Assembly (NCBI RefSeq): GCF_003703395.1
Contig: NZ_RDQN01000002.1
Coordinates: 124,001-188,000 of the forward strand
DNA length: 64,000 nt
Origin: Pseudoxanthomonas spadix
GTDB taxonomy: Bacteria > Pseudomonadota > Gammaproteobacteria > Xanthomonadales > Xanthomonadaceae
Reading direction: 5' to 3'
Part shown: piece after piece, positions 1-64,000 of the stretch
How the letters are laid out: every line of letters starts with the position of its first letter
Position numbering within the stretch: the stretch's first letter is position 1
The notes under the pieces: model-generated
Told to the model about the DNA's origin: nothing
The model's input: the letters and a program-made list of their open reading frames with translations, nothing else
The model's database searches: none
Made by a program: the position numbers and the translations under genes

Positions 1-66
1 GTCAGGGTCAACTTTTACGGACTTGCCCGCACTCGCTCGCTTGATCGGGTGATGCGCCAGCTGTGG
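1..66. other. Window edge, no gene
   Basis: This is the short stretch beyond the kdpE stop codon. It contains GGGTCAACTTTTACGG, which is reminiscent of sequence near the ends of some IS21-family elements. Nothing else supports a mobile element here and the window ends too soon to tell. No coding region is visible. Confidence 0.3.
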
Positions 67-798
67 TTAGACGACTTGCCGTTCCTTCGCGACAAACCTC
101 AATCCAACTCCTGGTTCGGTCGCAATATAACGAGGCGCCGACGCATCGTCCCCGAGCTTGTGTCGCAACTTGCCAACAAGAATGCGCAAATAGTGAGCGT
201 CCTCCTCATGCGTTGGCCCCCAGAGTTCCCGCAGTATCTGCGTCTGCGTCACCAATCGCCCCGGTTGCTGGACCAGCAGAGACAATAGGGAAAACTCCTT
301 GCGCCCTAGCGTGACACTCTGTCCATGCACACGCACCTCGCGTCGCACCAGGTCAATCCTGAGCACGCCATCGTCGAAGACCGGACCATCCTCGGCACCG
401 CGTGCTGCTGTGCGCAGGAATGCGCGAATGCGCGCCATCAATTCCTCGACGCCGAAGGGCTTGGTCACGTAGTCGTTGGCCCCCGCGTCGAGCACTGCCA
501 CCTTTTCGTCCTCATTGGAGCGAACGGTCAGCACGATGACAGGCACGCGCGACCACTGGCGAAGCTCCTTGAGCACGTCCTTTCCATCCTCATCCGGCAA
601 CCCGAGATCAAGAACGACCAGGTCGGCCCCCTTGCTGGCCAGTAGCGTCAGCCCCTGCTGGCCTGTTGCGGCCAACAGGGTCGCATAGCCTTGCGAGCGC
701 AGGCTAATGTCGATGAACTTGCGAATCTGGGGTTCGTCATCAATGATGAGGATGCGGGCGGCCGCTGCGCCCGGAGTCGTTTCAGTGGGAAGTCCCAT
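67..798 (-). CDS. kdpE: KdpE, response regulator of the potassium-starvation operon
   Basis: OmpR/PhoB-class transcription factor, 243 residues, expected to activate the kdp operon when phosphorylated by KdpD. The receiver domain has the acidic pair D20-D21, phospho-acceptor D64 (in VVLDLGLPDE), T91 and K113. The C-terminal winged helix includes LGRKEFSLL and ends GVGLRFVAKERQVV. The start overlaps the 3' end of kdpD by 17 bases, so the two are translationally linked. It is the last gene of the operon. The length is normal for the family (about 230). The receiver and winged-helix signatures plus the neighbourhood make the call very secure. Confidence 0.97.
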   Translation of the reverse strand: MGLPTETTPGAAAARILIIDDEPQIRKFIDISLRSQGYATLLAATGQQGLTLLASKGADLVVLDLGLPDEDGKDVLKELRQWSRVPVIVLTVRSNEDEKVAVLDAGANDYVTKPFGVEELMARIRAFLRTAARGAEDGPVFDDGVLRIDLVRREVRVHGQSVTLGRKEFSLLSLLVQQPGRLVTQTQILRELWGPTHEEDAHYLRILVGKLRHKLGDDASAPRYIATEPGVGLRFVAKERQVV

Positions 799-3523
799 TC
801 TCTTTCGCCTCCTGATTTGTGTATTCGCTCCAGGGCAAGGTCAGACGAATGGTGGTTCCATGGCCTTGCGGGCCTGGTAGCGCCTCGACGCTGCCCATGT
901 GGGCGCCGACGATGCCCTGGACGATCGTCAGTCCCAGGCCGGTTCCCTGCTTGCCCCGGTCGCCGCGCTCCACGCTGTAGAACATGTCGAAAATACGCCG
1001 CCGCTCCTGCTCTGGAATGCCCGGCCCACGGTCCGAAATGTCGATCTGCAATCGATTGTCCTCGGTGCGCCGCACCTGCACCCGGACGGGCTCTCCGGGG
1101 GGCGAGAACTTCGCTGCGTTCTCCATGACATTGAACAAAGCCTGCTCGATGAGCGCGGGGTGAACGTGGATCGGCGGCAAGTCCGGCGGGATCTCGTACT
1201 CGATGCGGACGCCGGGTTCATAGCGCTGCAAGCGGCGAGACGCCGAGCCCACCAGCTCGTCGATACCGATCCAGTCGCGCGTCAGCGTCAGTCCTTGCTG
1301 TCCGAGCCGGGTCATGTCGAGGAGATTCTGGATGTAACGGTCCAGGCGCTCGCCTTCCACATGGATGGTTTCCAGCAGGCTTTGCCGGTCTTCTGGCCCC
1401 ATGTCCTTGCCATAGCGCGCCAGGCTGTCCGCTGCACCGATCATCGACGACAGGGGCGAGCGAAGGTCGTGCGATACGGAAGACAACAACGCTGAACGCA
1501 GTCGCTCTGTCTCCCCGGTGACGCGCGCCACCTCCAGTTCGGATACCAGGCGGGTGCGCAAGGCGGCTTGGCCGATGTCTTCCACCATGTTCTCGGCAAG
1601 GCGGCGTTGCTCGAACGACAGGCGCCCCATGTTCGGCGAGAATCTGAGCCCGACCACCCCCAGCGTGTCCTTGTCCGATGACACGGGCAGGAACCACCAG
1701 GCAGAGCCAGTCAAGGTGTCGGTGTAGCGACCGCTGGCTTGGCCGTGCTGTTGCGTCCAATCGGCAGCCGTCAAATCCTTCTCGCCAAGATGGCCCGCAG
1801 AAGTGGCGGGGCCGGATTGATCATTGATGCGGATCCATGCCTCGGCATGCAGGGTCGATTGCAGGACAGATGCCCCCGCCGCGATGACCTGCCCGAGATC
1901 GGCAGCCTTGGCCAGGCGGCGCCCCAGATTCTGCATGGCCATAGCGTGAGTATTCGCCGCACGCAATGCCACCACCTGCATGCGCAGCCGCGAGGCCAGT
2001 CGTCCAGCGATCAGGGCCGCAGCAAGAAACAGCACGACGGTGGCCACCCCACGATGGGCACTGATCAGGAACGTGTACCGTGGCTCGATGAAGAAGAAGT
2101 TGTAGGCGAGAAAACACAGTATCGCGGTAATGACAGCCGAAGCCATGCGCGTGCGCGAAGCCACCAGCATGACGGCCACCAGAAAGACCATCGACAGATC
2201 CTGCAAACCCAGGGTGCGCTCAGCCAGCGCCGCCATACCGACGGCTCCGAGGCTGGCCACCAGGATCAGCACAAGCTCTCGCCACGTGGGGCGTTCTCCC
2301 GTGATGTCGAGCAGTCTCGGCAAGCGTTGCCGAGCCTGCGGTGTGCCGATGATGGTGAGTTCGTAGCGTGCGCCTCGCTGCAGCAGTTGCTGCGTCAGCG
2401 TGCGATTGAGGATGCGGGCGATGGGCCGCTCTCGTGTGCGGCCGATCACGATCGACCTGGCGCCACGCGCTGCAGCTGCATCGAGCAGGGCCTGCGCGAC
2501 GTCGGTGTTGTGCATTACTTCGGTCTCGCCGCCCAGGTTGCGCGTCAATGCAAACGCCCTGTCAATCTCAATCAAACGCCGCTGTTCGTCGCGTGCCATT
2601 TTGTTGAGCGTTGGAGCCGCGCGATCCGTCTCGTCCGCATGCAAGGCGGCATCGGCCCGGCGCCCGGTCTCCACCGTGACCACTGACCACGGCGCTCCGC
2701 GGCGCCTGGCGATCATGGCGCCGGCCCTCACCAGATATTCCGAGTGCCCCCGACCGTCGATGGCGATCAGTACATGACGCTGGATGGAAATACCTTCGAG
2801 CCCACGGGCCGCGCGCTCCTCGCGCAAGTCGACATCGACATGTTCGGCGACGGTCTGCATCGCCAGTTCGCGCAGCGCGGTGAGATTGGAGGGCGAGAAG
2901 AACGCCTGCAGTGCCTGGGCGGCCTGCTCCGGTAAATACACCTTGCCCTGGTTCAGGCGTTCGATCAGCTCGCGTGCGGGCAGATCGACCAGGCGTATAT
3001 CGCGCAGTCGCTCGAACAGGGCATCGGGCACCGTTTCGCTCACCCGAACGCCGGTGATCTGATGCACTACGTCGTTCACGCTTTCCAGGTGCTGGATATT
3101 GACCGTCGTATAGACGTCGATCCCGGCGTCGAGCAATTCCTCCACGTCCTGCCAGCGCCGCTCATGGCGGCTTCCAGGGGCGTTTCGATGGGCCAGTTCA
3201 TCGACCAGGGCGACGGCCGGCTTGCGCGCCAGCAAGGCATCCAGGTCCATCTCCTCCAACTGACGGCCCTGGTAGTCCACCTTCTTGCGCGGCAGCACCG
3301 GCAATCCCTCGACCATGGTCTGGGTCTCGCCACGGCCATGGGTTTCCACGATGCCGATGACCACATCCACCCCTTGGCGGTGGAGCTCGCGCGCCCGTGC
3401 CAGCATGGCGTAGGTCTTGCCCACGCCGGGCGCAGCGCCCAGAAATACCGTCAGCCGCCCAGCGCCCTGGCGCTTGAGTCCGCCCAGCAGGGCATCGGCT
3501 TGTTCAGTCCGTTCGGCTCCCAT
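782..3523 (-). CDS. kdpD: KdpD, membrane sensor histidine kinase for K+ limitation
   Basis: Sensor kinase of 913 residues, close to the usual 890-900. The N-terminal KdpD domain carries a Walker A motif, GAAPGVGKT, at residues 29-37. It is followed by a universal-stress-type domain (about 250-370), four closely spaced membrane segments (about 410-500, no large periplasmic loop), a GAF-like region, and a HisKA domain with phospho-acceptor H685 in SHDLRSPLSS. The ATPase domain shows the N-box NVMENAAKF (from about 798), DRGPGIP and GTGLGLTIVQG. The stop overlaps the kdpE start. A 167-base gap separates it from kdpC, so transcription may continue from kdpABC or start locally. No key residue is missing. 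Confidence 0.97.
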   Translation of the reverse strand: MGAERTEQADALLGGLKRQGAGRLTVFLGAAPGVGKTYAMLARARELHRQGVDVVIGIVETHGRGETQTMVEGLPVLPRKKVDYQGRQLEEMDLDALLARKPAVALVDELAHRNAPGSRHERRWQDVEELLDAGIDVYTTVNIQHLESVNDVVHQITGVRVSETVPDALFERLRDIRLVDLPARELIERLNQGKVYLPEQAAQALQAFFSPSNLTALRELAMQTVAEHVDVDLREERAARGLEGISIQRHVLIAIDGRGHSEYLVRAGAMIARRRGAPWSVVTVETGRRADAALHADETDRAAPTLNKMARDEQRRLIEIDRAFALTRNLGGETEVMHNTDVAQALLDAAAARGARSIVIGRTRERPIARILNRTLTQQLLQRGARYELTIIGTPQARQRLPRLLDITGERPTWRELVLILVASLGAVGMAALAERTLGLQDLSMVFLVAVMLVASRTRMASAVITAILCFLAYNFFFIEPRYTFLISAHRGVATVVLFLAAALIAGRLASRLRMQVVALRAANTHAMAMQNLGRRLAKAADLGQVIAAGASVLQSTLHAEAWIRINDQSGPATSAGHLGEKDLTAADWTQQHGQASGRYTDTLTGSAWWFLPVSSDKDTLGVVGLRFSPNMGRLSFEQRRLAENMVEDIGQAALRTRLVSELEVARVTGETERLRSALLSSVSHDLRSPLSSMIGAADSLARYGKDMGPEDRQSLLETIHVEGERLDRYIQNLLDMTRLGQQGLTLTRDWIGIDELVGSASRRLQRYEPGVRIEYEIPPDLPPIHVHPALIEQALFNVMENAAKFSPPGEPVRVQVRRTEDNRLQIDISDRGPGIPEQERRRIFDMFYSVERGDRGKQGTGLGLTIVQGIVGAHMGSVEALPGPQGHGTTIRLTLPWSEYTNQEAKENGTSH

Positions 3524-3690
3524 GGCAGGCCGGATCCTCAGACGTCAGTCGTTCGCATGGCGTTGTCTTCCTCCCTTTGTCTTGTTTCCTGCCGCGATGA
3601 GCGCAGCGCCACGGCGGGCCCTTCAGGAGCCTGTCGGCGACCGGCGGTCGAGCAGAACCCCCTCGGCCTTCATATACAGTAAGTGTGTGC

Positions 3691-4350
3691 TCACGGCTTG
3701 GCTGCAGGCGCCCCGGAGGCCGGTGAAGCCAGGTCATCCAGTGCCAGATTCAGTTCGAGCACGTTCACCCGGGGCTGGCCCAGCAGACCCAACTGCTTGT
3801 TTTCCGTGTGCCGGGCGATCAAACCTTGGATCTGGTCGCGCCCGAACCCACGGGCGCGCGCCACGCGATCGGCCTGCAGGGCTGCCGCCTGCGGGCTGAT
3901 GTGCGGGTCGATGCCGCCACCGGATTGGGTGACCAGATCACCCGCAACGGCAGAGGGATCGACGCCATTGCGCTGCGCCGCGCCCGTGAGCGCTTGGTCG
4001 ATGCGCTTGCGCATGTCGGGATTGGTGCGAGCCTGATTGCTGCCGGCGACCGCCATCGGATCGTAACCGGCCGCGGACGGGCGCGGCTGGAAGTAGCGCG
4101 CATCCGCAAACGGCTGTGCAACCAGCGACGAACCCACGACCTTGCCATCGCGCTCGATCAGGCTGCCATTGGCCTTGCTCGGGAACAGCGCCTGACCCAG
4201 GCCGACTCCGGCCAGCGAATACAGCAGGCCGAAGCCGACCAGCGAGATGGCCGCCAGGCCGATGGCGCCACGCAGCAGACCCTTGTCGGAGATGCCCTGG
4301 GACGCGCTGTCAGGCGGTGGGGCGATCGTGTTTGCGTTTTGAATCGACAT
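3691..4350 (-). CDS. kdpC: KdpC, accessory subunit of the Kdp K+-transporting ATPase
   Basis: Single-span subunit of the KdpFABC pump, 219 residues (family about 190-200, slightly long at the N-terminus). It has one N-terminal membrane segment (LAAISLVGFGLLYSLAGVGL). A conserved periplasmic part follows, with the family motifs RYFQPRPSAAGYDP and SGGGIDPHISPQAA. It starts 10 bases after the kdpB stop, in operon. KdpC stabilises the KdpA-KdpB complex and is thought to help K+ access. The call is firm. Confidence 0.96.
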   Translation of the reverse strand: MSIQNANTIAPPPDSASQGISDKGLLRGAIGLAAISLVGFGLLYSLAGVGLGQALFPSKANGSLIERDGKVVGSSLVAQPFADARYFQPRPSAAGYDPMAVAGSNQARTNPDMRKRIDQALTGAAQRNGVDPSAVAGDLVTQSGGGIDPHISPQAAALQADRVARARGFGRDQIQGLIARHTENKQLGLLGQPRVNVLELNLALDDLASPASGAPAAKP

Positions 4351-4360
4351 GATCGAATCC

Positions 4361-6400
4361 TCAGACAGAGAACAGGGCGGAAATCACGACGTCGATCGCC
4401 TTGATCGCGACGAAGGGCAGCACCACGCCACCGACGCCGTAGACCAGCATGTTGTTGCGCAGCAGCTGCGTCGCGCTCGATGGCTTGAAACGCACGCCGC
4501 GCAGCGCCAGAGGAATCAGCAGCGGAATGATGATGGCATTGAAGATCAACGCCGACAGCACCGCGCTGGTCGGGCTGGCCAGCCTCATGACGTTGAGTGC
4601 TGCCATCTGCGGGATCGTGGCGGCAAACAGCGCCGGCAGGATGGCGAAATACTTGGAAACGTCATTGGCCAGCGAGAAGGTGGTCAGCGCGCCGCGCGTG
4701 ATGAGCTGTTGCTTGCCAATTTCCACCACCGCAAGCAACTTGGCCGGATCACTGTCCAGATCGACCATGTTGCCGGCTTCCTTGGCCGCCTGGGTGCCGG
4801 AGTTCATCGCCAGCCCCACATCGGCTTGGGCGAGTGCTGGCGCATCATTGGTGCCGTCACCCACCATCGCCACCAGCCGGCCACCGGCCTGCTCGGCGCG
4901 GATGCGCGCGAGCTTGTCTTCGGGCCGGGCCTCGGCGATGTAATCATCGACGCCGGCCTCGGCGGCGATGTTCGCGGCCGTGAGCGGGTTGTCGCCGGTG
5001 ATCATCACAGTCTTGACACCCATCGCACGCAAGCGGGCGAAACGCTCCTTGAGCCCATGCTTGACGACATCGGACAACTCGATGACACCCAGCGCGTGCG
5101 CCCCGTCGCTGACCACCAGCGGCGTGGCGCCCTTGCGGGCCACGTCCGCGACACGCACCTGCAGCTCCGCGGGGATGACGCCACCGAGCGTTTGCACGTG
5201 CCGCACAATCGCATCCATTGCCCCCTTGCGGATGATGCGTCCTCCGGGAAGGTCCACCCCCGACATGCGCGAGTGCGCCGAGAACGGCACGAAGTGCGCG
5301 CCCTCGGGTTCATCCAGCTTCTCGTCCTTGCCGCGCGCGAGCTTGACGATGGACTTTCCTTCCGGCGTCGGATCCGCCAGCGAAGCCAGCAAGACCGCCT
5401 GACGCAATTGCGCAGCGTCTACTCCGGCCAGTGGGTGGAACGCGGTGGCCTGCCGGTCGCCGTAGGTGATGGTCCCAGTCTTGTCCAGCAGCAGGACGTC
5501 CACGTCGCCGGCCACCTCCACCGCCTTGCCGGACTTGGCCAGTATGTTGGCCTGCAGCGCGCGGTTCATGCCGGCGATGCCGATCGCCGGCAGCAGCCCG
5601 CCGATGGTGGTCGGGATCAGACACACCAGCAGGGCGACCAGCAACACCACGTTGATCTCGACACCGACGAATCCACCGATGAAGGGCAAGGTCACAACCA
5701 CGAGCAGGAAGGTCAGCGTCATCACACCCAGCAGGATGCCCAGGGCGATCTCATTGGGCGTCTTCTGCCGGTTGGAGCCCTCCACCAGGGCAATCATGCG
5801 ATCGAGGAAGCTGTTGCCGGGCTCGGCGGTGATGCGAACGACGATGCGGTCGGACAGCACCTTGGTGCCGCCGATCACGCCGGATCGGTCGGTGCCGGCC
5901 TCGCGCAGCACGGGTGCGGATTCGCCTGTTACGGCAGCTTCGTTGATGGTGGCCAAACCTTCGACGATCTCGCCATCGGCCGGTATCAGTTGTCCTTCTT
6001 CAACCACAACGAGATCGCCGGGACGCAGTTCTGCGGCGGGCACGGTCTTTTCGCCCACCGATTTGTCGAGCCGGCGTGCCATCAAGTCCTTGCGGGCACG
6101 GCGCAGCGAGGCCGCCTGGCCACGTCCTCGCGACTCGGCCACCGCCTCGGCGAAGTTGCTGAACAGCACGGTGATCAGCAGGGTTGCGGTCACGGCCCAG
6201 CCAAAGCCCGGCCGCGCCCAGCCTGCGAGGGTGGCAGCCGCGGTCAGCAAGGTACCCAGCCAGACCACGGCCATGACCGGATTGTTGATGATGTGCTGCG
6301 GCGCCAGTTTGATGAAGGCGTTGAGCAGCGCGGGCACAAAGCCGTGCTCGTCCGGGCGCGAGGCGCGAGCTGCAGACTTTTGAGAGGTCGTATTGCTCAT
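4361..6400 (-). CDS. kdpB: KdpB, P-type ATPase subunit of the K+ pump
   Basis: Catalytic subunit, 679 residues, typical for the family. Visible motifs are [12 protein letters not shown] in the first membrane segments, TGES at 158-161 (S161 corresponds to the inhibitory phosphoserine of Escherichia coli KdpB), the phosphorylation site DKTGT with D306, TGDNPLTA, and the hinge [18 protein letters not shown]. The C-terminus carries the last three membrane spans. It lies between kdpA and kdpC with 10-base spacers. All catalytic residues are present, so the pump should be functional. Confidence 0.98.
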
Positions 6401-6410
6401 GGTCTATTCC

Positions 6411-8120
6411 TCAAGGCGAGACCAGGGTCAGGTGATCGGCCACGGGGCCGAGCACCAGCACGGGCATGAACTGAAGCAGCGTCAGGATGACGATGACGGC
6501 GATCAGCGTGAGCGCAAAGGTGGGGGTTTCGATCTGCAGGCTGCCCGTGCTTTCCGGTGCTTGCCGCTTGCGCGCGAGCATGGCTGCGATCGCCAGCGGA
6601 ATGATGAGGGCAGGGTAACGGCCAGCGGCCAGGACGAAGCTGCAGGTCAGGTTCCACCACACGGTGGCATCGCCCAGCCCCTCGAAGCCGGAGCCATTGT
6701 TGGCAAAGGCCGATGCGTATTCATAGAACACCTGGCTGATGGCATGGAACCCAGGGTTCGAGTTCCCCGTCAGGCTCGGTACCGACAGCGTGATGGCGGT
6801 CAGGCTCAGCAGGATCACCGGCTGCAACAGCACCAGGACCGCGAGCAGCTTGACTTCAGGCGCCTCGATCTTGCGACCGAACAGTTCGGGGGTGCGCCCG
6901 GTCATCAAGCCGGCCAGGAACACGCCGAGCAGCAGATAGACGATGAACTGCTGCAAGCCACTGCCGATGCCCCCCCAGATGGCGTTGATCAGCATGTCGC
7001 TGATTGTGACCAGGCCGGTCAACGGCGCGAGCGAATCGTGCATGGCGTTGACAGAGCCATTGGATGTCTGCGTCGTCAGTGCGGCCCACAACGCGGAGGG
7101 CTCGGCGCCGAAGCGGACCTCCTTGCCTTCCATCAACGCGATGTCCTGCGATGTCGAGGAGAACCCTTCGGACCAGATGGCCAATCCTGCTGACGCCACC
7201 GACATGACCAGCATCGTGCCGAGCACGAGCGCGGCGAACTTGCGGCGTCCGGTCAGGCCTCCGATCATGAAGATCACAGCGACCGGAACCAGAATGACCG
7301 CCAGCGTTTCCAGCAGATTCGACAGCGGCGTCGGGTTCTCCAGTGGCACCGAACTGTTGGGGCCGTACCATCCGCCGCCGTTGGTGCCGAGTTGCTTGAT
7401 GGCGACCATGGGCGACACCGGCCCGAGCGGAATCTTCTGCTCCTTCATCTGAACCGTCGCATCGACGGGCGCGAGCACCGGCCCACCATCCAACGTCGCC
7501 GGCACTCCCTGGCTGGTCAGCAGTACCGACCACAGCAGGCACAGCGGCAGCATGAAGCGCAGCGTGGGGCGGATCACGTCGGCCCAGTAGTTACCAACGT
7601 CCACCGGGGTCTGATCCTGGCCCTCGGCCTTGCGCGCCTGCGCATTGCGCCCACCGAACAGCCCCCGCAGCGTCGCCACGACAAGCGCCAGTCCCATCAT
7701 CGGCGTGATGACCTGCAGCGTCACGATGCCCATCATGTGGGCGAGGTAGGAAAGCTGGGCCTGCCCGGAGTAGTGCTGCTGGTTGGTGTTGGTCAGGAAG
7801 GAAACCATGGTGTGCAGCGCCAGGTCCCAGCTCATGTTGGGTGCACCGTTGGGATTGAGCGGCAGCCACGCCTGGGTCATCAGGATCAACCAGACGACCA
7901 GGGCCAGCACCCCATTGCTCAGCAAAAAGGCGCCCGCATACCCGCGCCAGCTCATGCCCCTGTGGGGGTTGGTGCCGAGCAGTGCATACAGTGGCCGTTC
8001 CAACCACAGGAACAGCCCATCGCCACGCATCGGCTCGCCGCGCATCACCGCAGCCAGATAGCGACCGAGCGGCCAGCCCAGGCCGATCGCCAGGGCGAAT
8101 ACGAGAAAAAACTCAGTCAT
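6411..8120 (-). CDS. kdpA: KdpA, K+-binding channel-like subunit of the Kdp ATPase
   Basis: Membrane subunit of 569 residues (family about 560) that selects and conducts K+. The selectivity-filter loops can be read: TNTNQQHYSGQAQ, LGTNGGGWYGPNS and FANNGSGFEGLG. About ten membrane spans are predicted from hydrophobicity. It is the first intact gene of kdpABC. The small kdpF gene often found just upstream is not visible here; instead there is the broken tail of a porin gene. The ATG is at 8118-8120. Confidence 0.97.
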   Translation of the reverse strand: MTEFFLVFALAIGLGWPLGRYLAAVMRGEPMRGDGLFLWLERPLYALLGTNPHRGMSWRGYAGAFLLSNGVLALVVWLILMTQAWLPLNPNGAPNMSWDLALHTMVSFLTNTNQQHYSGQAQLSYLAHMMGIVTLQVITPMMGLALVVATLRGLFGGRNAQARKAEGQDQTPVDVGNYWADVIRPTLRFMLPLCLLWSVLLTSQGVPATLDGGPVLAPVDATVQMKEQKIPLGPVSPMVAIKQLGTNGGGWYGPNSSVPLENPTPLSNLLETLAVILVPVAVIFMIGGLTGRRKFAALVLGTMLVMSVASAGLAIWSEGFSSTSQDIALMEGKEVRFGAEPSALWAALTTQTSNGSVNAMHDSLAPLTGLVTISDMLINAIWGGIGSGLQQFIVYLLLGVFLAGLMTGRTPELFGRKIEAPEVKLLAVLVLLQPVILLSLTAITLSVPSLTGNSNPGFHAISQVFYEYASAFANNGSGFEGLGDATVWWNLTCSFVLAAGRYPALIIPLAIAAMLARKRQAPESTGSLQIETPTFALTLIAVIVILTLLQFMPVLVLGPVADHLTLVSP

Positions 8121-8172
8121 GATCGGACTCCATCACTTGGTGCAAGGGGGCTTGCGGCCATCGCGCCCGCCG

Positions 8173-8695
8173 TCAAAAAGAAGTCTGGACGGCGAACTCG
8201 ACGTGCGAGTCTCCCATGCCGGGGGAAAATAGCCGCCTGGCTAGCGTCGGTACCATGCAGCGTCAAACGGGTCTGGAAGGGCACCTGGAAGGCCCAGAGC
8301 GCGCCGACCGAGCCGTGCGCATAGCGGCATACGCACTGTCCGGAACACAAAGCGCCACGTGTTTTCGATACGCCACTGATCATCGAGGGGAAGGGCGCGC
8401 CAACGAGCGCACAGGCTCCCGCGGTCTTGCTGACCATCGCATTGGTCTGACGCAGGGGCAGTTGCCACCCCAATCCAGAAGCTGTCGCACCAAGTGCGGT
8501 GGCAGGTTTTTCCCGCGTCTGGGCAGAACCGCGCCAGAGGTGGCCCGACGTCAACATCGCACGGGCGAAGACTTGTACCTGGACGCTGGTTCCACTCCCA
8601 GCAGCAGCCCACTGATGGCCACTGCTGATAGCCGCTGCAACGACCTTTCCGGTCGGCTGAATAAACTTGAGAGGCATGATTTCTTGCTTGGCCAA
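8173..8695 (-). pseudogene. Frameshifted remnant of a TorF-type outer-membrane porin
   Basis: No intact reading frame spans this stretch, but pieces of a beta-barrel protein appear in different minus-strand frames. Near the 5' end one frame reads LTSGHLWRGSAQTREKPA, resembling the TorF-family signature LTSxYxxRGxxQTxxxPA, preceded by a leader-like start. Near the 3' end another frame reads GDSHVEFAVQTSF followed by a stop, a typical barrel C-terminus ending in Phe. The total of about 520 bases is shorter than an intact gene (about 700), so deletions accompany the frameshifts. TorF-like porins are common next to kdp operons, which fits. The exact frameshift positions are not resolved. Confidence 0.55.
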
Positions 8696-8748
8696 TGAAT
8701 GCCCGAATAGCCGTGCTCAAGTATTCAGTGATGAGCCGTAAATTCTCC

Positions 8749-8785
8749 ATTCTAGAAAATGCTGCGTGCATAAATTATGCGTAAA
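8749..8785 (-). promoter_or_regulatory. Candidate KdpE site and promoter of the porin-kdp transcript
   Basis: Read on the minus strand, 8768-8785 is TTTACGC-ATAA-TTTATGC: two 7-base repeats with a 4-base spacer, the 11-base periodicity expected for an OmpR/PhoB-class dimer. It matches the layout of the Escherichia coli KdpE site (TTTATAC-N4-TTTACAC). A good -10 element, TAGAAT, lies downstream at 8754-8749, so the site would overlap the -35 region. It lies in an AT-rich patch just upstream of the porin remnant. Pattern-based inference only. Confidence 0.5.
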
Positions 8786-8939
8786 CTTCGAGCAGCGCAT
8801 GGTCCAGGTCACGATCGACTCAAGAATCAAGTGCGGCGCGTGATTTGAACTCAGCGATTTCCTTCTCCATCGCATCCTGTGGTGTGGCCTACCCACCACC
8901 AGCCGGGTGCCGGCGAGGCGCTCTGCCGCTCGCGGCGCC

Positions 8940-9628
8940 GGCGGTTCCGCCCAGGATTGGACGCAGCGCCGCGCGCAGTCTCGACCTGCGCGCCGGTTTT
9001 GGCGACGATGGCCTTATCGTGGGCCTTGGTGCGCGCGCCCTTGGCGTATTCCAGCAGTACGCGCACGGCGTCGCCGTCCTTCTTCGCGGACTTGAGCTGG
9101 TAGTGCGCCTTGTCGTTGGGCTTGAGCGCGGCGCGTGTGGCGTTGAGGGTGTCGGCGTCCACCGCAAACACGATGTGTACGCCGTTCGCCAGCCGCACCG
9201 GGAAGTCGGTGAAGATGTCGCCTGACTTGATGTAGTACATGTCCTCGGTGGCCCAGCGGAACCGTGCTGGGAGGCGTCGCGTTGCTGCTGCAAGCTTCGG
9301 TACTCGTCCACGTCGCCGCGCAGCTTGGGACGCGTGTAGGCATCGGCAAGGGCTTCTTCTCGCTGCACGTCGGTCAGATGGCGACTCAGACCAGGTCCGC
9401 TTCCAGCTCACGCAGGCGATCGTCGATTTGCGCCGACTGTTCGGCATCCTTGGTGGAGAAAGTGGCGTCCAGGATCTTCTGCAGCTTGCCGCCGACCAGT
9501 GTCTTGTGATCGCCCTTGGCTTGCACTTCGCCAAGAAAGGCGCGCACCGCGTTGTTGCGGTAGCCGATCACACGGTAGATGCCAAAGTCCAGCGCCTGCG
9601 CCTCGTCGAGCTGGAACAGGTCGGCCAT
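8940..9628 (-). pseudogene. Broken N-terminal part of a site-specific DNA methyltransferase
   Basis: Three minus-strand frames hold successive pieces of one protein. The first (from 9628) contains ADLFQLDEAQALDFGIYRV, the N-terminal signature of large adenine methyltransferases of restriction systems. A second frame (about 9368-9250) continues with REEALADAYTRPKLRGD. A third (about 9255-8960) contains WATEDMYYIKSGDIFTDF and GARTKAHDKAIVAKTGAQ, matching the family's downstream W-x4-DxYYxK region. The catalytic methyltransferase domain is absent, so this is a frameshifted, 3'-truncated remnant of about 230 of an expected 900 or more residues. It probably came with a restriction locus now lost. 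Confidence 0.7.
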
Positions 9629-9709
9629 CAGCTCGACGAATTGCGTTCGGGCTTGCTTAAATCGGTCACGGGTTCATTCCTGGTGCGGTGGCGCGACGTG
9701 GTAGCCGGC

Positions 9710-10150
9710 TCACGGGCAGATAATTTCCAGCTTGGAATAGTAGGTGCGATACCGCTTCGCGTCCCGCGTCAGCAGCGCCATGTCGTCGATGGCGGCATGC
9801 GCACCGATGTAGAAATCAGGCAGCGGCGAGCTCCGTGCGCCCTTGGCGCGGCGGTATTGCAGGAAGACCTTGCCGGCAAGGAAGCCGGCTTCCCATGGCA
9901 GCTCCAGCCGGGTGAAGGCATCGGCCGGCAGGGCGGCGTCCAGCTCCTCGATGCGCTCGAAGCCGACCGAAACCTCGGCGTAGATGATGGGGTTGATGCA
10001 CAGCTCGGCCCCGTCGGCGCAGGCATCGAGCTGCGCCGCCGACCATTCGTACCAGTCCGGATCGTCCGTCAGCACGTCCAGCAGGACATTGGCGTCCACC
10101 AGTACGCGCCTGCCTGCGGCCGGCGTCGCGGCGGGCGCATCAGGCGCCAC
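9710..10150 (-). CDS. PIN-domain toxin (VapC-like ribonuclease)
   Basis: A 146-residue PIN-domain protein. The acidic residues expected to bind Mg2+ are visible: D19 in LVDANVLLDVL, E in YAEVSVGF, D in LPDFYIGAHAA and D in LLTRDAKRY. PIN toxins typically cleave tRNA or other RNA and are held inactive by the neighbouring antitoxin. The start overlaps the antitoxin gene by 11 bases, a classic toxin-antitoxin arrangement with the antitoxin first. It sits among gene remnants in the accessory stretch. The family is secure; the RNA target is unknown. Confidence 0.9.
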   Translation of the reverse strand: MAPDAPAATPAAGRRVLVDANVLLDVLTDDPDWYEWSAAQLDACADGAELCINPIIYAEVSVGFERIEELDAALPADAFTRLELPWEAGFLAGKVFLQYRRAKGARSSPLPDFYIGAHAAIDDMALLTRDAKRYRTYYSKLEIICP

Positions 10151-10388
10151 GGGTCAGCTTCATGATCTCGTCGGTGCCCATCTGCGCCGTCGCGCGTCCG
10201 CGCAGACGGGAAGCCAGGCTGCCTCGGCGGGCCTTGGGCGGATGGGCGATGGTGGCCTCGGCCTCGCGCAGGGCGGCTTCGCGGACAAAGGTGGCCACCG
10301 GCAGGCCGTGCAGCTCGGCGGCGCGGCGCAGGCGGTTCTTGTCCTCGACGCTCAGGCGCAGGTCGAGACGGTCGGCAATGGCAGTCAT
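10140..10388 (-). CDS. Ribbon-helix-helix antitoxin of the PIN toxin
   Basis: An 82-residue protein starting MTAIADRLDLRLSVEDK; the beta-strand DLRLSV and helices around NRLRRAAELHGLPVATFVREAAL fit a ribbon-helix-helix DNA-binding domain. The C-terminal tail (about 50-82) would wrap the toxin. The start at 10388 is chosen because a strong ribosome site, AAGGAGG, lies 7 bases upstream; a longer frame exists but lacks one. It is expected to repress its own operon through the inverted repeat at 10402-10420. Confidence 0.88.
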   Translation of the reverse strand: MTAIADRLDLRLSVEDKNRLRRAAELHGLPVATFVREAALREAEATIAHPPKARRGSLASRLRGRATAQMGTDEIMKLTRGA

Positions 10389-10401
10389 GTCGGGCCTCCT
10401 T

Positions 10402-10420
10402 GTACGGTAGCGTACCGTAC
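10402..10420. promoter_or_regulatory. Operator-like perfect inverted repeat of the toxin-antitoxin operon
   Basis: The sequence GTACGGTA-GCG-TACCGTAC is a perfect inverted repeat with 8-base arms and a 3-base centre. It ends 13 bases upstream of the antitoxin start codon, adjacent to its ribosome site. Ribbon-helix-helix antitoxins usually bind such short palindromes to autorepress. The function is inferred from position and symmetry. Confidence 0.7.
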
Positions 10421-10496
10421 CGGAAGCTGGATCGCCAGCCGGGGTAAAGCGTTGACGGAAGGCCAGCGAGCAGGCTTGGCGCTCCGCCGGGGTCAT

Positions 10497-10790
10497 CGTC
10501 CACACTGTACTCGGTGTTCCCGGGAACCATCTGAGGCAGGTCCAGCCGCTCCAGCCTCTCGGCCGAGAGCGATACGCAGACCAGCCCGCGCCCCTGCGTG
10601 GCCATGAAGTTGATGTCGGCCGGAGTGACCGCGTCAGCGGCCATGATCAGGTCACCCCTCGTTCTCGCGGTCGGCGTCGTCCACCACGATCACCATCTCG
10701 CCCCGCGCGATCGCCGCGATCGCGTCCTTCACCCGGTCAAGCGTGGTGGGCGGGACGCGCTCGCACTCTGGCAGGTCCAGGCAAGGCAGT
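10497..10790 (-). pseudogene. ribB fragment (3,4-dihydroxy-2-butanone-4-phosphate synthase), frameshifted and truncated
   Basis: Minus-strand frames read TTLDRVKDAIAAIARGEM, then VIVVDDADRENEG. After one extra G in the run at 10655-10658, another frame continues LIMAADAVTPADINFMA, TQGRGLVCVSLSAERLERL and DLPQMVPGNTE. These are the conserved first 90 or so residues of the riboflavin enzyme RibB, including the DADRENEGDL metal/substrate motif. Homology stops near 10497, where it runs into the upstream region of the antitoxin gene. The rest of the gene (about 110 residues) is missing. It is a dead copy; a functional ribB must lie elsewhere. Confidence 0.8.
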
Positions 10791-10885
10791 TTTCATCATT
10801 GTGCTCATCGAGTCACCTCGGCAATTCCGGCGCGATAGCGGTCTGTCTGTCGGCGTTGCTCGCGACATCCACCGCACCGTGCCTG

Positions 10886-11623
10886 TCAGAGCGCCCGCAC
10901 CAGGCCGCCATCCACAAGCAGGCCCTGGCCGGTGATGTATCCGGCTTCTTCGGAGAGCAGGAACGCGATCGTGGCGCCCAGCTCGGCCTCGACTGCTGCG
11001 TAACGGCCCAGGGGAATCCTCGCCAGCACTTCGGGACTGGCCGGATAGTTGTCCACGAAGCCGGGAAGCACCGCATTGATTCGCCAGCCCTCGCCGCCGT
11101 GACGGGCCACGCAGAGCTTGAGAAAAGCGGACAGTGCCGCCCGAAACACCGCCGACAACGGATAGGTCAGTTCGGGCTCGCGCGCTGCGTAGGTCGATAT
11201 CGACACGGCCGCGCCCGACTTCTGGCGGGCAAAAACCGGCGCGAGGCGCCGCATCGCCCTGACCGTGGGCATCAGGATGATCTCCATCGCCTTGTGCCAG
11301 TCCTCATCGACAATCTCAAGGATCTCGCCCTTGGGCGGATGGCCGGTGTTGATCACTGCGCCATCGATCCGGCCGTGGCGCTCCAGCGCCGTTGCCACCA
11401 GCCGCGCCATGTCGTTCTCGCTCGTCACGTCACCGCGCAGCCCAGTCGCACCCAGTTCCGCCGCCACCGCCTCGATCTTCTCCGAACGCGACATCAGCAC
11501 CAGCGACCAACCGCGTGCGGCCAGGGCACGGGCGGCGCCGAGCCCGATGCCCGAACTTGCCGCCGTCACCACGGCAATCCTGCCGCCATGTCTTTCGTGG
11601 CTTGCTGTCTCTTGTTCAAGCAT
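10886..11623 (-). CDS. SDR-family oxidoreductase with atypical active site
   Basis: A 245-residue short-chain dehydrogenase-like protein. The start at 11623 is chosen because AGGAGG lies 7 bases upstream; 15 further in-frame codons lie upstream without a ribosome site. The nucleotide-binding motif TAASSGIGLG and the N-T-G motif VINTGHPP are present. The C-terminus has the usual GYITGQGLLVDGG. The catalytic segment reads SISTYAAREPELTYPLSAVFRAAL, so the Lys of the usual YxxxK is replaced by Ala, with an Arg three residues later. This matches a subset of SDRs with a YPxSxxxR pattern as I remember them. Substrate unknown; it may be a non-classical or inactive reductase. Confidence 0.85.
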   Translation of the reverse strand: MLEQETASHERHGGRIAVVTAASSGIGLGAARALAARGWSLVLMSRSEKIEAVAAELGATGLRGDVTSENDMARLVATALERHGRIDGAVINTGHPPKGEILEIVDEDWHKAMEIILMPTVRAMRRLAPVFARQKSGAAVSISTYAAREPELTYPLSAVFRAALSAFLKLCVARHGGEGWRINAVLPGFVDNYPASPEVLARIPLGRYAAVEAELGATIAFLLSEEAGYITGQGLLVDGGLVRAL

Positions 11624-11674
11624 TGCTGCCTCCTGTTGGCTGGGTGTAATCCACCGCGCCCCTCGCACCCGATA

Positions 11675-12231
11675 TTAGATTTCGGGGATCCACAAATACC
11701 ATCGCGGGGCGAGGTTGAAGTAGTAGGCAGGCTGCACCGACACCGACCAGCGGTTTGTGCCCAGGCCGGACACGTTGGCGTCGTCGTGGCCGGTGGGCCG
11801 CGTCAGCCAGGTGGCCACCGCGAAGTAGCGGTTGCGCTCCGGATCGTTGATCGGCCAGGACGTGGCGACGATCGAGGTATCGCCCAGACTGAAGTCATCG
11901 CTGGCAAGGCGCTGGCCTCCGATCGACCTGTTGCTGAGACCGCCGAAGGGCTGCACCACGTTGATGTCCGCGCGCGCGTCCCCGACATCGAAAAAATAAA
12001 CGTAACGAGCGATGCCGATATTGGTGTCAAGCCCGGATCCGGGAACCTTGTCGCCGTTGGAGTCCAAAAAGGTGTCGGACGAACCGTGGAGATAGTAGAG
12101 CATCCCCACATGTGTCCCCGCCGGGGCGGGAAAGAAATCGCGCGGCTGCCCATCGGCAGCCAGCGCCGCGCCAGCGGCCCCAGCGCTGCCACCAACAGGA
12201 GCGTGAGCGTACAGCGCCGGTTTCCATCCAC
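11675..12231 (-). pseudogene. Truncated, frameshifted outer-membrane transporter gene (phenol MetA-type family)
   Basis: One frame from 12231 encodes a signal-peptide-like start, [21 protein letters not shown] second frame, entered near 12170, carries DFFPAPAGTHVGMLYYLHG, SGLDTNIGIARYVYFFDVG and YYFNLAPRWYLWIPEI. These resemble the Phenol_MetA_deg (PF13557) 'transporter' family of outer-membrane proteins, which are normally about 280-300 residues. Here the protein stops after about 185 residues, so both the frameshift and the lost C-terminal strands argue for a dead gene. It abuts the SDR gene upstream of 11668. Confidence 0.7.
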
Positions 12232-12563
12232 CGCCGGCTGGTGGGCAAGACCCGGCCTGCGCTGCGCTCGGCGCTCGGGCTCGCACGCGCGTGAAGGCTG
12301 GAAAGTTGTCGATGTTCACCGGGCAGATACCAGAGAACTGCTTGCGGACAGGGCCTGCCATCAGCGCCCGCCACCACACCCGGCCCGGATCGTCGTCTGC
12401 GTGCAGGCTGCATGGCGCGGCGCGTCGAATCGATGGGCCGCTATCGCGGCGCCGCCAATTCCGCGCGCAATCCGGCAGCGACTTGCGCTGGCAGGGCGGC
12501 AAGGCTTTGAGTAAGGTGGCGCGCCCTGATGCCGGCGATCTTCGTGCCGGGCCCGAGTGCGCC
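12232..12563. other. Gene-free stretch at the border between accessory and core DNA
   Basis: No convincing coding region is seen on either strand. In the xanthomonads I know, accB and accC normally precede prmA; here the broken transporter and this stretch do instead. It therefore probably contains the junction of the accessory segment. No tRNA, direct repeat or terminator is recognisable. Confidence 0.4.
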
Positions 12564-13487
12564 ATGCCCTTCCTTGAACTGTCCATTGCCTGCAGCCAGG
12601 CCCAGCAGCCCCGCTACGAACGCGCGCTGGAGGACGTCGGCGCGCTGGCGGTGACCCTGGTCGATGCCGATGCCCAGAGCAGCAACGAACGCGCGATCCT
12701 GGAGCCGGGCGTGGGCCAGACCCCGTTGTGGAACGCGCTGGTGCTGAGCGCGCTGTTCCCGGCCCAGGCCGATGCGCTGGTATTGCTGGCCGCGCTGGAG
12801 GCCTTCGACCCGGAGCTGGACTGGACCGGCGCGAGCTTCCGCGGCGTGCAGGACCAGGACTGGGAACGGGCCTGGATCGACCAGTTCGCACCGATGCGGT
12901 TCGGCGCGCGCACCTTCATCGTGCCCTGGAACCACGACATCCCGGCCGAGGCCCGGACCGCGCAGGCCGCGGTGGTGCGGCTGGACCCGGGCCTGGCGTT
13001 CGGCTCGGGCACCCATCCGACCACCGCCCTGTGCCTGACCTGGCTGGACGGCCTGGCCGAAACCGGCGTTCTGCAAGGCCAAGCCGTGCTGGATTTCGGC
13101 TGCGGCTCGGGGATCCTGGCCCTGGCTGCACTGAAGCTGGGCGCGGCGCAGGCGGTTGGCGTGGACAACGATCCGCAGGCGCTGCTGGCCACCAGCGACA
13201 ACGCCGCGCGCAATGGCGTGGAAGACCGCCTGCAGGTGTTCCTGCCGGCCGCCGAGCCAGTGCGCACCTATCCGGTGGTGGTGGCCAACATCCTGGCCTC
13301 GGCCCTGGATGCGCTGGCCCAGACCCTGGCCGCGCGCGTGGCCCCGGGCGGACGCATCGCCCTGAGCGGCATCCTGCACGGGCAGGAAGATGCGCTTCTG
13401 CAACGCTACGCGGCCTGGTTCGATGAACTGGTTGCCACCGGCCAGGAGGACTGGATCCGGATCGACGGCGTGCGCCGCGCCGACTGA
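12564..13487 (+). CDS. prmA: PrmA, ribosomal protein L11 methyltransferase
   Basis: A 307-residue SAM-dependent enzyme that trimethylates ribosomal protein L11. The start ATG at 12564 ([12 protein letters not shown]) is the family's usual start; the frame is open further upstream. The N-terminal substrate-recognition domain ends near residue 110, with [12 protein letters not shown]. The SAM-binding motif [20 protein letters not shown] and the NPPY-like VVANILA motif follow. Length is normal (about 300). It is the first gene of a conserved block running to purD. Confidence 0.96.
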
Positions 13488-13538
13488 ATCGGCCGCGGCC
13501 GGCAGCGCGCACGTGCGCGTTCATGCTTGAATACGCCG

Positions 13539-14528
13539 ATGCCCGACTGCCCGCATTGCCAGCATGCGCTGCCGAGCGACCCGGCCAGCGGGTTGCCCCC
13601 GGCGCGGTGTCCGCATTGCGGCGCGGCCAGCGGCGATCCCCGCCCGGGCGGACCGAGCCTGGCCAGTTTCCTGCGGCCCGGCGCGCCGGGCGCAACTCAG
13701 GCGGCGCCAGCGGCCCGTTACAACCCGATATTGATCGACCCTGCTGCGGCGTCCCCCGGGCCGCAGGCGCAACCCAAGACAGCCAACGGGGCTTGTGTGC
13801 CACAGACCACTTCGACGATGGAACCGGACCGGTCGCAGGCGCCGGCACTGCCACCGCCACGCGATGCCGCCGCGCCGGCACGCACCGACGGCACGCACGT
13901 CCTGCACGATGCAGGTGCATCGTCTGCAGCGACCGTGCCGGGTCAAGCCGCGCACGCCGCTGCCGATGCCCGGGCGGCCGCATCGACCGAAGCCGACCTC
14001 GACCCACACGCCGAAGACCGCACGCCCAGCTTCATCGGCGTCGTGCCAAGATCGCAGGCACGGCGCGTGCCGGGCTGGCAGTGGACCGTGCTGGCGCTGC
14101 TGGTGGCCGCGCTGGGCGTGCAGATGCTCGTCGCCGATCGCGCGCGCCTGGCCCAGGATGCACGCTGGCGCCCGCTGCTGGAACGCACCTGCGCAGTGCT
14201 GCGCTGCAGCCTGCCGGCATGGCACCAGCCGCAGGCCTACACGATGCTGGCGCGCGAGGTGCGCCCGCTGCCGGGCGCGGCCGGCGTGCTGCAGGTGCAC
14301 GCCAGCTTCCGCAATGATGCGCGGTGGCCGCAGCAGTGGCCGGCGATCGCGGTGTCCCTGTCCGATGCCGATGGCCGCACCCTGGGGGGGCGGGTGCTGC
14401 TGCCAAAGGACTATCTGGAGCCTGACCTGCGCCAGACCACCCTGGCGCCGGGCCAGAGCGCACAGATGACGGTGCAGGTGCGCGAGCCGCCGGGCGGGGC
14501 GGTGGCGTTTGCCTTCGATTTTCGCTGA
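13539..14528 (+). CDS. Zinc-ribbon membrane protein with DUF3426 domain
   Basis: A 329-residue protein. The N-terminus is an MJ0042-like zinc ribbon, with CPHCQ and CPHCG pairs in the first 30 residues. A long, low-complexity Pro/Ala-rich linker follows. One membrane span (WTVLALLVAALGVQML) lies near residue 190, and a C-terminal DUF3426 domain (about 220-329) contains VHASFRNDARWPQQWPAI and APGQSA. The start ATG at 13539 is preferred; an in-frame TTG at 13527 is possible. It lies between prmA and fis, as in related genomes. Function is unknown; a cytoplasmic metal-binding head with a periplasmic tail is what the sequence shows. Confidence 0.88.
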   Translation: MPDCPHCQHALPSDPASGLPPARCPHCGAASGDPRPGGPSLASFLRPGAPGATQAAPAARYNPILIDPAAASPGPQAQPKTANGACVPQTTSTMEPDRSQAPALPPPRDAAAPARTDGTHVLHDAGASSAATVPGQAAHAAADARAAASTEADLDPHAEDRTPSFIGVVPRSQARRVPGWQWTVLALLVAALGVQMLVADRARLAQDARWRPLLERTCAVLRCSLPAWHQPQAYTMLAREVRPLPGAAGVLQVHASFRNDARWPQQWPAIAVSLSDADGRTLGGRVLLPKDYLEPDLRQTTLAPGQSAQMTVQVREPPGGAVAFAFDFR

Positions 14529-14666
14529 ACGCGGCGCATCTGCCTTCGGAGGATGCGCGGCTGCCTGCCACGCGCTAGACTCGCTCCCCCCCGCCACGAT
14601 CGGCCCCCGCGCGTTCGATCAGCGGCCGGGGGCTTCTTCTCGCCGCATCGACACCCCGGGGACGCC

Positions 14667-14939
14667 TTGAACGCAGCATCGACCCGCCAGGACGCCAGTC
14701 GTGGTACGCCCAAGTCGCCGCTGCGCGAACACGTTGCCCAGTCCGTGCGCCGCTATCTGCGCGACCTCAACGGCTGCGCTACCAATGACGTGTACGAGAT
14801 CGTCCTGCGCGAGATGGAAATCCCCTTGTTCGTCGAAGTGTTGAACCACTGCGAAGGCAACCAGAGCCGCGCCGCGGCCCTGCTGGGGATCCATCGCGCC
14901 ACACTGCGCAAGAAGCTCAAGGATTACGGGCTGGTCTGA
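14667..14939 (+). CDS. fis: Fis-family nucleoid/transcription regulator
   Basis: A 90-residue DNA-binding protein with a TTG start at 14667 ([10 protein letters not shown]), the length expected for Fis. The C-terminal helix-turn-helix reads [19 protein letters not shown] and ends DYGLV, nearly identical to the Fis consensus. The preceding helices include [16 protein letters not shown]. Fis bends DNA and adjusts rRNA and recombination activity. It sits between the DUF3426 gene and purH. The call is firm. Confidence 0.95.
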
Positions 14940-15172
14940 GCCTGGTTCGGCCATCAGCGATCGGCACTTCGCATCGCCCGGCAGCACCGGCGTCGCGTCA
15001 CCCACGCAGCAGCCTGGCCTCACCCGGCAACGCTCGCGCAGGGCCGGGCGCGGCAGCGCGCGCCGACCCCTTCCAATGCGCTGATCGGCTCGCTGCAACC
15101 TCTCCAGCCCGTCTTGCGGGCACTGGGGCCTACAATACCGCCCCCGCGTCGCTTCCCAGCCAGCCCACACCG

Positions 15173-16759
15173 ATGTCCTCCGACTTTCTGCCCGTGCGCC
15201 GGGCTCTGCTGTCCGTTTCCGACAAGACCGGCCTGATCGAGCTGGCCCGCGCCCTGGCCGCGCGCAACGTCGAGCTGCTCTCCACCGGCGGCACCGCCAG
15301 GGCGATTCGCGAGGCGGGCCTGGCGGTGAAGGACGTCTCCGAGGTCACCGGCTTTCCGGAAATGATGGATGGCCGGGTCAAGACCCTGCATCCGCTGGTG
15401 CACGGCGGCCTGCTCGGCCGCGCCGGCACCGATGATGCGGTGATGGCCCGGCACGGCATCGCCCCGATCGACCTGCTGGTGCTGAACCTGTATCCGTTCG
15501 AGTCGGTCACCGCCAGGGCCGACTGCACGCTGGAAGACGCCGTGGAAAACATCGACATCGGTGGCCCGGCGATGCTGCGCAGCGCGGCCAAGAACTTCGC
15601 CCGGGTGGCGGTGGCCACCTCGCCGGACCAGTACCCTGCACTGCTGGCCGAACTGGACGCCAACGACGGCCAGCTCTCGGCGGCCAGCCGCTTTGCGCTG
15701 TCGGTGGCTGCGTTCAACCGCGTGGCCCAGTACGACGCGGCGATCAGCAACTACCTGTCGGCGGTGATCGACACCACGCAAGGCGTACCGGTGCGCAGCA
15801 CGTTCCCGGCGCAGGCCAACGGCAGCTTCATCAAGGTCATGGACCTGCGCTATGGCGAGAACCCGCACCAGCAGGCCGCGTTCTACCGAGACCTCCACCC
15901 CGCCCCCGGTTCGCTGGCCACCTTCACCCAGCTGCAGGGCAAGGAACTGAGCTACAACAACATCGCCGACGCCGATGCAGCCTGGGAATGCGTGCGCCAG
16001 TTCGAGGCGCCGGCCTGCGTGATCGTCAAGCACGCCAACCCGTGCGGGGTGGCGGTCGCGGTGGCCTGCGGCGATGCCTATGAGCTGGCGTATGCGACCG
16101 ATCCGACCAGCGCCTTCGGCGGCATCATCGCCTTCAACCGCACCCTGGATGCGGCCACGGCCAAGGTGATCCTGGATCGCCAGTTCGTCGAGGTGCTGAT
16201 CGCCCCGGACTATGACCAAGGCGCGCTCCAATACGCGAAGAAGAAGGCCAACGTGCGCGTGCTGCGTATCCCGCTGGCGCCGCCCTCACCGCATTTCATC
16301 GACAGCAAGCGCATCAACTCGGGCCTGCTGATGCAGACCGCCGATGACCGCGTGGTCACGCGCGAGGAACTGAAGGTCGCCACGAAGCTGGCGCCAACCG
16401 AGGCACAGTTTGCCGACCTGCTGTTCGCCTGGAAGGTGGCCAAGTTCGTCAAGTCCAACGCGATCGTCTACGCCAGGGACAGCCGCACGATCGGGGTGGG
16501 CGCCGGCCAGATGAGCCGGGTGTACTCGGCCCGCATCGCCGGGATCAAGGCCGCCGACGCGCACCTGCAGGTGCCCGGTTCGGTGATGGCCTCCGATGCG
16601 TTCTTCCCGTTCCGCGATGGCATCGATGCGGCGGCTGCGGCCGGCATCACCGCGGTGATCCAGCCGGGCGGCTCGATGCGCGACGGCGAGGTGATCGCTG
16701 CTGCGGACGAGCACGGCATTGCGATGGTGTTCACCGGCGTGCGTCATTTCCGGCACTGA
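15173..16759 (+). CDS. purH: PurH, bifunctional AICAR transformylase/IMP cyclohydrolase
   Basis: A 528-residue enzyme for the last two steps of IMP synthesis. The N-terminal MGS-like IMP cyclohydrolase domain (about 1-200) includes [16 protein letters not shown] and [13 protein letters not shown]. The C-terminal AICAR transformylase domain contains [15 protein letters not shown], the catalytic [11 protein letters not shown] and [10 protein letters not shown]. It ends [10 protein letters not shown], as in the family. The length is standard. It forms a purine pair with purD 1.2 kb downstream, separated by an antiporter gene. Confidence 0.98.
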
Positions 16760-16771
16760 TCGGCGGTCCCG

Positions 16772-17845
16772 ATGACCTTGGTGCTGCTGATCGCCGGCCT
16801 GGTCCTGCTGCTGGCCGGTGCCGAATTGCTGGTGAGGGGCGCCTCGCAGCTGGCCGTGTCCCTGGGGATCTCGCCGCTGGTGGTCGGCCTGACCGTGGTG
16901 TCCTACGGTACCAGCGCGCCGGAGCTGGCCATCGGTATCGGCGCGGCGCTGGATGGTCAGCCGGACATCGTGCTCGGCAACGTCATGGGCAGCAACATCG
17001 CCAACGTGCTGCTGATCCTGGGGCTGGCGGCGCTGGTCGCGCCGCTGGTGGTGACCCGCCGGCTGGTATGGCTGGATGTCCCGGTCATGGTGGCGCTATC
17101 GCTGCTGGTCACGCTGCTGGCGCTGGATGGACATCTGGAGCGGTGGCTGGGCGCCGCCCTGCTGCTGGGAAGCCTGACCTATACCTGCCTGCAGGTCGTG
17201 CTGGGACGCCGTGAAGGAGCGGCCATGGCCCGGTCCGTCGAGGCCCCCGAACCGGCGTCTTCGCCGCGCTGGCGCAATGTCCTGTGGCTGCTGCTGGGGC
17301 TTTGTCTGCTGGCGCTGGGGGCGCAGTGGCTGGTGGATGGCGCGGTGAGCATCGCCCAGGCCCTGGGCGTGAGTGAACTGGTGATTGGCTTGACCGTGGT
17401 GGCCGTGGGCACCTCACTGCCGGAGATCGCGGCCACCCTGGCCGCGGTGCGCCGCGGCCAAAGCGACATGGCGGTGGGCAACATCGTCGGCAGCAACCTG
17501 TTCAATCTCATGCTGGTCCTGGGAAGCGTGGTGGCGATCTCTCCGGGGGGGCTTGCGGTGAGCGAGGCTGCAGTGCATTTCGACCTGCCGGTAATGACCG
17601 CCGTGGCCGTGGCATGCCTGCCGATTTTCTTTACCGGCCACCGCATCGGCCGCCGCGAGGGCGCGCTGTTTCTGGGTTACTACATCGCCTACATCGCCTT
17701 CCTGGTGCTGAGCGCAATCGGGCACCCGGCGCTGCCGGCCCTCAGCAGCGTCATGATGCTGTTCGTGGTGCCGCTGACAGCGCTGACCCTTGGCCTGGCG
17801 GCCATTCGCGCGCTGCGCGCAGAACGTCGTGCAGGCCGGCGCTAG
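16772..17845 (+). CDS. Calcium/sodium antiporter (CaCA family, YrbG-like)
   Basis: A 357-residue inner-membrane exchanger with about ten membrane segments in two inverted halves. The duplicated alpha-repeats are visible: GNVMGSNIANVLLILG in the first half and GNIVGSNLFNLMLVLG in the second, each preceded by a GTSxPE motif (YGTSAPELAIG, VGTSLPEIAATL). The acidic residues that bind the cations are intact. It starts 12 bases after purH. Substrate specificity (Ca2+ or another divalent cation) cannot be told from the sequence. Confidence 0.92.
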   Translation: MTLVLLIAGLVLLLAGAELLVRGASQLAVSLGISPLVVGLTVVSYGTSAPELAIGIGAALDGQPDIVLGNVMGSNIANVLLILGLAALVAPLVVTRRLVWLDVPVMVALSLLVTLLALDGHLERWLGAALLLGSLTYTCLQVVLGRREGAAMARSVEAPEPASSPRWRNVLWLLLGLCLLALGAQWLVDGAVSIAQALGVSELVIGLTVVAVGTSLPEIAATLAAVRRGQSDMAVGNIVGSNLFNLMLVLGSVVAISPGGLAVSEAAVHFDLPVMTAVAVACLPIFFTGHRIGRREGALFLGYYIAYIAFLVLSAIGHPALPALSSVMMLFVVPLTALTLGLAAIRALRAERRAGRR

Positions 17846-17919
17846 GAGTCGGCACCCTTGGCGGTCCGGTGCGGCCGGCGGCCGCTAGAATCATCAGCCA
17901 CCTCGGCGGAAGCGATCCT

Positions 17920-19209
17920 TTGAAAATCCTCGTCATCGGTGCCGGCGGCCGCGAGCACGCGCTGGCCTGGAAGCTGGCCCAGTCCCGGCGCGTGACCGAA
18001 GTGCTGGTCGCGCCCGGCAATGCCGGTACCGCGACCGAGGCGAACTGCCGCAACGTCCCGGTCCAGATCACCGACATCGCCGGACTGCTCAAGCTTGCCC
18101 AGGACGAAGGCGTGGAGCTGACCGTGGTCGGCCCGGAAGTGCCGCTGGTGCTGGGCGTGGTCGATGCCTTTCGCGCCGCCGGCCTGCGCATCTTCGGACC
18201 GAGCGCCGCCGCGGCACGGCTGGAAGGCAGCAAGGCCTTCGCCAAGGAGTTCCTCAGCCGCCACCGCATCCCGACCGCGTTCTACCAGGTCCACACCGAG
18301 GTCGATGCCGCGCTGGCCTACCTTCGCGACAAGGGCGCGCCGATCGTGGTCAAGGCCGACGGCCTGGCCGCGGGCAAGGGCGTGATCGTGGCGATGACCC
18401 TGGCCGAAGCCGAAGCGGCGGTGCGCGACATGCTCTCGGGCAATGCCTTCGGCGATGCCGGCGCGCGGGTGGTGATCGAGGAATTCCTGCAAGGCGAGGA
18501 GGCCAGCTTCATCTCGATGGTCGATGGCCACCACGCGCTGCCGATGGCCACCAGCCAGGACCACAAGCGCGTCGGCGATGGCGACACCGGACCCAATACC
18601 GGCGGAATGGGCGCCTATTCGCCGGCGCCGGTGGTCAGCCCCGAGGTGCATGCGCGGATCATGCGCGAGGTGGTCGATCCGACCGTGCAGGGCATGCTTG
18701 CCGACGGCGTGCCGTTCACCGGCTTCCTCTACGCCGGGCTGATGATCGATGCCAGCGGCGCGCCGAAGGTGATCGAGTTCAACGTGCGCTTCGGCGATCC
18801 GGAAACCCAGCCGGTGATGCTGCGCCTGCAGTCGGACCTGGTCGAGCTGCTCGAGGCGGCGATCGACGGCAGGCTCGACGCGGTACAGGCCCGGTGGGAT
18901 CCGCGTCCGGCGCTGGGCGTGGTGATCGCCGCGGCGCCGTACCCGGACACGCCGGTCACCGGCGAGGTCATCACCGGCCTGGACCAGGTCCCGGAGACGG
19001 CCAAGGTCTTCCACGCCGGCACGGCCTTGAACGCCCGCGGCGAGGTCATCAGCGCCGGCGGCCGCGTGCTGTGCGTGACGGCGCTGGGTGACAGCGTGGC
19101 CCAGGCGCAGGCCAACGCCTATGCCGGGGTCGATGTGATCGCCTGGGAACACGCCTTCCACCGCCGCGACATCGGCTGGCGCGCCATCGCCCGCGAGCAG
19201 GGCCGGTGA
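17920..19209 (+). CDS. purD: PurD, phosphoribosylamine-glycine ligase
   Basis: A 429-residue ATP-grasp enzyme making GAR in purine synthesis. The start is a TTG at 17920, giving MKILVIGAGGREHALAWKL, the canonical N-terminus; the open frame extends upstream into the previous gene but has no family homology there. The ATP-grasp signatures VKADGLAAGKGVIVA, GDGDTGPNTGGMGAYSP and IEFNVRFGDPETQ are all present. It overlaps the next frame only in its nonhomologous extension. The call is firm, including the unusual start. Confidence 0.97.
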   Translation: MKILVIGAGGREHALAWKLAQSRRVTEVLVAPGNAGTATEANCRNVPVQITDIAGLLKLAQDEGVELTVVGPEVPLVLGVVDAFRAAGLRIFGPSAAAARLEGSKAFAKEFLSRHRIPTAFYQVHTEVDAALAYLRDKGAPIVVKADGLAAGKGVIVAMTLAEAEAAVRDMLSGNAFGDAGARVVIEEFLQGEEASFISMVDGHHALPMATSQDHKRVGDGDTGPNTGGMGAYSPAPVVSPEVHARIMREVVDPTVQGMLADGVPFTGFLYAGLMIDASGAPKVIEFNVRFGDPETQPVMLRLQSDLVELLEAAIDGRLDAVQARWDPRPALGVVIAAAPYPDTPVTGEVITGLDQVPETAKVFHAGTALNARGEVISAGGRVLCVTALGDSVAQAQANAYAGVDVIAWEHAFHRRDIGWRAIAREQGR

Positions 19210-19343
19210 GCGACGGCCGGGACGCTGAGCAGCGTTCCATTGGCGCCGGCCCGATCCACCTGGAAACCAGGCCCGGCGACACCGGCCTGCATGGGGTTGC
19301 GGCACACTGGCACCGGCTTTCCGCAGGTCCCATCGCCCCGCGC

Positions 19344-21575
19344 ATGTCGTCCGCGTTCGAATCCCGCCTGAGCCGGCTCTGGGCCCACGAGAAGGCCAGC
19401 TACGGCCTGCGGGTGTTCATCGCCCTGGCCGTGGTGATGGGCCTGTGCTGGCATCGCAACGCGCTGCCGGCGATCCCGACCCTGTTCCTGGGCATCATCG
19501 CCAGCGCGCTGGCCGAGACCGACGACAACTGGCTGGGCCGGACCAAGTCGGTGCTGCTGTCGCTGCTGTGCTTTGCCCTGGCCGCTGCCGCGGTGAAGCT
19601 GCTGTTTGCCACCCCGCTGGTGTTCGTGTGCAGTCTGGCGCTGGCGACCTTCTGCCTGACCCTGCTGGGGGCGCTGGGCGAGCGCTATGCCTCCATCGCC
19701 ACCGGCACGATCAGCCTGTCGATCTACGCGATGATCGGCATGGAGCACGGCACCGGCAGTGCCGCGCCGGGGACCCTGGACAGCTGGCGCGACACCGGCC
19801 TGCTGTTGCTGGGGGCGGCCTGGTACGGAGCGCTGTCGATCCTGTGGACGGCGCTGTTCGCCAACCGCCCGGTGCGCGAGCGGCTGGCGCGGCTGTTCTG
19901 GGAGTTGGGCAGGTTCCTGCGCCTGAAGGCCGAGCTGTTCGAGCCGGTACGCCAGCTCGACCAGCACGCGCGCCGGCTGGCGCTGGCCCAGCAGAACGCA
20001 CGCGTGGTCGAGGCACTGAACGCGGCCAAGACCGCGATCCTGGCGCGCTTCGGCCGTTCCGGCCGGCCCGGGGTGCAGTCGGGCCTGTACTTCCGCCTGT
20101 ACTACATGGCCCAGGACCTGCACGAGCGCGCCAGCTCCTCGCACTACCCGTACGAGGCGCTGACCGAAGCGTTCTTCCACAGCGACGTGCTGTACCGCTG
20201 CATGCGCCTGCTGGCCCTGCAGGGCAAGGCCTGCGCGGCGCTGGGCCTGGCCATCGGCATGCGCACGCCGTTCGAATACGGCGAGCAGACCCGGATCGCC
20301 ACCGCCGACCTGCGCCAGTCGCTGGATTTCCTGCGCGACCAGCACAACCTGCGCTGGAACCGGCTGCTGGGCTCGCTGGAACTGCTGGCCACCAACCTGC
20401 AGGCCATCGAGCGCCAGCTGAGCGAAATCGCGCTCTCGGACACCACCAGCGAGGGGCTGGACACGCGCCTGCGCGATTCGGCGCCGCACACCCTGGGCGA
20501 GATGGCCATGCGCCTGCGGGCCCAGCTGACTCCCAAGTCGCTGCTGTTCCGTCACGGCCTGCGCATGGCCATCGCCCTGGCGGTGGGCTATGGGGTGCTG
20601 CGCCTGGTCCATCCCGAACATGGCTACTGGATCCTGCTGACCACCGCGTTCGTGTGCCGGCCCAGCTACGGCGCCACGCGCCTGCGGCTGGTCCAGCGCA
20701 TCGCCGGCACCCTGGTCGGGCTGGGCCTGGCCTGGGCGCTGATGCAGCTGTTCCCGGCCACCGAGCTGCAGCTGCTGATCGCCCTGGCCGCCGCGCTGGC
20801 GTTCTTCATCACCCGCACCGACCGCTACCTGGTGGCCACCGCGGCGATCACGGTGATGGCCCTGCTGTGCTTCAACCTGCTGGGCAACGGCTTCGTGCTG
20901 CTGTGGCCGCGCCTGTTGGATACCCTGATCGGCTGCGCGATCGCCGCCGCTGCCTCCTTGCTGATCCTGCCCGACTGGCAGGGCCGGCGCCTGCACCTGG
21001 TGATGGCCACGGTGGTTCAGGCCTGCGCACGCTATCTGGACGAAGTGCTCGATCATTACCGCGCTCGCGGCGGCGACGACCTCAGCTACCGGATCGCCCG
21101 GCGCGACATGCACAACGCCGACGCGGCACTGTCGGCAGCCCTGGGCAACATGATGCGCGAGCCGGGATTCCTGCGCCGCAACCTGGAGGCGGGGTTTCGC
21201 TTCCTGGCCTTGTCCAACACCCTGCTGGGCTATCTGTCCGCGCTGGGTGCGCATCGGGCGCCGCTGCCGGCGCATGCAGACGATGCACTTGTGGACCAGG
21301 CCGGCGCGCGCCTGCGCGCGGCGCTGCAGGCGATCGCGCAGGCGCTCTCGGCGCGCAAGCCGCTGCCGCCGGAGCTGGACGCCGGCGTCGGCGCACTGGC
21401 CGACACGCTGGAACAGGTGCCCGACCGGATCGACGACAAGCAGCGCCTGCTGCGCACCCAGCTGGCGCTGCTGCTGCGCCTGCTGCCCAGGCTGCGCGCG
21501 GCGGCCGATGAAGTGATCGCAGGCCCGGCCCACGATGCCCCCACCCTTGCCCCCTCACCCGCCGGCGCCGGCTGA
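19344..21575 (+). CDS. yccS: FUSC-family membrane protein (YccS/YhfK-like)
   Basis: A 743-residue protein starting MSSAFESRLSRLWAHEK; the frame is open to 19206 but the family starts here. It has two hydrophobic blocks of several membrane spans (about 22-170 and 400-520) separated and followed by cytoplasmic helical regions. This is the FUSC/fusaric-acid-resistance-like architecture of YccS and YhfK. The second block includes HGYWILLTTAFVCRPSYGATR. It is often annotated as a putative efflux transporter, without a proven substrate. It is 134 bases after purD. Confidence 0.9.
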   Translation: MSSAFESRLSRLWAHEKASYGLRVFIALAVVMGLCWHRNALPAIPTLFLGIIASALAETDDNWLGRTKSVLLSLLCFALAAAAVKLLFATPLVFVCSLALATFCLTLLGALGERYASIATGTISLSIYAMIGMEHGTGSAAPGTLDSWRDTGLLLLGAAWYGALSILWTALFANRPVRERLARLFWELGRFLRLKAELFEPVRQLDQHARRLALAQQNARVVEALNAAKTAILARFGRSGRPGVQSGLYFRLYYMAQDLHERASSSHYPYEALTEAFFHSDVLYRCMRLLALQGKACAALGLAIGMRTPFEYGEQTRIATADLRQSLDFLRDQHNLRWNRLLGSLELLATNLQAIERQLSEIALSDTTSEGLDTRLRDSAPHTLGEMAMRLRAQLTPKSLLFRHGLRMAIALAVGYGVLRLVHPEHGYWILLTTAFVCRPSYGATRLRLVQRIAGTLVGLGLAWALMQLFPATELQLLIALAAALAFFITRTDRYLVATAAITVMALLCFNLLGNGFVLLWPRLLDTLIGCAIAAAASLLILPDWQGRRLHLVMATVVQACARYLDEVLDHYRARGGDDLSYRIARRDMHNADAALSAALGNMMREPGFLRRNLEAGFRFLALSNTLLGYLSALGAHRAPLPAHADDALVDQAGARLRAALQAIAQALSARKPLPPELDAGVGALADTLEQVPDRIDDKQRLLRTQLALLLRLLPRLRAAADEVIAGPAHDAPTLAPSPAGAG

Positions 21576-21701
21576 AACGTTGTTTTCCGCCACCCGGTCC
21601 GGGCGCTGTACCGGATCGCAACAGGCTGGCGCGCACACTGCGTGGCTGCGGCTGCGCGTGTTCGCCAGCCCTTCCCTTGTCCGCCTCCCGAGGAGCTGTC
21701 C

Positions 21702-22496
21702 ATGAAGATCGATCTGTCCGGCAAGACCGCGCTGGTGACCGCCTCGACCGCTGGCATCGGCCACGCCATCGCCCGTGGCCTGGCCGGCGCCGGCGCGCAC
21801 GTGGTGATCAATGGCCGCAGCCAGGCCAGCGTGGACAAGGCCCTGGACGCGCTGGCCAGACAGCTGCCGACCGCGCGCTTCACCGGCATTCCGGCCGACC
21901 TGTCCGATCCGGCACAGACCCAGGCGCTGGTCGATGCGCTCCCGGCCATCGACATCCTGGTCAACAACGCCGGCATCTTCGGCCTGGTCGATTTCTTCCA
22001 GACCGACGATGCCCAGTGGGACCACTACTGGCAGACCAACGTGCTCTCCGGCGTGCGCCTGTCCCGCGCGCTGCTGCCGGGCATGGTCGAGCGGGGCTGG
22101 GGCCGGGTGGTGTTCATCTCGTCCGAGTCGGCGCGCAACATCCCGGCCGACATGATCCATTACGGGGTCTCCAAGACGGCCCAGCTGGCGCTCTCGCGCG
22201 GCCTGGCCAAGCGCGTGGCCGGCAGTGGGGTGACCGTCAACGCGGTGCTGCCCGGGCCCACCCTGTCCGACGGCTTTGCCACGATGATGGCCGAGGAGGT
22301 CAAGCGCACCGGCAAGTCGCTGGAAGCCCTCGGCAAGGAATTCGTCATGGCCCACCGGGCTTCCTCGGTGATCCAGCGCATGGCCAGCGTCGATGAGGTC
22401 GCCAACCTGGTGGTCTACGTCTGCTCGCCGCAGGCCTCGGCCACCTCCGGCGCGGCGCTGCGCGTGGATGGCGGGGTGATCGACGACATCGTTTGA
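21702..22496 (+). CDS. SDR-family oxidoreductase
   Basis: A 264-residue short-chain dehydrogenase. The start at 21702 has GAGGAG about 8 bases upstream; the frame is open further but without a ribosome site. The NAD(P)-binding TASTAGIGHAIA, NNAGIFG, and the catalytic Ser/Tyr/Lys set (FISSESARN, then YGVSKTAQL) are intact, as is the C-terminal SGAALRVDGGVI. The protein resembles 3-oxoacyl-reductase-like enzymes of unknown substrate. It is convergent with the TonB receptor gene. Confidence 0.92.
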   Translation: MKIDLSGKTALVTASTAGIGHAIARGLAGAGAHVVINGRSQASVDKALDALARQLPTARFTGIPADLSDPAQTQALVDALPAIDILVNNAGIFGLVDFFQTDDAQWDHYWQTNVLSGVRLSRALLPGMVERGWGRVVFISSESARNIPADMIHYGVSKTAQLALSRGLAKRVAGSGVTVNAVLPGPTLSDGFATMMAEEVKRTGKSLEALGKEFVMAHRASSVIQRMASVDEVANLVVYVCSPQASATSGAALRVDGGVIDDIV

Positions 22497-22532
22497 ACCT
22501 CGTGCCGGCGCCAGCCACCCACGCGCCTGTGG

Positions 22533-24842
22533 TCAGAACCTGCCGCTGACGCTGACGCCGTAGGTGCGCGGCAGGCCCTGGATGAAGGTCGGCGTACCGA
22601 ACAGGCGACCGGTGTTGCCGGCGTCGATCAGGTAGTCCTTGTCGGTCAGGTTGTTGCCGTACAGGCCAAAATCCCAGCGCCCGCCCTCCAGGGTGAAGCC
22701 CAGCCGCAGGTTGTACAGCGCGTAGCCGGCCTGCTCGATGCCCGGGGTGTTGTCGTCCTCGAAATACACCTGCGAGCGCCAGTTCCAGCTCGGCCGCAGA
22801 TAGATCCGCGCACCGCCGGAGACATCCCGGCCCAGGTCGAAGCCGGCCGAGGCGCTATGCTTGGGCGTGAGCCGGAAGCGGTTGCCGGCCAGTTCCTGCC
22901 GGTTGCCATCGTCATCTTGCTCATCGAAGCCGGCATCGATGAAGCCGTAGGTCAGGAAGCCGGAGAAGTCGCGGTTCGGGCGCCAGGTCAGCGACAGCTC
23001 GGCGCCGTCGGCGCTGGCATTGCCGCCGTTGCCGGCGATGTAACGCAGCGTGTCCGGGTCCTGGATGGTGGTCTGGAAGTCGCTGTAGTCGTAGTGGTAA
23101 GCGGCCAGGTCGTAGACCAGCCGGCCGCCGCCGAAGTCGCCTTTCAGGCCGATCTCGTAGCTCCACACCAGCTCCGCCGGCACCACCTGGGAGGAATCGG
23201 CGTCGACCTGCACCACCGCCGGCCGCCGTCCGCGCGAGACCGACACGTAGCCATTGTGGTGGGTGTTGAAGTGGTAGCCCAGCACCGCCCGGCCGACCGC
23301 GCTGTCGAAGGATTCCTCGCGCGTGCGCCAGCCATCGGTCGGGGCGAACAGGATGTTGGTCGGCCTGGAAGGGTCCGGGCTGCCGCCCAGGCCGAGCACG
23401 CCCAGCGCGCTGGGCACCCCGAAGAAGTCCGAGCGATAGCCGCCCTCGGCCTTCTCGTGGGTGCCGCGCAGGCCCAGGGTCAGGTCCAGGCGCTCGCTCA
23501 GCGCCAGGGTGCCGTCGGCGAACAGCTCCCAGGCGGTGGTGCGCCCGGAGTTGGCGTACTGCTCCTGATGGAAGGGCTTGAGCGGCAGCACCACCCCCGG
23601 GGCGATCGGCAGCGCCGTCACCAGCGTGTTCGGGCTGCCGTCCGGCAGCAGCGGCGGGATGCCCAGGCCGACCGCCGGCAGCGTGATCAGGCTGCGCTCG
23701 TTGGTGGAAAAGGGCACTGTCTGGGTGCCGGACTCGTGAAAGTAGGACACGCCGGCAAAGCCGGTGAAACGGCCGCCGTCATCGTAGTTGAACCGCAATT
23801 CCTGGCTGACCTGGCGGCCCTTGGAGATCTCGGCAAACTCGGCCGCGTACAGCTGCGAGCCATCGGCGTCGAATTCCTCGTGCGAGTCGAAGTCGCGCCA
23901 GCCGCTGATGCTCGACAGCGTCCACGCCGGTCCCAGGGCGAAACTGCCCAGCAGGGTCGCCCCGCGCACGGTGCGGTCCAGGCCCAGCCCGGTGCCCCGG
24001 TTGAGGTCGGCGGTGCGGTCGAACACGTCGGTGCTGCCGGTGCGGGTGGGGATGGTATTGGTGCGGAAGGCAGTGCCCGGCGGGGTGTCCTTCTGCCAGT
24101 TGAGGATCAGGTCCATCGAATCGGTCTGGCGCAGGTCCAGATGCAGGCTGGCGCGCACCGCGCGGGTGTCCTTGCCGTTGAGGTCGCCGCCGGAGAGGTT
24201 GTCCACGAAGCCGTCGCGCTTCTGGTCGAACACCGCCACGCGCGCGGACAGCACCTCGGCCGCCAGCGGCGTGTTGAAGTAGCCGGTGAGCAGGTGTTCT
24301 CCGTCATTGCCCGCGCCCACGGTGAAGCCGGCCTCGGTGCCGTTCCAGGCCTTGTTCTGGATCAGGTGGATCGCCCCGATCTGCGCGCCGCGCCCGAACA
24401 GCGTGCCCTGCGGGCCGCGCAGCACCTCCACCCGCTCCAGGTCGAAGGGCTGCACCACCGAACCGCGCGACTTGGAGATCGACACCCCGTCCTGGAACAC
24501 CGACACGCGCGGCTCGACGTTCGCCTCGCCGCTGTCGGAGGTGATGCCGCGGATCACGAAGCCAGGGTTGTTCGGGCTTTGCTCCTGCACTTCCAGGCCC
24601 GGCACCAGGTTGCCGATGTCGGAAAAGTCGTTGACGCCATAGTCCCTGAGGAACTGGCCGGAGTAGGCGCTGATCGCGATCGGGACCTCGGAGACCTGTT
24701 GTTCGCGCTTCTGCGCGGTGACCACGATGGTGTCCAGCTGCTCCGGGTCGGCTTGGGCGGTCTGGGCCGAGGCGAGCGGCGCCAACGCGGCGGCCAGGCC
24801 GGCGTGCAGCGCCAGGACCAGCGGGTGGAAACGACAGGACAT
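22533..24842 (-). CDS. TonB-dependent outer-membrane receptor
   Basis: A 769-residue receptor. The start at 24842 gives a signal peptide (MSCRFHPLVLALHAGLAAAL, cleaved near SAQTAQA). A TonB-box-like LDTIVVTAQKREQQ and the plug domain (PIAISAYSGQFL, FVIRGITSDSGEA, VEVLRGPQGTLFGRG) follow. The C-terminal barrel ends TYGVSVSGRF. The plug region often reads GRNATGGAINI; here it is GRGAQIGAIHLI. AGGGGAAG precedes the start. It is divergent from phoD, with a Pho-box-like repeat between, suggesting a role in phosphorus acquisition; the ligand is unproven. Confidence 0.9.
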   Translation of the reverse strand: MSCRFHPLVLALHAGLAAALAPLASAQTAQADPEQLDTIVVTAQKREQQVSEVPIAISAYSGQFLRDYGVNDFSDIGNLVPGLEVQEQSPNNPGFVIRGITSDSGEANVEPRVSVFQDGVSISKSRGSVVQPFDLERVEVLRGPQGTLFGRGAQIGAIHLIQNKAWNGTEAGFTVGAGNDGEHLLTGYFNTPLAAEVLSARVAVFDQKRDGFVDNLSGGDLNGKDTRAVRASLHLDLRQTDSMDLILNWQKDTPPGTAFRTNTIPTRTGSTDVFDRTADLNRGTGLGLDRTVRGATLLGSFALGPAWTLSSISGWRDFDSHEEFDADGSQLYAAEFAEISKGRQVSQELRFNYDDGGRFTGFAGVSYFHESGTQTVPFSTNERSLITLPAVGLGIPPLLPDGSPNTLVTALPIAPGVVLPLKPFHQEQYANSGRTTAWELFADGTLALSERLDLTLGLRGTHEKAEGGYRSDFFGVPSALGVLGLGGSPDPSRPTNILFAPTDGWRTREESFDSAVGRAVLGYHFNTHHNGYVSVSRGRRPAVVQVDADSSQVVPAELVWSYEIGLKGDFGGGRLVYDLAAYHYDYSDFQTTIQDPDTLRYIAGNGGNASADGAELSLTWRPNRDFSGFLTYGFIDAGFDEQDDDGNRQELAGNRFRLTPKHSASAGFDLGRDVSGGARIYLRPSWNWRSQVYFEDDNTPGIEQAGYALYNLRLGFTLEGGRWDFGLYGNNLTDKDYLIDAGNTGRLFGTPTFIQGLPRTYGVSVSGRF

Positions 24843-24889
24843 GCGCAGGCTTCCCCTGGGGCGTGGACGTGCCCGCAGGCTCGGCGCGC

Positions 24890-24921
24890 GCCGTTGCAGT
24901 GCCGTTGCAGTGCCGTTGCAG
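24890..24921 (-). promoter_or_regulatory. Triple 11-bp direct repeat, candidate PhoB box
   Basis: On the minus strand the sequence CTGCAACGGCA is repeated three times in tandem, the last copy ending GGCG. Each unit is a 7-base CTGCAAC plus a 4-base spacer, the same period and opening bases as the Pho box (CTGTCAT-N4-CTGTCAT). It lies 48-79 bases upstream of the TonB-receptor start and divergent from phoD. Binding by PhoB is inferred from layout; the match to the consensus heptamer is imperfect. Confidence 0.5.
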
Positions 24922-24942
24922 CGCGGTGAAGTCCCGATGACC

Positions 24943-24984
24943 GGCCGATGACGGCGCGCGCCTGACCACGAACCGTCATCGGCC
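24943..24984. repeat. Perfect 12-bp inverted repeat in the TonB receptor-phoD divergent region
   Basis: GGCCGATGACGG (24943-24954) and CCGTCATCGGCC (24973-24984) are exact reverse complements around an 18-base loop. It ends 52 bases upstream of the phoD start. It could be an operator for a dimeric regulator or a hairpin in an untranslated leader. There is no T-run, so a terminator is unlikely. Confidence 0.6.
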
Positions 24985-25036
24985 GCCTCTAGCGTGACGG
25001 GCCTGCTTTCCACGAGCCGCAAAGAGACCCGCCAAG

Positions 25037-27181
25037 ATGCATTCGCCCGCACGTCGCCGCTTCCTGTCGACCATCGCCGTGGCCGCCGCAGCCGGGGTCC
25101 TGCCCTTGCGTCCGGCCGGCGCCGCCTCCGGCTCGGTGCCGGTCTCGCGCGCGCACTTCCCGCAGTCGGTGGCTTCCGGCGACCCGCGCCCGGACCGGGT
25201 GCTGCTGTGGACGCGGCTGGCCGCTCCGGCCGCGCAGCTGCGCCTGCAGGTGGCCGAGGACACAGGCTTCGCGCGCCTGCGTGTGGACCGCATGCTGCAA
25301 CCGCCGCGCGACAGCGACGGCTGCCTCAAGGTGCGCGTGGAGAACCTGCAACCGGCCACCGCCTACCACTACCGCTTCCTGCTCGACGACGGCCACGGCG
25401 GCCAGGTCTCCTCGCCGATCGGCCGCACCCGCACCGCGCCGGCGCCGGACACCGACGTGCCGGTGGAACTGGCCTTCGTCAGCTGCCAGGACTACGGCGG
25501 GCGCTGGTACAACACGCTGCTGCCGCTGCTGGAACGCGAGCTGGACCTGGTGCTGCACCTGGGCGACTTCATCTACGAGACCACCGGCGACCCGCAGTTC
25601 CAGGACCAGGCCGGCGAGCGCGCCATCGCCTTCGACGACATCGACGGCGCCATCGCCCTGGAGCGCGGCGGCCGGCGCTACTACGCTGCGCGCAGCCTGG
25701 CCAACTATCGCCAGCTGCATCGCACTTTCCGCAGCGATCCGGTGCTGCAGGCGCTGCTGGAGCGCACACCACTGGTGGCGATCTGGGACGACCACGAGTT
25801 CTCCGATGACTGCTGGCAGGACGTGGGCACCTATCACGACGGCGCCGCTGACGAGCGCGACCGCCAGCGCCGCCGCAATGCCGAGCAGGCCTATTTCGAA
25901 TACCTGCCGGTCGACCTGGAGCTGGCCGACGCCACCGGCGCCGGGCAGGCCGCGCAGCTGCCGGTGCAGCGCGAGCGGCTGTTCCCCAACGTGCAGCTGT
26001 GGCGGCGGTTGCGCTTCGGCAAGGCGCTGGACCTGCTGCTGACCGACTACCGCAGCCAACGCCCGGACCACGCCATCCCCGAGGACGCCTTCCCCGGTGC
26101 ACTGGCTTACGACCAGCCGCAACTGCAAGCGCTGCTGCCGCGCCTGGGCCTGGAGCCGGCGGCGGTGCTGCCCACGCTGATCCCCTATGTCGACCTCGCC
26201 GCCCCCATGTTGCAGGCGCAACGCCGGGCCGCGCAGCACGCCATCGCCCAGGCGTATCTGGCCGCCGGGCAATCACCGGCCCAAGCCGAACGCCGCGCCA
26301 CGCAGGCCACCGCCAGTGCGATCGCACTGCCGGTACTGGCGCAGTTCCTGCAGGCCTGGAACGCCACCGCCCCGGCCAGCGCGCAGGTCGCGGTGCCGGA
26401 TGCGGCCGGGCTGGCGCGCGGCCTGCCGTGGCTGGCGCTGGGCAAGACCACGCTGTTCGGGGACATCGGCGCGCGCTATGTCGCGGTCAAGGAGGGTTTC
26501 GACCTGTTCGCCGCGCTGGGTGCGCTCGACGGGGCGCCCTCGCCGTACGCGCCGGCGCAGCGGCAATGGCTGGAGCAGGCGTTGCTGGACAGCGATGCGC
26601 GCTTCAAGGTGGTCGCCAGCTCGGTGTCCTTCACCTCGCTGGTGCTGGACCTGTCGCGTCCCGAGTTGCAGGCGCCGGAACCGATGCGGCGGCGCTTCTA
26701 CCTCAACCTGGACCAGTGGGACGGCTTCCCGGCCGAACGCCGCCGCCTGATCGATCAGGTGTTCGACCGCGCCGGCGGGGTCATCGTGCTCTCCGGCGAC
26801 ATCCACGCCGGCTTTGCCACCCAGCACAGTGCGGCCACGGTGGAATTCACCACGCCCGCCGTTTCCTCCGAGACCCTCGGCAGCATCCTGGCCCGCAGCG
26901 GCGAGGGTGAAGGCGCCCAGCAGCAGGCCACCGCCCGCGTCGCCGCAGCGCTGGATGCACTGGTCATCGACGGCAACCGGTCGCTGCGCTATGCGCAGAC
27001 CCGCCGCCACGGCGTGGGCCTGCTGCGGCTGGACGGCGAACATGCGCAGGCCCGCTTCCTGGAACTGCCCGACAGTGTCTGCCGCCAGCGCCACTACGAC
27101 GCGCCGGAGGCGATCGGCTCGCAGCTGGGCGAAAAACGCTTCGCCTTCGCGCGCGGCGACATGCGCCTGCGCGAGGCCTGA
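25037..27181 (+). CDS. phoD: PhoD-type alkaline phosphatase, Tat-exported
   Basis: A 714-residue secreted phosphodiesterase/phosphatase. The N-terminus has a Tat-like signal, RRRFLSTIAVAAAAG, and the PhoD N-terminal domain with FPQSVASGDPRPDRVLLW. Metal-ligand motifs LHLGDFIYE, AIWDDHEFSDD and VVLSGDIHAGF (as VIVLSGDIHAG) are visible. It is longer than the Bacillus enzyme (about 580) because of an insertion at about 330-490. It releases phosphate from phosphate esters in the periplasm or outside. Divergent from the TonB receptor; probably phosphate-regulated. Confidence 0.93.
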   Translation: MHSPARRRFLSTIAVAAAAGVLPLRPAGAASGSVPVSRAHFPQSVASGDPRPDRVLLWTRLAAPAAQLRLQVAEDTGFARLRVDRMLQPPRDSDGCLKVRVENLQPATAYHYRFLLDDGHGGQVSSPIGRTRTAPAPDTDVPVELAFVSCQDYGGRWYNTLLPLLERELDLVLHLGDFIYETTGDPQFQDQAGERAIAFDDIDGAIALERGGRRYYAARSLANYRQLHRTFRSDPVLQALLERTPLVAIWDDHEFSDDCWQDVGTYHDGAADERDRQRRRNAEQAYFEYLPVDLELADATGAGQAAQLPVQRERLFPNVQLWRRLRFGKALDLLLTDYRSQRPDHAIPEDAFPGALAYDQPQLQALLPRLGLEPAAVLPTLIPYVDLAAPMLQAQRRAAQHAIAQAYLAAGQSPAQAERRATQATASAIALPVLAQFLQAWNATAPASAQVAVPDAAGLARGLPWLALGKTTLFGDIGARYVAVKEGFDLFAALGALDGAPSPYAPAQRQWLEQALLDSDARFKVVASSVSFTSLVLDLSRPELQAPEPMRRRFYLNLDQWDGFPAERRRLIDQVFDRAGGVIVLSGDIHAGFATQHSAATVEFTTPAVSSETLGSILARSGEGEGAQQQATARVAAALDALVIDGNRSLRYAQTRRHGVGLLRLDGEHAQARFLELPDSVCRQRHYDAPEAIGSQLGEKRFAFARGDMRLREA

Positions 27182-27345
27182 TCGCCATGGGGTGCGCAAT
27201 GGCGCAGGAACCGCGCAAGCGGCGATGAGACTTCATCGGAAACCCTTCGCTGCGTACCTCACCCCTGCAAAGGCGCATCGAACCGGCCCGTCCGGTCACC
27301 TCCGAAACGGATTTGCTAGGCTGCGCGCTGGTCGAAGGATCGCGC

Positions 27346-29232
27346 ATGCCCCGCCATAGCCAGTTCGCCCTGCTCAAGCAGCGTCGCTTCCTGCCATTTT
27401 TCGCCGTCCAGTGCCTGGGCGCCCTCAACGACAACGTCTATCGCCAGGCGATCATCGGCCTGCTGTTCTTCCTGGGCGTCAGCGACGCCGAACGTACGCT
27501 CTACACCAACCTGGCGCCGGCGCTGTTCATCCTGCCGTACTTCCTGTTCTCCTCCATCGCCGGGCAGATCGCCGAGAAGCTGGAGAAGCAGCGGCTGATC
27601 GTGATCACCACCGCGATGGAGATCGCGATCATGACCCTGGCCGCAGTCGGCTTTTTGAGCCAGAACATGACGATCCTGCTGATCGCGCTGTTCAGCACCG
27701 GCGTCCAGTCGACCCTGTTCGGGCCGGTGAAGTACTCGATCCTGCCCTCGGTGCTCAGGCCGGAGGAACTCACCGGCGGCAACGGCCTGGTGGAGATGGG
27801 CACCTCCATCTCGATCCTGGTCGGCATGATCTTCGGCGGGCTGATCTTCCAGCTGGCCGGCAGTCACGGCCCGGTCACCGCGGCCGCTGCCGTGATCGTG
27901 CTGGCGGTGGCCGGCAACACCATCGCGCGGCTGGTGCCGCGGGTGGATGCCGGCGCGCCGGAGCTGAAGATCAACTGGAATCCGCTGCCCGAATCGCTGG
28001 CCGTGCTGCGCATGGCCAGGAAGCAGACATCGGTGCGCAACGCCATCCTCGGCGTGTCCTGGTTCTGGTTCGTCGGCACCATCCTGACCGCGCAGCTGCC
28101 GTCCTATGCGGTCACCAACCTCGGCGGCGAGCCCACCCTGTACATCTTCGCGCTGGCGCTGTTCTCGGTGGGCACCGGCGTCGGTTCGCTGCTGTGCGAA
28201 AAGCTGTCGGCGCGCACGGTCGAGATCGGCCTGGTGCCGCTGGGCGCCTTCGGCATGACCGCGTTCCTGCTGGACCTGTACTTCGCACGCGCTGGAGAGG
28301 CCAGCGCCCAGGGCCTGTCGGTGACCGAGTTCGTACACCAGGCCGGCAGCGTGCGCATCATCATCGACCTGCTCGGCATCGGCCTGTTCGCCGGGTTCTT
28401 CGTGGTGCCGCTGTTCGCGCTGATCCAGAGCCGCACGCCCAAATCGCAGATGTCGCGCGTGTTCGCCGCGCTGAACATCCAGAACTCCGGCTTCATCGTC
28501 GCTGCGGCCGTGCTCGGCCTGCTCGCCCAGCGCCTGCTGGGCTGGACCATTCCGCAGGTGTTCCTGGCGCTGGCCATCGCCAATGCGCTGGTGGCGATCT
28601 GGATCTTCACCATCGTCCCCGAATTCCTGATGCGTTTCCTCAGCTGGGTGATGGTGCGTGCGCTGTACCGCCTGCGCCTGCACGGCATCGAGGACAACGT
28701 GCCCGACGAGGGCCCGGCACTGATCGTCTGCAACCACGTCAGCTACATGGATGCGCTGATCCTGTCGGCGACGATCCCGCGGCCGGTGCGCTTTGTCATG
28801 TACTACAGGATCTTCAACATCCCGGTGATGCGCTGGATCTTCCGCACCGCCAGGGCGATTCCCATCGCCGGTGCGCGCGAAGATCCTGCGCTGATGCGCG
28901 CGGCCTTCGAGGCAGTCGATCGGGCGCTGGCCGAGGGCGAGCTGGTGTGCATCTTCCCCGAAGGCGCGCTGACCCGCGACGGCACTATCGGCGCGTTCAA
29001 GTCCGGTGTTGAGAAGATCCTGGCCCGTCGCCCGGTGCCGGTGGTGCCGATGGCGCTCAAGGGCATGTGGTCCAGCATGTGGTCCAGACGCGACTCGCGC
29101 CTGGGCCGCATGCGCGTGCCGCGCAGGTTCCGCGCCCACATCGAAGTGCTCGCCGGCGCGCCGATGCCCGCCGACAGCAGCGCCGCGCAGCTCGAGGCCA
29201 GGGTGCGCGCGCTGCGCGGCGAGGCGGCCTGA
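27346..29232 (+). CDS. MFS transporter fused to 1-acyl-glycerol-phosphate acyltransferase
   Basis: A 628-residue fusion starting MPRHSQFALLKQRRF. Residues about 1-410 are a twelve-span MFS domain like LplT (lysophospholipid flippase), with QCLGALNDNVYRQA. The C-terminal 200 residues form a PlsC-type acyltransferase with the catalytic HxxxxD motif in NHVSYMD and the substrate motif FPEGALTRDG. The AMP-ligase domain present in larger Aas-type fusions is missing. The likely role is import and re-acylation of lysophospholipids in the inner membrane. The frame is open 11 codons upstream. Confidence 0.9.
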   Translation: MPRHSQFALLKQRRFLPFFAVQCLGALNDNVYRQAIIGLLFFLGVSDAERTLYTNLAPALFILPYFLFSSIAGQIAEKLEKQRLIVITTAMEIAIMTLAAVGFLSQNMTILLIALFSTGVQSTLFGPVKYSILPSVLRPEELTGGNGLVEMGTSISILVGMIFGGLIFQLAGSHGPVTAAAAVIVLAVAGNTIARLVPRVDAGAPELKINWNPLPESLAVLRMARKQTSVRNAILGVSWFWFVGTILTAQLPSYAVTNLGGEPTLYIFALALFSVGTGVGSLLCEKLSARTVEIGLVPLGAFGMTAFLLDLYFARAGEASAQGLSVTEFVHQAGSVRIIIDLLGIGLFAGFFVVPLFALIQSRTPKSQMSRVFAALNIQNSGFIVAAAVLGLLAQRLLGWTIPQVFLALAIANALVAIWIFTIVPEFLMRFLSWVMVRALYRLRLHGIEDNVPDEGPALIVCNHVSYMDALILSATIPRPVRFVMYYRIFNIPVMRWIFRTARAIPIAGAREDPALMRAAFEAVDRALAEGELVCIFPEGALTRDGTIGAFKSGVEKILARRPVPVVPMALKGMWSSMWSRRDSRLGRMRVPRRFRAHIEVLAGAPMPADSSAAQLEARVRALRGEAA

Positions 29233-29308
29233 GGATTCGCGCTCACTTGCTGTTAATCTTTTGCAGGGGCCCGCGTCGGCGGGGATTACGATCGCTCTGG
29301 GGAAGGCC

Positions 29309-29590
29309 ATGAATGCAAGTGCCGAACACGTACCGAACTATCTGGTGTGGGCAATCCTGTCCACGCTGTTCTGCTGCCTGCCTCTGGGCATCGTGTCGAT
29401 TGTCTATGCGACCCAGGTCGATGGCCGTCGTCTGGCCGGTGATCTGAACGGCGCCCGCGAGCTGTCCCACAAGGCGAAGATGTGGGCCATCTATTCGGCC
29501 ATCTCGCTGCCGGTATTGATCATCCTGTGGTTTGTGTTCTTCGGCGGCCTGGCAACGCTGGGATCGCTGGCTTCAGGGGGCATGCGCTAG
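29309..29590 (+). CDS. Small CD225/dispanin-type membrane protein
   Basis: A 93-residue protein with two hydrophobic segments (about 12-35 and 60-85) separated by a short polar loop, YATQVDGRRLAGDLNGAREL. The motif LVWAILSTLFCCLPLGIVSIVYATQV is the CD225 hallmark: a first span with a CC pair and G-x-x-x-x-x-Y-A. The ATG at 29309 is preceded by GGGGAAGG. Its TAG stop is part of the CTAG that opens the repeat at 29587. A second paralogue lies 200 bases downstream. Function unknown in bacteria. Confidence 0.85.
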   Translation: MNASAEHVPNYLVWAILSTLFCCLPLGIVSIVYATQVDGRRLAGDLNGARELSHKAKMWAIYSAISLPVLIILWFVFFGGLATLGSLASGGMR

Positions 29591-29754
29591 CAGTCTGTCG
29601 GACTTTGGTCGGCCGGGCTGCGAATCCGCCTGTGCGGTCCATCTTTCCGCCGCTTCTTGGCCCATAGCACCACTATGGGCCGGCGAACCGTCGAAAATCT
29701 GACCTCGCACAGCCGAATTCTCGCCTCGACCACCAAAGCCCGACAGGCTGCTAG
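29587..29754. mobile_element. 168-bp palindromic MITE-like element, copy A
   Basis: The element begins CTAGCAGTCTGTCGGACTTT and ends in the reverse complement of CTAGCAGCCTGTCGGGCTTT, about 23-base terminal inverted repeats with two mismatches. The middle has a perfect hairpin, GGCCCATAG/CTATGGGCC. It is a long imperfect palindrome with no gene. A copy of identical length lies at 62684-62851, 149 of 168 positions equal by my hand count. Both are bounded by CTAG, matching the YTAR target of IS5-type transposases. The left end supplies the stop codon of the upstream gene. Confidence 0.85.
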
Positions 29755-29789
29755 TCCTCACTGCATCTGGACGCTGGGAGAAAAACTGC

Positions 29790-30179
29790 ATGAACACCAT
29801 TCCGCCGCCACCCGGCTCGCCGGTGCCGCCGCCCGAGCCGCCGCCGTACATGCCGCCGCCGATGGCCGCCGCGCCGGGTCCCGTGCCCAACCATCTGGCG
29901 TGGGCGATCATCGCCACCATCCTGGGAACGTGTCTGTGCTGTCCGCTGGGACTGCTGGGCATCGTCGGCATCGTCTATGCCGCGCGGGTCAACACGTTGC
30001 TGGCCGCAGGCGACTTCGCCGGCGCCCAGCGTGCTTCGGCCACCGCCAAGACCTGGTGCTGGGTCGCCACCGCGCTGGCGATCATCGGCCTGTTGTGGAT
30101 CAGCTATGGCCTGATCAGCGGCCGCAGCCAGATCCAGTACCAGCAGATCCAGCAGCTGTGGCATTCGCAAAGCCTGTGA
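29790..30179 (+). CDS. CD225/dispanin-type membrane protein with proline-rich N-terminus
   Basis: A 129-residue protein. The first 32 residues are a proline-rich cytoplasmic tail (PPPPGSPVPPPEPPPYMPPP), then two membrane segments. The first (NHLAWAIIATILGTCLCCP) has the CD225 CC pair, followed by GIVGIVYAARV. It is clearly paralogous to the protein at 29309-29590, from which it differs by the tail. The stop overlaps the GTG start of the next gene, so the two are translationally coupled. Function unknown. Confidence 0.85.
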   Translation: MNTIPPPPGSPVPPPEPPPYMPPPMAAAPGPVPNHLAWAIIATILGTCLCCPLGLLGIVGIVYAARVNTLLAAGDFAGAQRASATAKTWCWVATALAIIGLLWISYGLISGRSQIQYQQIQQLWHSQSL

Positions 30180-30598
30180 TCCGGCTGGGCGCCCTGGACA
30201 GGCTGGCCCTGGCCGGTGCCGCGGTCGCGGCATCGGCCGGGGTCTGGGCGCTGCGCAGGTTCGATCCCAACGCCGCCAACAACCCGTTCCCGGGCTGCCT
30301 CTTTCATGAGCTGACTGGTTACTGGTGCATCGGCTGCGGCATGACCCGCGCGATGCATGCCCTGGTCCACGGCCAGCTGCTGGCGGCCTTGTCGATGAAT
30401 CCGCTGGCCATGCTGGCGCTGCCGACCCTGCCGCTGCTGCTGGCGGTTTCGCGTGGCTGGGTGCCGCCGCGCTGGCTGCAGCCGCTGGCCCGCTGGGTGT
30501 CCGAACCGAAGCTGTGGCTGATCGCGCTGCCCGCCTACTGGATCCTGCGCAACCTGCCGTGGTTCCCGTTCACGTTGCTGGCGCCGCCGGCGGGTTGA
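30176..30598 (+). CDS. DUF2752 membrane protein
   Basis: A 140-residue protein beginning at GTG 30176, overlapping the previous stop by 4 bases. It contains the DUF2752 signature PFPGCLFHELTGYWCIGCG followed by MTRAMHALVHGQ, with conserved cysteines, and three hydrophobic segments. This domain family commonly sits beside CD225-type genes, as here. Its biochemical role is not known. Confidence 0.85.
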   Translation: MIRLGALDRLALAGAAVAASAGVWALRRFDPNAANNPFPGCLFHELTGYWCIGCGMTRAMHALVHGQLLAALSMNPLAMLALPTLPLLLAVSRGWVPPRWLQPLARWVSEPKLWLIALPAYWILRNLPWFPFTLLAPPAG

Positions 30599-30665
30599 GG
30601 CAGCAGCCACGCAGCGGCGCCGGCGCGGGGCACACCGCGCGTTGCGCGCTGCGCACCTGTTTCAA

Positions 30666-31559
30666 CTAGCTCACCCACCCGGCAATCACAAACAAGGCCA
30701 TCAACGCCAGCCACAGCAGCAGGATGCGCCAGACCAGGCTCATCGCATCGCGCAGTTCGGGCATGTCCTGCAGCGGCGGGGCCAGGCCATCGGCAACGTA
30801 GTCCTGTGCGTGCTCGGCCAGTTCGGCGTTGACGCTGGCGCGCGCGGCGGCGCCGAGAAAATCGGTCTCCAGCTGCGGCCGCATTCCACCGGCCGCGCGC
30901 CAGGCGTTGAACACCGCGTCGAAATTGCTCATCAGCGCCATTGACAGGGTCAGCAGCTGCGCCACCGGCCACTCCATCAGCGCCAGCAGGCGCTGCGCAC
31001 CGGCGCGATGGGCCAGGGGCAGGCGCGCGGCGGTGACCCCGACTGCCGACAACGCGCACAGCCGGTACAGCACCGCGCCGGCCGGGCCCAGCAGCAGAAA
31101 CCAGAACACCACCGAGAACCAGCGGGTCAGCGCGCTGCGGAAGACCGCTTCAACCAGGACCGGCCCCTGGCCACCGCCGCTGCCGGTTTGCGCCCCCAGC
31201 TGCGAGATCGCAATGCGCTGGCTGACCCCGTCTTCGGCATCGAGCACCGCGCGCACGTCGGCATCCAGGTCGCGCGGGCCCCAGGCCCAGACCAGCACCG
31301 CGATGCCAAACACCAGTCCCAGCACGCCCGCCAGCGGCCCGTGCAGCCACCCTTGCAGCAGCGCCACCGGCACCAGCCACGGCACGATCGCCACGCCTGC
31401 CCCGGCCACGCCGGTCCACAGCGGCTGCTCATGCAGATGCCGGTCCAGCCACAGCTGCCAGCGCGCGAACAGGTCATGGCGGCGCCAGGCGGCCACCGCA
31501 CGCGGAGCCAGCTGGCCCAGCAGCACCGTCACCACGACCGCGACCAGAGTGATCGACAT
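30666..31559 (-). CDS. ampE: AmpE-like inner-membrane regulatory protein
   Basis: A 297-residue protein of the AmpE/CobD-like membrane family, with about four membrane segments and conserved HDLFARWQLWLDRHL near the N-terminus. It also shows VEAVFRSALTRWFSVVFWFLLLGP and AGGMRPQLETDFLG. AmpE is the partner of AmpD in peptidoglycan recycling/beta-lactamase induction; ampD is not in this window, so the function here is less certain. It is upstream of nothing in operon and lies convergent with the DUF2752 gene. Confidence 0.82.
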   Translation of the reverse strand: MSITLVAVVVTVLLGQLAPRAVAAWRRHDLFARWQLWLDRHLHEQPLWTGVAGAGVAIVPWLVPVALLQGWLHGPLAGVLGLVFGIAVLVWAWGPRDLDADVRAVLDAEDGVSQRIAISQLGAQTGSGGGQGPVLVEAVFRSALTRWFSVVFWFLLLGPAGAVLYRLCALSAVGVTAARLPLAHRAGAQRLLALMEWPVAQLLTLSMALMSNFDAVFNAWRAAGGMRPQLETDFLGAAARASVNAELAEHAQDYVADGLAPPLQDMPELRDAMSLVWRILLLWLALMALFVIAGWVS

Positions 31560-31617
31560 GGAGGTTCTCCGCCGGCCGTCTAGGGCCGGCCCGGGGATGT
31601 GTTGGCGCAGGCCTGGG

Positions 31618-32541
31618 TCATGCGGTCATCTTCCGGTACCAGTGTTCGATCAGCGCCCGCGCGATCGACAGCGCCGGCGACAGCAGCAGCGTGCCTTCGC
31701 CGCGCAGGCTGGCGCCGACCTCGTCCGCGGTGAACCAGCGCGCGTGTTCCAGCTCGCCGTTGACCGTGGGCGTGTCTGCCTCGGCATCGGCCTCGAAGCC
31801 CAGCATCAGCGCGCCGGGAAACGGCCACGGCTGCGCGCCCAGGTAGCGGGCCGAACGCACCCGCACCCGGGTTTCCTCCATCACTTCGCGGGCCACGGTC
31901 TGCTCCAGCGTCTCGCCGGGTTCAACGAAGCCGGCCACCACCGAATAGCGGTGCTGCGGCCACGCGGCCTGGCGCCCCAGCAGCAGCCGCGACCCGTCGC
32001 TGACCGCCACGATCACCGCCGGGTCCACCCGCGGGTAATGCTCGGTGCGGCACTGGCTGCAGCGCCCGGTGTAGCCGGCGCGGTGGAAGTCCAGCTTGCC
32101 CCCGCACACGCTGCAGTGGCGCGTGCTGCGCTGCCAGTGCAGCAGCGCGCGCGCCTGGGCGAAGGCGGTGGAATCGGCATGGGCCCATTGGAAGGCGGCC
32201 TGGCGCAGCTCCATGCGCCCGGGCACCTCCAGCGCGATCACATCCGATGACACGGCAAACCAGGCCACCGCGCCGCGCAGCCCGAGGAAGATCGCACTGC
32301 CCGGCCCGCCACCGATCTCCTCGCCGGTCGGCGCCAGCAGATTGCCATCGGCATCGGCGAAGCACAGCCCCTCGGCATCGATGACCAGGACCCGCGCCTG
32401 CGGCCACAGCGCGGCCAGCGCCTGGGGGTCGTCGCGCAAGGCATCGGCGCGGTCCAGTGGTTCGGCCACGAACGAAAAACCGGACAAGGGTCCGGTTTCG
32501 ATCGGGTACGGCGTGGGAGTTCGATGCGCGTCGGCCGGCAT
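31618..32541 (-). CDS. nudC: NudC, NAD+/NADH pyrophosphatase
   Basis: A 307-residue Nudix hydrolase that can split NADH and remove NAD caps from RNA. It has the zinc ribbon CSVCGGKLDF...CSQCRTEHYPR (about 135-165). The Nudix box GFVEPGETLEQTVAREV continues to MEET; the Gly near its end is Thr. The NudC-specific QPWPFPG motif follows (AQPWPFPGALMLGF). The start at 32541 shares its A with the erpA stop (TGATG), so it is coupled to erpA. The frame extends 10 codons upstream without support. Confidence 0.93.
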   Translation of the reverse strand: MPADAHRTPTPYPIETGPLSGFSFVAEPLDRADALRDDPQALAALWPQARVLVIDAEGLCFADADGNLLAPTGEEIGGGPGSAIFLGLRGAVAWFAVSSDVIALEVPGRMELRQAAFQWAHADSTAFAQARALLHWQRSTRHCSVCGGKLDFHRAGYTGRCSQCRTEHYPRVDPAVIVAVSDGSRLLLGRQAAWPQHRYSVVAGFVEPGETLEQTVAREVMEETRVRVRSARYLGAQPWPFPGALMLGFEADAEADTPTVNGELEHARWFTADEVGASLRGEGTLLLSPALSIARALIEHWYRKMTA

Positions 32542-32927
32542 CACATGCTGAAACTGCTGCCGCAACCGCAAGTGGTCTTGGCGTTGGGATTGCGGATCAC
32601 GAACTGGGCACCGTGCAGGCTCTCGGTGTAGTCGACCTCGGCACCCATCAGGTACTGCAGGCTCAGCGGATCGACCAGCAGGGTGACTTCATCGGTGCGC
32701 ACGGCCAGGTCGTCCTCGGCGCGATTCTCGTCGAACTCGAAGCCGTACTGAAAACCAGAACAGCCGCCGCCCTCGATGTAGACCCGCAGCGCCAGGTCGG
32801 CGTTGCCTTCCTCGGTGATCAGTGCGCGCACCTTGGCGGCGGCGGCGCGGGTGAAGGTGAGTGGCCGGTCCAGCGACTGATAGTCCGGCGCCGGGGCGGC
32901 AGTAGGCAGGGAGACGAGGGTGCTCAT
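32541..32927 (-). CDS. erpA: ErpA-type Fe-S cluster insertion protein
   Basis: A 128-residue A-type iron-sulfur carrier. The three cluster cysteines are visible in [12 protein letters not shown] and the C-terminal TTCGCGSSF. The start at 32927 ([14 protein letters not shown]) is chosen because the family has no long extension; the frame runs 42 codons further upstream with low-complexity sequence. It is co-transcribed with nudC and separated from the upstream gene by 31 bases. It delivers Fe-S clusters to proteins such as IspG. Confidence 0.93.
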
Positions 32928-32958
32928 GGGTGCAGGATGGGGCCAGGACGCTGCCAGT

Positions 32959-33720
32959 TCAACCCGCGCCGCCGGCGGCCGCGGGCGCAACCGCCGGCCC
33001 GGTGGCGGTGGCTTCGGCCCAGGTGAAGGACTGGTCCACGCGGCTGCCGCCATCGGGCTGCAGCCGGGCCGTCACCCGCAGCGGCTTGAACTGCGGCGGC
33101 AGCACCACCTCGCCTTCCAGCTGCTGGAAGTACTTGAACGAGAATGCCATGCCGTCGGCATTGGGCTGCTGGCGCAGGCGCGGCCAGTCCAGGGTTTCCA
33201 GGCGGCCCTCGCGGGTACCTTCCACGCTCAGCTGCAGGCGACCGCGGTTGACCGCGCCGCGGTTGAGGTTCTGGGTGAGGGTGGCGGTGAAGTGCCAGGC
33301 CTGGTCGGTCCGTGGCTGCAGCTTCAGCTCATGCACGGCCAGGCCGCGGCGCTGGGCGGTGGCGCCGACGAAGCGCTCGTAGAACGCCACGTCCGCGCGC
33401 AGGCCGGAAATCTCTTCATCGCGCTCGCCCAGCGCGTTCTGCAGGTCGCCATTGGCCTGGCGACTGATCTGGTCCGAGCGCGAAAGCGTGGCCACCCGCT
33501 GTTCCAGCTGCTGGATGCGCGCCTGGGCCTGGCGCCACTGGGCCGCGCTCGGGACACCGGCGGCCGGCGCAAACACCTTCCAGGCACCCCACAGGCCGAA
33601 CACCAGCGCCAGCACGCACACCCCGCCCAGCGCATGCACCACTGCGCGCGCACCGCGGCTCACCGGCAGCAGGTGGGGAGCGCCAGGTTTGGAGGGGTCG
33701 GCAGGCTCGGTCGGGGACAT
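32959..33720 (-). CDS. Membrane-anchored coiled-coil protein, DUF6776-like
   Basis: A 253-residue protein. One membrane span ([21 protein letters not shown]) lies near residue 30, followed by a coiled coil ([19 protein letters not shown] to about residue 110) and a beta-rich C-terminal domain containing AFYERFVG and LTQNLNRGA. The last residues are Ala/Gly rich. The start at 33720 is chosen because upstream sequence in frame is low-complexity. The architecture matches a gammaproteobacterial family called DUF6776. It is operonic with erpA-nudC. Function unknown. Confidence 0.78.
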
Positions 33721-33947
33721 CGGCGCAGCATAGCCAGCGCCACTTGAGGGCGTTCTGAACGCCGCACGCGCGTTCAGCCGCCCGGCCCTGGCGCTTCGGC
33801 ACGGCTGGGGCCTTGCGCAAGAGGGCCCAGGTGCACATGCTGCCGCCGATTGCCGCGCCGGCGGGAAGACGGCCACGCCTATACTGGCGGCTCGTTGGGG
33901 GGCCTCTGCTGTTCCCCGTCGCCCCCCGAGTTCAGGGATCTGGCACC

Positions 33948-34547
33948 GTGACCGAAGCGCACCTGTTCGTCATCGGCATCCTGCTGGCCTGGATGGCCGG
34001 CATCCGCGTGTACCTGACCGTGTTCGGCGTTGGCCTGGCCGGGCTGCTGGGCTGGGTCGAACTGCCGCCCGCCCTGCAGGCCACGCAGTCCTGGTGGGTG
34101 CTGGGCACCTCCGGGGCACTGGCGCTGACCGAATTCTTCGCCGACAAGATTCCCGGCGTGGATTCGGTCTGGGACCTGCTGCAGACCCTGGCGCGGGTAC
34201 CGGCCGGCGCGTTCCTGGCTGCGGCCACGCTTTCGCCCGATGGCCAGCTGGGCACCGGCGCGCTGGCCGCCGGCGCCGGCGTGGCCCTGACCAGCCACCT
34301 GCTCAAGTCCGGCGCACGCGCCCTGCTCAATACCTCGCCCGAACCGGTCAGCAACTGGACCGCCTCGCTGACCGAGGACGCCCTGGTCACCGGCGGTCTG
34401 GCCCTGGCGCTGGTGCACCCCTGGCTGGCGCTGGCGGTGGTCGTCCTGCTGAGCCTGGCCATGACGTTGCTGCTGGTGTGGATCGCACGTGCGCTCTGGC
34501 GGCGCTTGCGGCCCGGCCCGGACCGGGCGGCCGTGCCACGCTCCTGA
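33948..34547 (+). CDS. DUF4126 membrane protein
   Basis: A 199-residue protein with a GTG start at 33948 (TEAHLFVIGILLAWM). It has five or six hydrophobic segments. The conserved DUF4126 motif LTEFFADKIPGVDSVWDLLQ and NTSPEPVSNWTASLTED are present. The frame is open to 33813 without clear homology. It is 65 bases upstream of the response-regulator gene, on the same strand. Function unknown. Confidence 0.85.
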   Translation: MTEAHLFVIGILLAWMAGIRVYLTVFGVGLAGLLGWVELPPALQATQSWWVLGTSGALALTEFFADKIPGVDSVWDLLQTLARVPAGAFLAAATLSPDGQLGTGALAAGAGVALTSHLLKSGARALLNTSPEPVSNWTASLTEDALVTGGLALALVHPWLALAVVVLLSLAMTLLLVWIARALWRRLRPGPDRAAVPRS

Positions 34548-34611
34548 AGACCGCACCGACCGCAATGTTGCCGCCCGTCGCATAATGGGCCAAGTCAAGC
34601 CGGGAAGCCCG

Positions 34612-36504
34612 ATGTCCGCACCGCTGCCGCCCCACCCCTCGTCCTCCTCGCCCGCGCGCCCGGTGCTGCGCGCCGAGACCCCGCCGCCGCATTACTGGCG
34701 TCGCTGGACCGAAGATGCACCGGACCTGCAGGCAGCCAGCACGCTTGAAGGCGACCCACCGGCGCCACCCCCTTCGCCCGGTGCGCCGGGTGCCCCGGCC
34801 GCACCCGGCAGCGGCAGCGACCAGCCCCCGCTGGAATCGCCCTACCGGGTGCTGATCGTCGAGGACGACCGGCCGCAGGCCCTGTTCGCGCAGAGCGTCC
34901 TGCACGGCGCCGGCATGCTGGCCGAGGTGGAGATGGACGCGGAAAAGGTCATCGACAGCATCCAGCGCTTCGTCCCGGACCTGCTGCTGATGGACCTGCA
35001 CCTGCCCGGGCGCGATGGCATGGCGCTGACCAAGGCCATCCGCGAGCGGCCTGAATACCTGGACCTGCCGATCGTGTTCCTGACCGGTGATCCGGATCCG
35101 GAGAAGCAGTACGAGGTGCTCGACAACGGTGCCGATGATTTCCTGAGCAAGCCGGTCCGCCCACGCCACCTGATCGCCGCGGTGTCCAACCGCATCCGCC
35201 GCATGCGCCAGCGCAGCCCGGTGCAGGTGATCGCCAGCACCGCGCCCGACGCGGTGCAGACCCCGCAGGACCTCAACACCGACACCGGCCTGCACACCCG
35301 CAGCTATGTGCAGCAGCAGCTGGCCTCGGCCCTGGAGGAACACGCCGAGGGCGGCCTGTTCTTCATCGAGATCGCCGGCGCGCTGGGCCTGCGCGAGCGC
35401 TATGGCTACGCCAACTACGAACAGCTTCTGGTCCAGGCCGCGCGCCAGCTGTCGGCCTTGGCCGCGCCGCAGCCGCTGGCGCGATTGAACGACAACAGCT
35501 TCCTGGTCGTGGCCCGCGGCCTGCCGCGCGAGGCGCTGGAAGGCTTCGCCCGCCTGCTGCACGACCAACTGGCCAAGGTCCTGCTGCCGGTGCGCGGCAC
35601 CGAGACCATCCAGCTGCGCGCGATCATCGGCTATACCGAACTCAACCTGGGCTTCGCCAGTCGCGAGGCGGCCATCGAGGCGGCCGAACAGGCCACGATC
35701 CGCGCGCGCAGCCTGCCCGGCCACGTCGCCGCGCACGTGCCGGCACCTTCGGCCAGCGAGCAGGCCCGCGCCTCGCTGGACGGGACCACGCTGGAGCTGC
35801 TGTTCCAGCCGATCGTGTCGGTGGCCGGCGGCGACCAGGCCCAGTTCCAGGTGCTGATGCGCCTGCGCCAGGCCGATGGCACGCTGCTGTCGGCCGCGCA
35901 GGTGGTCCCGGCGGCCGAGCTGTCCGGCGACATCATCGACCTGGATCGCCAGATCGTCGGCCGTGCGCTGGACCTGATCGCTCGGCGCCAGGTCGAAGGT
36001 GCCGGCGGCCTGCGGCTGTTCGTGTCCCAGTCCCCGCGCACCCTGACCCGCCCGGACGCGGCCGACTGGCTGCTGGGCGAGATCAGCCGGCGCGGGATCG
36101 AGCCCTCCTCGCTGGTGATCGACATCCGCCTGTCAGACGCCTTGATCCACACCATGGCCCTGCGCGACTTCGCCCAGGCGCCGATGCAGGCCGGGGTGCA
36201 GTTCTGCCTGAGCCAGTTCGAGCCCGGCGCCGAAGCCGAGGCGCTGCTGTCACTGCTGCCGCTGAGTTACCTGCGCGTGTCCAGCCGCTTCGCTGGCGCG
36301 CACACCGACGCCGCCCTGCGCGGCCAGCTGCGCACCACCATCGACCTGGCCCATCGCCAGAACCTGCTGGTGATCGGCCAGCAGATCGAGGACCCGCAGG
36401 CGGCGGCGGCGATGTGGATGGGCGGCGTGGACTTCATCCAGGGCAACCTGGTGCAGGGCGTCGGCGAAGACCTGGGCTTCGATTTCCACAACGCGGTCCT
36501 CTGA
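34612..36504 (+). CDS. Response regulator with degenerate GGDEF and EAL domains (FimX-like c-di-GMP effector)
   Basis: A 630-residue protein. A Pro/Ala-rich N-terminus (1-75) is followed by a receiver domain with phospho-acceptor D128 in LLLMDLHLPG, and K in FLSKPVRP. The GGDEF domain is inactive: the motif position reads ARLNDNSF (near residue 290). The EAL domain begins ELLFQPIV (about 394), but the EAL motif is QVL (near 412), so phosphodiesterase activity is unlikely. It probably binds c-di-GMP or partners rather than making or degrading it, as FimX does. The next gene is a hybrid kinase 2 bases downstream, likely its partner. The start at 34612 is the most plausible of two ATGs. Confidence 0.88.
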   Translation: MSAPLPPHPSSSSPARPVLRAETPPPHYWRRWTEDAPDLQAASTLEGDPPAPPPSPGAPGAPAAPGSGSDQPPLESPYRVLIVEDDRPQALFAQSVLHGAGMLAEVEMDAEKVIDSIQRFVPDLLLMDLHLPGRDGMALTKAIRERPEYLDLPIVFLTGDPDPEKQYEVLDNGADDFLSKPVRPRHLIAAVSNRIRRMRQRSPVQVIASTAPDAVQTPQDLNTDTGLHTRSYVQQQLASALEEHAEGGLFFIEIAGALGLRERYGYANYEQLLVQAARQLSALAAPQPLARLNDNSFLVVARGLPREALEGFARLLHDQLAKVLLPVRGTETIQLRAIIGYTELNLGFASREAAIEAAEQATIRARSLPGHVAAHVPAPSASEQARASLDGTTLELLFQPIVSVAGGDQAQFQVLMRLRQADGTLLSAAQVVPAAELSGDIIDLDRQIVGRALDLIARRQVEGAGGLRLFVSQSPRTLTRPDAADWLLGEISRRGIEPSSLVIDIRLSDALIHTMALRDFAQAPMQAGVQFCLSQFEPGAEAEALLSLLPLSYLRVSSRFAGAHTDAALRGQLRTTIDLAHRQNLLVIGQQIEDPQAAAAMWMGGVDFIQGNLVQGVGEDLGFDFHNAVL

Positions 36505-36506
36505 TC

Positions 36507-38917
<2,411 letters not shown>

Positions 38918-38921
<4 letters not shown>

Positions 38922-39388
38922 CCGTCGAGCTTGCTCAACAAGTAGTTCGGCTCGCCGATCCGGCCGATCAGGTCCAGCTGGGTTTCCAGCCAGTCCACGT
39001 GTTCTTCCTCCGAATCGAGGATCTCCACCAGCAGCTGGCGGCTGACGTAGTCGCCGACCGTCTCGCAGTAGGCCACCCCTTCGCGCAGCACCGGCAGCGC
39101 GTCCATCTCCAGCGCCAGGTCGCACTCGAGCAGCTCGCGCGGGTTTTCACCCACGCGCAGCTTGCCCAACGCCTGGAAATTGGGAAGCCCTTCGAGGAAC
39201 AGGATGCGGTCGGCCAGCTTGTCCGCATGCTTCATCTCGTCGATGGACTCGTTGTACTCGTGCTCGGCCAGTTCCTTCAGGCCCCAGTTCTTCAGCATCT
39301 TGGCGTGCAGGAAGTACTGGTTGATGGCAGTCAGCTCGTTGTAGAGGACCTTGTTGAGGAACTCGATGACCTTGGCGTCGCCCTTCAT
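38918..39388 (-). CDS. bfr: Bacterioferritin
   Basis: A 156-residue iron-storage protein with ferroxidase centre and haem. The haem ligand Met falls at residue 52 ([13 protein letters not shown]) when the ATG at 39388 is used; an extra ATG lies two codons upstream. The ferroxidase residues are visible in [10 protein letters not shown], the [10 protein letters not shown] stretch, and [19 protein letters not shown]. It ends NYLLSKLDG. It is paired with the bfd gene for iron release. The call is firm. Confidence 0.96.
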
Positions 39389-39499
39389 CGTCATGGCCTA
39401 TGCAGGTGATGGAATGCGCCGCAGGATACCGTGCCAGGCCGGACGATGCTGAAACCCCGATCGTGATCGCCTGTGCGTGCGCCCGGCGCCGCGCTAGGT

Positions 39500-39709
39500 T
39501 CAGGCGGCCGCCGCGTCGCTCACGACCGGCAGCGGAAGGGCCATCGCGGCGTGCTGTTCGGCCAGCAGACCGGCGGCCATGTCCAGACAACTGCCGCAGG
39601 TGCTGCCGCAGCCGGTGCGCATGGTCAGTTCGGAAACAGTCTTGCAGCCGTTGGCGGCGGCTTCGCGGATCTGGAGGTGGGTGACCCCGTTGCAGAGACA
39701 GACGTACAC
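39500..39709 (-). CDS. bfd: Bfd, bacterioferritin-associated ferredoxin
   Basis: A 69-residue [2Fe-2S] protein with the four ligand cysteines in MYVCLCNGVTHLQI and GCGSTCGSCLDMAAG. The fold and cysteine spacing (CxC...CxxC) are those of Bfd, which reduces bacterioferritin to mobilise iron. It is transcribed in the same direction as bfr, 111 bases away. A Fur-like site lies about 50-68 bases upstream of its start, consistent with expression under low iron. Confidence 0.95.
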   Translation of the reverse strand: MYVCLCNGVTHLQIREAAANGCKTVSELTMRTGCGSTCGSCLDMAAGLLAEQHAAMALPLPVVSDAAAA

Positions 39710-39758
39710 GGCAGTGGCTGGGCGCGACGGACCGGAATGGCCCGGGGCCTATTCAAAC

Positions 39759-39777
39759 GCGAATGCGAATGGTTGTC
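39759..39777. promoter_or_regulatory. Weak Fur-box-like sequence upstream of bfd
   Basis: GCGAAT-GCGAAT-G-GTTGTC follows the hexamer pattern of a Fur box (GATAAT-GATAAT-C-ATTATC) with roughly 12 of 19 matches. It sits about 50 bases upstream of bfd and overlaps the last two bases of rppH. Iron regulation of bfd is common, but the match is modest for a GC-rich genome. Confidence 0.3.
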
Positions 39778-40387
39778 AATTTCCAGAAGGCAGCGGACCT
39801 GAACCCTTCCGCCGACCACCGGAGCGGATGCGTGGGCGCTGGGCGCCGCGCGCCGCCGCGGACTCGATGACGCCCCGGTCCTGGCGCGGCTGCGGCACCG
39901 CCTGCAGCCCGGCCGCCAGCCGTGCCAACGGCGCCAGATGGTCCAGTGCACGGGCGTAGACGCCGCGCTTGAACATCACCACGTGCTCCATCGGATACCA
40001 GAAATCCACCCAGCGCCAATGGTCGAACTCGGGGGTCTCGGTCAGGTCCAGACGCACGTGGTGCTCCTCGCAGACCATTCGCAGCAGGAACCAGACCTGC
40101 TTCTGCCCGATGCACACATGGCGTTCGTGGCGGCGCACGGCGCGTTGCGGCAGCCGATAGCGCAGCCAGCCCGGGGTCGCGCCCAGTAACTCGACGTGCT
40201 CGGGCAGCAGGCCGGTTTCCTCGCGCAGTTCGCGGTACATGGCCTCGACCGGGGTCTCGTCCGTGTTCATGCCACCCTGCGGGAACTGCCAGCCATCCCG
40301 GCGCACCCGGCGCGCCCAGAACACTTTGCCTTGCGGATGCATCAACACGATGCCGACGTTGGGTCGGTAACCGTCCGGATCGATCAC
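39776..40387 (-). CDS. rppH: RppH, RNA pyrophosphohydrolase
   Basis: A 203-residue Nudix enzyme that removes pyrophosphate from mRNA 5' ends and triggers decay. The start is GTG at 40387 ([14 protein letters not shown]), with AGGAG 9 bases upstream; the frame continues upstream without homology. The Nudix box begins [17 protein letters not shown] and continues REETGL. The family motif [10 protein letters not shown] is intact. The C-terminal 40 residues are basic and extended relative to Escherichia coli (176 residues). The call is firm. Confidence 0.95.
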
Positions 40388-40463
40388 GACGCGGACTCCT
40401 GAGAATCTACTGGAGCCGAATGTGCCATGCCTGCGCCGGCGCCTCAACCAGACAATCAGAAGA

Positions 40464-40492
40464 TTGACAGACGCCCTTCAGATATCCAGAAT
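40464..40492 (+). promoter_or_regulatory. Sigma-70 promoter of the tRNA-Met gene
   Basis: A perfect -35 TTGACA (40464-40469) is followed after 17 bases by CAGAAT (40487-40492), 4 of 6 with the -10 consensus. Transcription would begin about 40499, nine bases before the mature tRNA. The match and position make this the likely promoter. Confidence 0.65.
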
Positions 40493-40507
40493 TGCCGGTT
40501 CTCGCGC

Positions 40508-40584
40508 GGCTATGTAGCTCAGCCGGTTAGAGCACAGCACTCATAATGCTGGGGTCGGTGGTTCGAGTCCACCCATAGCCACCA
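40508..40584 (+). tRNA. tRNA-Met, anticodon CAT (elongator type)
   Basis: A 77-base tRNA including CCA. The acceptor arm pairs GGCTATG with CATAGCC. The D-arm is GCTC/GAGC, the anticodon stem CAGCA/TGCTG encloses the loop CTCATAA with anticodon CAT, and the T-loop is TTCGAGT. The sequence closely follows elongator tRNA-Met. It has no initiator-type unpaired first base. A tRNA-Ile with modified CAT is a minor alternative. Confidence 0.93.
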
Positions 40585-40616
40585 CTTCGCGCGAACCTGC
40601 AGTACAGGCAAAAAAG

Positions 40617-40640
40617 GCCCGCTTCCTGAGCGGGCTTTTT
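40617..40640 (+). terminator. Rho-independent terminator after tRNA-Met
   Basis: The stem GCCCGCT (40617-40623) pairs with AGCGGGC (40629-40635), with a 5-base loop, followed by TTTTT and preceded by a run of A. It is placed 33 bases after the tRNA end and could also act on the opposite strand. Confidence 0.9.
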
Positions 40641-40730
40641 CGTATCCGGGATACGGACCTTCCGAGGCACGCCACCCTGCACCTCGTCCGCTGGCACGGC
40701 AAATGGGCGGCAGACCTGGCAAGGATCCAA

Positions 40731-40892
40731 CTACAGTTCGTCAGGCGCGGCGTCAGGCGGCGGATTGCCCTGCGTCTGCGGGTCCGGCGCGACGCCCTTG
40801 CGCGCGTCCTGGCGCATTTCGAACCACATGCCGTTGAGGATGGCGAAGAAGCAGGCAAGGCTCACGCCCAGGATCCAAGCGAAGTACCACAT
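40731..40892 (-). CDS. cydX: CydX, small subunit of cytochrome bd oxidase
   Basis: A 53-residue membrane protein, MWYFAWILGVSLACFFAILN followed by GMWFE, which matches the CydX consensus MWYFAWILG...N-x-MWFE. It follows cydB by 15 bases on the same strand. The C-terminus is a longer polar tail (about 30 residues, Pro/Asp rich) than in Escherichia coli (37 residues in all). CydX is needed for stable assembly and haem retention of the oxidase. It is too short to be caught by a long-ORF scan. Confidence 0.95.
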   Translation of the reverse strand: MWYFAWILGVSLACFFAILNGMWFEMRQDARKGVAPDPQTQGNPPPDAAPDEL

Positions 40893-40907
40893 GGTGCAGC
40901 TCCTATG

Positions 40908-42050
40908 TCAGTAGGCGTTCGGGTTCTGGCCGATGCTGTCGGCGCCGACCTTGCCGCGCAGCACACGGTAGACCCAGGCGGTGTAGAGCAGCACGATCGG
41001 CAGCAACAGCACCACCGCGATCAGCATGATGAACAGCGTGGTGTGGCTGGAGGACGCATCCCACAGGGTCAGGCCGTGGCTCGGGTCGGAGGAGGACGGC
41101 AGCAGGAAGGGGAACACCGCCAGGCCCTCGGTCAGGATGATGCTGGCGATGCCCAGGCTGGAGGCCAGGAACGCTCGCCCCCCCTTGCCGCGCAGCAGCA
41201 GCACGCCACTGAGCAACATGCCCGCCACCCCCAGCACCGGGAAGATCCAGGTCCACGGCATGGCCTGGTAGCTGGCCATCCAGGAGGCATGCGCCACCTG
41301 CTTGAGCGCAGGGTTGGACGCGCCGGTGAGGTCCAGGCCGCTGGTCACCCGGTAGCCGTCGACGCCCAGGGCCATCCACACCCCGGCCAGCACGAACAGC
41401 ACCGCTGCGGCAAAGGCGGCCAGTGCACCGAGCTTGCCCGCGCGCACTGCAACCGGGCCATCGGTCTTGAGCACCAGCATGCCGGCGCCGTGCGCGGCCA
41501 GCATGGTCACACTGACCAGGCCGCAGACCAGCTGGAACGGCATCAGCAGGCCGAACAGGTTGCCTTCGTAGATCACCCGCAGGCCGTCGTCGAAATGGAA
41601 CGGCACGCCGACCACGACGTTGCCCATGGCCACCCCGAACACCAGTGCCGGCACGAAGCCGCCCACGAACAACGCCCAGTCCCAGACCGCGCGCCAGGTC
41701 GGATTTTCGACCTTGCTGCGAAACTTGAAGCCCACCGGACGCAGGATCAGCGCCACCAGGATCAGGAACATGGCCAGGTAGAAGCCGGAGAAGCTGACCG
41801 CGTAGAGGATCGGGAACGCAGCGAAGATCGCACCACCGCCGGTGATCAGCCACACCTGGTTGCCCTCCCAGACCGGGCCGATCACGTTGAGGGTCAGGCG
41901 GCGCTCGGCATCGGTGCGTGCCACGGCGGGCAGCAGCGTGCCCACGCCCAGGTCGAAGCCGTCGGCGATGGCAAAGCCGATCAGCAAAATGCCCAGCAGC
42001 AGCCACCAGATCAGGCGCAGGGTGTCGTAGTCGAGGGGAATGGCGTGCAT
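40908..42050 (-). CDS. cydB: CydB, cytochrome bd ubiquinol oxidase subunit II
   Basis: A 380-residue membrane subunit with about nine spans. The start at 42050 gives [20 protein letters not shown], the family N-terminus. [13 protein letters not shown] and [21 protein letters not shown] are recognisable family motifs. It begins 19 bases after the cydA stop. Together with CydA it reduces oxygen to water at very low oxygen concentrations using quinol. Length is standard. Confidence 0.97.
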
Positions 42051-42069
42051 GTTGCGTGCTCCGTGGCCG

Positions 42070-43650
42070 TCAGACGGTGGGCGAGGTGGCCAGCGCACTG
42101 GCGGAGGGTTGGGAGGGGGCGCCGCCGCCGATGTAGTCGGTCGGGCCCTTCCTGATCAACTTGCGCATCAGCCAGATCTCGACCACCGCCAGGGTGGTGT
42201 AAAGCGCCGCGAAACCGCACAGCGAGAGCACGACCTCGTAGAGCTTCAGGCCCGAGGCGGCGAAGAAGGTCGGCAGGACGCCATCGATGATCCACGGCTG
42301 GCGGCCGTACTCAGCGATGATCCAGCCGGCCTCGATGGCCACCCAGGGCAGCAGCAGGCTCCATAGCGCCAGTTTCAGGAAGCCACGTTTTTGCTCGATC
42401 TTGTTGGTGGTCACGTACCAGAAGGCCACTGCGAAGAACACGATGAAATACAGGCCCAAGGCCACCATGATGCGGAAGGTCCAGAACATCGGCAGCACGT
42501 TGGGCACCGTGTCCAGGGCCGCCCTGGCGATCTCGCCGTCGGTGGCGTTGCCGATGTCATCGCGGTACTTCTTCAGTAGTAGGGCATGGCCCATGTCCTG
42601 CCACTTGGCCTCGAAGGTTGACCGGGCCTGCGCATCGCCGCGGTCGGCGCGCAGCGCCTGCAGCGCGGCGTAGGCATCCTGGCCGTTGCGGATACGCTGC
42701 TCGGCGCGGGCGACCAGGTCCTTGATGCCCGGCATCTGGGTGTTCAGCGAACGGGTGCCGATCAGGCCCATGACCCAGGGAATGTGGACTTCGGCCCGGT
42801 TGCGCTGGTTGGCCTGGTCGGGGATGGCGAACAGGTTGAACCCGGCCGGGGCAGGCTCGGTTTCCCACATGCCTTCCATCACCGCCAGCTTCATCTTCTG
42901 GTTCTCGCCGACCGTGTAGCCGCTCTCGTCACCGAGCACCACCACGCTCAGCGAGGCGGCCAGCCCGAAACTGGCGGCCACCGCCAGCGAGCGCTTGGCC
43001 AGCTCGACATGCTTGCCGCGCAGCAGGTACAGCGCACTGATCGCGGCCACGAACACCGCGCCGCACACGTAGCCGGCACTGACGGTATGCACGAACTTGG
43101 CCTGCGCCACCGGGTTGAACAGCACCGCGGCGAAGTCGGTCACCTCCATGCGCATGGTGTCCGGGTTGAAGCTGGCACCGGTCGGGAACTGCATCCAGCC
43201 ATTGGCGATCAGGATCCACAGCGCCGACAGGTTGGAGCCCAGCGCCACCAGCCAGGTCACCATCAGGTGCTGGACCCTGCTCAGCTTGTTCCAGCCGAAG
43301 AAGAACAGGCCGATGAAGCTGGCTTCCAGGAAGAACGCCATCAGCCCTTCGATCGCCAGCGGCGCGCCGAAGATGTCACCGACATATTGGCTGTAATAGG
43401 ACCAGTTGGTGCCGAACTGGAACTCCATGACCACCCCGGTGCCCACGCCCATGGCGAAGTTCAGGCCGAACAGCGAGCCCCAGAACAGGGTCATGCGTCG
43501 CCACACATCACGACCGGTCATCACGTAAATGCTTTCCATGATGGCCAGGAGGAAGGACAGGCCCAGCGTCAGCGGGACGAACAGGAAGTGATAGAGCGCA
43601 GTGAGCGCGAACTGCAGACGACTGAGTTCGACGATGGTCATGTCCGGCAT
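42070..43650 (-). CDS. cydA: CydA, cytochrome bd ubiquinol oxidase subunit I
   Basis: A 526-residue haem-bearing subunit. The start is at 43650 (or at 43641, nine bases inside); both place [20 protein letters not shown] near the N-terminus. Haem-binding regions are visible in LTALYHFLF and [11 protein letters not shown], with the quinol loop between 250 and 380 ([19 protein letters not shown]). The C-terminus has [12 protein letters not shown]. It is divergent from cydD, with an FNR box between. The length is near the usual 520. Confidence 0.97.
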
Positions 43651-43707
43651 GGCAGCTGTGGCCCCTTGGAGTTGCCTGCAGGATGCCCTGCAATCGGGCT
43701 GCCGGCC

Positions 43708-43721
43708 TTGATCTGCATCAA
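43708..43721. promoter_or_regulatory. Perfect FNR box between cydABX and cydDC
   Basis: TTGAT-CTGC-ATCAA is an exact match to the FNR consensus TTGAT-N4-ATCAA. It is nearly central: its midpoint is about 65 bases from the cydA start and 62 from cydD. A -10-like CACAAT at 43745-43750 would place the box at about -42 of the cydD transcript, the class II activator position. An fnr-like gene lies 3.6 kb downstream. Confidence 0.8.
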
Positions 43722-43776
43722 CGTCCCGACAGGCGGCCAGGGTGCACAATCAGGCCTTCGTTGCTCGCCACCGGTC

Positions 43777-45459
43777 ATGCCCCAGCCTTCGCCCGATGCC
43801 CGCCAGCAGCTGCAGGCCCTTACCGCGCCGGTGCGCAGGCGGTTGCGCGTGGCAGGCGTGGCCACGGTGCTGGCCGGCATAGGACTGGCGGCCCAGGCCG
43901 GGCTGATCGCGCTGGCCGCGCAGCGGGTGCTGGTCCAGCACCTGCCGCTGGACCAGGTGCTGCCGCTGCTGCTGGCGCTGTGCGCGGTCGGCCTGGTCCG
44001 CGCCGGCCTGGCCTGGTCTGCGCGCCATTGCGCCGATGCGGCGGTGGAAACCCTGCGCCACCAGCTGCGTCTTTCCGTGGTGCGGCGCCTGCAGGCACGC
44101 GGGCCGCTGTGGCTGCGCCACCAGCGCGCCGGCGCCCTGGCCGAGCTGCCCGGCGCCCATGTCGATGCGCTGGACGGCTACGTCGGCGGCTTCCTGCTGG
44201 CACGGATGGAAGTCACCTGGGTGCCGCTGGTGCTGCTGGTGGCGGTGTTCTGGGTCGATCCGGTGGTCGGCGGCATCCTGTTGCTGACCCTGCCGCTGAT
44301 CCCGGTGTTCATGGCCCTGGTGGGCTGGGGCGCACAGGCCGCCAGCGAGCGCCAGCTCGATGCGCTGACCCGGATGGGCGCGCACTTTGCCGACCGCCTG
44401 CGTGGGCTGGGCCTGATCCGCCTGTACGGCCGCGCGCAGAGTGAACTGGAAGGCGTGCGCGCGGCCGCAGACGCGGTGCGCGAAGGCAGCCTGAAGGTAC
44501 TGCGCATCGCCTTCCTGTCCTCGGCGGTGCTGGAGTTCTTCGCCTCGATCGGGGTGGCGATGGTGGCGCTGTATCTGGGCCTGACCTACCTGGGCATGTT
44601 GCACATCCGCAGCGCGCCGCTGGACCTGGCCGCCGGACTGTTTTGCCTGCTGCTGGCACCGGAGGTCTACGCGCCGCTGCGCCGGCTGGCCGCGCACTAC
44701 CACGATCGCGCCAACGCGCTGGCCGCAATCACCCGGATCGATGCGGCGCTGGATCAAGCCGAGCAGGCCCCCCGCGAGGTGGCGCCCGGGGCCGATGCCG
44801 CAGGGACATTGCCACCCCAGGTCTGCGTGCAGGTGCGCGACCTGAGCCTGCGCCACGCCGGCGCCTCGCATCCGGTCCTGGAGCAGCTGTCCTTCGATCT
44901 GCACAGCGGTCAGCACATCGCGCTGGCCGGGCCCAGCGGCTGCGGCAAGAGCACCTTGCTGGAAGCCCTCGCCGGCTGGCTGCCGGCCGATGCCGGCCAG
45001 TTGCTGCGCAGCCAACACCTGCGCATCGGCTACGCGGCGCAGCGGCCGCACCTGTTCTGTGGCTCGATCGCCGACAACCTGCGCATTGCCGCGCCGCAGG
45101 CCAGTCAGGCGCAGCTGCACGCGGCGGCCGACGCGGCGCAGGTGATGGACTTCGTCCGGCAGCTGCCGCAGGGGCTGGACACGCGCATCGGTGAAGGCGG
45201 CTTCGGCCTGTCCGGCGGCCAGGCCCGCCGCGTCGCCCTGGCGCGTGTGCTGCTGCAGGATCCGCAGCTGTTGCTACTGGACGAGCCGACCGCGTTCCTG
45301 GATGCGCAGACCGAAGCGCGCCTGCTCGAGGCGCTGCTGCAGTTCGCCCGCGACCGTACCCTGGTCATCGCCACCCACAGCGAGGCGGTGATGGAACGTC
45401 TTGGCCAGGTGCTGTGGCTGCCGGACGGGCAGATGCGCCGCTTGCGGAAGGCCGCGTGA
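43777..45459 (+). CDS. cydD: CydD, ABC exporter subunit for cytochrome bd assembly
   Basis: A 560-residue ABC half-transporter. The N-terminal six-span domain (about 20-315) begins MPQPSPDARQQLQALTAP. The C-terminal nucleotide-binding domain has Walker A GPSGCGKSTL, signature LSGGQARRVALAR and Walker B LLLLDEPTAFLD. With CydC it exports thiols such as glutathione and cysteine and is needed for bd oxidase assembly. The GTG of cydC overlaps its stop by 4 bases. Confidence 0.95.
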   Translation: MPQPSPDARQQLQALTAPVRRRLRVAGVATVLAGIGLAAQAGLIALAAQRVLVQHLPLDQVLPLLLALCAVGLVRAGLAWSARHCADAAVETLRHQLRLSVVRRLQARGPLWLRHQRAGALAELPGAHVDALDGYVGGFLLARMEVTWVPLVLLVAVFWVDPVVGGILLLTLPLIPVFMALVGWGAQAASERQLDALTRMGAHFADRLRGLGLIRLYGRAQSELEGVRAAADAVREGSLKVLRIAFLSSAVLEFFASIGVAMVALYLGLTYLGMLHIRSAPLDLAAGLFCLLLAPEVYAPLRRLAAHYHDRANALAAITRIDAALDQAEQAPREVAPGADAAGTLPPQVCVQVRDLSLRHAGASHPVLEQLSFDLHSGQHIALAGPSGCGKSTLLEALAGWLPADAGQLLRSQHLRIGYAAQRPHLFCGSIADNLRIAAPQASQAQLHAAADAAQVMDFVRQLPQGLDTRIGEGGFGLSGGQARRVALARVLLQDPQLLLLDEPTAFLDAQTEARLLEALLQFARDRTLVIATHSEAVMERLGQVLWLPDGQMRRLRKAA

Positions 45460-47108
45460 ACCCGTTCGCCGCCCATCGCCGCGGCATTGCGCTGACCCTG
45501 GCGCTGCTCAGCCTGACCCTGCTGGCCGGTACCGCGCTGCTGGGGGTCGCCGGGCACTTTCTCACCGCCGCAGCGCTGGCCGGGACGGGCGCGCTCGGGT
45601 TCAACCTGTTCGGCCCCTCGGCCGGCATCCGCGGCCTGACCTTCGTGCGCATCCTCTCGCGCTACGGCGAAAAACTGGTCGGCCACGATGTCACCCTGCG
45701 GATCGGCCGCGACCTGCGGCTGGACTTCTTCCGCCGCGCGCTGCCGTTGGCACCGCTGGGCCTGGGACGGCTGCGCACCGGGGATTTGCTCAGCCAGCTG
45801 GTCGCCGACATCGAACGGGTCGAAGGCGGGCTGGTGCGCGCGTTCGGCCCGCTGCTGGCGTTGGGCCTGCTGGTGCTGGTGGCCTGCGCGGTCGCCGCGA
45901 TCGCCTTGCCGCTGGCCGGGCTGGTGCTGCTGGTGACCTGCCTGCTGCTGGGCGTGGTGCTGCCATGGGCGGCTGCGCGTGGCGCGCGCGCGCACGAGGC
46001 TGCCCGCGAACAGGCCCGCGCCACCGTGCGCGCCGACGTGCTCGATGCGGTGCAGGGCGCCACCGACCTGGCCGCGCTGCAGGCCGGCGACGGCTGGCTG
46101 GTCCGTATCGAGGCGGCCAGCCAGACGCTGGCGCGCTGCGAACGCCGGCGCAAGCAACGACTGGCCCTGGCTACCTTCGGCCACGGCGCGATCACGGCGA
46201 TCGCGCTGACCGCGATGTTGGGGCTTGTCCTGGCGGCCGCATCGACCGGTGCGGTGTCGGCGCCGGCCGCGGCGGGCCTGTTCTTCATGACCGTGGCCAC
46301 GCTGGAGGCCTGCGCCGGCGCGGCCCTGGCCTGGCGCGAACTGCATGCCGCGCGCGGCGCCTGGCAGCGCCTGCAGGGCACCGTCAGCGCCGCCCCGCCG
46401 GTGCGCGATCCGGCAACGCCCAGCCCCGTGCCCGCGCAGGGCAGCCTGGAACTGGTGCAGGTCGGTTTCCACTGGGCCGGCAGCAGCCAGCCGGTGCTGG
46501 ACGGTGCCAGCCTGCGCATCGCCCCCGGCCAGCGCATCGCCATCACCGGCGACAGCGGCGCCGGCAAGAGCTCGCTGCTGGCGCTGCTGCTGCGCCTGTG
46601 CGATCCGGATGCCGGCAGCGTGCGCTACGCCGGCATCGACCTGCGCTGCTTCGCCCAGGACGACTGGCATCGCCAGATCGCCTGGCTGCCGCAGGAGGCG
46701 CCGGTGTTCGCCGGCAGCGTGCGCGACAACCTGCGCCTGGGCGATGCGCAGGCCAATGACATGCGCCTGTGGCAGGTGCTCGAACAGGTGCGGCTGGACG
46801 CGCTGGTGCGCGGCCTGCCCGGCCAGCTCGACGCCTGGATCGGCGAACACGGCCGCACGCTCTCCGCCGGCCAGGCCCGCCGCATCGCCCTGGCCCGCGC
46901 CCTGCTGCGCGATGCCCCGATCCTGCTGCTGGACGAACCCACCGAAGGCCTGGACGTGGACACCGCCCAGGCACTGCTGGCCGACCTGGCCGAGGCCAGC
47001 CAGGGCCGCACCGTCATCGTGATCACCCATGACGCACTGCCCGTCGGCTGGGCCCAGGCCACCTGGCATCTGGCCGATGGTCGCCTGCAGGAAGCGATCA
47101 GTGCCTAG
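45456..47108 (+). CDS. cydC: CydC, ABC exporter subunit for cytochrome bd assembly
   Basis: A 550-residue ABC half-transporter starting at GTG 45456 (NPFAAHRRGIALTLALL), overlapping cydD by 4 bases. Six membrane segments occupy residues about 10-300, and LTFVRILSRYGEKLVGHDVT is a typical CydC motif. The ATPase domain has GDSGAGKSSLL, LSAGQARRIALARALL and LLLDEPTEGLD. It forms the heterodimer with CydD. Length is standard. Confidence 0.95.
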   Translation: MNPFAAHRRGIALTLALLSLTLLAGTALLGVAGHFLTAAALAGTGALGFNLFGPSAGIRGLTFVRILSRYGEKLVGHDVTLRIGRDLRLDFFRRALPLAPLGLGRLRTGDLLSQLVADIERVEGGLVRAFGPLLALGLLVLVACAVAAIALPLAGLVLLVTCLLLGVVLPWAAARGARAHEAAREQARATVRADVLDAVQGATDLAALQAGDGWLVRIEAASQTLARCERRRKQRLALATFGHGAITAIALTAMLGLVLAAASTGAVSAPAAAGLFFMTVATLEACAGAALAWRELHAARGAWQRLQGTVSAAPPVRDPATPSPVPAQGSLELVQVGFHWAGSSQPVLDGASLRIAPGQRIAITGDSGAGKSSLLALLLRLCDPDAGSVRYAGIDLRCFAQDDWHRQIAWLPQEAPVFAGSVRDNLRLGDAQANDMRLWQVLEQVRLDALVRGLPGQLDAWIGEHGRTLSAGQARRIALARALLRDAPILLLDEPTEGLDVDTAQALLADLAEASQGRTVIVITHDALPVGWAQATWHLADGRLQEAISA

Positions 47109-47231
47109 CTGTTGCGCGCGTCTTCAGCAGGCGCCGGTGCTGGGCAGACTGGTTTGTCGGCCCACCCAACTTCGCCGGCGCGATACCGCTCGCCGATTTC
47201 CAATCCACGCCAGCTGCATCCTTGTCAACCT

Positions 47232-47253
47232 GCGCCACCCGGCCAGGTGGCGC
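47232..47253. terminator. Stem-loop between cydC and the fnr gene
   Basis: GCGCCACC (47232-47239) pairs perfectly with GGTGGCGC (47246-47253) across a 6-base loop. It lies in the 184-base convergent gap between cydC and fnr. There is no T-run on either side, so a Rho-independent terminator is possible only in a weak sense. Confidence 0.35.
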
Positions 47254-47292
47254 GACCACCACCGCAGCGGGCTGTTGGCTTGCAGTCCCGCA

Positions 47293-48060
47293 TCACCCGC
47301 CCGCGGCGGCCAGAAGATCCAGCCTGCGGCGGTCCAGCAGGCGCACCGTGTGCGGATCGGGGGTGGCGATCAGGCCTTCACCGCGCAGCTTGGTAAAGCA
47401 GCGGCTCACCGTCTCGATGGTCAGGCCCAGGTAGTCGGCGATGTCGGTGCGGGTCATCGGCAGGGCGATGACCGCAGGGTCCAGCCCCTGGCGGGCGCGG
47501 CGCTGGGCCATGTCCTGCAGGAAGCCAGCCAGACGCTCCGGTGGTGTCATCCGGGCCAGTGCCATCAGCTTGTCGCGGGTGGCGTCCAGCTCGATGCAGG
47601 CGCGCTGCATCAGCTCGTGTTCCAGACCGGGGTGGGTCTGGCACAGCGTGCGCATGCCTTGGTGAGGGACCGCGCACAGGGTGCTGTCGGTGATCGCCTC
47701 GATGGTGTACCGGTAATGATCCGAGCCACTGAAGCCGATGTAGTCGCCCGGCATCAGGAAGCCGGCCACCAGCCGGCGGCCGTCGGCCAGGGTCCGGGTG
47801 CGGCGCAGGGCGCCGGTCTGCACGGTGAACACGTAGCGACGCTGCTCGCCTTCGCGGGCCAGCAGCTCGCCGGCGCGCAGCTGCAGATCACCGGTGAGTT
47901 GCTCCAGGGCCCTGGCCTGTTCGGCTGGCAGCGCAGAGCACACCGCCAGGTGGCGCACCAGGCAGACCCGGCAGCCGTGGCCGGCAACCGGCTCGCGCTC
48001 CTCGCCCACATCGTCCGCTGGCGGCTCGGAGGTATTGCGGTGGATACGCAGGCTGCTCAT
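47293..48060 (-). CDS. fnr: FNR-family oxygen-sensing transcription regulator
   Basis: A 255-residue Crp/Fnr protein. The start at 48060 (MSSLRIHRNTSEP) is taken; the frame is open 82 codons further. Candidate [4Fe-4S] ligands are C30, C33 and C41 in GCRVCLVRHLAVCS, plus C129 in DSTLCAVP. Spacing is CX2CX7C, not the CX2CX5C of Escherichia coli FNR. The recognition helix TIETVSRCF has the E-x-x-S-R pattern that reads TTGAT. It probably controls the FNR box at 43708. It faces cydC tail-to-tail. Confidence 0.92.
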   Translation of the reverse strand: MSSLRIHRNTSEPPADDVGEEREPVAGHGCRVCLVRHLAVCSALPAEQARALEQLTGDLQLRAGELLAREGEQRRYVFTVQTGALRRTRTLADGRRLVAGFLMPGDYIGFSGSDHYRYTIEAITDSTLCAVPHQGMRTLCQTHPGLEHELMQRACIELDATRDKLMALARMTPPERLAGFLQDMAQRRARQGLDPAVIALPMTRTDIADYLGLTIETVSRCFTKLRGEGLIATPDPHTVRLLDRRRLDLLAAAGG

Positions 48061-48443
48061 CGGTGTGCGCCTCCTGTGCGCGTGACCAGGCCATGATACG
48101 CCCGGTCCGCAGGTAAACCGTCGCTGCACCGGCCGGCGTGGACGGCGCAGATCGGGTACCATACGCGGGCTTCGCTTTAGCGGCAGTCGTGTTTCCCCTG
48201 AAGGGACACCGGCGTTGAATGGGCTACCGGCCCGCTTCGCCCCCCATCCTCCGACGCCTTCTCGCTTCGCAAAGACGGCCCTGCCACTGTCGGCATGGTC
48301 GCCCAACAGTTACTCGCAGCGCGGTTAGGGAACGCTTCGGGCAACACACGCTCTTCCAACGGCTTTCGTGGCACGTAGCGCTTGTTTGCGCTGCGCGTGT
48401 GGCGTTTTCCGCGCGAACCGGGCGTGCATCCGGAGCTTTACCA
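48061..48443. other. Long untranslated stretch upstream of rhlE
   Basis: About 380 bases lie between the divergent fnr and rhlE starts, with no convincing gene. A possible -10, TACCAT, is at 48157-48162, without a clear -35. Near 48370-48410 there is a partial hairpin, AGCGCTTGTTTGCGCT, so the rhlE leader may be structured. RNA-helicase genes often have long, self-regulated leaders, but this is not shown here. Confidence 0.35.
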
Positions 48444-49814
48444 ATGTCATTTGAAACCCTGGGGCTTGCCCCGTTCCTGCTGCGTGCGCTGGCCGAGCAG
48501 GGCTATGAAACCCCGACCCCGATCCAGGAACAGGCCATCCCGCTGGCCCTGGCCGGCCGCGACCTGATGGCCGGCGCACAGACCGGCACCGGCAAGACCG
48601 CTGCGTTCGGCCTGCCGCTGCTGCAGCACCTGGGCACCCACCCGCAGGCAGTCACCCGTGGCCCGCGTCGTCCGCGCGCCCTGGTCCTGACCCCGACCCG
48701 CGAGCTGGCCACCCAGGTGCACGAGAGCCTGCGCGACTACAGCAAGTACCTGCGCATTCCGTCGGCCACCATCTACGGCGGCGTGGGCATGGGCCCGCAG
48801 CTGGACACGCTGCGTCGTGGCGTGGACCTGGTAATCGCCTGCCCGGGCCGCCTGATCGACCACCTGGAGCGTCGCAGCGTCGACCTGTCGGGCATCGAGG
48901 TGCTGGTCCTGGACGAGGCCGACCGCATGCTGGACATGGGCTTTTTGCCGTCGATCAAGCGGATCCTGGCCAAGCTGCCCAAGCAGAACCGCCAGACCCT
49001 GCTGTTCTCGGCCACCTTCGACGACAACATCAAGTTGCTGGCGCGCGAGTTCATGCACGATCCGCTGGAGATCCAGGCCACGCCCAAGAACACCGTGCAC
49101 GAGAACATCACCCACCGCGTGCATCCGGTCGACAGCGCCCGCAAGCGCGACCTGCTGCTGCACCTGCTGGCCGAGGACTCGCGCGAGCAGACCCTGGTGT
49201 TCGCCAAGACCAAGCACGGCAGCGACAAGCTGGCGCTGTTCCTGGAGAAGGCCGGCATCCAGACCGCCGCGATCCACGGCAACAAGAGCCAATCCCAGCG
49301 CCTGCGCGCGCTGCGTGACTTCAAGGCCGGCAAGGTCACCGTGCTGGTGGCCACCGACATCGCCGCGCGCGGCATCGACATCGACCAGCTGCCCAAGGTC
49401 ATCAACTTCGACCTGCCGATGGTGGCCGAGGACTACGTGCACCGCATCGGCCGCACCGGCCGCAACGGTTCCACCGGCCAGGCCGTGTCGCTGGTCTCGC
49501 AGGAAGATGCCAAGCTGCTGCGCGCAATCGTGCGCCTGCTCGACCGCGACCTGGAGATCAAGGACGTGCCGGGCTTCGTGCCGCAGACCCCGATCCGCTG
49601 GGGCAACAGCGCACCGGGCCGGGCCGACCTGCCGGGCGGCGAGCGCCCGCCGCGTCGCCACGACCGCCGTCCGCATGGCGAAGCCCCGCGCCGCGCCCAC
49701 GCCGGCCCCAGGCAGCACGGCGCGCCGCGTCCGGGCGGCAGCGGCAACGGGCGTCGCGCAGGTGGCGGCGGTGCCGGTGGCCAGCGCTCCAGCCAGCCGC
49801 GTCGCGCCGACTGA
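48444..49814 (+). CDS. rhlE: RhlE-type DEAD-box RNA helicase
   Basis: A 456-residue DEAD-box helicase starting MSFETLGLAPFLLRAL. The Q-motif GYETPTPIQEQAI, Walker A AQTGTGKT, VLDEADRM, FSATF and HRIGRTGR are all in place. The C-terminal tail (about 370-456) is Arg/Gly/Pro rich, as usual for RNA binding in RhlE. It unwinds RNA duplexes in ribosome assembly and cold adaptation. The long leader upstream is described separately. Confidence 0.95.
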   Translation: MSFETLGLAPFLLRALAEQGYETPTPIQEQAIPLALAGRDLMAGAQTGTGKTAAFGLPLLQHLGTHPQAVTRGPRRPRALVLTPTRELATQVHESLRDYSKYLRIPSATIYGGVGMGPQLDTLRRGVDLVIACPGRLIDHLERRSVDLSGIEVLVLDEADRMLDMGFLPSIKRILAKLPKQNRQTLLFSATFDDNIKLLAREFMHDPLEIQATPKNTVHENITHRVHPVDSARKRDLLLHLLAEDSREQTLVFAKTKHGSDKLALFLEKAGIQTAAIHGNKSQSQRLRALRDFKAGKVTVLVATDIAARGIDIDQLPKVINFDLPMVAEDYVHRIGRTGRNGSTGQAVSLVSQEDAKLLRAIVRLLDRDLEIKDVPGFVPQTPIRWGNSAPGRADLPGGERPPRRHDRRPHGEAPRRAHAGPRQHGAPRPGGSGNGRRAGGGGAGGQRSSQPRRAD

Positions 49815-49874
49815 GGGGCACAGGTTGCCGGCGCGGGGTTTGCACGCCCCGCGCCGGCCGCCGAAGATTGCGCC

Positions 49875-50240
49875 ATGGATATCTTCAAGGTCTTCAGCAT
49901 CGAAGCCGCGCACCGGCTGCCCAACGTGCCCGATGGGCACAAGTGCGCCCGCCTGCACGGACACTCGTTCCGTATCGAGATCCACCTGTCTGGCCCGCTG
50001 GATCCGCACACTGGCTGGGTGATGGACTTCGCCGACGTCAAGGCAGCCTTCAGGCCGATCTTCCAGCGCCTGGACCACCACTACCTCAACGACATCCAGG
50101 GCCTGGACAACCCCACCAGCGAGCGCATCGCCGAGTGGATCTGGGATCACCTCAAGCCCGCGCTGCCGCTGCTGAGCCAGGTGGTGGTGCACGAGACCTG
50201 CACCGCCGGCAGCCGCTACCGCGGGCCTGCCGCAGGCTGA
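49875..50240 (+). CDS. queD: QueD-type 6-carboxy-tetrahydropterin synthase
   Basis: A 121-residue enzyme of queuosine precursor synthesis. The zinc-binding histidines are in AAHRLPN and RLHGHSF. The active-site Cys is in [10 protein letters not shown], and [16 protein letters not shown] and [14 protein letters not shown] follow. The protein is typical in length. It starts 60 bases after rhlE. A role in pterin metabolism is a minor alternative. Confidence 0.94.
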
Positions 50241-50329
50241 GCCAAACGCTGCAACGGGAGCCGCAAAGCGCTTTTCATTCCTGGACCTGAGTGTTTCAGC
50301 AACCGTTCGTCGGTCGCCCTGCGCTGGCC

Positions 50330-50358
50330 TTGCATTGCCACAAAACCGGGGGTATGCT
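50330..50358 (+). promoter_or_regulatory. Promoter-like element of the candidate small RNA
   Basis: TTGCAT (50330-50335) and TATGCT (50353-50358) are separated by exactly 17 bases and match the sigma-70 elements at 4 of 6 each. Transcription would begin about 50365, just before the structured region. Confidence 0.5.
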
Positions 50359-50364
50359 GCGTCG

Positions 50365-50511
50365 CAACATCAACCCGTAATGCTGGTTTCGCGGAATTGA
50401 TGACACAGCACATCGCGCCGGCGCCTTGCGCCACGCTCCGTCGTTTGTGTGGGTCCCTCCCCCCACACAAATCTGGCCCGACAGGTCCCTCCCCCTGTCG
50501 GGCTTTTTTTT
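50365..50511 (+). ncRNA. Candidate small RNA with twin hairpins bearing identical C-rich loops
   Basis: Two adjacent stems of unrelated sequence carry the same 8-base loop, TCCCTCCC. The first pairs TTTGTGTGGG with CCCACACAAA (50444-50471). The second pairs GCCCGACAGG with CCTGTCGGGC (50476-50503) and is followed by eight T, a strong terminator. Upstream is a promoter-like element and about 80 bases of leader. No ORF of note lies inside. The C-rich loops could pair with ribosome-binding sites (GGGAGG), as in the Xanthomonas small RNA sX13. It lies between queD and the fRMsr gene. Confidence 0.7.
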
Positions 50512-50574
50512 GTCAAACGCTGCCGGCGCCGCCCGCCCCGGCGCCGGCCCCGCATGTGCACGTAGAATCGGCCC

Positions 50575-51060
50575 ATGTCATTTGCCAGCCAGACCCTTTC
50601 CGGGACCAAGTCCGAGCAGTATGCGCAGCTGCTGGAACAGGCGCGCGGCCTGATGCAAGGGGAAACCGACCGCATCGCCAACGCGGCCAACCTCTCGGCG
50701 CTGCTGTTCAACGCCCTGCCGGACTGCAACTGGGCCGGATTCTATTTCTTTGATGGAACCGAGCTGGTGGTCGGCCCGTTCCAGGGCTTGCCGGCCTGCG
50801 TGCGGATCAAGCTGGACAAGGGGGTCTGCGGCGCCGCAGCCAGTACCCGCCAGACCCAGCGCGTGCATGACGTGGAGGCCTTCCCCGGCCACATCGCCTG
50901 CGACGCGGCTTCGCGCTCGGAACTGGTGGTGCCATTGGTGAAGGACGGCGCGCTGATCGGCGTGCTGGATATCGACAGTCCGCGGGTCGGTCGCTTCGAC
51001 GAGGACGACCAGCGCGGCATCGAAGCCATTGCCGCGGCCTGGGTCCAGGCCCTGCAATGA
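50575..51060 (+). CDS. msrC: Free methionine-(R)-sulfoxide reductase (GAF-domain, fRMsr)
   Basis: A 161-residue GAF-fold enzyme that reduces free methionine-R-sulfoxide. The family signatures DCNWAGFYF, VCGAAASTRQTQ and HIACDAASRSELVVP carry the catalytic cysteines (three in all in the usual positions). It ends FDEDDQRGIEAIAAAWVQ. It overlaps the next gene by 4 bases (ATGA). It protects against oxidised methionine. Confident by family signatures. Confidence 0.94.
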   Translation: MSFASQTLSGTKSEQYAQLLEQARGLMQGETDRIANAANLSALLFNALPDCNWAGFYFFDGTELVVGPFQGLPACVRIKLDKGVCGAAASTRQTQRVHDVEAFPGHIACDAASRSELVVPLVKDGALIGVLDIDSPRVGRFDEDDQRGIEAIAAAWVQALQ

Positions 51061-51434
51061 GCACCACGCAGCTGCGCAACATCGGTCCCAAGTCCGCTGC
51101 GTGGCTGCGCCAGGTCGGTCTGCGCACCGAGGAAGACCTGCGCGCGGCCGGCTCGGTCGAAGCCTTCATGCGGGTCAAACGCGCCGGTTTCCGGCCCAGC
51201 CTCAACCTGCTCTATGCGCTGGAAGGCGCGCTGCAGGGCTGCCACTGGCAGGAGGTGAACCAGGCGCGCCGCCAGGAGATGGTGGCCGCGGTGGAAGCGG
51301 CCGCGGCCGCCCTGCCGCCGCCGCGCGGACGCCCGGCCGCCGCGCCGGTGACCACCACCAACCACGGCAGCGACGAAGGCGGACATGCGCCGTCATTCGA
51401 TTTCCTCGACAGTCCCGGTCGCGACGACGACTGA
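51057..51434 (+). CDS. TfoX C-terminal-domain protein
   Basis: A 125-residue protein whose first 80 residues match the TfoX/Sxy C-terminal domain: LRNIGPKSAAWLRQVGLRTE and VKRAGFRPSLNLLYALEGAL. The last 40 residues are a disordered Pro/Ala/Gly tail. There is no TfoX N-terminal domain. The domain is a helix-hairpin-helix-like fold of unknown function; in TfoX it belongs to competence control. It overlaps the msrC-like gene, so they are co-translated. Confidence 0.85.
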   Translation: MSTTQLRNIGPKSAAWLRQVGLRTEEDLRAAGSVEAFMRVKRAGFRPSLNLLYALEGALQGCHWQEVNQARRQEMVAAVEAAAAALPPPRGRPAAAPVTTTNHGSDEGGHAPSFDFLDSPGRDDD

Positions 51435-51448
51435 ACCTGCGAGAGCCT

Positions 51449-51512
51449 GTGGGAGCCGCTTCAGCGGCGATGGGCTGTACCGGGAAGCTTTCGCCGCTGA
51501 AGCGGCTCCCAC
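51449..51512. repeat. REP-like perfect palindromic pair
   Basis: Two perfect 22-base arms (51449-51470 and 51491-51512) face each other across 20 bases. Each arm starts or ends with GTGGGAGC and contains its own small palindrome, GCCGCTTCAGCGGC. Elements with this GTGGGAGC core are widespread extragenic repeats in gammaproteobacteria, as I know them. It lies between the TfoX-like gene and the btuB riboswitch. It may act as a transcript-end hairpin. Confidence 0.8.
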
Positions 51513-51561
51513 GCGCAGCGGTCACGGCCCAGCGCCTGATCGCGTACACTCTGCGCCGCTT

Positions 51562-51763
51562 TCAGGTGACCCCACGCGCAGCTGCACGCGCCGCGGGTTG
51601 AAACGGGAAGCCGGTGAGCCTTGAACCAGGCGATTCCGGCGCTGCCCCCGCAACGGTAAGCGAGTCATGCCAACGCATCGGCCACTGTGCGCGACACGCA
51701 CGGGAAGGCGCGGCGGCGGAAGTGCCGGCACTTCCAACTCGCAAGCCCGGAGACCGGCCTGGA
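51562..51763 (+). promoter_or_regulatory. Cobalamin (AdoCbl) riboswitch upstream of btuB
   Basis: The conserved riboswitch blocks occur in order: GAAACGGGAAGCCGGTGAG, TCCGGCGCTGCCCCCGCAAC (the B12 box, followed by GGTAAGCG), GCCACTGTGCGC, GGGAAGGCGCGGCGG and CAAGCCCGGAGACCGGCCTG. It sits 156 bases upstream of btuB, which it should repress at translation or transcription when B12 is abundant. TACACT at 51544-51549 is a possible -10. Confident by the B12 box and order. Confidence 0.93.
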
Positions 51764-51918
51764 GCGCGGATTCGCCACGAATCCATCACCGGTTGCGATG
51801 CGGAGGGCGTCGCGCGTGCCGCGCCGCGCGTGTTTCGCGTGCGCTGTCCGCCTGCATTACCTCCGTCCGCGGCTTCCTTGCCTTGCATGCGCGCGGGGCG
51901 CGCGACGGAGTCTTGCCC

Positions 51919-53805
51919 ATGAAATCCACCCTGCTTTCCCTGGCCATCGCGCTGGGGCTTCCCACCATCGGCTCGGCCCAGACCGGCGAGGATGCCACCG
52001 TCCTGGAACAGGTCACGGTCACCGCCACCCGCACGCAAGTGGCCCTCCAGGACAGCCTGGTGCCGGTGCAGGTTATCTCGCGCGAAGAGATCGACCGCAG
52101 CCAGGCCAGCTCGCTGACCGACCTGCTGGCCGGGCGTGCCGGCATTGGCTTCAGCAACCAGGGCGGCCCGGGCAAGAACACCACGCTCAACATCCGCGGC
52201 ACCGAGTCCGACAAGGTCCTGGTGCTGCTCGACGGTGTGCGCATCGGCTCGGCCAGCGCCGGCCTGGCCGCGTTTCAGGACCTGCCGGTGGCGCAGATCG
52301 AGCGAATCGAGATCGTGCGCGGCCCGCGCTCGAGCCTGTACGGCTCCGAAGCCATCGGCGGGGTCATCCAGATCTTCACCCGCACCGGCGGCCAGGGCCT
52401 GACCACCCATGCCCAGGCCGGCTTCGGCAGCCACGACCTGCGCAACCACAGTGCCGGCTTCAGCTACCGCGGCGCGCGCGGCTGGCTCTCGGCCAACGCC
52501 GGCTACCAGCAAACCGACGGCATCAACGCCTGCCGCGGGACCGCCGGCAACGCCGAGGCGCCGTTTGGCGCCGGCTGCTATGTCGACCAACCCGACCGCG
52601 ACGGCTACCGCAACACCTCCATCGGGGTGCGCGGCGGCATCAATGTCACCGACACACTCAGCCTGGAAGGCAACTTCCTCAACGCCGACAGCCGCAACCA
52701 ATACGACGGCAGCGCCTTTGGTGGCAACGAAGCCGACAACCTGCAGCGCGTGGCCGGCGGCACCCTGCGCTGGACGCCGTCCGATGCCTTCACCCTGACC
52801 GTGCAGGCCGGCCGCGCCGAGGACCAGTCCGACAACGACTACGCCGATGCCGACGCCGGCACGCGCAGCTACGTCAGCACCTTCGACACCCGTCGCGACA
52901 CCGCATCGGCCCAGGCCGATTACAGCTTCGCGCCGGGCCAGATCGTCACCCTCGGCGGCGACTGGCAGGACGACCAGGTCACCAGCAACACACCCTTCGA
53001 CGTGGACAGCCGCGACAACACCGGCGTGTTCGCCGAGTACCAGGGCCGCTTGGGCGCGCATTCGCTGCAGGCCTCGGTGCGCAATGACGACAACGAACAG
53101 TTCGGCTCGCACGCCACCGGCAGCCTGGGCTATGGGTTCGGCTTCGGCAACGGCTTCAGGTTCACCGCCAGCGCCGGCACCGGCTTCAAGGCACCGACCT
53201 TCAACGACCTGTACTACCCGGGCGGCTTCGGCAATCCGGACCTCAAGCCGGAGAAGAGCAAGTCGCTCAACCTGGGCCTGGCCCAGTACGGCCAGGGCTG
53301 GAACTGGACCTTCAATGCGTATGAAACCCGCATCGAGGACCTGATCGGTTACGACACCGCCTTCAACCTGGTCAACGTCGACAAGGCCAGGATCCGCGGC
53401 GCCGAACTCACCGGTTTCATGACGCTGCATGGCCTGGTCATCAACGCGCAGATCAGCCACACCGATCCGCGCAACGACAGCGATGGCAGCATCAATCACG
53501 ACAACTGGCTGGCCCGCCGCGCACGCGACACCGCCCGCCTGGACCTGGACTACGCCATCGGCGACTTCCGCCTGGGGCTGACCGGCAACGGCTACGGCCA
53601 TCGCTACGATGACGCAGCCAACACCGCGCGCCTGGCCGGCTACGGCACCCTGGACGTGCGCCTGGAATACGCGCTGTCCGGCGACTGGACCCTGCAGGCC
53701 AAGGCCGCCAACGTGTTCGACAAGGATTACCAAACCATCCAGTGGTACAACCAGCCCGGCCGCGAATACACCGTCAGCATCCGCTGGCAGGCCAGGCGGC
53801 AATAG
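51919..53805 (+). CDS. btuB: BtuB, TonB-dependent vitamin B12 receptor
   Basis: A 628-residue outer-membrane receptor. The ATG at 51919 gives a signal peptide (MKSTLLSLAIALGLPTIGSA). The TonB box and plug show VLEQVTVTATRTQVALQDSL, LNIRGTESDKVLVLLDGVR and RGPRSSLYGSEAIGGVIQIF. The barrel contains FKAPTFNDLYYPGGFGNPDL and ends EYTVSIRWQARRQ. The cobalamin riboswitch in its leader identifies the ligand as B12. The frame is open upstream through the riboswitch, but that part is not protein. Confidence 0.95.
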   Translation: MKSTLLSLAIALGLPTIGSAQTGEDATVLEQVTVTATRTQVALQDSLVPVQVISREEIDRSQASSLTDLLAGRAGIGFSNQGGPGKNTTLNIRGTESDKVLVLLDGVRIGSASAGLAAFQDLPVAQIERIEIVRGPRSSLYGSEAIGGVIQIFTRTGGQGLTTHAQAGFGSHDLRNHSAGFSYRGARGWLSANAGYQQTDGINACRGTAGNAEAPFGAGCYVDQPDRDGYRNTSIGVRGGINVTDTLSLEGNFLNADSRNQYDGSAFGGNEADNLQRVAGGTLRWTPSDAFTLTVQAGRAEDQSDNDYADADAGTRSYVSTFDTRRDTASAQADYSFAPGQIVTLGGDWQDDQVTSNTPFDVDSRDNTGVFAEYQGRLGAHSLQASVRNDDNEQFGSHATGSLGYGFGFGNGFRFTASAGTGFKAPTFNDLYYPGGFGNPDLKPEKSKSLNLGLAQYGQGWNWTFNAYETRIEDLIGYDTAFNLVNVDKARIRGAELTGFMTLHGLVINAQISHTDPRNDSDGSINHDNWLARRARDTARLDLDYAIGDFRLGLTGNGYGHRYDDAANTARLAGYGTLDVRLEYALSGDWTLQAKAANVFDKDYQTIQWYNQPGREYTVSIRWQARRQ

Positions 53806-53820
53806 GGTCCTTGCTGGGTG

Positions 53821-53846
53821 AAAAAAAGCCGGCCTCGAGCGCCAGC
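53821..53846 (-). terminator. Rho-independent terminator of gph
   Basis: On the minus strand GCTGGC (with one G-T pair) folds against GCCGGC around the loop GCTCGAG, followed by seven T. It is 67 bases downstream of the gph stop and faces the end of btuB. Confidence 0.75.
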
Positions 53847-53912
53847 GCTGGGGCTGCGCTTTCCCCTGGACCATGCACGCTCCTTGCCGGGGCGACTGAA
53901 ACCAGGCCCAGG

Positions 53913-54563
53913 TCAATGCAGCTGCAGCAACTCCGGCATTGTCTCGATCACCGCCACTGCCCCGACCGCATCCAGGTCCAGCGACTTGTGATAGCCGTAG
54001 CGCACCAGCACCAGCGGCACGCCGGCGTTGTGCGCCGACAGGGCGTCGATTTCCGAATCACCCACCATCAGCGCGTCCCTTGGCTCCACGCCGGCCTGCG
54101 CACACAGGTGCAGCAGCGGCACGCCACTGGGCTTGCGCTCGGGCAGCGTATCGCCGCCGACGATGCCGTCGAAGTACTGCAGCAGCCCGCGCGCCTGCAG
54201 CAGAGGGCGCACGAACTGCTCGGGCTTGTTGGTGCACACCGCCAGCTGGACGCCCTGCCCGTGCAGCGTGGCCAGCGTGTCTTCCACCCCGGGATAGGCC
54301 TGGCCATCGGGCGCGGTCTCACCGTAGTGCTTGAGGAAGCCGGGCATCACCGCGTCGATGTCCACCTCGCTGCCGGCGGCGCGCATGGCGTAGGTAATCA
54401 GCTGGCGCGAGCCTTCGCCGATCCAGCCGGTGATCTGGGCCAGATCGTAGTTGCGCAGCTTCCAGTCGGTGAGGGTGCGGTTGACCGCCCGTGCGATGGC
54501 CGGCGCGCTATCGACCAGGGTGCCATCCAGGTCGAAGATCACCAGCGGATAAGGGAAGGACAA
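53913..54563 (-). CDS. gph: Phosphoglycolate phosphatase (HAD family)
   Basis: A 216-residue HAD hydrolase. Motif I is VIFDLDGTLVDSAPAIA, with the two catalytic Asp; motif II is CTNKP; motif III and IV are in the GGDTLPERKPSG and MVGDSEIDALSA segments. Its helical cap domain (about 20-95) fits Gph. It detoxifies 2-phosphoglycolate formed in DNA repair. It is convergent with btuB. The length is normal. Confidence 0.92.
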   Translation of the reverse strand: MSFPYPLVIFDLDGTLVDSAPAIARAVNRTLTDWKLRNYDLAQITGWIGEGSRQLITYAMRAAGSEVDIDAVMPGFLKHYGETAPDGQAYPGVEDTLATLHGQGVQLAVCTNKPEQFVRPLLQARGLLQYFDGIVGGDTLPERKPSGVPLLHLCAQAGVEPRDALMVGDSEIDALSAHNAGVPLVLVRYGYHKSLDLDAVGAVAVIETMPELLQLH

Positions 54564-54681
54564 CGGCGCACTCCAGGCAGCATCGGGGCCGGCATTCTAG
54601 CGTCGGCTCCCGTCCGTCCTGTTGCGCCGGCGCCGCACCGGCGCCAGCCGGGCGCCGATGCCAATGCGCGCGCTGGAACCA

Positions 54682-55782
54682 TCACGCGCCTGACGCCTCA
54701 TGACCGCCCGCTGGCCTGTCCCCACCGAAAAGTGCGCCCTGCACGGCCACCTCCTCGCGCTCGCGGAACCCAGCCAGGCCCACGCCCACCAGCCGATAGC
54801 GCGTATCGACCGGCAGCTCCACCCGATCGCGCAGGGCCAGCGCGATGGCGGTGAACGCGGCCAGCGAAGACGGCGGCGCCTCGGGCGTGAAGCTGCGGGT
54901 GAGGATGCGGAACTGCGCGGTCTTGAGCTTGAGCACCACGGTGTGGCCGATCCGCGCGGTCTTGCCGGTCGCCCGCCAGGCCTTGTCGGCCATGCGCGCG
55001 ATGGCCGGGCCCAGCTCGGCCAGCGGCAGGTCCACCTCGAAGGTGTCCTCGGCCGAGATCGACTGCACCTGCTGGTCTGGTTGGACCGGGCGCTCGTCAA
55101 TGCCGCGCGCGCGCCGGTACAGCGCCGCACCGAAGCGGCCGAAGCGCAGCTGCAGCTCGTCCAGGGTGAAGCGGCGCAGGTCGCCGACGGTGGCCACGCC
55201 CAGTTCGGCAAGTTTGCGTTCGGCCACCTTGCCCACGCCGGGGATGCGGCCGACCTTGAGCGGGGTGAGGAAGGCCTCGACCTGCGCCGGCTTGATCACG
55301 TATTGGCCGTTGGGCTTGTTCCAGTCCGAGGCGATCTTGGCCAGGAACTTGTTGGGCGCGATCCCGGCCGAGGCGGTGAGTCCGGTCGTCTCGAAGATCT
55401 GCGCGCGGATCGCCTGGGCGGTGGCCGTGGCGCTGGACGAGGCGATCCTGGGCGCGGTCACGTCCAGATAGGCCTCGTCCAGCGACAGCGGCTCGACCAG
55501 ATCGGTGTGGGCCAGGAAGATCTCGCGGATCTGCCGCGACACGGCGCGGTAGCGCGGAAAATCCGGCGCCACGAAGATCGCCTGCGGGCACAGCCGCCGT
55601 GCCGTCACCCCGGGCATGGCCGAGCGCACCCCGTACTTGCGCGCCTCGTAGCTGGCCGCACAGACCACGCCACGCGGCGCGCTGCCGCCGACCACGACCG
55701 GCTTGCCGCGCAGCGCCGGGTCGTCACGTTGCTCGACCGACGCATAGAAGGCGTCCATGTCGATGTGGAGGATCTTGCGCAT
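54682..55782 (-). CDS. dinB: DinB, DNA polymerase IV
   Basis: A 366-residue Y-family translesion polymerase. The start at 55782 gives MRKILHIDMDAFYASVEQR, with catalytic Asp; the frame is open 64 codons upstream without homology. SLDEAYLDVT carries the second catalytic acidic pair. Motifs TTGLTASAGIAPNKFLAKIA and GRIPGVGKVAERKLAELG are those of DinB. The little-finger domain covers the last 130 residues. No SOS box is seen in front of the gene. Confidence 0.95.
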   Translation of the reverse strand: MRKILHIDMDAFYASVEQRDDPALRGKPVVVGGSAPRGVVCAASYEARKYGVRSAMPGVTARRLCPQAIFVAPDFPRYRAVSRQIREIFLAHTDLVEPLSLDEAYLDVTAPRIASSSATATAQAIRAQIFETTGLTASAGIAPNKFLAKIASDWNKPNGQYVIKPAQVEAFLTPLKVGRIPGVGKVAERKLAELGVATVGDLRRFTLDELQLRFGRFGAALYRRARGIDERPVQPDQQVQSISAEDTFEVDLPLAELGPAIARMADKAWRATGKTARIGHTVVLKLKTAQFRILTRSFTPEAPPSSLAAFTAIALALRDRVELPVDTRYRLVGVGLAGFREREEVAVQGALFGGDRPAGGHEASGA

Positions 55783-55997
55783 CGCAGCTGCAGTATCGCG
55801 CGCGCAGGTCTGCTCGCGCGAGACGGCGCCTGTTCGTGGTGGGTCTGCCGGAGCCTGCCTTTCCAGGCAAGGTTGATCTTTCGCGCGACGCGCCGAACTT
55901 CTGCAGGCGCGCGAGCCGGTGGGTGCCAACCGCGGTTCAAGCCGAGTCCGTGGCTGCACAGGTCCTGCGCGCATGCCCCATCGCGCCGCGTGCGCGC

Positions 55998-56483
55998 TCA
56001 GTCCAGCGGCCGTTCCCAGTGTGCATAGCTGGTCCGCAGCAACTCACGCAAGGCCCGGGTCGGCACCGGCTTGCCGGCGCCGGCCACGCGCCTGGCCACG
56101 CCCTGCCAGCCGCCGTCAGCATCACGCGCACGCGCCCGTACCACGGCACGGCAGGGTTGCGCGAGCACCTTACCCAGCGCACAAGCGAAGTACACATCAC
56201 CCGGCGCCCAGCCCGGCTGCTGACCCAGCGCGACCACGTAGCCGCGCGGAACGTCCAGATAGCGCGCGATCTCATCGGCGAACGCATCCGGGTAGCGCAG
56301 TGCATAGGCGTTGAGGTCCTCCAGGCGCGCATCGATCCAGGCATCGCCGGTGTCGGCGTCGTAAGGCGGCGGCGCAGGCGCGGCAGGTGTGGAGCTTGCC
56401 GGCGCCGGGGCCTGCGCATGCAGCGGTGCGGCCAGTGCCAGCAGCACGGCCAGCGCCATCGCGCCGTGCGCATGCCGGCTCAC
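55998..56483 (-). CDS. Hypothetical secreted protein
   Basis: A 161-residue protein with a signal peptide, MALAVLLALAAPLHAQA. The GTG at 56483 overlaps the HAD gene stop (GTGA); the ATG at 56459 is an alternative. The mature part has a Pro/Ala-rich start, then RLEDLNAYALRYPDAFADEI, a cysteine-containing YFACALGKVLAQPCRAV, and ends TSYAHWERPLD. It is not recognised beyond a conserved exported protein of xanthomonads. It is translationally coupled to the HAD gene. Confidence 0.78.
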   Translation of the reverse strand: MSRHAHGAMALAVLLALAAPLHAQAPAPASSTPAAPAPPPYDADTGDAWIDARLEDLNAYALRYPDAFADEIARYLDVPRGYVVALGQQPGWAPGDVYFACALGKVLAQPCRAVVRARARDADGGWQGVARRVAGAGKPVPTRALRELLRTSYAHWERPLD

Positions 56484-57205
56484 GGCTCCGCCACCGTCGC
56501 TTCGATCCGGGCCAGCGCCTGCGGCAGCGCCCAGGCGGCATCGACCTGCAGCAAGCGCGGGGTGTCCTCGGCCAGGTCGTGTTCGGCCTCGTGTGCCCAG
56601 GTCAGATGATAGGGCATGTGGATGCCCCAGCCGCCCAGGCCCACGACCGGCGCGATGTCCGAGCGCAGCGAATTGCCGATCATGGCAAAGCGCCCGGGCG
56701 CCACGTCCAGCTCGCGCAGCACCCGCTGGTAGGTGGGCGCGTCCTTTTCCGAGACGACCTCGATCCGGTGGAACAGGTCGGACAAGCCGGACTGCACGAT
56801 CTTGGCCTCCTGGTGGAACAGGTCGCCCTTGGTGATCAGCACGATGCGGTGGTCGGCGGCGATGGCCTGCACTGCCGCGACGATGCCCTCGATCAGTTCG
56901 ACCGGATGGTCCAGGGTCGCCCGGCCGATGGCGATGATGTCCTGCACGTGGCGGGCGCTGATGCGCTCGCCGGTCAGCTCGATGGCCGACTCGATCATCG
57001 ACAGCATCATGCCCTTGGCGCCATAGCCGAAGATGCGCAGGTTGCGCCGTTCCACCGCCAGCAGGTGCGCCAGGGTGCGGCGGTCGGACAGGTCGATGTA
57101 GTGGCCCACGATCTGTTCGAACGCAGCCTCGGCGGCGCGGTAGTAGTCCTCGCTCTTCCACAGCGTGTCATCGCCGTCGAAGCCCACCCACTCGATCTGT
57201 GCCAT
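56480..57205 (-). CDS. HAD-family hydrolase
   Basis: A 241-residue phosphatase-like protein of the HAD superfamily. Motif I is FDGDDTLWKSEDYY, motif II LITKGD, the Lys of motif III is in VSEKDAPTYQRVL, and motif IV is MIGNSLRSDIAPVV. A helical cap lies between residues about 20 and 90. The substrate is unknown. It overlaps the downstream secreted-protein gene by 4 bases. Its closest resemblance is to YjjG/PhnX-type HAD proteins. Confidence 0.88.
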   Translation of the reverse strand: MAQIEWVGFDGDDTLWKSEDYYRAAEAAFEQIVGHYIDLSDRRTLAHLLAVERRNLRIFGYGAKGMMLSMIESAIELTGERISARHVQDIIAIGRATLDHPVELIEGIVAAVQAIAADHRIVLITKGDLFHQEAKIVQSGLSDLFHRIEVVSEKDAPTYQRVLRELDVAPGRFAMIGNSLRSDIAPVVGLGGWGIHMPYHLTWAHEAEHDLAEDTPRLLQVDAAWALPQALARIEATVAEP

Positions 57206-57257
57206 GGCCCGTCCTGCTTCTCACCCGCTGCCCAGCATACCGACAGCGCCGCGGTGC

Positions 57258-57290
57258 AAAAAAGAACGGGCAGCCCGAAGGCCGCCCGTT
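57258..57290 (-). terminator. Terminator of the repetitive lipoprotein gene
   Basis: On the minus strand AACGGGC and its partner GCCCGTT enclose a smaller GCC/GGC stem with a tetraloop, followed by a C and six T. It ends transcription from the gene at 57349-57639; the reverse strand also has a hairpin but a weaker T-run. Confidence 0.8.
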
Positions 57291-57348
57291 TTCGTTTCCT
57301 GCCACCGCCACGGGACAGGCCCGTAGCGGTGCCGTCCTGGCAAGCCGA

Positions 57349-57639
57349 TTAGGACTGGGCCGGCGGGGTGGACTCGGCCGGAGCCGAAGATTCCGGCGGG
57401 GTTTCCATCGACGGCGGGGTGGACTCGGTCGGCATGGTGTCCGCCGGCGGAGTCGATTCCGGCGGCATGGTGTCGGCCGGCGGCGGGGTCGACTCGGCCG
57501 GCGCCGAAGATTCCGGCGGGGTGCTGTCGGCTGGAGCTGCGGTTTCGTCGGCCTTCGGGCCGCAAGCCGACAACATCAGCGAGCCAGCCAGAACGACGGC
57601 CAGGGTGGCCGGCGCCATCAACGTGCTGCGAATCTTCAT
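57349..57639 (-). CDS. Small repetitive lipoprotein
   Basis: A 96-residue lipoprotein: the lipobox is LMLSACGPK after a hydrophobic signal. The mature part is almost only Pro, Ser, Thr, Glu and Ala in imperfect repeats (PPESSAPAESTPP, PPADTMPPESTPP, PPADTMPTESTPP, PPESSAPAESTPP again). It is likely a flexible, extended outer-membrane tether or spacer. A terminator follows at 57258. No domain is recognised. Confidence 0.8.
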   Translation of the reverse strand: MKIRSTLMAPATLAVVLAGSLMLSACGPKADETAAPADSTPPESSAPAESTPPPADTMPPESTPPADTMPTESTPPSMETPPESSAPAESTPPAQS

Positions 57640-57840
57640 TCAGATGCTCCTGTTATGGGTGGTCAGCGCCCAAAGGCGCAGAGGTGACATGGAATATTGC
57701 CGTGGGTGGTCGCAACGCAAGGCACCGCAACCGGCATGCCCTGTCCGCATGTAACGATGTCCTGGGGTCGCGGTCAAGTGAGGCATGGATCAGGGATCGG
57801 CCCCGCCGCGGTCTTGCCGCGTCCCGGCAGTCGCACCTGC

Positions 57841-58227
57841 CTACTGCCCGGACGCCTGGCCTGCGCCACCGCCATAGTGCTTGACCACGAAGGCCTTGTA
57901 TTCCTCCTGGGTCAGGGTGCCGTCACTGTCGCCGTCGGCCTGGCCAAAGATCTGCGAAAGCCCCGGATTGGCGCTGGACTCGACCTTGCTGATCGCGCCG
58001 TCCTTGTCAGTATCCAGGCTGTTCCACCCCTGCTGGCTTTGGTCGGACGGATCGGCCGCCTGCGGCTGAGCGTCCGCGGCGGCCGCGGACTGCGCCTGAA
58101 GGTGCTGCTGTTCCTGCACGGCCGCGTCCTGCGCGTGGTGCTGCGCCTGCTGGGCGAAGGCCGGCGCGGAGAACGCCGCACCAAGGGCAATCAAGCCCAG
58201 CAATGGCTTGCGACGGGAGGTCTTCAT
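57841..58227 (-). CDS. Exported EF-hand calcium-binding protein
   Basis: A 128-residue periplasmic protein with signal peptide (ALGAAFSAPAFAQQ) and a Gln/Ala-rich middle. Two EF-hand loops are present, DTDKDGAISKVE and DGDSDGTLTQEE, both with the standard Asp/Glu ligand pattern, so it likely binds Ca2+. The C-terminal tail ends in Gly/Ala. Partner unknown. Confidence 0.88.
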   Translation of the reverse strand: MKTSRRKPLLGLIALGAAFSAPAFAQQAQHHAQDAAVQEQQHLQAQSAAAADAQPQAADPSDQSQQGWNSLDTDKDGAISKVESSANPGLSQIFGQADGDSDGTLTQEEYKAFVVKHYGGGAGQASGQ

Positions 58228-58441
58228 GGGTGTCTGCTCCTGTGGGGTCCGTGCGGGGTCAATGCGCGAAAGTCAGCGCACGACAGCACCTTGGACGTGC
58301 GCATCTGAACCCCCGCGCCTGCGCAGCATTGCTTTGAACAGGGCTTTAACCCGCTGGCACACCAGACCGGCTAGCGCCGCCGTGAGCGGCGCGTGGCGCG
58401 TTTGTCAGCAATACGTTTTGGCCGTGACGCACTGGCCGGTT

Positions 58442-58843
58442 TCAGTGCTCGCGATCCGGCGATACCGCTGGCGGCGTGGCGTCGTCATCCCGGGAACGGG
58501 CGCTGAATGCAAGCCTTGACAGCACCACACCCACCACTGCGCCGATGGCTTCCAGGGCCACGCGCGCGCCCAGGGAATCCGGATCGTGGATTTTCTGCAG
58601 GGCCATGCGTGCATAGACCGGCGACTCCAGCTTGACCACGCCCAGGTAGAACAGGTGCCAGCCATCAATGCCTGCGCCGATGACCACGGCCATCACGCAG
58701 CTCCAGCCGATGGCATGGGAATGGTGCAGGCCGGCACGCGCGGCGATCCAATGCCACACCGCGTACACCAGCAGGCCGATCAGCAGCGCGATCGCGCCGG
58801 CTTCCAGTGCGCCGAGCAGGCCAAAGTGCAACGGAAGATTCAT
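58442..58843 (-). CDS. Hypothetical small membrane protein
   Basis: A 133-residue protein with three hydrophobic segments: LLGALEAGAIALLIGLLVYA, IGWSCVMAVVIGAGIDGWHL, and ALEAIGAVVGVVLSRL. The C-terminal tail is hydrophilic. No family is recognised. It is flanked by a GC-rich hairpin upstream (GCGCCGC/GCGGCGC near 58375). Coding is supported by amphipathic and hydrophobic pattern only. Confidence 0.6.
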   Translation of the reverse strand: MNLPLHFGLLGALEAGAIALLIGLLVYAVWHWIAARAGLHHSHAIGWSCVMAVVIGAGIDGWHLFYLGVVKLESPVYARMALQKIHDPDSLGARVALEAIGAVVGVVLSRLAFSARSRDDDATPPAVSPDREH

Positions 58844-58915
58844 GGGGTCCGGGCACGCAGGGCGTGCCGTTGGCAGGGGAAGAAGCTGGCTACTGTACCA
58901 GCGTGCGCGAGGCGC

Positions 58916-59104
58916 TCAGGCATCGTTTTCCGCGCGTGCCGACAGATGCGCCCGGCCCTGGTCGTCCACCGCCAGCGCGATGCTGATCGGACGACAGCAC
59001 ACCTGGCAGTCCTCGATGTAGTCCTGGTCGCCAGCCGAGACGTCCACGGCGATGTCCAGCGCCTGGCCGCAGTAGGGGCAATGGATGGTGCGGAAATCGA
59101 GCAT
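58916..59104 (-). CDS. CPXCG-motif cysteine-rich protein
   Basis: A 62-residue protein with the pairs CPYCG and CQVCC; a start at 59104 (MLDFRTIHCPYCG) is preferred, with an in-frame ATG 4 codons upstream. It matches the short Cys_rich_CPXG family, probably a zinc or Fe-S knuckle. Many bacteria carry it as a single small gene; function unknown. Confidence 0.8.
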   Translation of the reverse strand: MLDFRTIHCPYCGQALDIAVDVSAGDQDYIEDCQVCCRPISIALAVDDQGRAHLSARAENDA

Positions 59105-59198
59105 GCGTCCAAGCATCGCCGCGCCACCGTGACGGGACGGTCACATCCCGATAACCGGGCCACATCGAGCCTGCGTGCATCCCCCAAGGGAGCACGCC

Positions 59199-59699
59199 AT
59201 GAAGACCCGACATGTGTATGCCACCACCGACCTGGCCGGCGCACGCGCCGCCGTGCACGCTGCCACCGCCCGGGCCGGGATCGACCGCAACGATGTCTCG
59301 CTGATCGCCAAGGGCGAAGTGGAGATGGAGCAGATCCCCGACGGCCTGAAGGAAGCGCAGACCGACTTCAAACCGGCCGCGCTGCGCGGTGCGCTGGGCG
59401 GCGGCGCGGCGGGCCTGGTGGCTGGCATCGTCGGCGTGACAGTGCCGCCGCTGGGCCTGACCCTGGCCGGTGCAGGCGCGCTGGCCTTGGCCGGCGCCGC
59501 GGTCGGCACCTGGTCGGCGGCGCTGGTCGGTTCGTCGGTGCCCGACACGGTGCGACGCACGTTCGAGGAGGAGATCCAGGCAGGGCGCGTGCTGGTGGTG
59601 GTCGATGCCGAGGAACAATCCCTGCGCCGCGCCGATGCCGCGGTCCAGGCCACCGGCGCGCGCCTGTTGCCCTACGAACAGCCCAGCGCGCTCACCTGA
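59199..59699 (+). CDS. Hypothetical protein with glycine-rich membrane hairpin
   Basis: A 166-residue protein starting MKTRHVYATTDLAGARAAV; the preceding AGGGAGC is a fair ribosome site. Its ends are mixed alpha/beta (RAGIDRNDVSLIAKGEVE and VLVVVDAEEQSLRRADAAV), and the middle (about 65-120) is a Gly/Ala-rich double membrane segment. The arrangement resembles stress proteins of the GSP17M/YflT type with an inserted membrane hairpin. Function unknown. Confidence 0.75.
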   Translation: MKTRHVYATTDLAGARAAVHAATARAGIDRNDVSLIAKGEVEMEQIPDGLKEAQTDFKPAALRGALGGGAAGLVAGIVGVTVPPLGLTLAGAGALALAGAAVGTWSAALVGSSVPDTVRRTFEEEIQAGRVLVVVDAEEQSLRRADAAVQATGARLLPYEQPSALT

Positions 59700-59976
59700 C
59701 CGGCACTTGGTTCCATCGCCAGGGCCCAGGCACGGACAGGCACAGCCACGCGGGCGGACTTGGCGCTCGCGGGCAGGCGACCGGCGCACAGCGAAACCGC
59801 GCCGGCCCGCGTACAAGATGCCAGGGGACCGCAGTTGACCTTCCAGGGTCGGGTACCGGGGATGGACCGCTGACCAAGCGGTCATCACCGACGCGCCCTG
59901 AACAACTGACGCCCCGCCAGCGAGTACAACGCCACACGACGCCGCGTTCCCAGCTGGCCCGCACCAGGAGCCTTCC

Positions 59977-61167
59977 ATGCCCCATCCCCATCGCCCTCTG
60001 CTCGTCGCCGTGTTGCCGGCGCTGCTGTCGGCAGCCGCCTGCAGCGGTGTGGCTGCGCCGCAGTACGCCACGACGTCTGCCTCCGCATCCGCCTCGGCTT
60101 CCGCGCCCGCAGCCGAAGCCGGCCGGCCATTCGCGGTGACCCCGGTGCACGCCTTCGCCGAACCCTGGGCCATGACCTTCCTGCCCGATGGACGCCTGCT
60201 GGTCACCGAGAAGCGCGGCCAGCTGCAGCTGTACGACTTCAGGGCCGGCAAGGCCACCGAGATCGCCGGCGTGCCGACCGTCGCCTATGGCGGCCAGGGC
60301 GGATTGGGCGATGTGGTCCTGCATCCGGACTTCGCCAACAACAAGGTGGTGTACCTGAGCTATGCCGAGCCGGGCGATGGCGACATGCGCGGTGCTGCAG
60401 TGGCCCGCGCGACGCTGGCCCTGGACGCCGCCGGTGGCGGCACGCTGCAGGACCTGAAGGTGATCTGGCGCCAGCTGCCCAAGGTCAGCGGGCAAGGCCA
60501 TTACGGCCATCGCATCGCCTTCGACCGCGCCGGCAAGCTGTGGATCAGCTCCAGCGAACGGCAGAAGTTCGATCCGGCCCAGGACATGACCAGCAACCTG
60601 GGCAAGATCGTGCGACTCAACGACGATGGCAGCGTGCCGGCCGACAACCCGTTTGCAGCCCGAGGCGGGGTCGCCAGCCAGATCTGGTCGCTCGGCCATC
60701 GCAACGTGCTGGGCATTGCCTTCGATGCACAGGGCCGGTTGTGGGCGCAGGAGATGGGTCCCAGGGGCGGCGACGAACTCAACCTGATCGAGCGCGGCGC
60801 CAACTATGGTTGGCCGATCGTCTCCAATGGCGACCATTACGACGGCCGCGACATCCCCGACCATGCCACCGCCCCGGAGTTCACCGCGCCCAAGGTCAGC
60901 TGGAACCCGGTGATCTCCCCGGCGGGACTGATGATCTATTCGGGCAGCCTGTTCCCGGACTGGAAGGGCAACGCCTTCATCGGCGGGTTGTCCTCGCGCA
61001 GCCTGGTGCGGATCGAGTTTGACGGAAGCAACGCAAAGGAAGCGGCCCGCTACGACATGGGCCAGCGCATCCGCGAGGTCGAACAGGGCCCGGACGGTGC
61101 GCTGTGGTTGCTGGAAGACGGCAAGGACGGCGGCGGCCGCCTGCTCAGGCTCACGCCGGCAGCCTGA
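59977..61167 (+). CDS. PQQ-dependent aldose sugar dehydrogenase-type lipoprotein
   Basis: A 396-residue beta-propeller protein of the glucose/sorbosone dehydrogenase family (YliI/Asd-like). The signal ends with a lipobox, SAAACSG. A Ser/Ala-rich linker follows, then propeller blades with [63 protein letters not shown] and [17 protein letters not shown]. It uses PQQ and Ca2+ to oxidise soluble sugars in the periplasm. No PQQ biosynthesis genes are in the window. Confidence 0.9.
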
Positions 61168-61293
61168 CCGCGGTTGGGCGGCATGCCAGGCTCGGCATCG
61201 ACCGGGGCAGCGGCACACTGCCCATCGCCATCCGGCTCCAACGACGCCTGTTGTTTTCCGGCATGGGCATGTCCGACGCTTGCAGGGTGACGC

Positions 61294-62199
61294 TCATTCC
61301 CTGGTGATCCTGTGCCCGCCGAAGCCATTGCGCATCGCCGCCAGCAGCTTGTCGGCGTAGGAATCCTTCTCGCGCGAGCGCAGGCGTTCGAGCAGCGACA
61401 GGGTGATCACCGGCGCGGACACGTTGAGGTCCAGCGATTCGGCCACCGTCCAGCGACCTTCGCCCGAATCCTCCACATACGGCGCGATGCCGGCCAGGGT
61501 GGGATTTTCCTTCAGCGCATCGGTGGCGATGTCCAGCAGCCACGAGCGCACCACGCTGCCGTGCTGCCACACCTGCGCCACTTGGTGCAGATCGAGCTTG
61601 AAGTCGGCCTTGCGCTCCAGGATCGCAAAGCCCTCGGCGTAGGCCTGCATCATTCCGTACTCGATGCCGTTGTGGACCATCTTGGTGAAGTGGCCCGCGC
61701 CCACGGGACCTACGTGGCCCCAGCCGGTGGTCGGCGATGGCGCCAGGGTCTCGAACACCGGCTTGAGCGTGGCCAGGGCGGCATCGCTGCCGCCGACCAT
61801 CATGCTGTAGCCCTCGGTCAGGCCCCACACGCCGCCGCTGGTGCCGCAGTCGACGAGGGCGATGCCGGCCTGCTCCAGCCGCGCGGCGCGGCGGATGCTG
61901 TCCTTGTAGTGCGAGTTGCCACCATCGATGACGATGTCGCCCGGCCACAGCAGCGGCAGCAGTGCGTCGAGCGTGTCATCGACGATGGTGCCGGCCGGCA
62001 CCATCAGCCAGACCGCGCGCGGGGCGGACAGTTCGGACACCAGCGCGGCCAGCGAGCCGGCCGGGGTGACTCCGTGGTCGGCGGCACGCTGGCGCGCCTG
62101 CGCCGAAGGATCGAATCCGGTGACCGCGTGGCCGCCCTGCGCCAGGCGCTGGGCCATGTTCGCGCCCATCCGCCCCAGCCCCACCATGCCCAGTTCCAT
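61294..62199 (-). CDS. gnd: 6-phosphogluconate dehydrogenase-like, short form (GntZ/YqeC type)
   Basis: A 301-residue NAD(P)-dependent decarboxylating dehydrogenase of the shorter type. The start is at 62199 (MELGMVGLGRMGANMA), with AGAGGAG 7 bases upstream; ATG 62202 is one codon earlier. NAD(P) motif GLGRMGANM, DGGNSHYKDS, GGVWGLTEGYSMMVGG and catalytic KMVHNGIEYGMMQAYAEG are intact. The full-length type has about 470 residues, so this is the bacterial NAD-linked form. The substrate is likely 6-phosphogluconate. Confidence 0.92.
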   Translation of the reverse strand: MELGMVGLGRMGANMAQRLAQGGHAVTGFDPSAQARQRAADHGVTPAGSLAALVSELSAPRAVWLMVPAGTIVDDTLDALLPLLWPGDIVIDGGNSHYKDSIRRAARLEQAGIALVDCGTSGGVWGLTEGYSMMVGGSDAALATLKPVFETLAPSPTTGWGHVGPVGAGHFTKMVHNGIEYGMMQAYAEGFAILERKADFKLDLHQVAQVWQHGSVVRSWLLDIATDALKENPTLAGIAPYVEDSGEGRWTVAESLDLNVSAPVITLSLLERLRSREKDSYADKLLAAMRNGFGGHRITRE

Positions 62200-62321
62200 C
62201 ATCCGGCTCCTCTGACGCGCGCCAATTGCGCACCGGCAAGCTTCACGCAAGCGGCGTGAGCGGGCAGTGGTGGGCCTGACCCGATCGGTGTCGCATTACG
62301 CGACGACCCATGCCGGTGCCG

Positions 62322-62525
62322 TCAGTCGCGCACCAGGGTGACATAGGCGCCACTGCTGACGATCTGAAAGGTGTCGTTGTCCACCCGGCGTACCGGGGTG
62401 CCGTCATCCAGCGCATACAGATGTGCGGGGTGGCCAGCCGCGCCGGCATCGTGGTCAGAGGGCAGGATCCGCACCCGGCGACGCTCGCCAGTGCTGTCCT
62501 GGGCAACGAAGTAGCGGGTTTCCAT
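62322..62525 (-). CDS. Small hypothetical protein
   Basis: A 67-residue protein, METRYFVAQDSTGERRRVRI ... SSGAYVTLVRD. GAGGGA lies about 10 bases upstream of the ATG. It is a compact beta-like sequence with no membrane or signal segment. Family not recognised. The gene lies between gnd and the second 168-bp element. Confidence 0.55.
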   Translation of the reverse strand: METRYFVAQDSTGERRRVRILPSDHDAGAAGHPAHLYALDDGTPVRRVDNDTFQIVSSGAYVTLVRD

Positions 62526-62683
62526 CGTGATGTCCCTCGCGAGGCTGCGAATGTGGCGCCAAGCCTAGGTGCAGAGACATTAAAACCACCTGCACGCGCC
62601 ACTGCCCGGCCGTTCCATTGCGAGCTGGACGATGTCTGCCTGCCAATGGGCAAGGCCGGCGCGGACGAGGGCAGCGCCTCGCC
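62526..62683. other. Short intergenic stretch, no gene
   Basis: A 158-base gap between the small hypothetical gene and the palindromic element. Nothing recognisable apart from a few weak open frames. Confidence 0.4.
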
Positions 62684-62851
62684 CTAGGAGCCTGTCGGAC
62701 TTTGGCCGGCCGGGCTGCAAATCCGGCTGTGCGGTCCATATTTCCGTCGCTTCTTGCCCCATAGAACCACTATGGGGCGGCGAATCGCCGAAAATCTGTC
62801 CTCGCGCAGACGAATTTTCGCCTCGACCGCCAAAGCCCGACAGACTCCTAG
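62684..62851. mobile_element. 168-bp palindromic MITE-like element, copy B
   Basis: Same length and layout as copy A at 29587-29754: it begins CTAGGAGCCTGTCGGACTTT and ends in the reverse complement of CTAGGAGTCTGTCGGGCTTT. The middle hairpin is GCCCCATAG/CTATGGGGC. It differs from copy A at 19 positions without gaps. Three of the differences are paired substitutions that keep base pairing: the terminal C-G/G-C, a T-A/C-G near the inner end of the terminal repeat, and a G-C/C-G in the central stem. No transposase is in or near the element. Confidence 0.85.
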
Positions 62852-63036
62852 CCGGTGGGAGCGCTGACGCCACCTCACCGGTCGCGCTGGGCGTGGTGCC
62901 CGGCCAGGGCCGGAAGCGACCGCCGCCGCGGCCGTCGAGGCGCAGAAAACCGGTCTCGGGGCAAGGCCCCACGAAACCGAACCAGAAGGCCGGCCCTGCC
63001 GGTCCGGTTTCTTGCATGCCTTTGGAACGCGTGGAG

Positions 63037-63816
63037 TCAGGGCGTGTCGGTGCTGCCGGCATCGTCCCTGGGCGCGGCCGGGTCCGGTGCCGGTGTGGGT
63101 GCCGGTGCCGGTGCCGGTGCCGCGTCCGGTGCGGGTGCGGGTGCGGGTGCGGGCACGAGGGTACCGGCGGCCGGGCTTTCCACCGGCATCGGCACGGCTT
63201 CGCCTGCCGGGTGCGGCTGCAGCGGTGCAGGCGCCGGCGGCGCCATGGCTTCCTCGGCCCGCTTGGGTGCCAGCACGGGCTTCTTGACCTGCGGTGGCAG
63301 ATAGCGGTCGACCAGGCGGAAGAACGAGCGGTAGAAGTCGGGGTCCTGCACGGTCAGGCTGGCCACCCGCACCAGCGAGTCATCGCTGCTGCCGAAGGGC
63401 AGCGACAGCGATCCCAGCGCGGTGCCGACGCTGGCCGAGGTATTGGACTTGCGCAGGTTGTAACGGTCCTGGGTGGCGCTGGCGAACACCCAGGCCTCGC
63501 CCGAAGCCAGACCCACGCAGGACACCCGAATGGCGACCTGCTCGTGGACTTCCGGCTCGGGCTGGAAATTCTTGTTGGCTTCCACCATCGCCGCATCCGA
63601 ACGGCTGACCACATAGCCCTGGCTCAGCAGTGCGCGGCGCGAGCCCTCGCACACCTGGTCCGGAGCGCGGTCGAAGGTGCGCGAGTAGGTGCCATCGGAG
63701 TCAAAGGTCTCCGCTGCCAGCATTTCGCCCTTCTTGGAAAAGGGCGAGTGACTGCAGCCGGACAAAAGGACCGCGGCCGCGGCCAGGGGAGCACAGCGCA
63801 ACAGGGAGATTCGCAT
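63037..63816 (-). CDS. DUF2242 lipoprotein with Pro-Ala repeat tail
   Basis: A 259-residue lipoprotein with lipobox VLLSGCSHS. The DUF2242 core (about 30-190) has YSRTFDRAPDQVCEGSRRAL, SQGYVVSRSDAAMVEANKNF and VQDPDFYRSFFRLVDRYLPP. The last 60 residues are Pro-Ala repeats (PAPAPAPAPDAAPAPAPAP), encoded by in-frame 6-bp repeats at 63082-63160. DUF2242 proteins are found in beta- and gammaproteobacteria as exported lipoproteins of unknown function. Confidence 0.88.
   Translation of the reverse strand: MRISLLRCAPLAAAAVLLSGCSHSPFSKKGEMLAAETFDSDGTYSRTFDRAPDQVCEGSRRALLSQGYVVSRSDAAMVEANKNFQPEPEVHEQVAIRVSCVGLASGEAWVFASATQDRYNLRKSNTSASVGTALGSLSLPFGSSDDSLVRVASLTVQDPDFYRSFFRLVDRYLPPQVKKPVLAPKRAEEAMAPPAPAPLQPHPAGEAVPMPVESPAAGTLVPAPAPAPAPDAAPAPAPAPTPAPDPAAPRDDAGSTDTP
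63082..63160. repeat. In-frame hexanucleotide repeats in the DUF2242 gene
   Basis: Plus-strand GGTGCC and GGTGCG units recur about ten times, interrupted near the middle by CGCGTCC. They encode the Pro-Ala tail. Because the unit is six bases, slippage would only change the tail length. Confidence 0.75.
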
Positions 63817-64000
63817 GGAGGATGGCAGTCACGGAGCGGGAGCCGCGAAAGCATAACCCGTGCCACGAAAACGGTTTCACCGACCTCCGCAGGCTGCTCA
63901 GTTTTTGTTCTGGCTGAACTGGCAATTCGATGAACGCAGCGCACGCTTCGGCCCACGGCGCCATCACGGACCGGCGCCTAGGCTACCCTTTCCTCCGCGG
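63817..64000. other. Window end, no gene seen
   Basis: The 184 bases downstream of the DUF2242 start hold its leader and no recognisable gene on either strand before the window ends. Confidence 0.4.

Follow-up and report, generated by a model that had tools for sequence, protein, structure and literature searches.

The window, by which we mean the whole stretch of 64,000 nucleotides that was analysed, is part of contig C12 of a 3.37-Mb genome of Pseudoxanthomonas spadix. It contains a promoter-like block followed by two hairpins, and the twin-hairpin part is referred to here as the element. The rhlE-like DEAD-box helicase gene and queD are located upstream of the element, and the GAF-domain gene, a TfoX_C gene and a gene for a TonB-dependent receptor are located downstream. 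The features of the locus are as follows.

49875..50240, + strand: QueD-like 6-carboxytetrahydropterin synthase (PF01242, 5.3e-36; TIGR03367 above cut-off), the conserved upstream neighbour
50330..50369, + strand: phasin-type promoter block, with –35 TTGCAT at 50330-50335, a spacer of 17 nt and –10 TATGCT at 50353-50358
50331-50342: PhaR-box-like 12-mer, site 1, TGCATTGCCACA, with two mismatches to TGCRNYGCASMA, overlying the –35 hexamer
50358-50369: PhaR-box-like 12-mer, site 2, TGCGTCGCAACA, with one mismatch to TGCRNYGCASMA, at the start region
50365..50442, + strand: leader of the predicted sRNA, its start being assumed near 50365 and its length and sequence varying within the clade
50443..50472, + strand: hairpin 1, 11 bp, with stem arms 50443-50453 and 50462-50472 and loop TCCCTCCC at 50454-50461
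50475..50512, + strand: hairpin 2 (50475-50504) and T run, an intrinsic terminator
50575..51060, + strand: GAF-domain protein (PF13185, 7.9e-13), the downstream neighbour, conserved in Pseudoxanthomonas and Xanthomonas

The GAF-domain protein, designated fRMsr here, gave no match to NCBIfam. A cobalamin riboswitch (51548-51776, 94.3 bits) lies upstream of the TonB-dependent receptor gene and was also detected at four of six related loci scanned.

Both direct reading and folding of the sequence yielded tandem hairpins that share one loop and of which the second is a terminator, as an initial, sequence-only reading of the window had described; the coordinates given for the hairpins in that reading, 50444-50471 and 50476-50503, were correct to 1 nt. 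In hairpin 2, stem arms of 11 bp at 50475-50485 and 50494-50504 enclose the loop TCCCTCCC at 50486-50493 and are followed by the T run, and the fold also contained a GGCGC/GCGCC mini-hairpin in the leader at 50420-50432. The energy of the predicted transcript fold was –60.7 kcal/mol (z = –5.08), and none of 200 shuffles gave an equally low value. As a word, the loop octamer is unremarkable, because its count of two in the window, both copies being in the element, compares with 2.16 expected. A scan of the plus strand for neighbouring hairpins with the same loop (stem of at least 9, distance within 30 nt, identical loop of at least 7 letters) detected this single pair in the window and none in 200 dinucleotide shuffles. 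The sequence TTGCAT-N17-TATGCT, which had been noted as promoter-like, is also present, and its end is 85 nt ahead of the stem of hairpin 1.

A DNA search of 61 genomes yielded matches in nine, including the window's own. Strong matches to the locus were obtained for five genomes (G004, G007, G009, G010 and G017), those in G002 and G020 were confined to the promoter part, and that in G033 was an unrelated-looking piece. In G002 and G020, the promoter precedes an ORF of the phasin family, and the 3'UTR of this ORF has at its end a hairpin with a C-rich loop and a terminator; the G002 protein matched Pfam Phasin_2 (3.7e-13), with TIGR01841 below its cut-off. The usual gene order in the genus is crp, rhlE, queD, promoter, phasin, bioD, the GAF gene, tfoX and btuB, some of these members falling outside the stretch that was retrieved for the comparison. 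Among 33 loci of the genus, the phasin gene and bioD were both absent from those of six genomes alone, with the promoter and the flanking genes retained. These six genomes, termed sRNA-type here, are the window's own (G000) and the five with strong DNA matches. In P. composti (G015), the phasin is diverged and bioD is missing, and in G005 and G034 none of the listed genes was seen below the phasin gene within the retrieved stretch.

At 72 of the best 80 named queD loci, the retrieved stretch contains a phasin match, which in a few cases lies 1.4-2.9 kb from queD. Among the eight phasin-less loci, L093 and L094 alone, both of the sRNA type, have kept the promoter. Phasin_2 was detected in 32 of 38 genomes of the genus, the exceptions being G004, G007, G009, G010, G017 and G006, and the single Phasin_2 gene in the window's genome encodes a different phasin and is on another contig. 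In a tree of four neighbour proteins with 54 tips, the six sRNA-type genomes were monophyletic (1.0) and sister to P. composti (0.995); every tip outside the sRNA-type group carries a phasin, deeper branches being weak (0.3, 0.65). The simplest reading of this pattern would be a single loss of the phasin ORF, with bioD having gone earlier. The element shares its promoter block and its place below queD with the phasin gene of close relatives.

The hairpins are nearly identical among the six sRNA-type genomes. Pairwise divergence over 56 hairpin positions was 0.6%, attributable to a single hairpin 1 base that differs in G000 alone, with corresponding values of 26% for fourfold sites of queD and 15% for the promoter block; fourfold values for the GAF gene were left out of the comparison, its frame having been mis-assigned for G004 and G017. 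The leader differed by 31% plus long gaps, and the distance from the promoter block to the hairpins ranged from 39 to 74 nt. Given this difference between the hairpins and the fourfold sites, and given that the phasin ORF is gone, the RNA is under constraint in the absence of the protein, which we regard as the strongest argument for a function. A passive relic, that is, a promoter and terminator left from the deleted phasin gene and retained solely to terminate read-through from queD, would share some of these properties, in that the locus is an ORF deletion and hairpin 2 a good terminator. Termination, however, requires neither the loop sequence nor hairpin 1, and both hairpins, loops included, are nearly unchanged where the fourfold sites have diverged; the promoter has also been retained. 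We consider such a relic quite improbable.

It is highly improbable that the leader and hairpin region encodes a small protein. ATG frames are present in G000, G007 and G009, but the transcripts of G010, G004 and G017 contain no ATG, and a common ATG frame in the transcript was not found across the six sRNA-type genomes. Frames that begin with TTG or GTG inside hairpin 1 are open in all six, an agreement that is trivial because the hairpins are the same in these genomes, and the stems covary between relatives. With a promoter-like block of its own, a terminator and no shared ATG frame, the element has the appearance of a stand-alone sRNA gene.

In the phasin 3'UTR of Xanthomonas, both hairpins occur with TCCCTCCC loops on other, covarying stems, those of X. 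arboricola (L172) being GCATGGG and CCCGACAGA. We aligned 30 selected sequences from Pseudoxanthomonas, Xanthomonas and the sRNA clade, trimmed to the hairpins and with L102 and L101 left out. In this alignment, 97.6% of cells were paired, compared with 32-52% in slid controls, and change on both sides was apparent at 7 of 17 pairs. Paired cells, cells with both sides altered and the covariation score all exceeded the values of every one of the 500 column shuffles. The other two of the five measures were not outstanding: for the count of pairs altered on both sides, 71 of the 500 shuffles scored as high, and for further pair types 476 did. The motif CCCTCCC is present in hairpin 1 of all 30 sequences and in the terminator loop, and thus in both loops, of 22, the terminator loop of the other eight being without it. 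The element therefore matches phasin 3'UTRs in its covarying stems and its C-rich loops. The description of fixed loops on changing stems holds for the comparison with phasin-type relatives but not for the inside of the sRNA-type clade, where the stems are nearly invariant.

A covariance search in the family, which the sequence-only reading had proposed, was performed with a model designated R1 and gave matches in 72 of 119 genomes and 37 of 54 genera (E ≤ 0.01). On the best 80 named queD loci, the same model gave 59 matches at 58 loci (E ≤ 0.05). We inspected 30 of the 96 R1 matches listed, nearly all of them the best of the 96, and found that all were near queD and that 27 were in phasin 3'UTRs, the three phasin-less ones being those of the window, G112 and G138. 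More distant genera often have CU-rich motifs such as CTCTCTCC, and at loci L016-L045 and L098-L170, outside Xanthomonas and Pseudoxanthomonas, CTCTCTC-type motifs often replace CCCTCCC in the phasin 3'UTR. The conserved hairpins, the promoter block and the covarying stems together support, at the level of sequence, the earlier suggestion of a conserved stand-alone RNA gene. That suggestion missed the origin of the gene: in all likelihood, the RNA is a phasin 3'UTR from an mRNA that has lost its ORF, and the promoter is that of the phasin gene, with PhaR-box-like repeats. We hold it to be very likely that the RNA is derived from the phasin 3'UTR and is still functional.

The two other phasin-less loci differ in their state of preservation. 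In G112, a member of another genus, the gap between the end of a phasin-like promoter and two hairpins with TCCCTCCC loops is 30 nt, which leaves no room for a phasin, and Phasin_2 was not matched anywhere in this genome. Our promoter expression misses this locus, given that its spacer is one base shorter. In a tree of two proteins from 44 loci, from which six loci with one protein missing were left out and which was poorly resolved elsewhere, G112 fell into a group (0.97) together with Xanthomonas loci, the Pseudoxanthomonas sRNA clade lying outside this group. The G138 locus (L201) has a decayed promoter remnant, approximately 300 nt without a phasin and a damaged hairpin 1 loop, and a phasin was not found in the genome. 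The element can thus decay after loss of the ORF, and the decaying G138 copy is what a passive relic would also look like.

The PhaR consensus TGCRNYGCASMA was described for Bradyrhizobium (PMC6201568) and is applied here to Pseudoxanthomonas. The two PhaR-box-like 12-mers of the promoter block start 27 nt apart. Site 1 has no mismatches in five of the six sRNA-type genomes and two in the window, and each of the six has a single mismatch at site 2. Among 108 promoter blocks, with some genomes represented twice, at most one mismatch was found at site 1 in 107 and at site 2 in 106. Pairs of PhaR-box-like sites at the same spacing, with at most two mismatches per box, numbered three in the window as against two in ten mononucleotide shuffles together; the two further pairs are on the minus strand of the window near 46081 and 6332 and are possibly due to chance. 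A gene of the PhaR family (PF07879) is present in all 38 Pseudoxanthomonas genomes. On these grounds, control of the promoter by PhaR seems somewhat probable. The PHA synthase family PF07167 was above cut-off in the window's genome alone among 14 genomes tested and was not matched in the other five sRNA-type genomes, so that PhaR, if acting in those five, may report another signal. The window's genome, alone among the six, has a PF07167 PHA synthase gene and a second, different phasin gene on one contig (G000:C3:27425 and 35538).

The promoter block was also sought more widely. With up to three mismatches, it was found in 135 of 395 genomes of the family and in 22 of 54 genera. Of 30 promoter loci (L016-L045), 25 fit the promoter expression, and all 25 have an ORF that was identified by eye as a phasin; the five loci that did not fit were dropped, and because of them part of the 135 pattern-bearing genomes must be put down to chance. 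Among the best 80 named queD loci, the block is present at 53 and was not found by the promoter expression at 27, which include seven from Xanthomonas (L120, L124, L126, L132, L137, L164 and L172); Xanthomonas locus L156 has the block. Given these 27 loci, PhaR control does not appear to be general to the element.

The loop TCCCTCCC is the exact complement of GGGAGGGA, which bears out the earlier claim that the loops are complementary to purine-rich ribosome sites. The pattern GGGAGGGA-N2-9-ATG occurs at 93 sites in the six sRNA-type genomes, compared with nine for the reversed GGGAGGGA pattern. After exclusion of two sites that are antisense of the RNA itself and of one that was double-counted, 90 were analysed. 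Of these, 75 head an ORF of at least 50 amino acids, some of which are surely spurious, and 36 of the 75 ORFs belong to nine ortholog clusters, each with members from at least three genomes. The control motif GGAGAGAG gave 32 sites and 26 ORFs, with three of the latter in one ortholog cluster. The GGGAGGGA clusters, named by eye, are as follows.

Six of six genomes: DUF962/Mpo1-like protein
Five genomes: secreted dehydroquinate-dehydratase-like protein
Four genomes each: aromatic-acid MFS-type transporter; 67-amino-acid protein
Three genomes each: solute-binding protein; DcaP-like porin; two other outer-membrane-like proteins; TonB-type receptor

The window's genome is represented in two of the nine clusters, that of DUF962 and, with a truncated frame of 171 amino acids, that of the transporter. 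A search of the window for GGGAGG-N8-ATG, a single spacing, gave no match. In G009 (L226/L220) and G007 (L249/L236), the genes for the aromatic-acid MFS-type transporter and the DcaP-like porin, both with GGGAGGGA sites, are approximately 2.7 kb apart.

That the loops pair with ribosome sites is, as judged from these matches, the explanation that we favour. Conserved GGGAGGGA sites may instead reflect translation strength, GGGAGGGA being a strong Shine-Dalgarno sequence. Before ATG, GGGAGGGA outnumbered GGAGAGAG in the six sRNA-type genomes (93:32), in four phasin-type Pseudoxanthomonas genomes (72:42) and in two g26 genomes (34:21), and it was outnumbered in nine genomes from genera chosen for CU-type loops (45:64), in two g36 genomes (20:32) and in two g48 genomes (22:33). 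A loop-to-ribosome-site switch between genera was considered as proof of co-adaptation and set aside, the picture being mixed: g36 and g48, or their relatives, carry CCCTCCC twice. Fixed loops on changing stems would equally fit recognition by a protein, and the RNA has no long unpaired region for pairing outside the variable leader; the C-rich loops might thus bind an RNA-binding protein or titrate G-rich RNA rather than ribosome sites. We regard this alternative as unlikely, given that the loops are exactly complementary to GGGAGGGA sites, which orthologous genes repeatedly have ahead of them. RsmA/CsrA proteins recognise GGA in a loop, and the absence of GGA from both loops makes a sponge for these proteins, in particular, unlikely.

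At gathering threshold, Rfam matches in the window were limited to the cobalamin riboswitch and tRNA, with nothing at the element, and the element was likewise not matched at six related loci (L172, L164, L120, L132, L119 and L093). Relaxation to E ≤ 1 gave nine weak matches for the element. Among these, ar7 (RF02342; 26 versus a gathering score of 60 bits), ar14 (RF02344; 23.4 versus 58.8), CcsR1 (RF02791; 15.8 versus 65.3) and Yfr1 (RF01116; 21.7 versus 38) were rejected as being below the gathering score. All four RNAs have C/U-rich, anti-Shine-Dalgarno-like loops on stable stems, and their similarity to the window RNA is weak and concerns the C/U-rich loops.

The sRNA sX13 is a structured RNA from the same bacterial family with three stem-loops and apical C-rich loops, and its repressive effect, which does not depend on Hfq, is exerted at G-rich motifs that mRNAs carry close to the translation start (PMC3771888). 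Its homologues, including those of Pseudoxanthomonas, are described as being always downstream of polA (PMC3771888). These likenesses in loops, family and G-rich targets would fit a duplication of an sX13 family member to a new locus. The loops of sX13, however, contain CCCC or CCCCC (4C/5C; PMC3771888) and not UCCCUCCC, whereas those of the window element are TCCCTCCC; and sX13 is at polA with no link to a phasin, whereas the window RNA is between queD and the GAF gene and is syntenic with phasin 3'UTRs. The window's genome also has a separate candidate, L203 (G000:C2, 3011-3082, minus strand), with a weak R1 match and a C-rich loop, directly downstream of the gene encoding DNA polymerase I. 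L203 is probably the sX13 homologue of this genome, in agreement with the earlier statement that the window locus is a different one, and a duplicated sX13 is a most improbable source of the window RNA. The latter may act like sX13 through its loops, but its locus and its loop sequence both place it outside the sX13 family.

Among the regulatory RNAs that mRNAs carry in their 3' portion are RsmU, from the comEA 3'UTR of Xanthomonas (PMC7694677), and MalH, from the 3' end of malG in E. coli (PMC8081044). Both arise from a coding transcript, whereas for the window RNA the ORF is gone and the promoter of the mRNA abuts the 3'UTR element. In Sinorhizobium, PhaR/AniA has been described as a repressor of the sRNA MmgR, which is tied to storage metabolism (PMC8401924); PhaR control of the window RNA is a prediction. 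MmgR represses phasins, and the parts of that account used here describe no derivation of MmgR from a phasin gene (PMC8401924). We found no precedent in the open-access literature searched for an sRNA from a phasin 3'UTR or for one formed by ORF loss. What is new is thus a C-rich-loop sRNA, itself of a known kind, derived from a phasin mRNA by loss of the ORF.

Taken as a whole, the element is probably a stand-alone sRNA gene of approximately 110-150 nt that stems from a phasin gene without the frame but with promoter and 3'UTR, that is controlled by PhaR and whose loops act on ribosome sites. The phasin gene would have lost its reading frame while promoter and 3'UTR stayed, and the phasin promoter with its two PhaR-box-like sites would now directly drive transcription of the twin-hairpin RNA. 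PhaR would repress this promoter until carbon-storage status gives relief. Once the promoter is relieved, the two CCCUCCC loops would pair with ribosome sites of the GGGAGGGA type, and genes for transport, outer-membrane and aromatic-acid functions would be blocked from being translated, a negative effect being the predicted direction of regulation. A broader reading, to which we give about even chances, is that a bacterial mRNA has been converted to an sRNA by frame loss at least twice independently, in the Pseudoxanthomonas clade and in one other lineage, with the protein discarded and the promoter and RNA module kept, and that the conserved phasin 3'UTR module of Lysobacteraceae, with its anti-Shine-Dalgarno loops, acts in trans and couples carbon storage to nutrient uptake.

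These observations bear on the origin of new sRNA genes. At one syntenic position, some relatives have the ORF and others do not, and this natural deletion separates the function of the protein from that of the RNA within a single transcript. The phasin mRNAs of Xanthomonas, Pseudoxanthomonas and their relatives are predicted to carry a regulatory RNA in the 3'UTR, which may connect storage metabolism, through PhaR, with post-transcriptional control. Second R1 matches were also observed in G170 and G070, at L204 3035-3094 (45.4 bits) and L205 2995-3055 (42.9 bits); both are on contigs other than the phasin-linked one and consist of a CCCTCCC-loop hairpin and a terminator.
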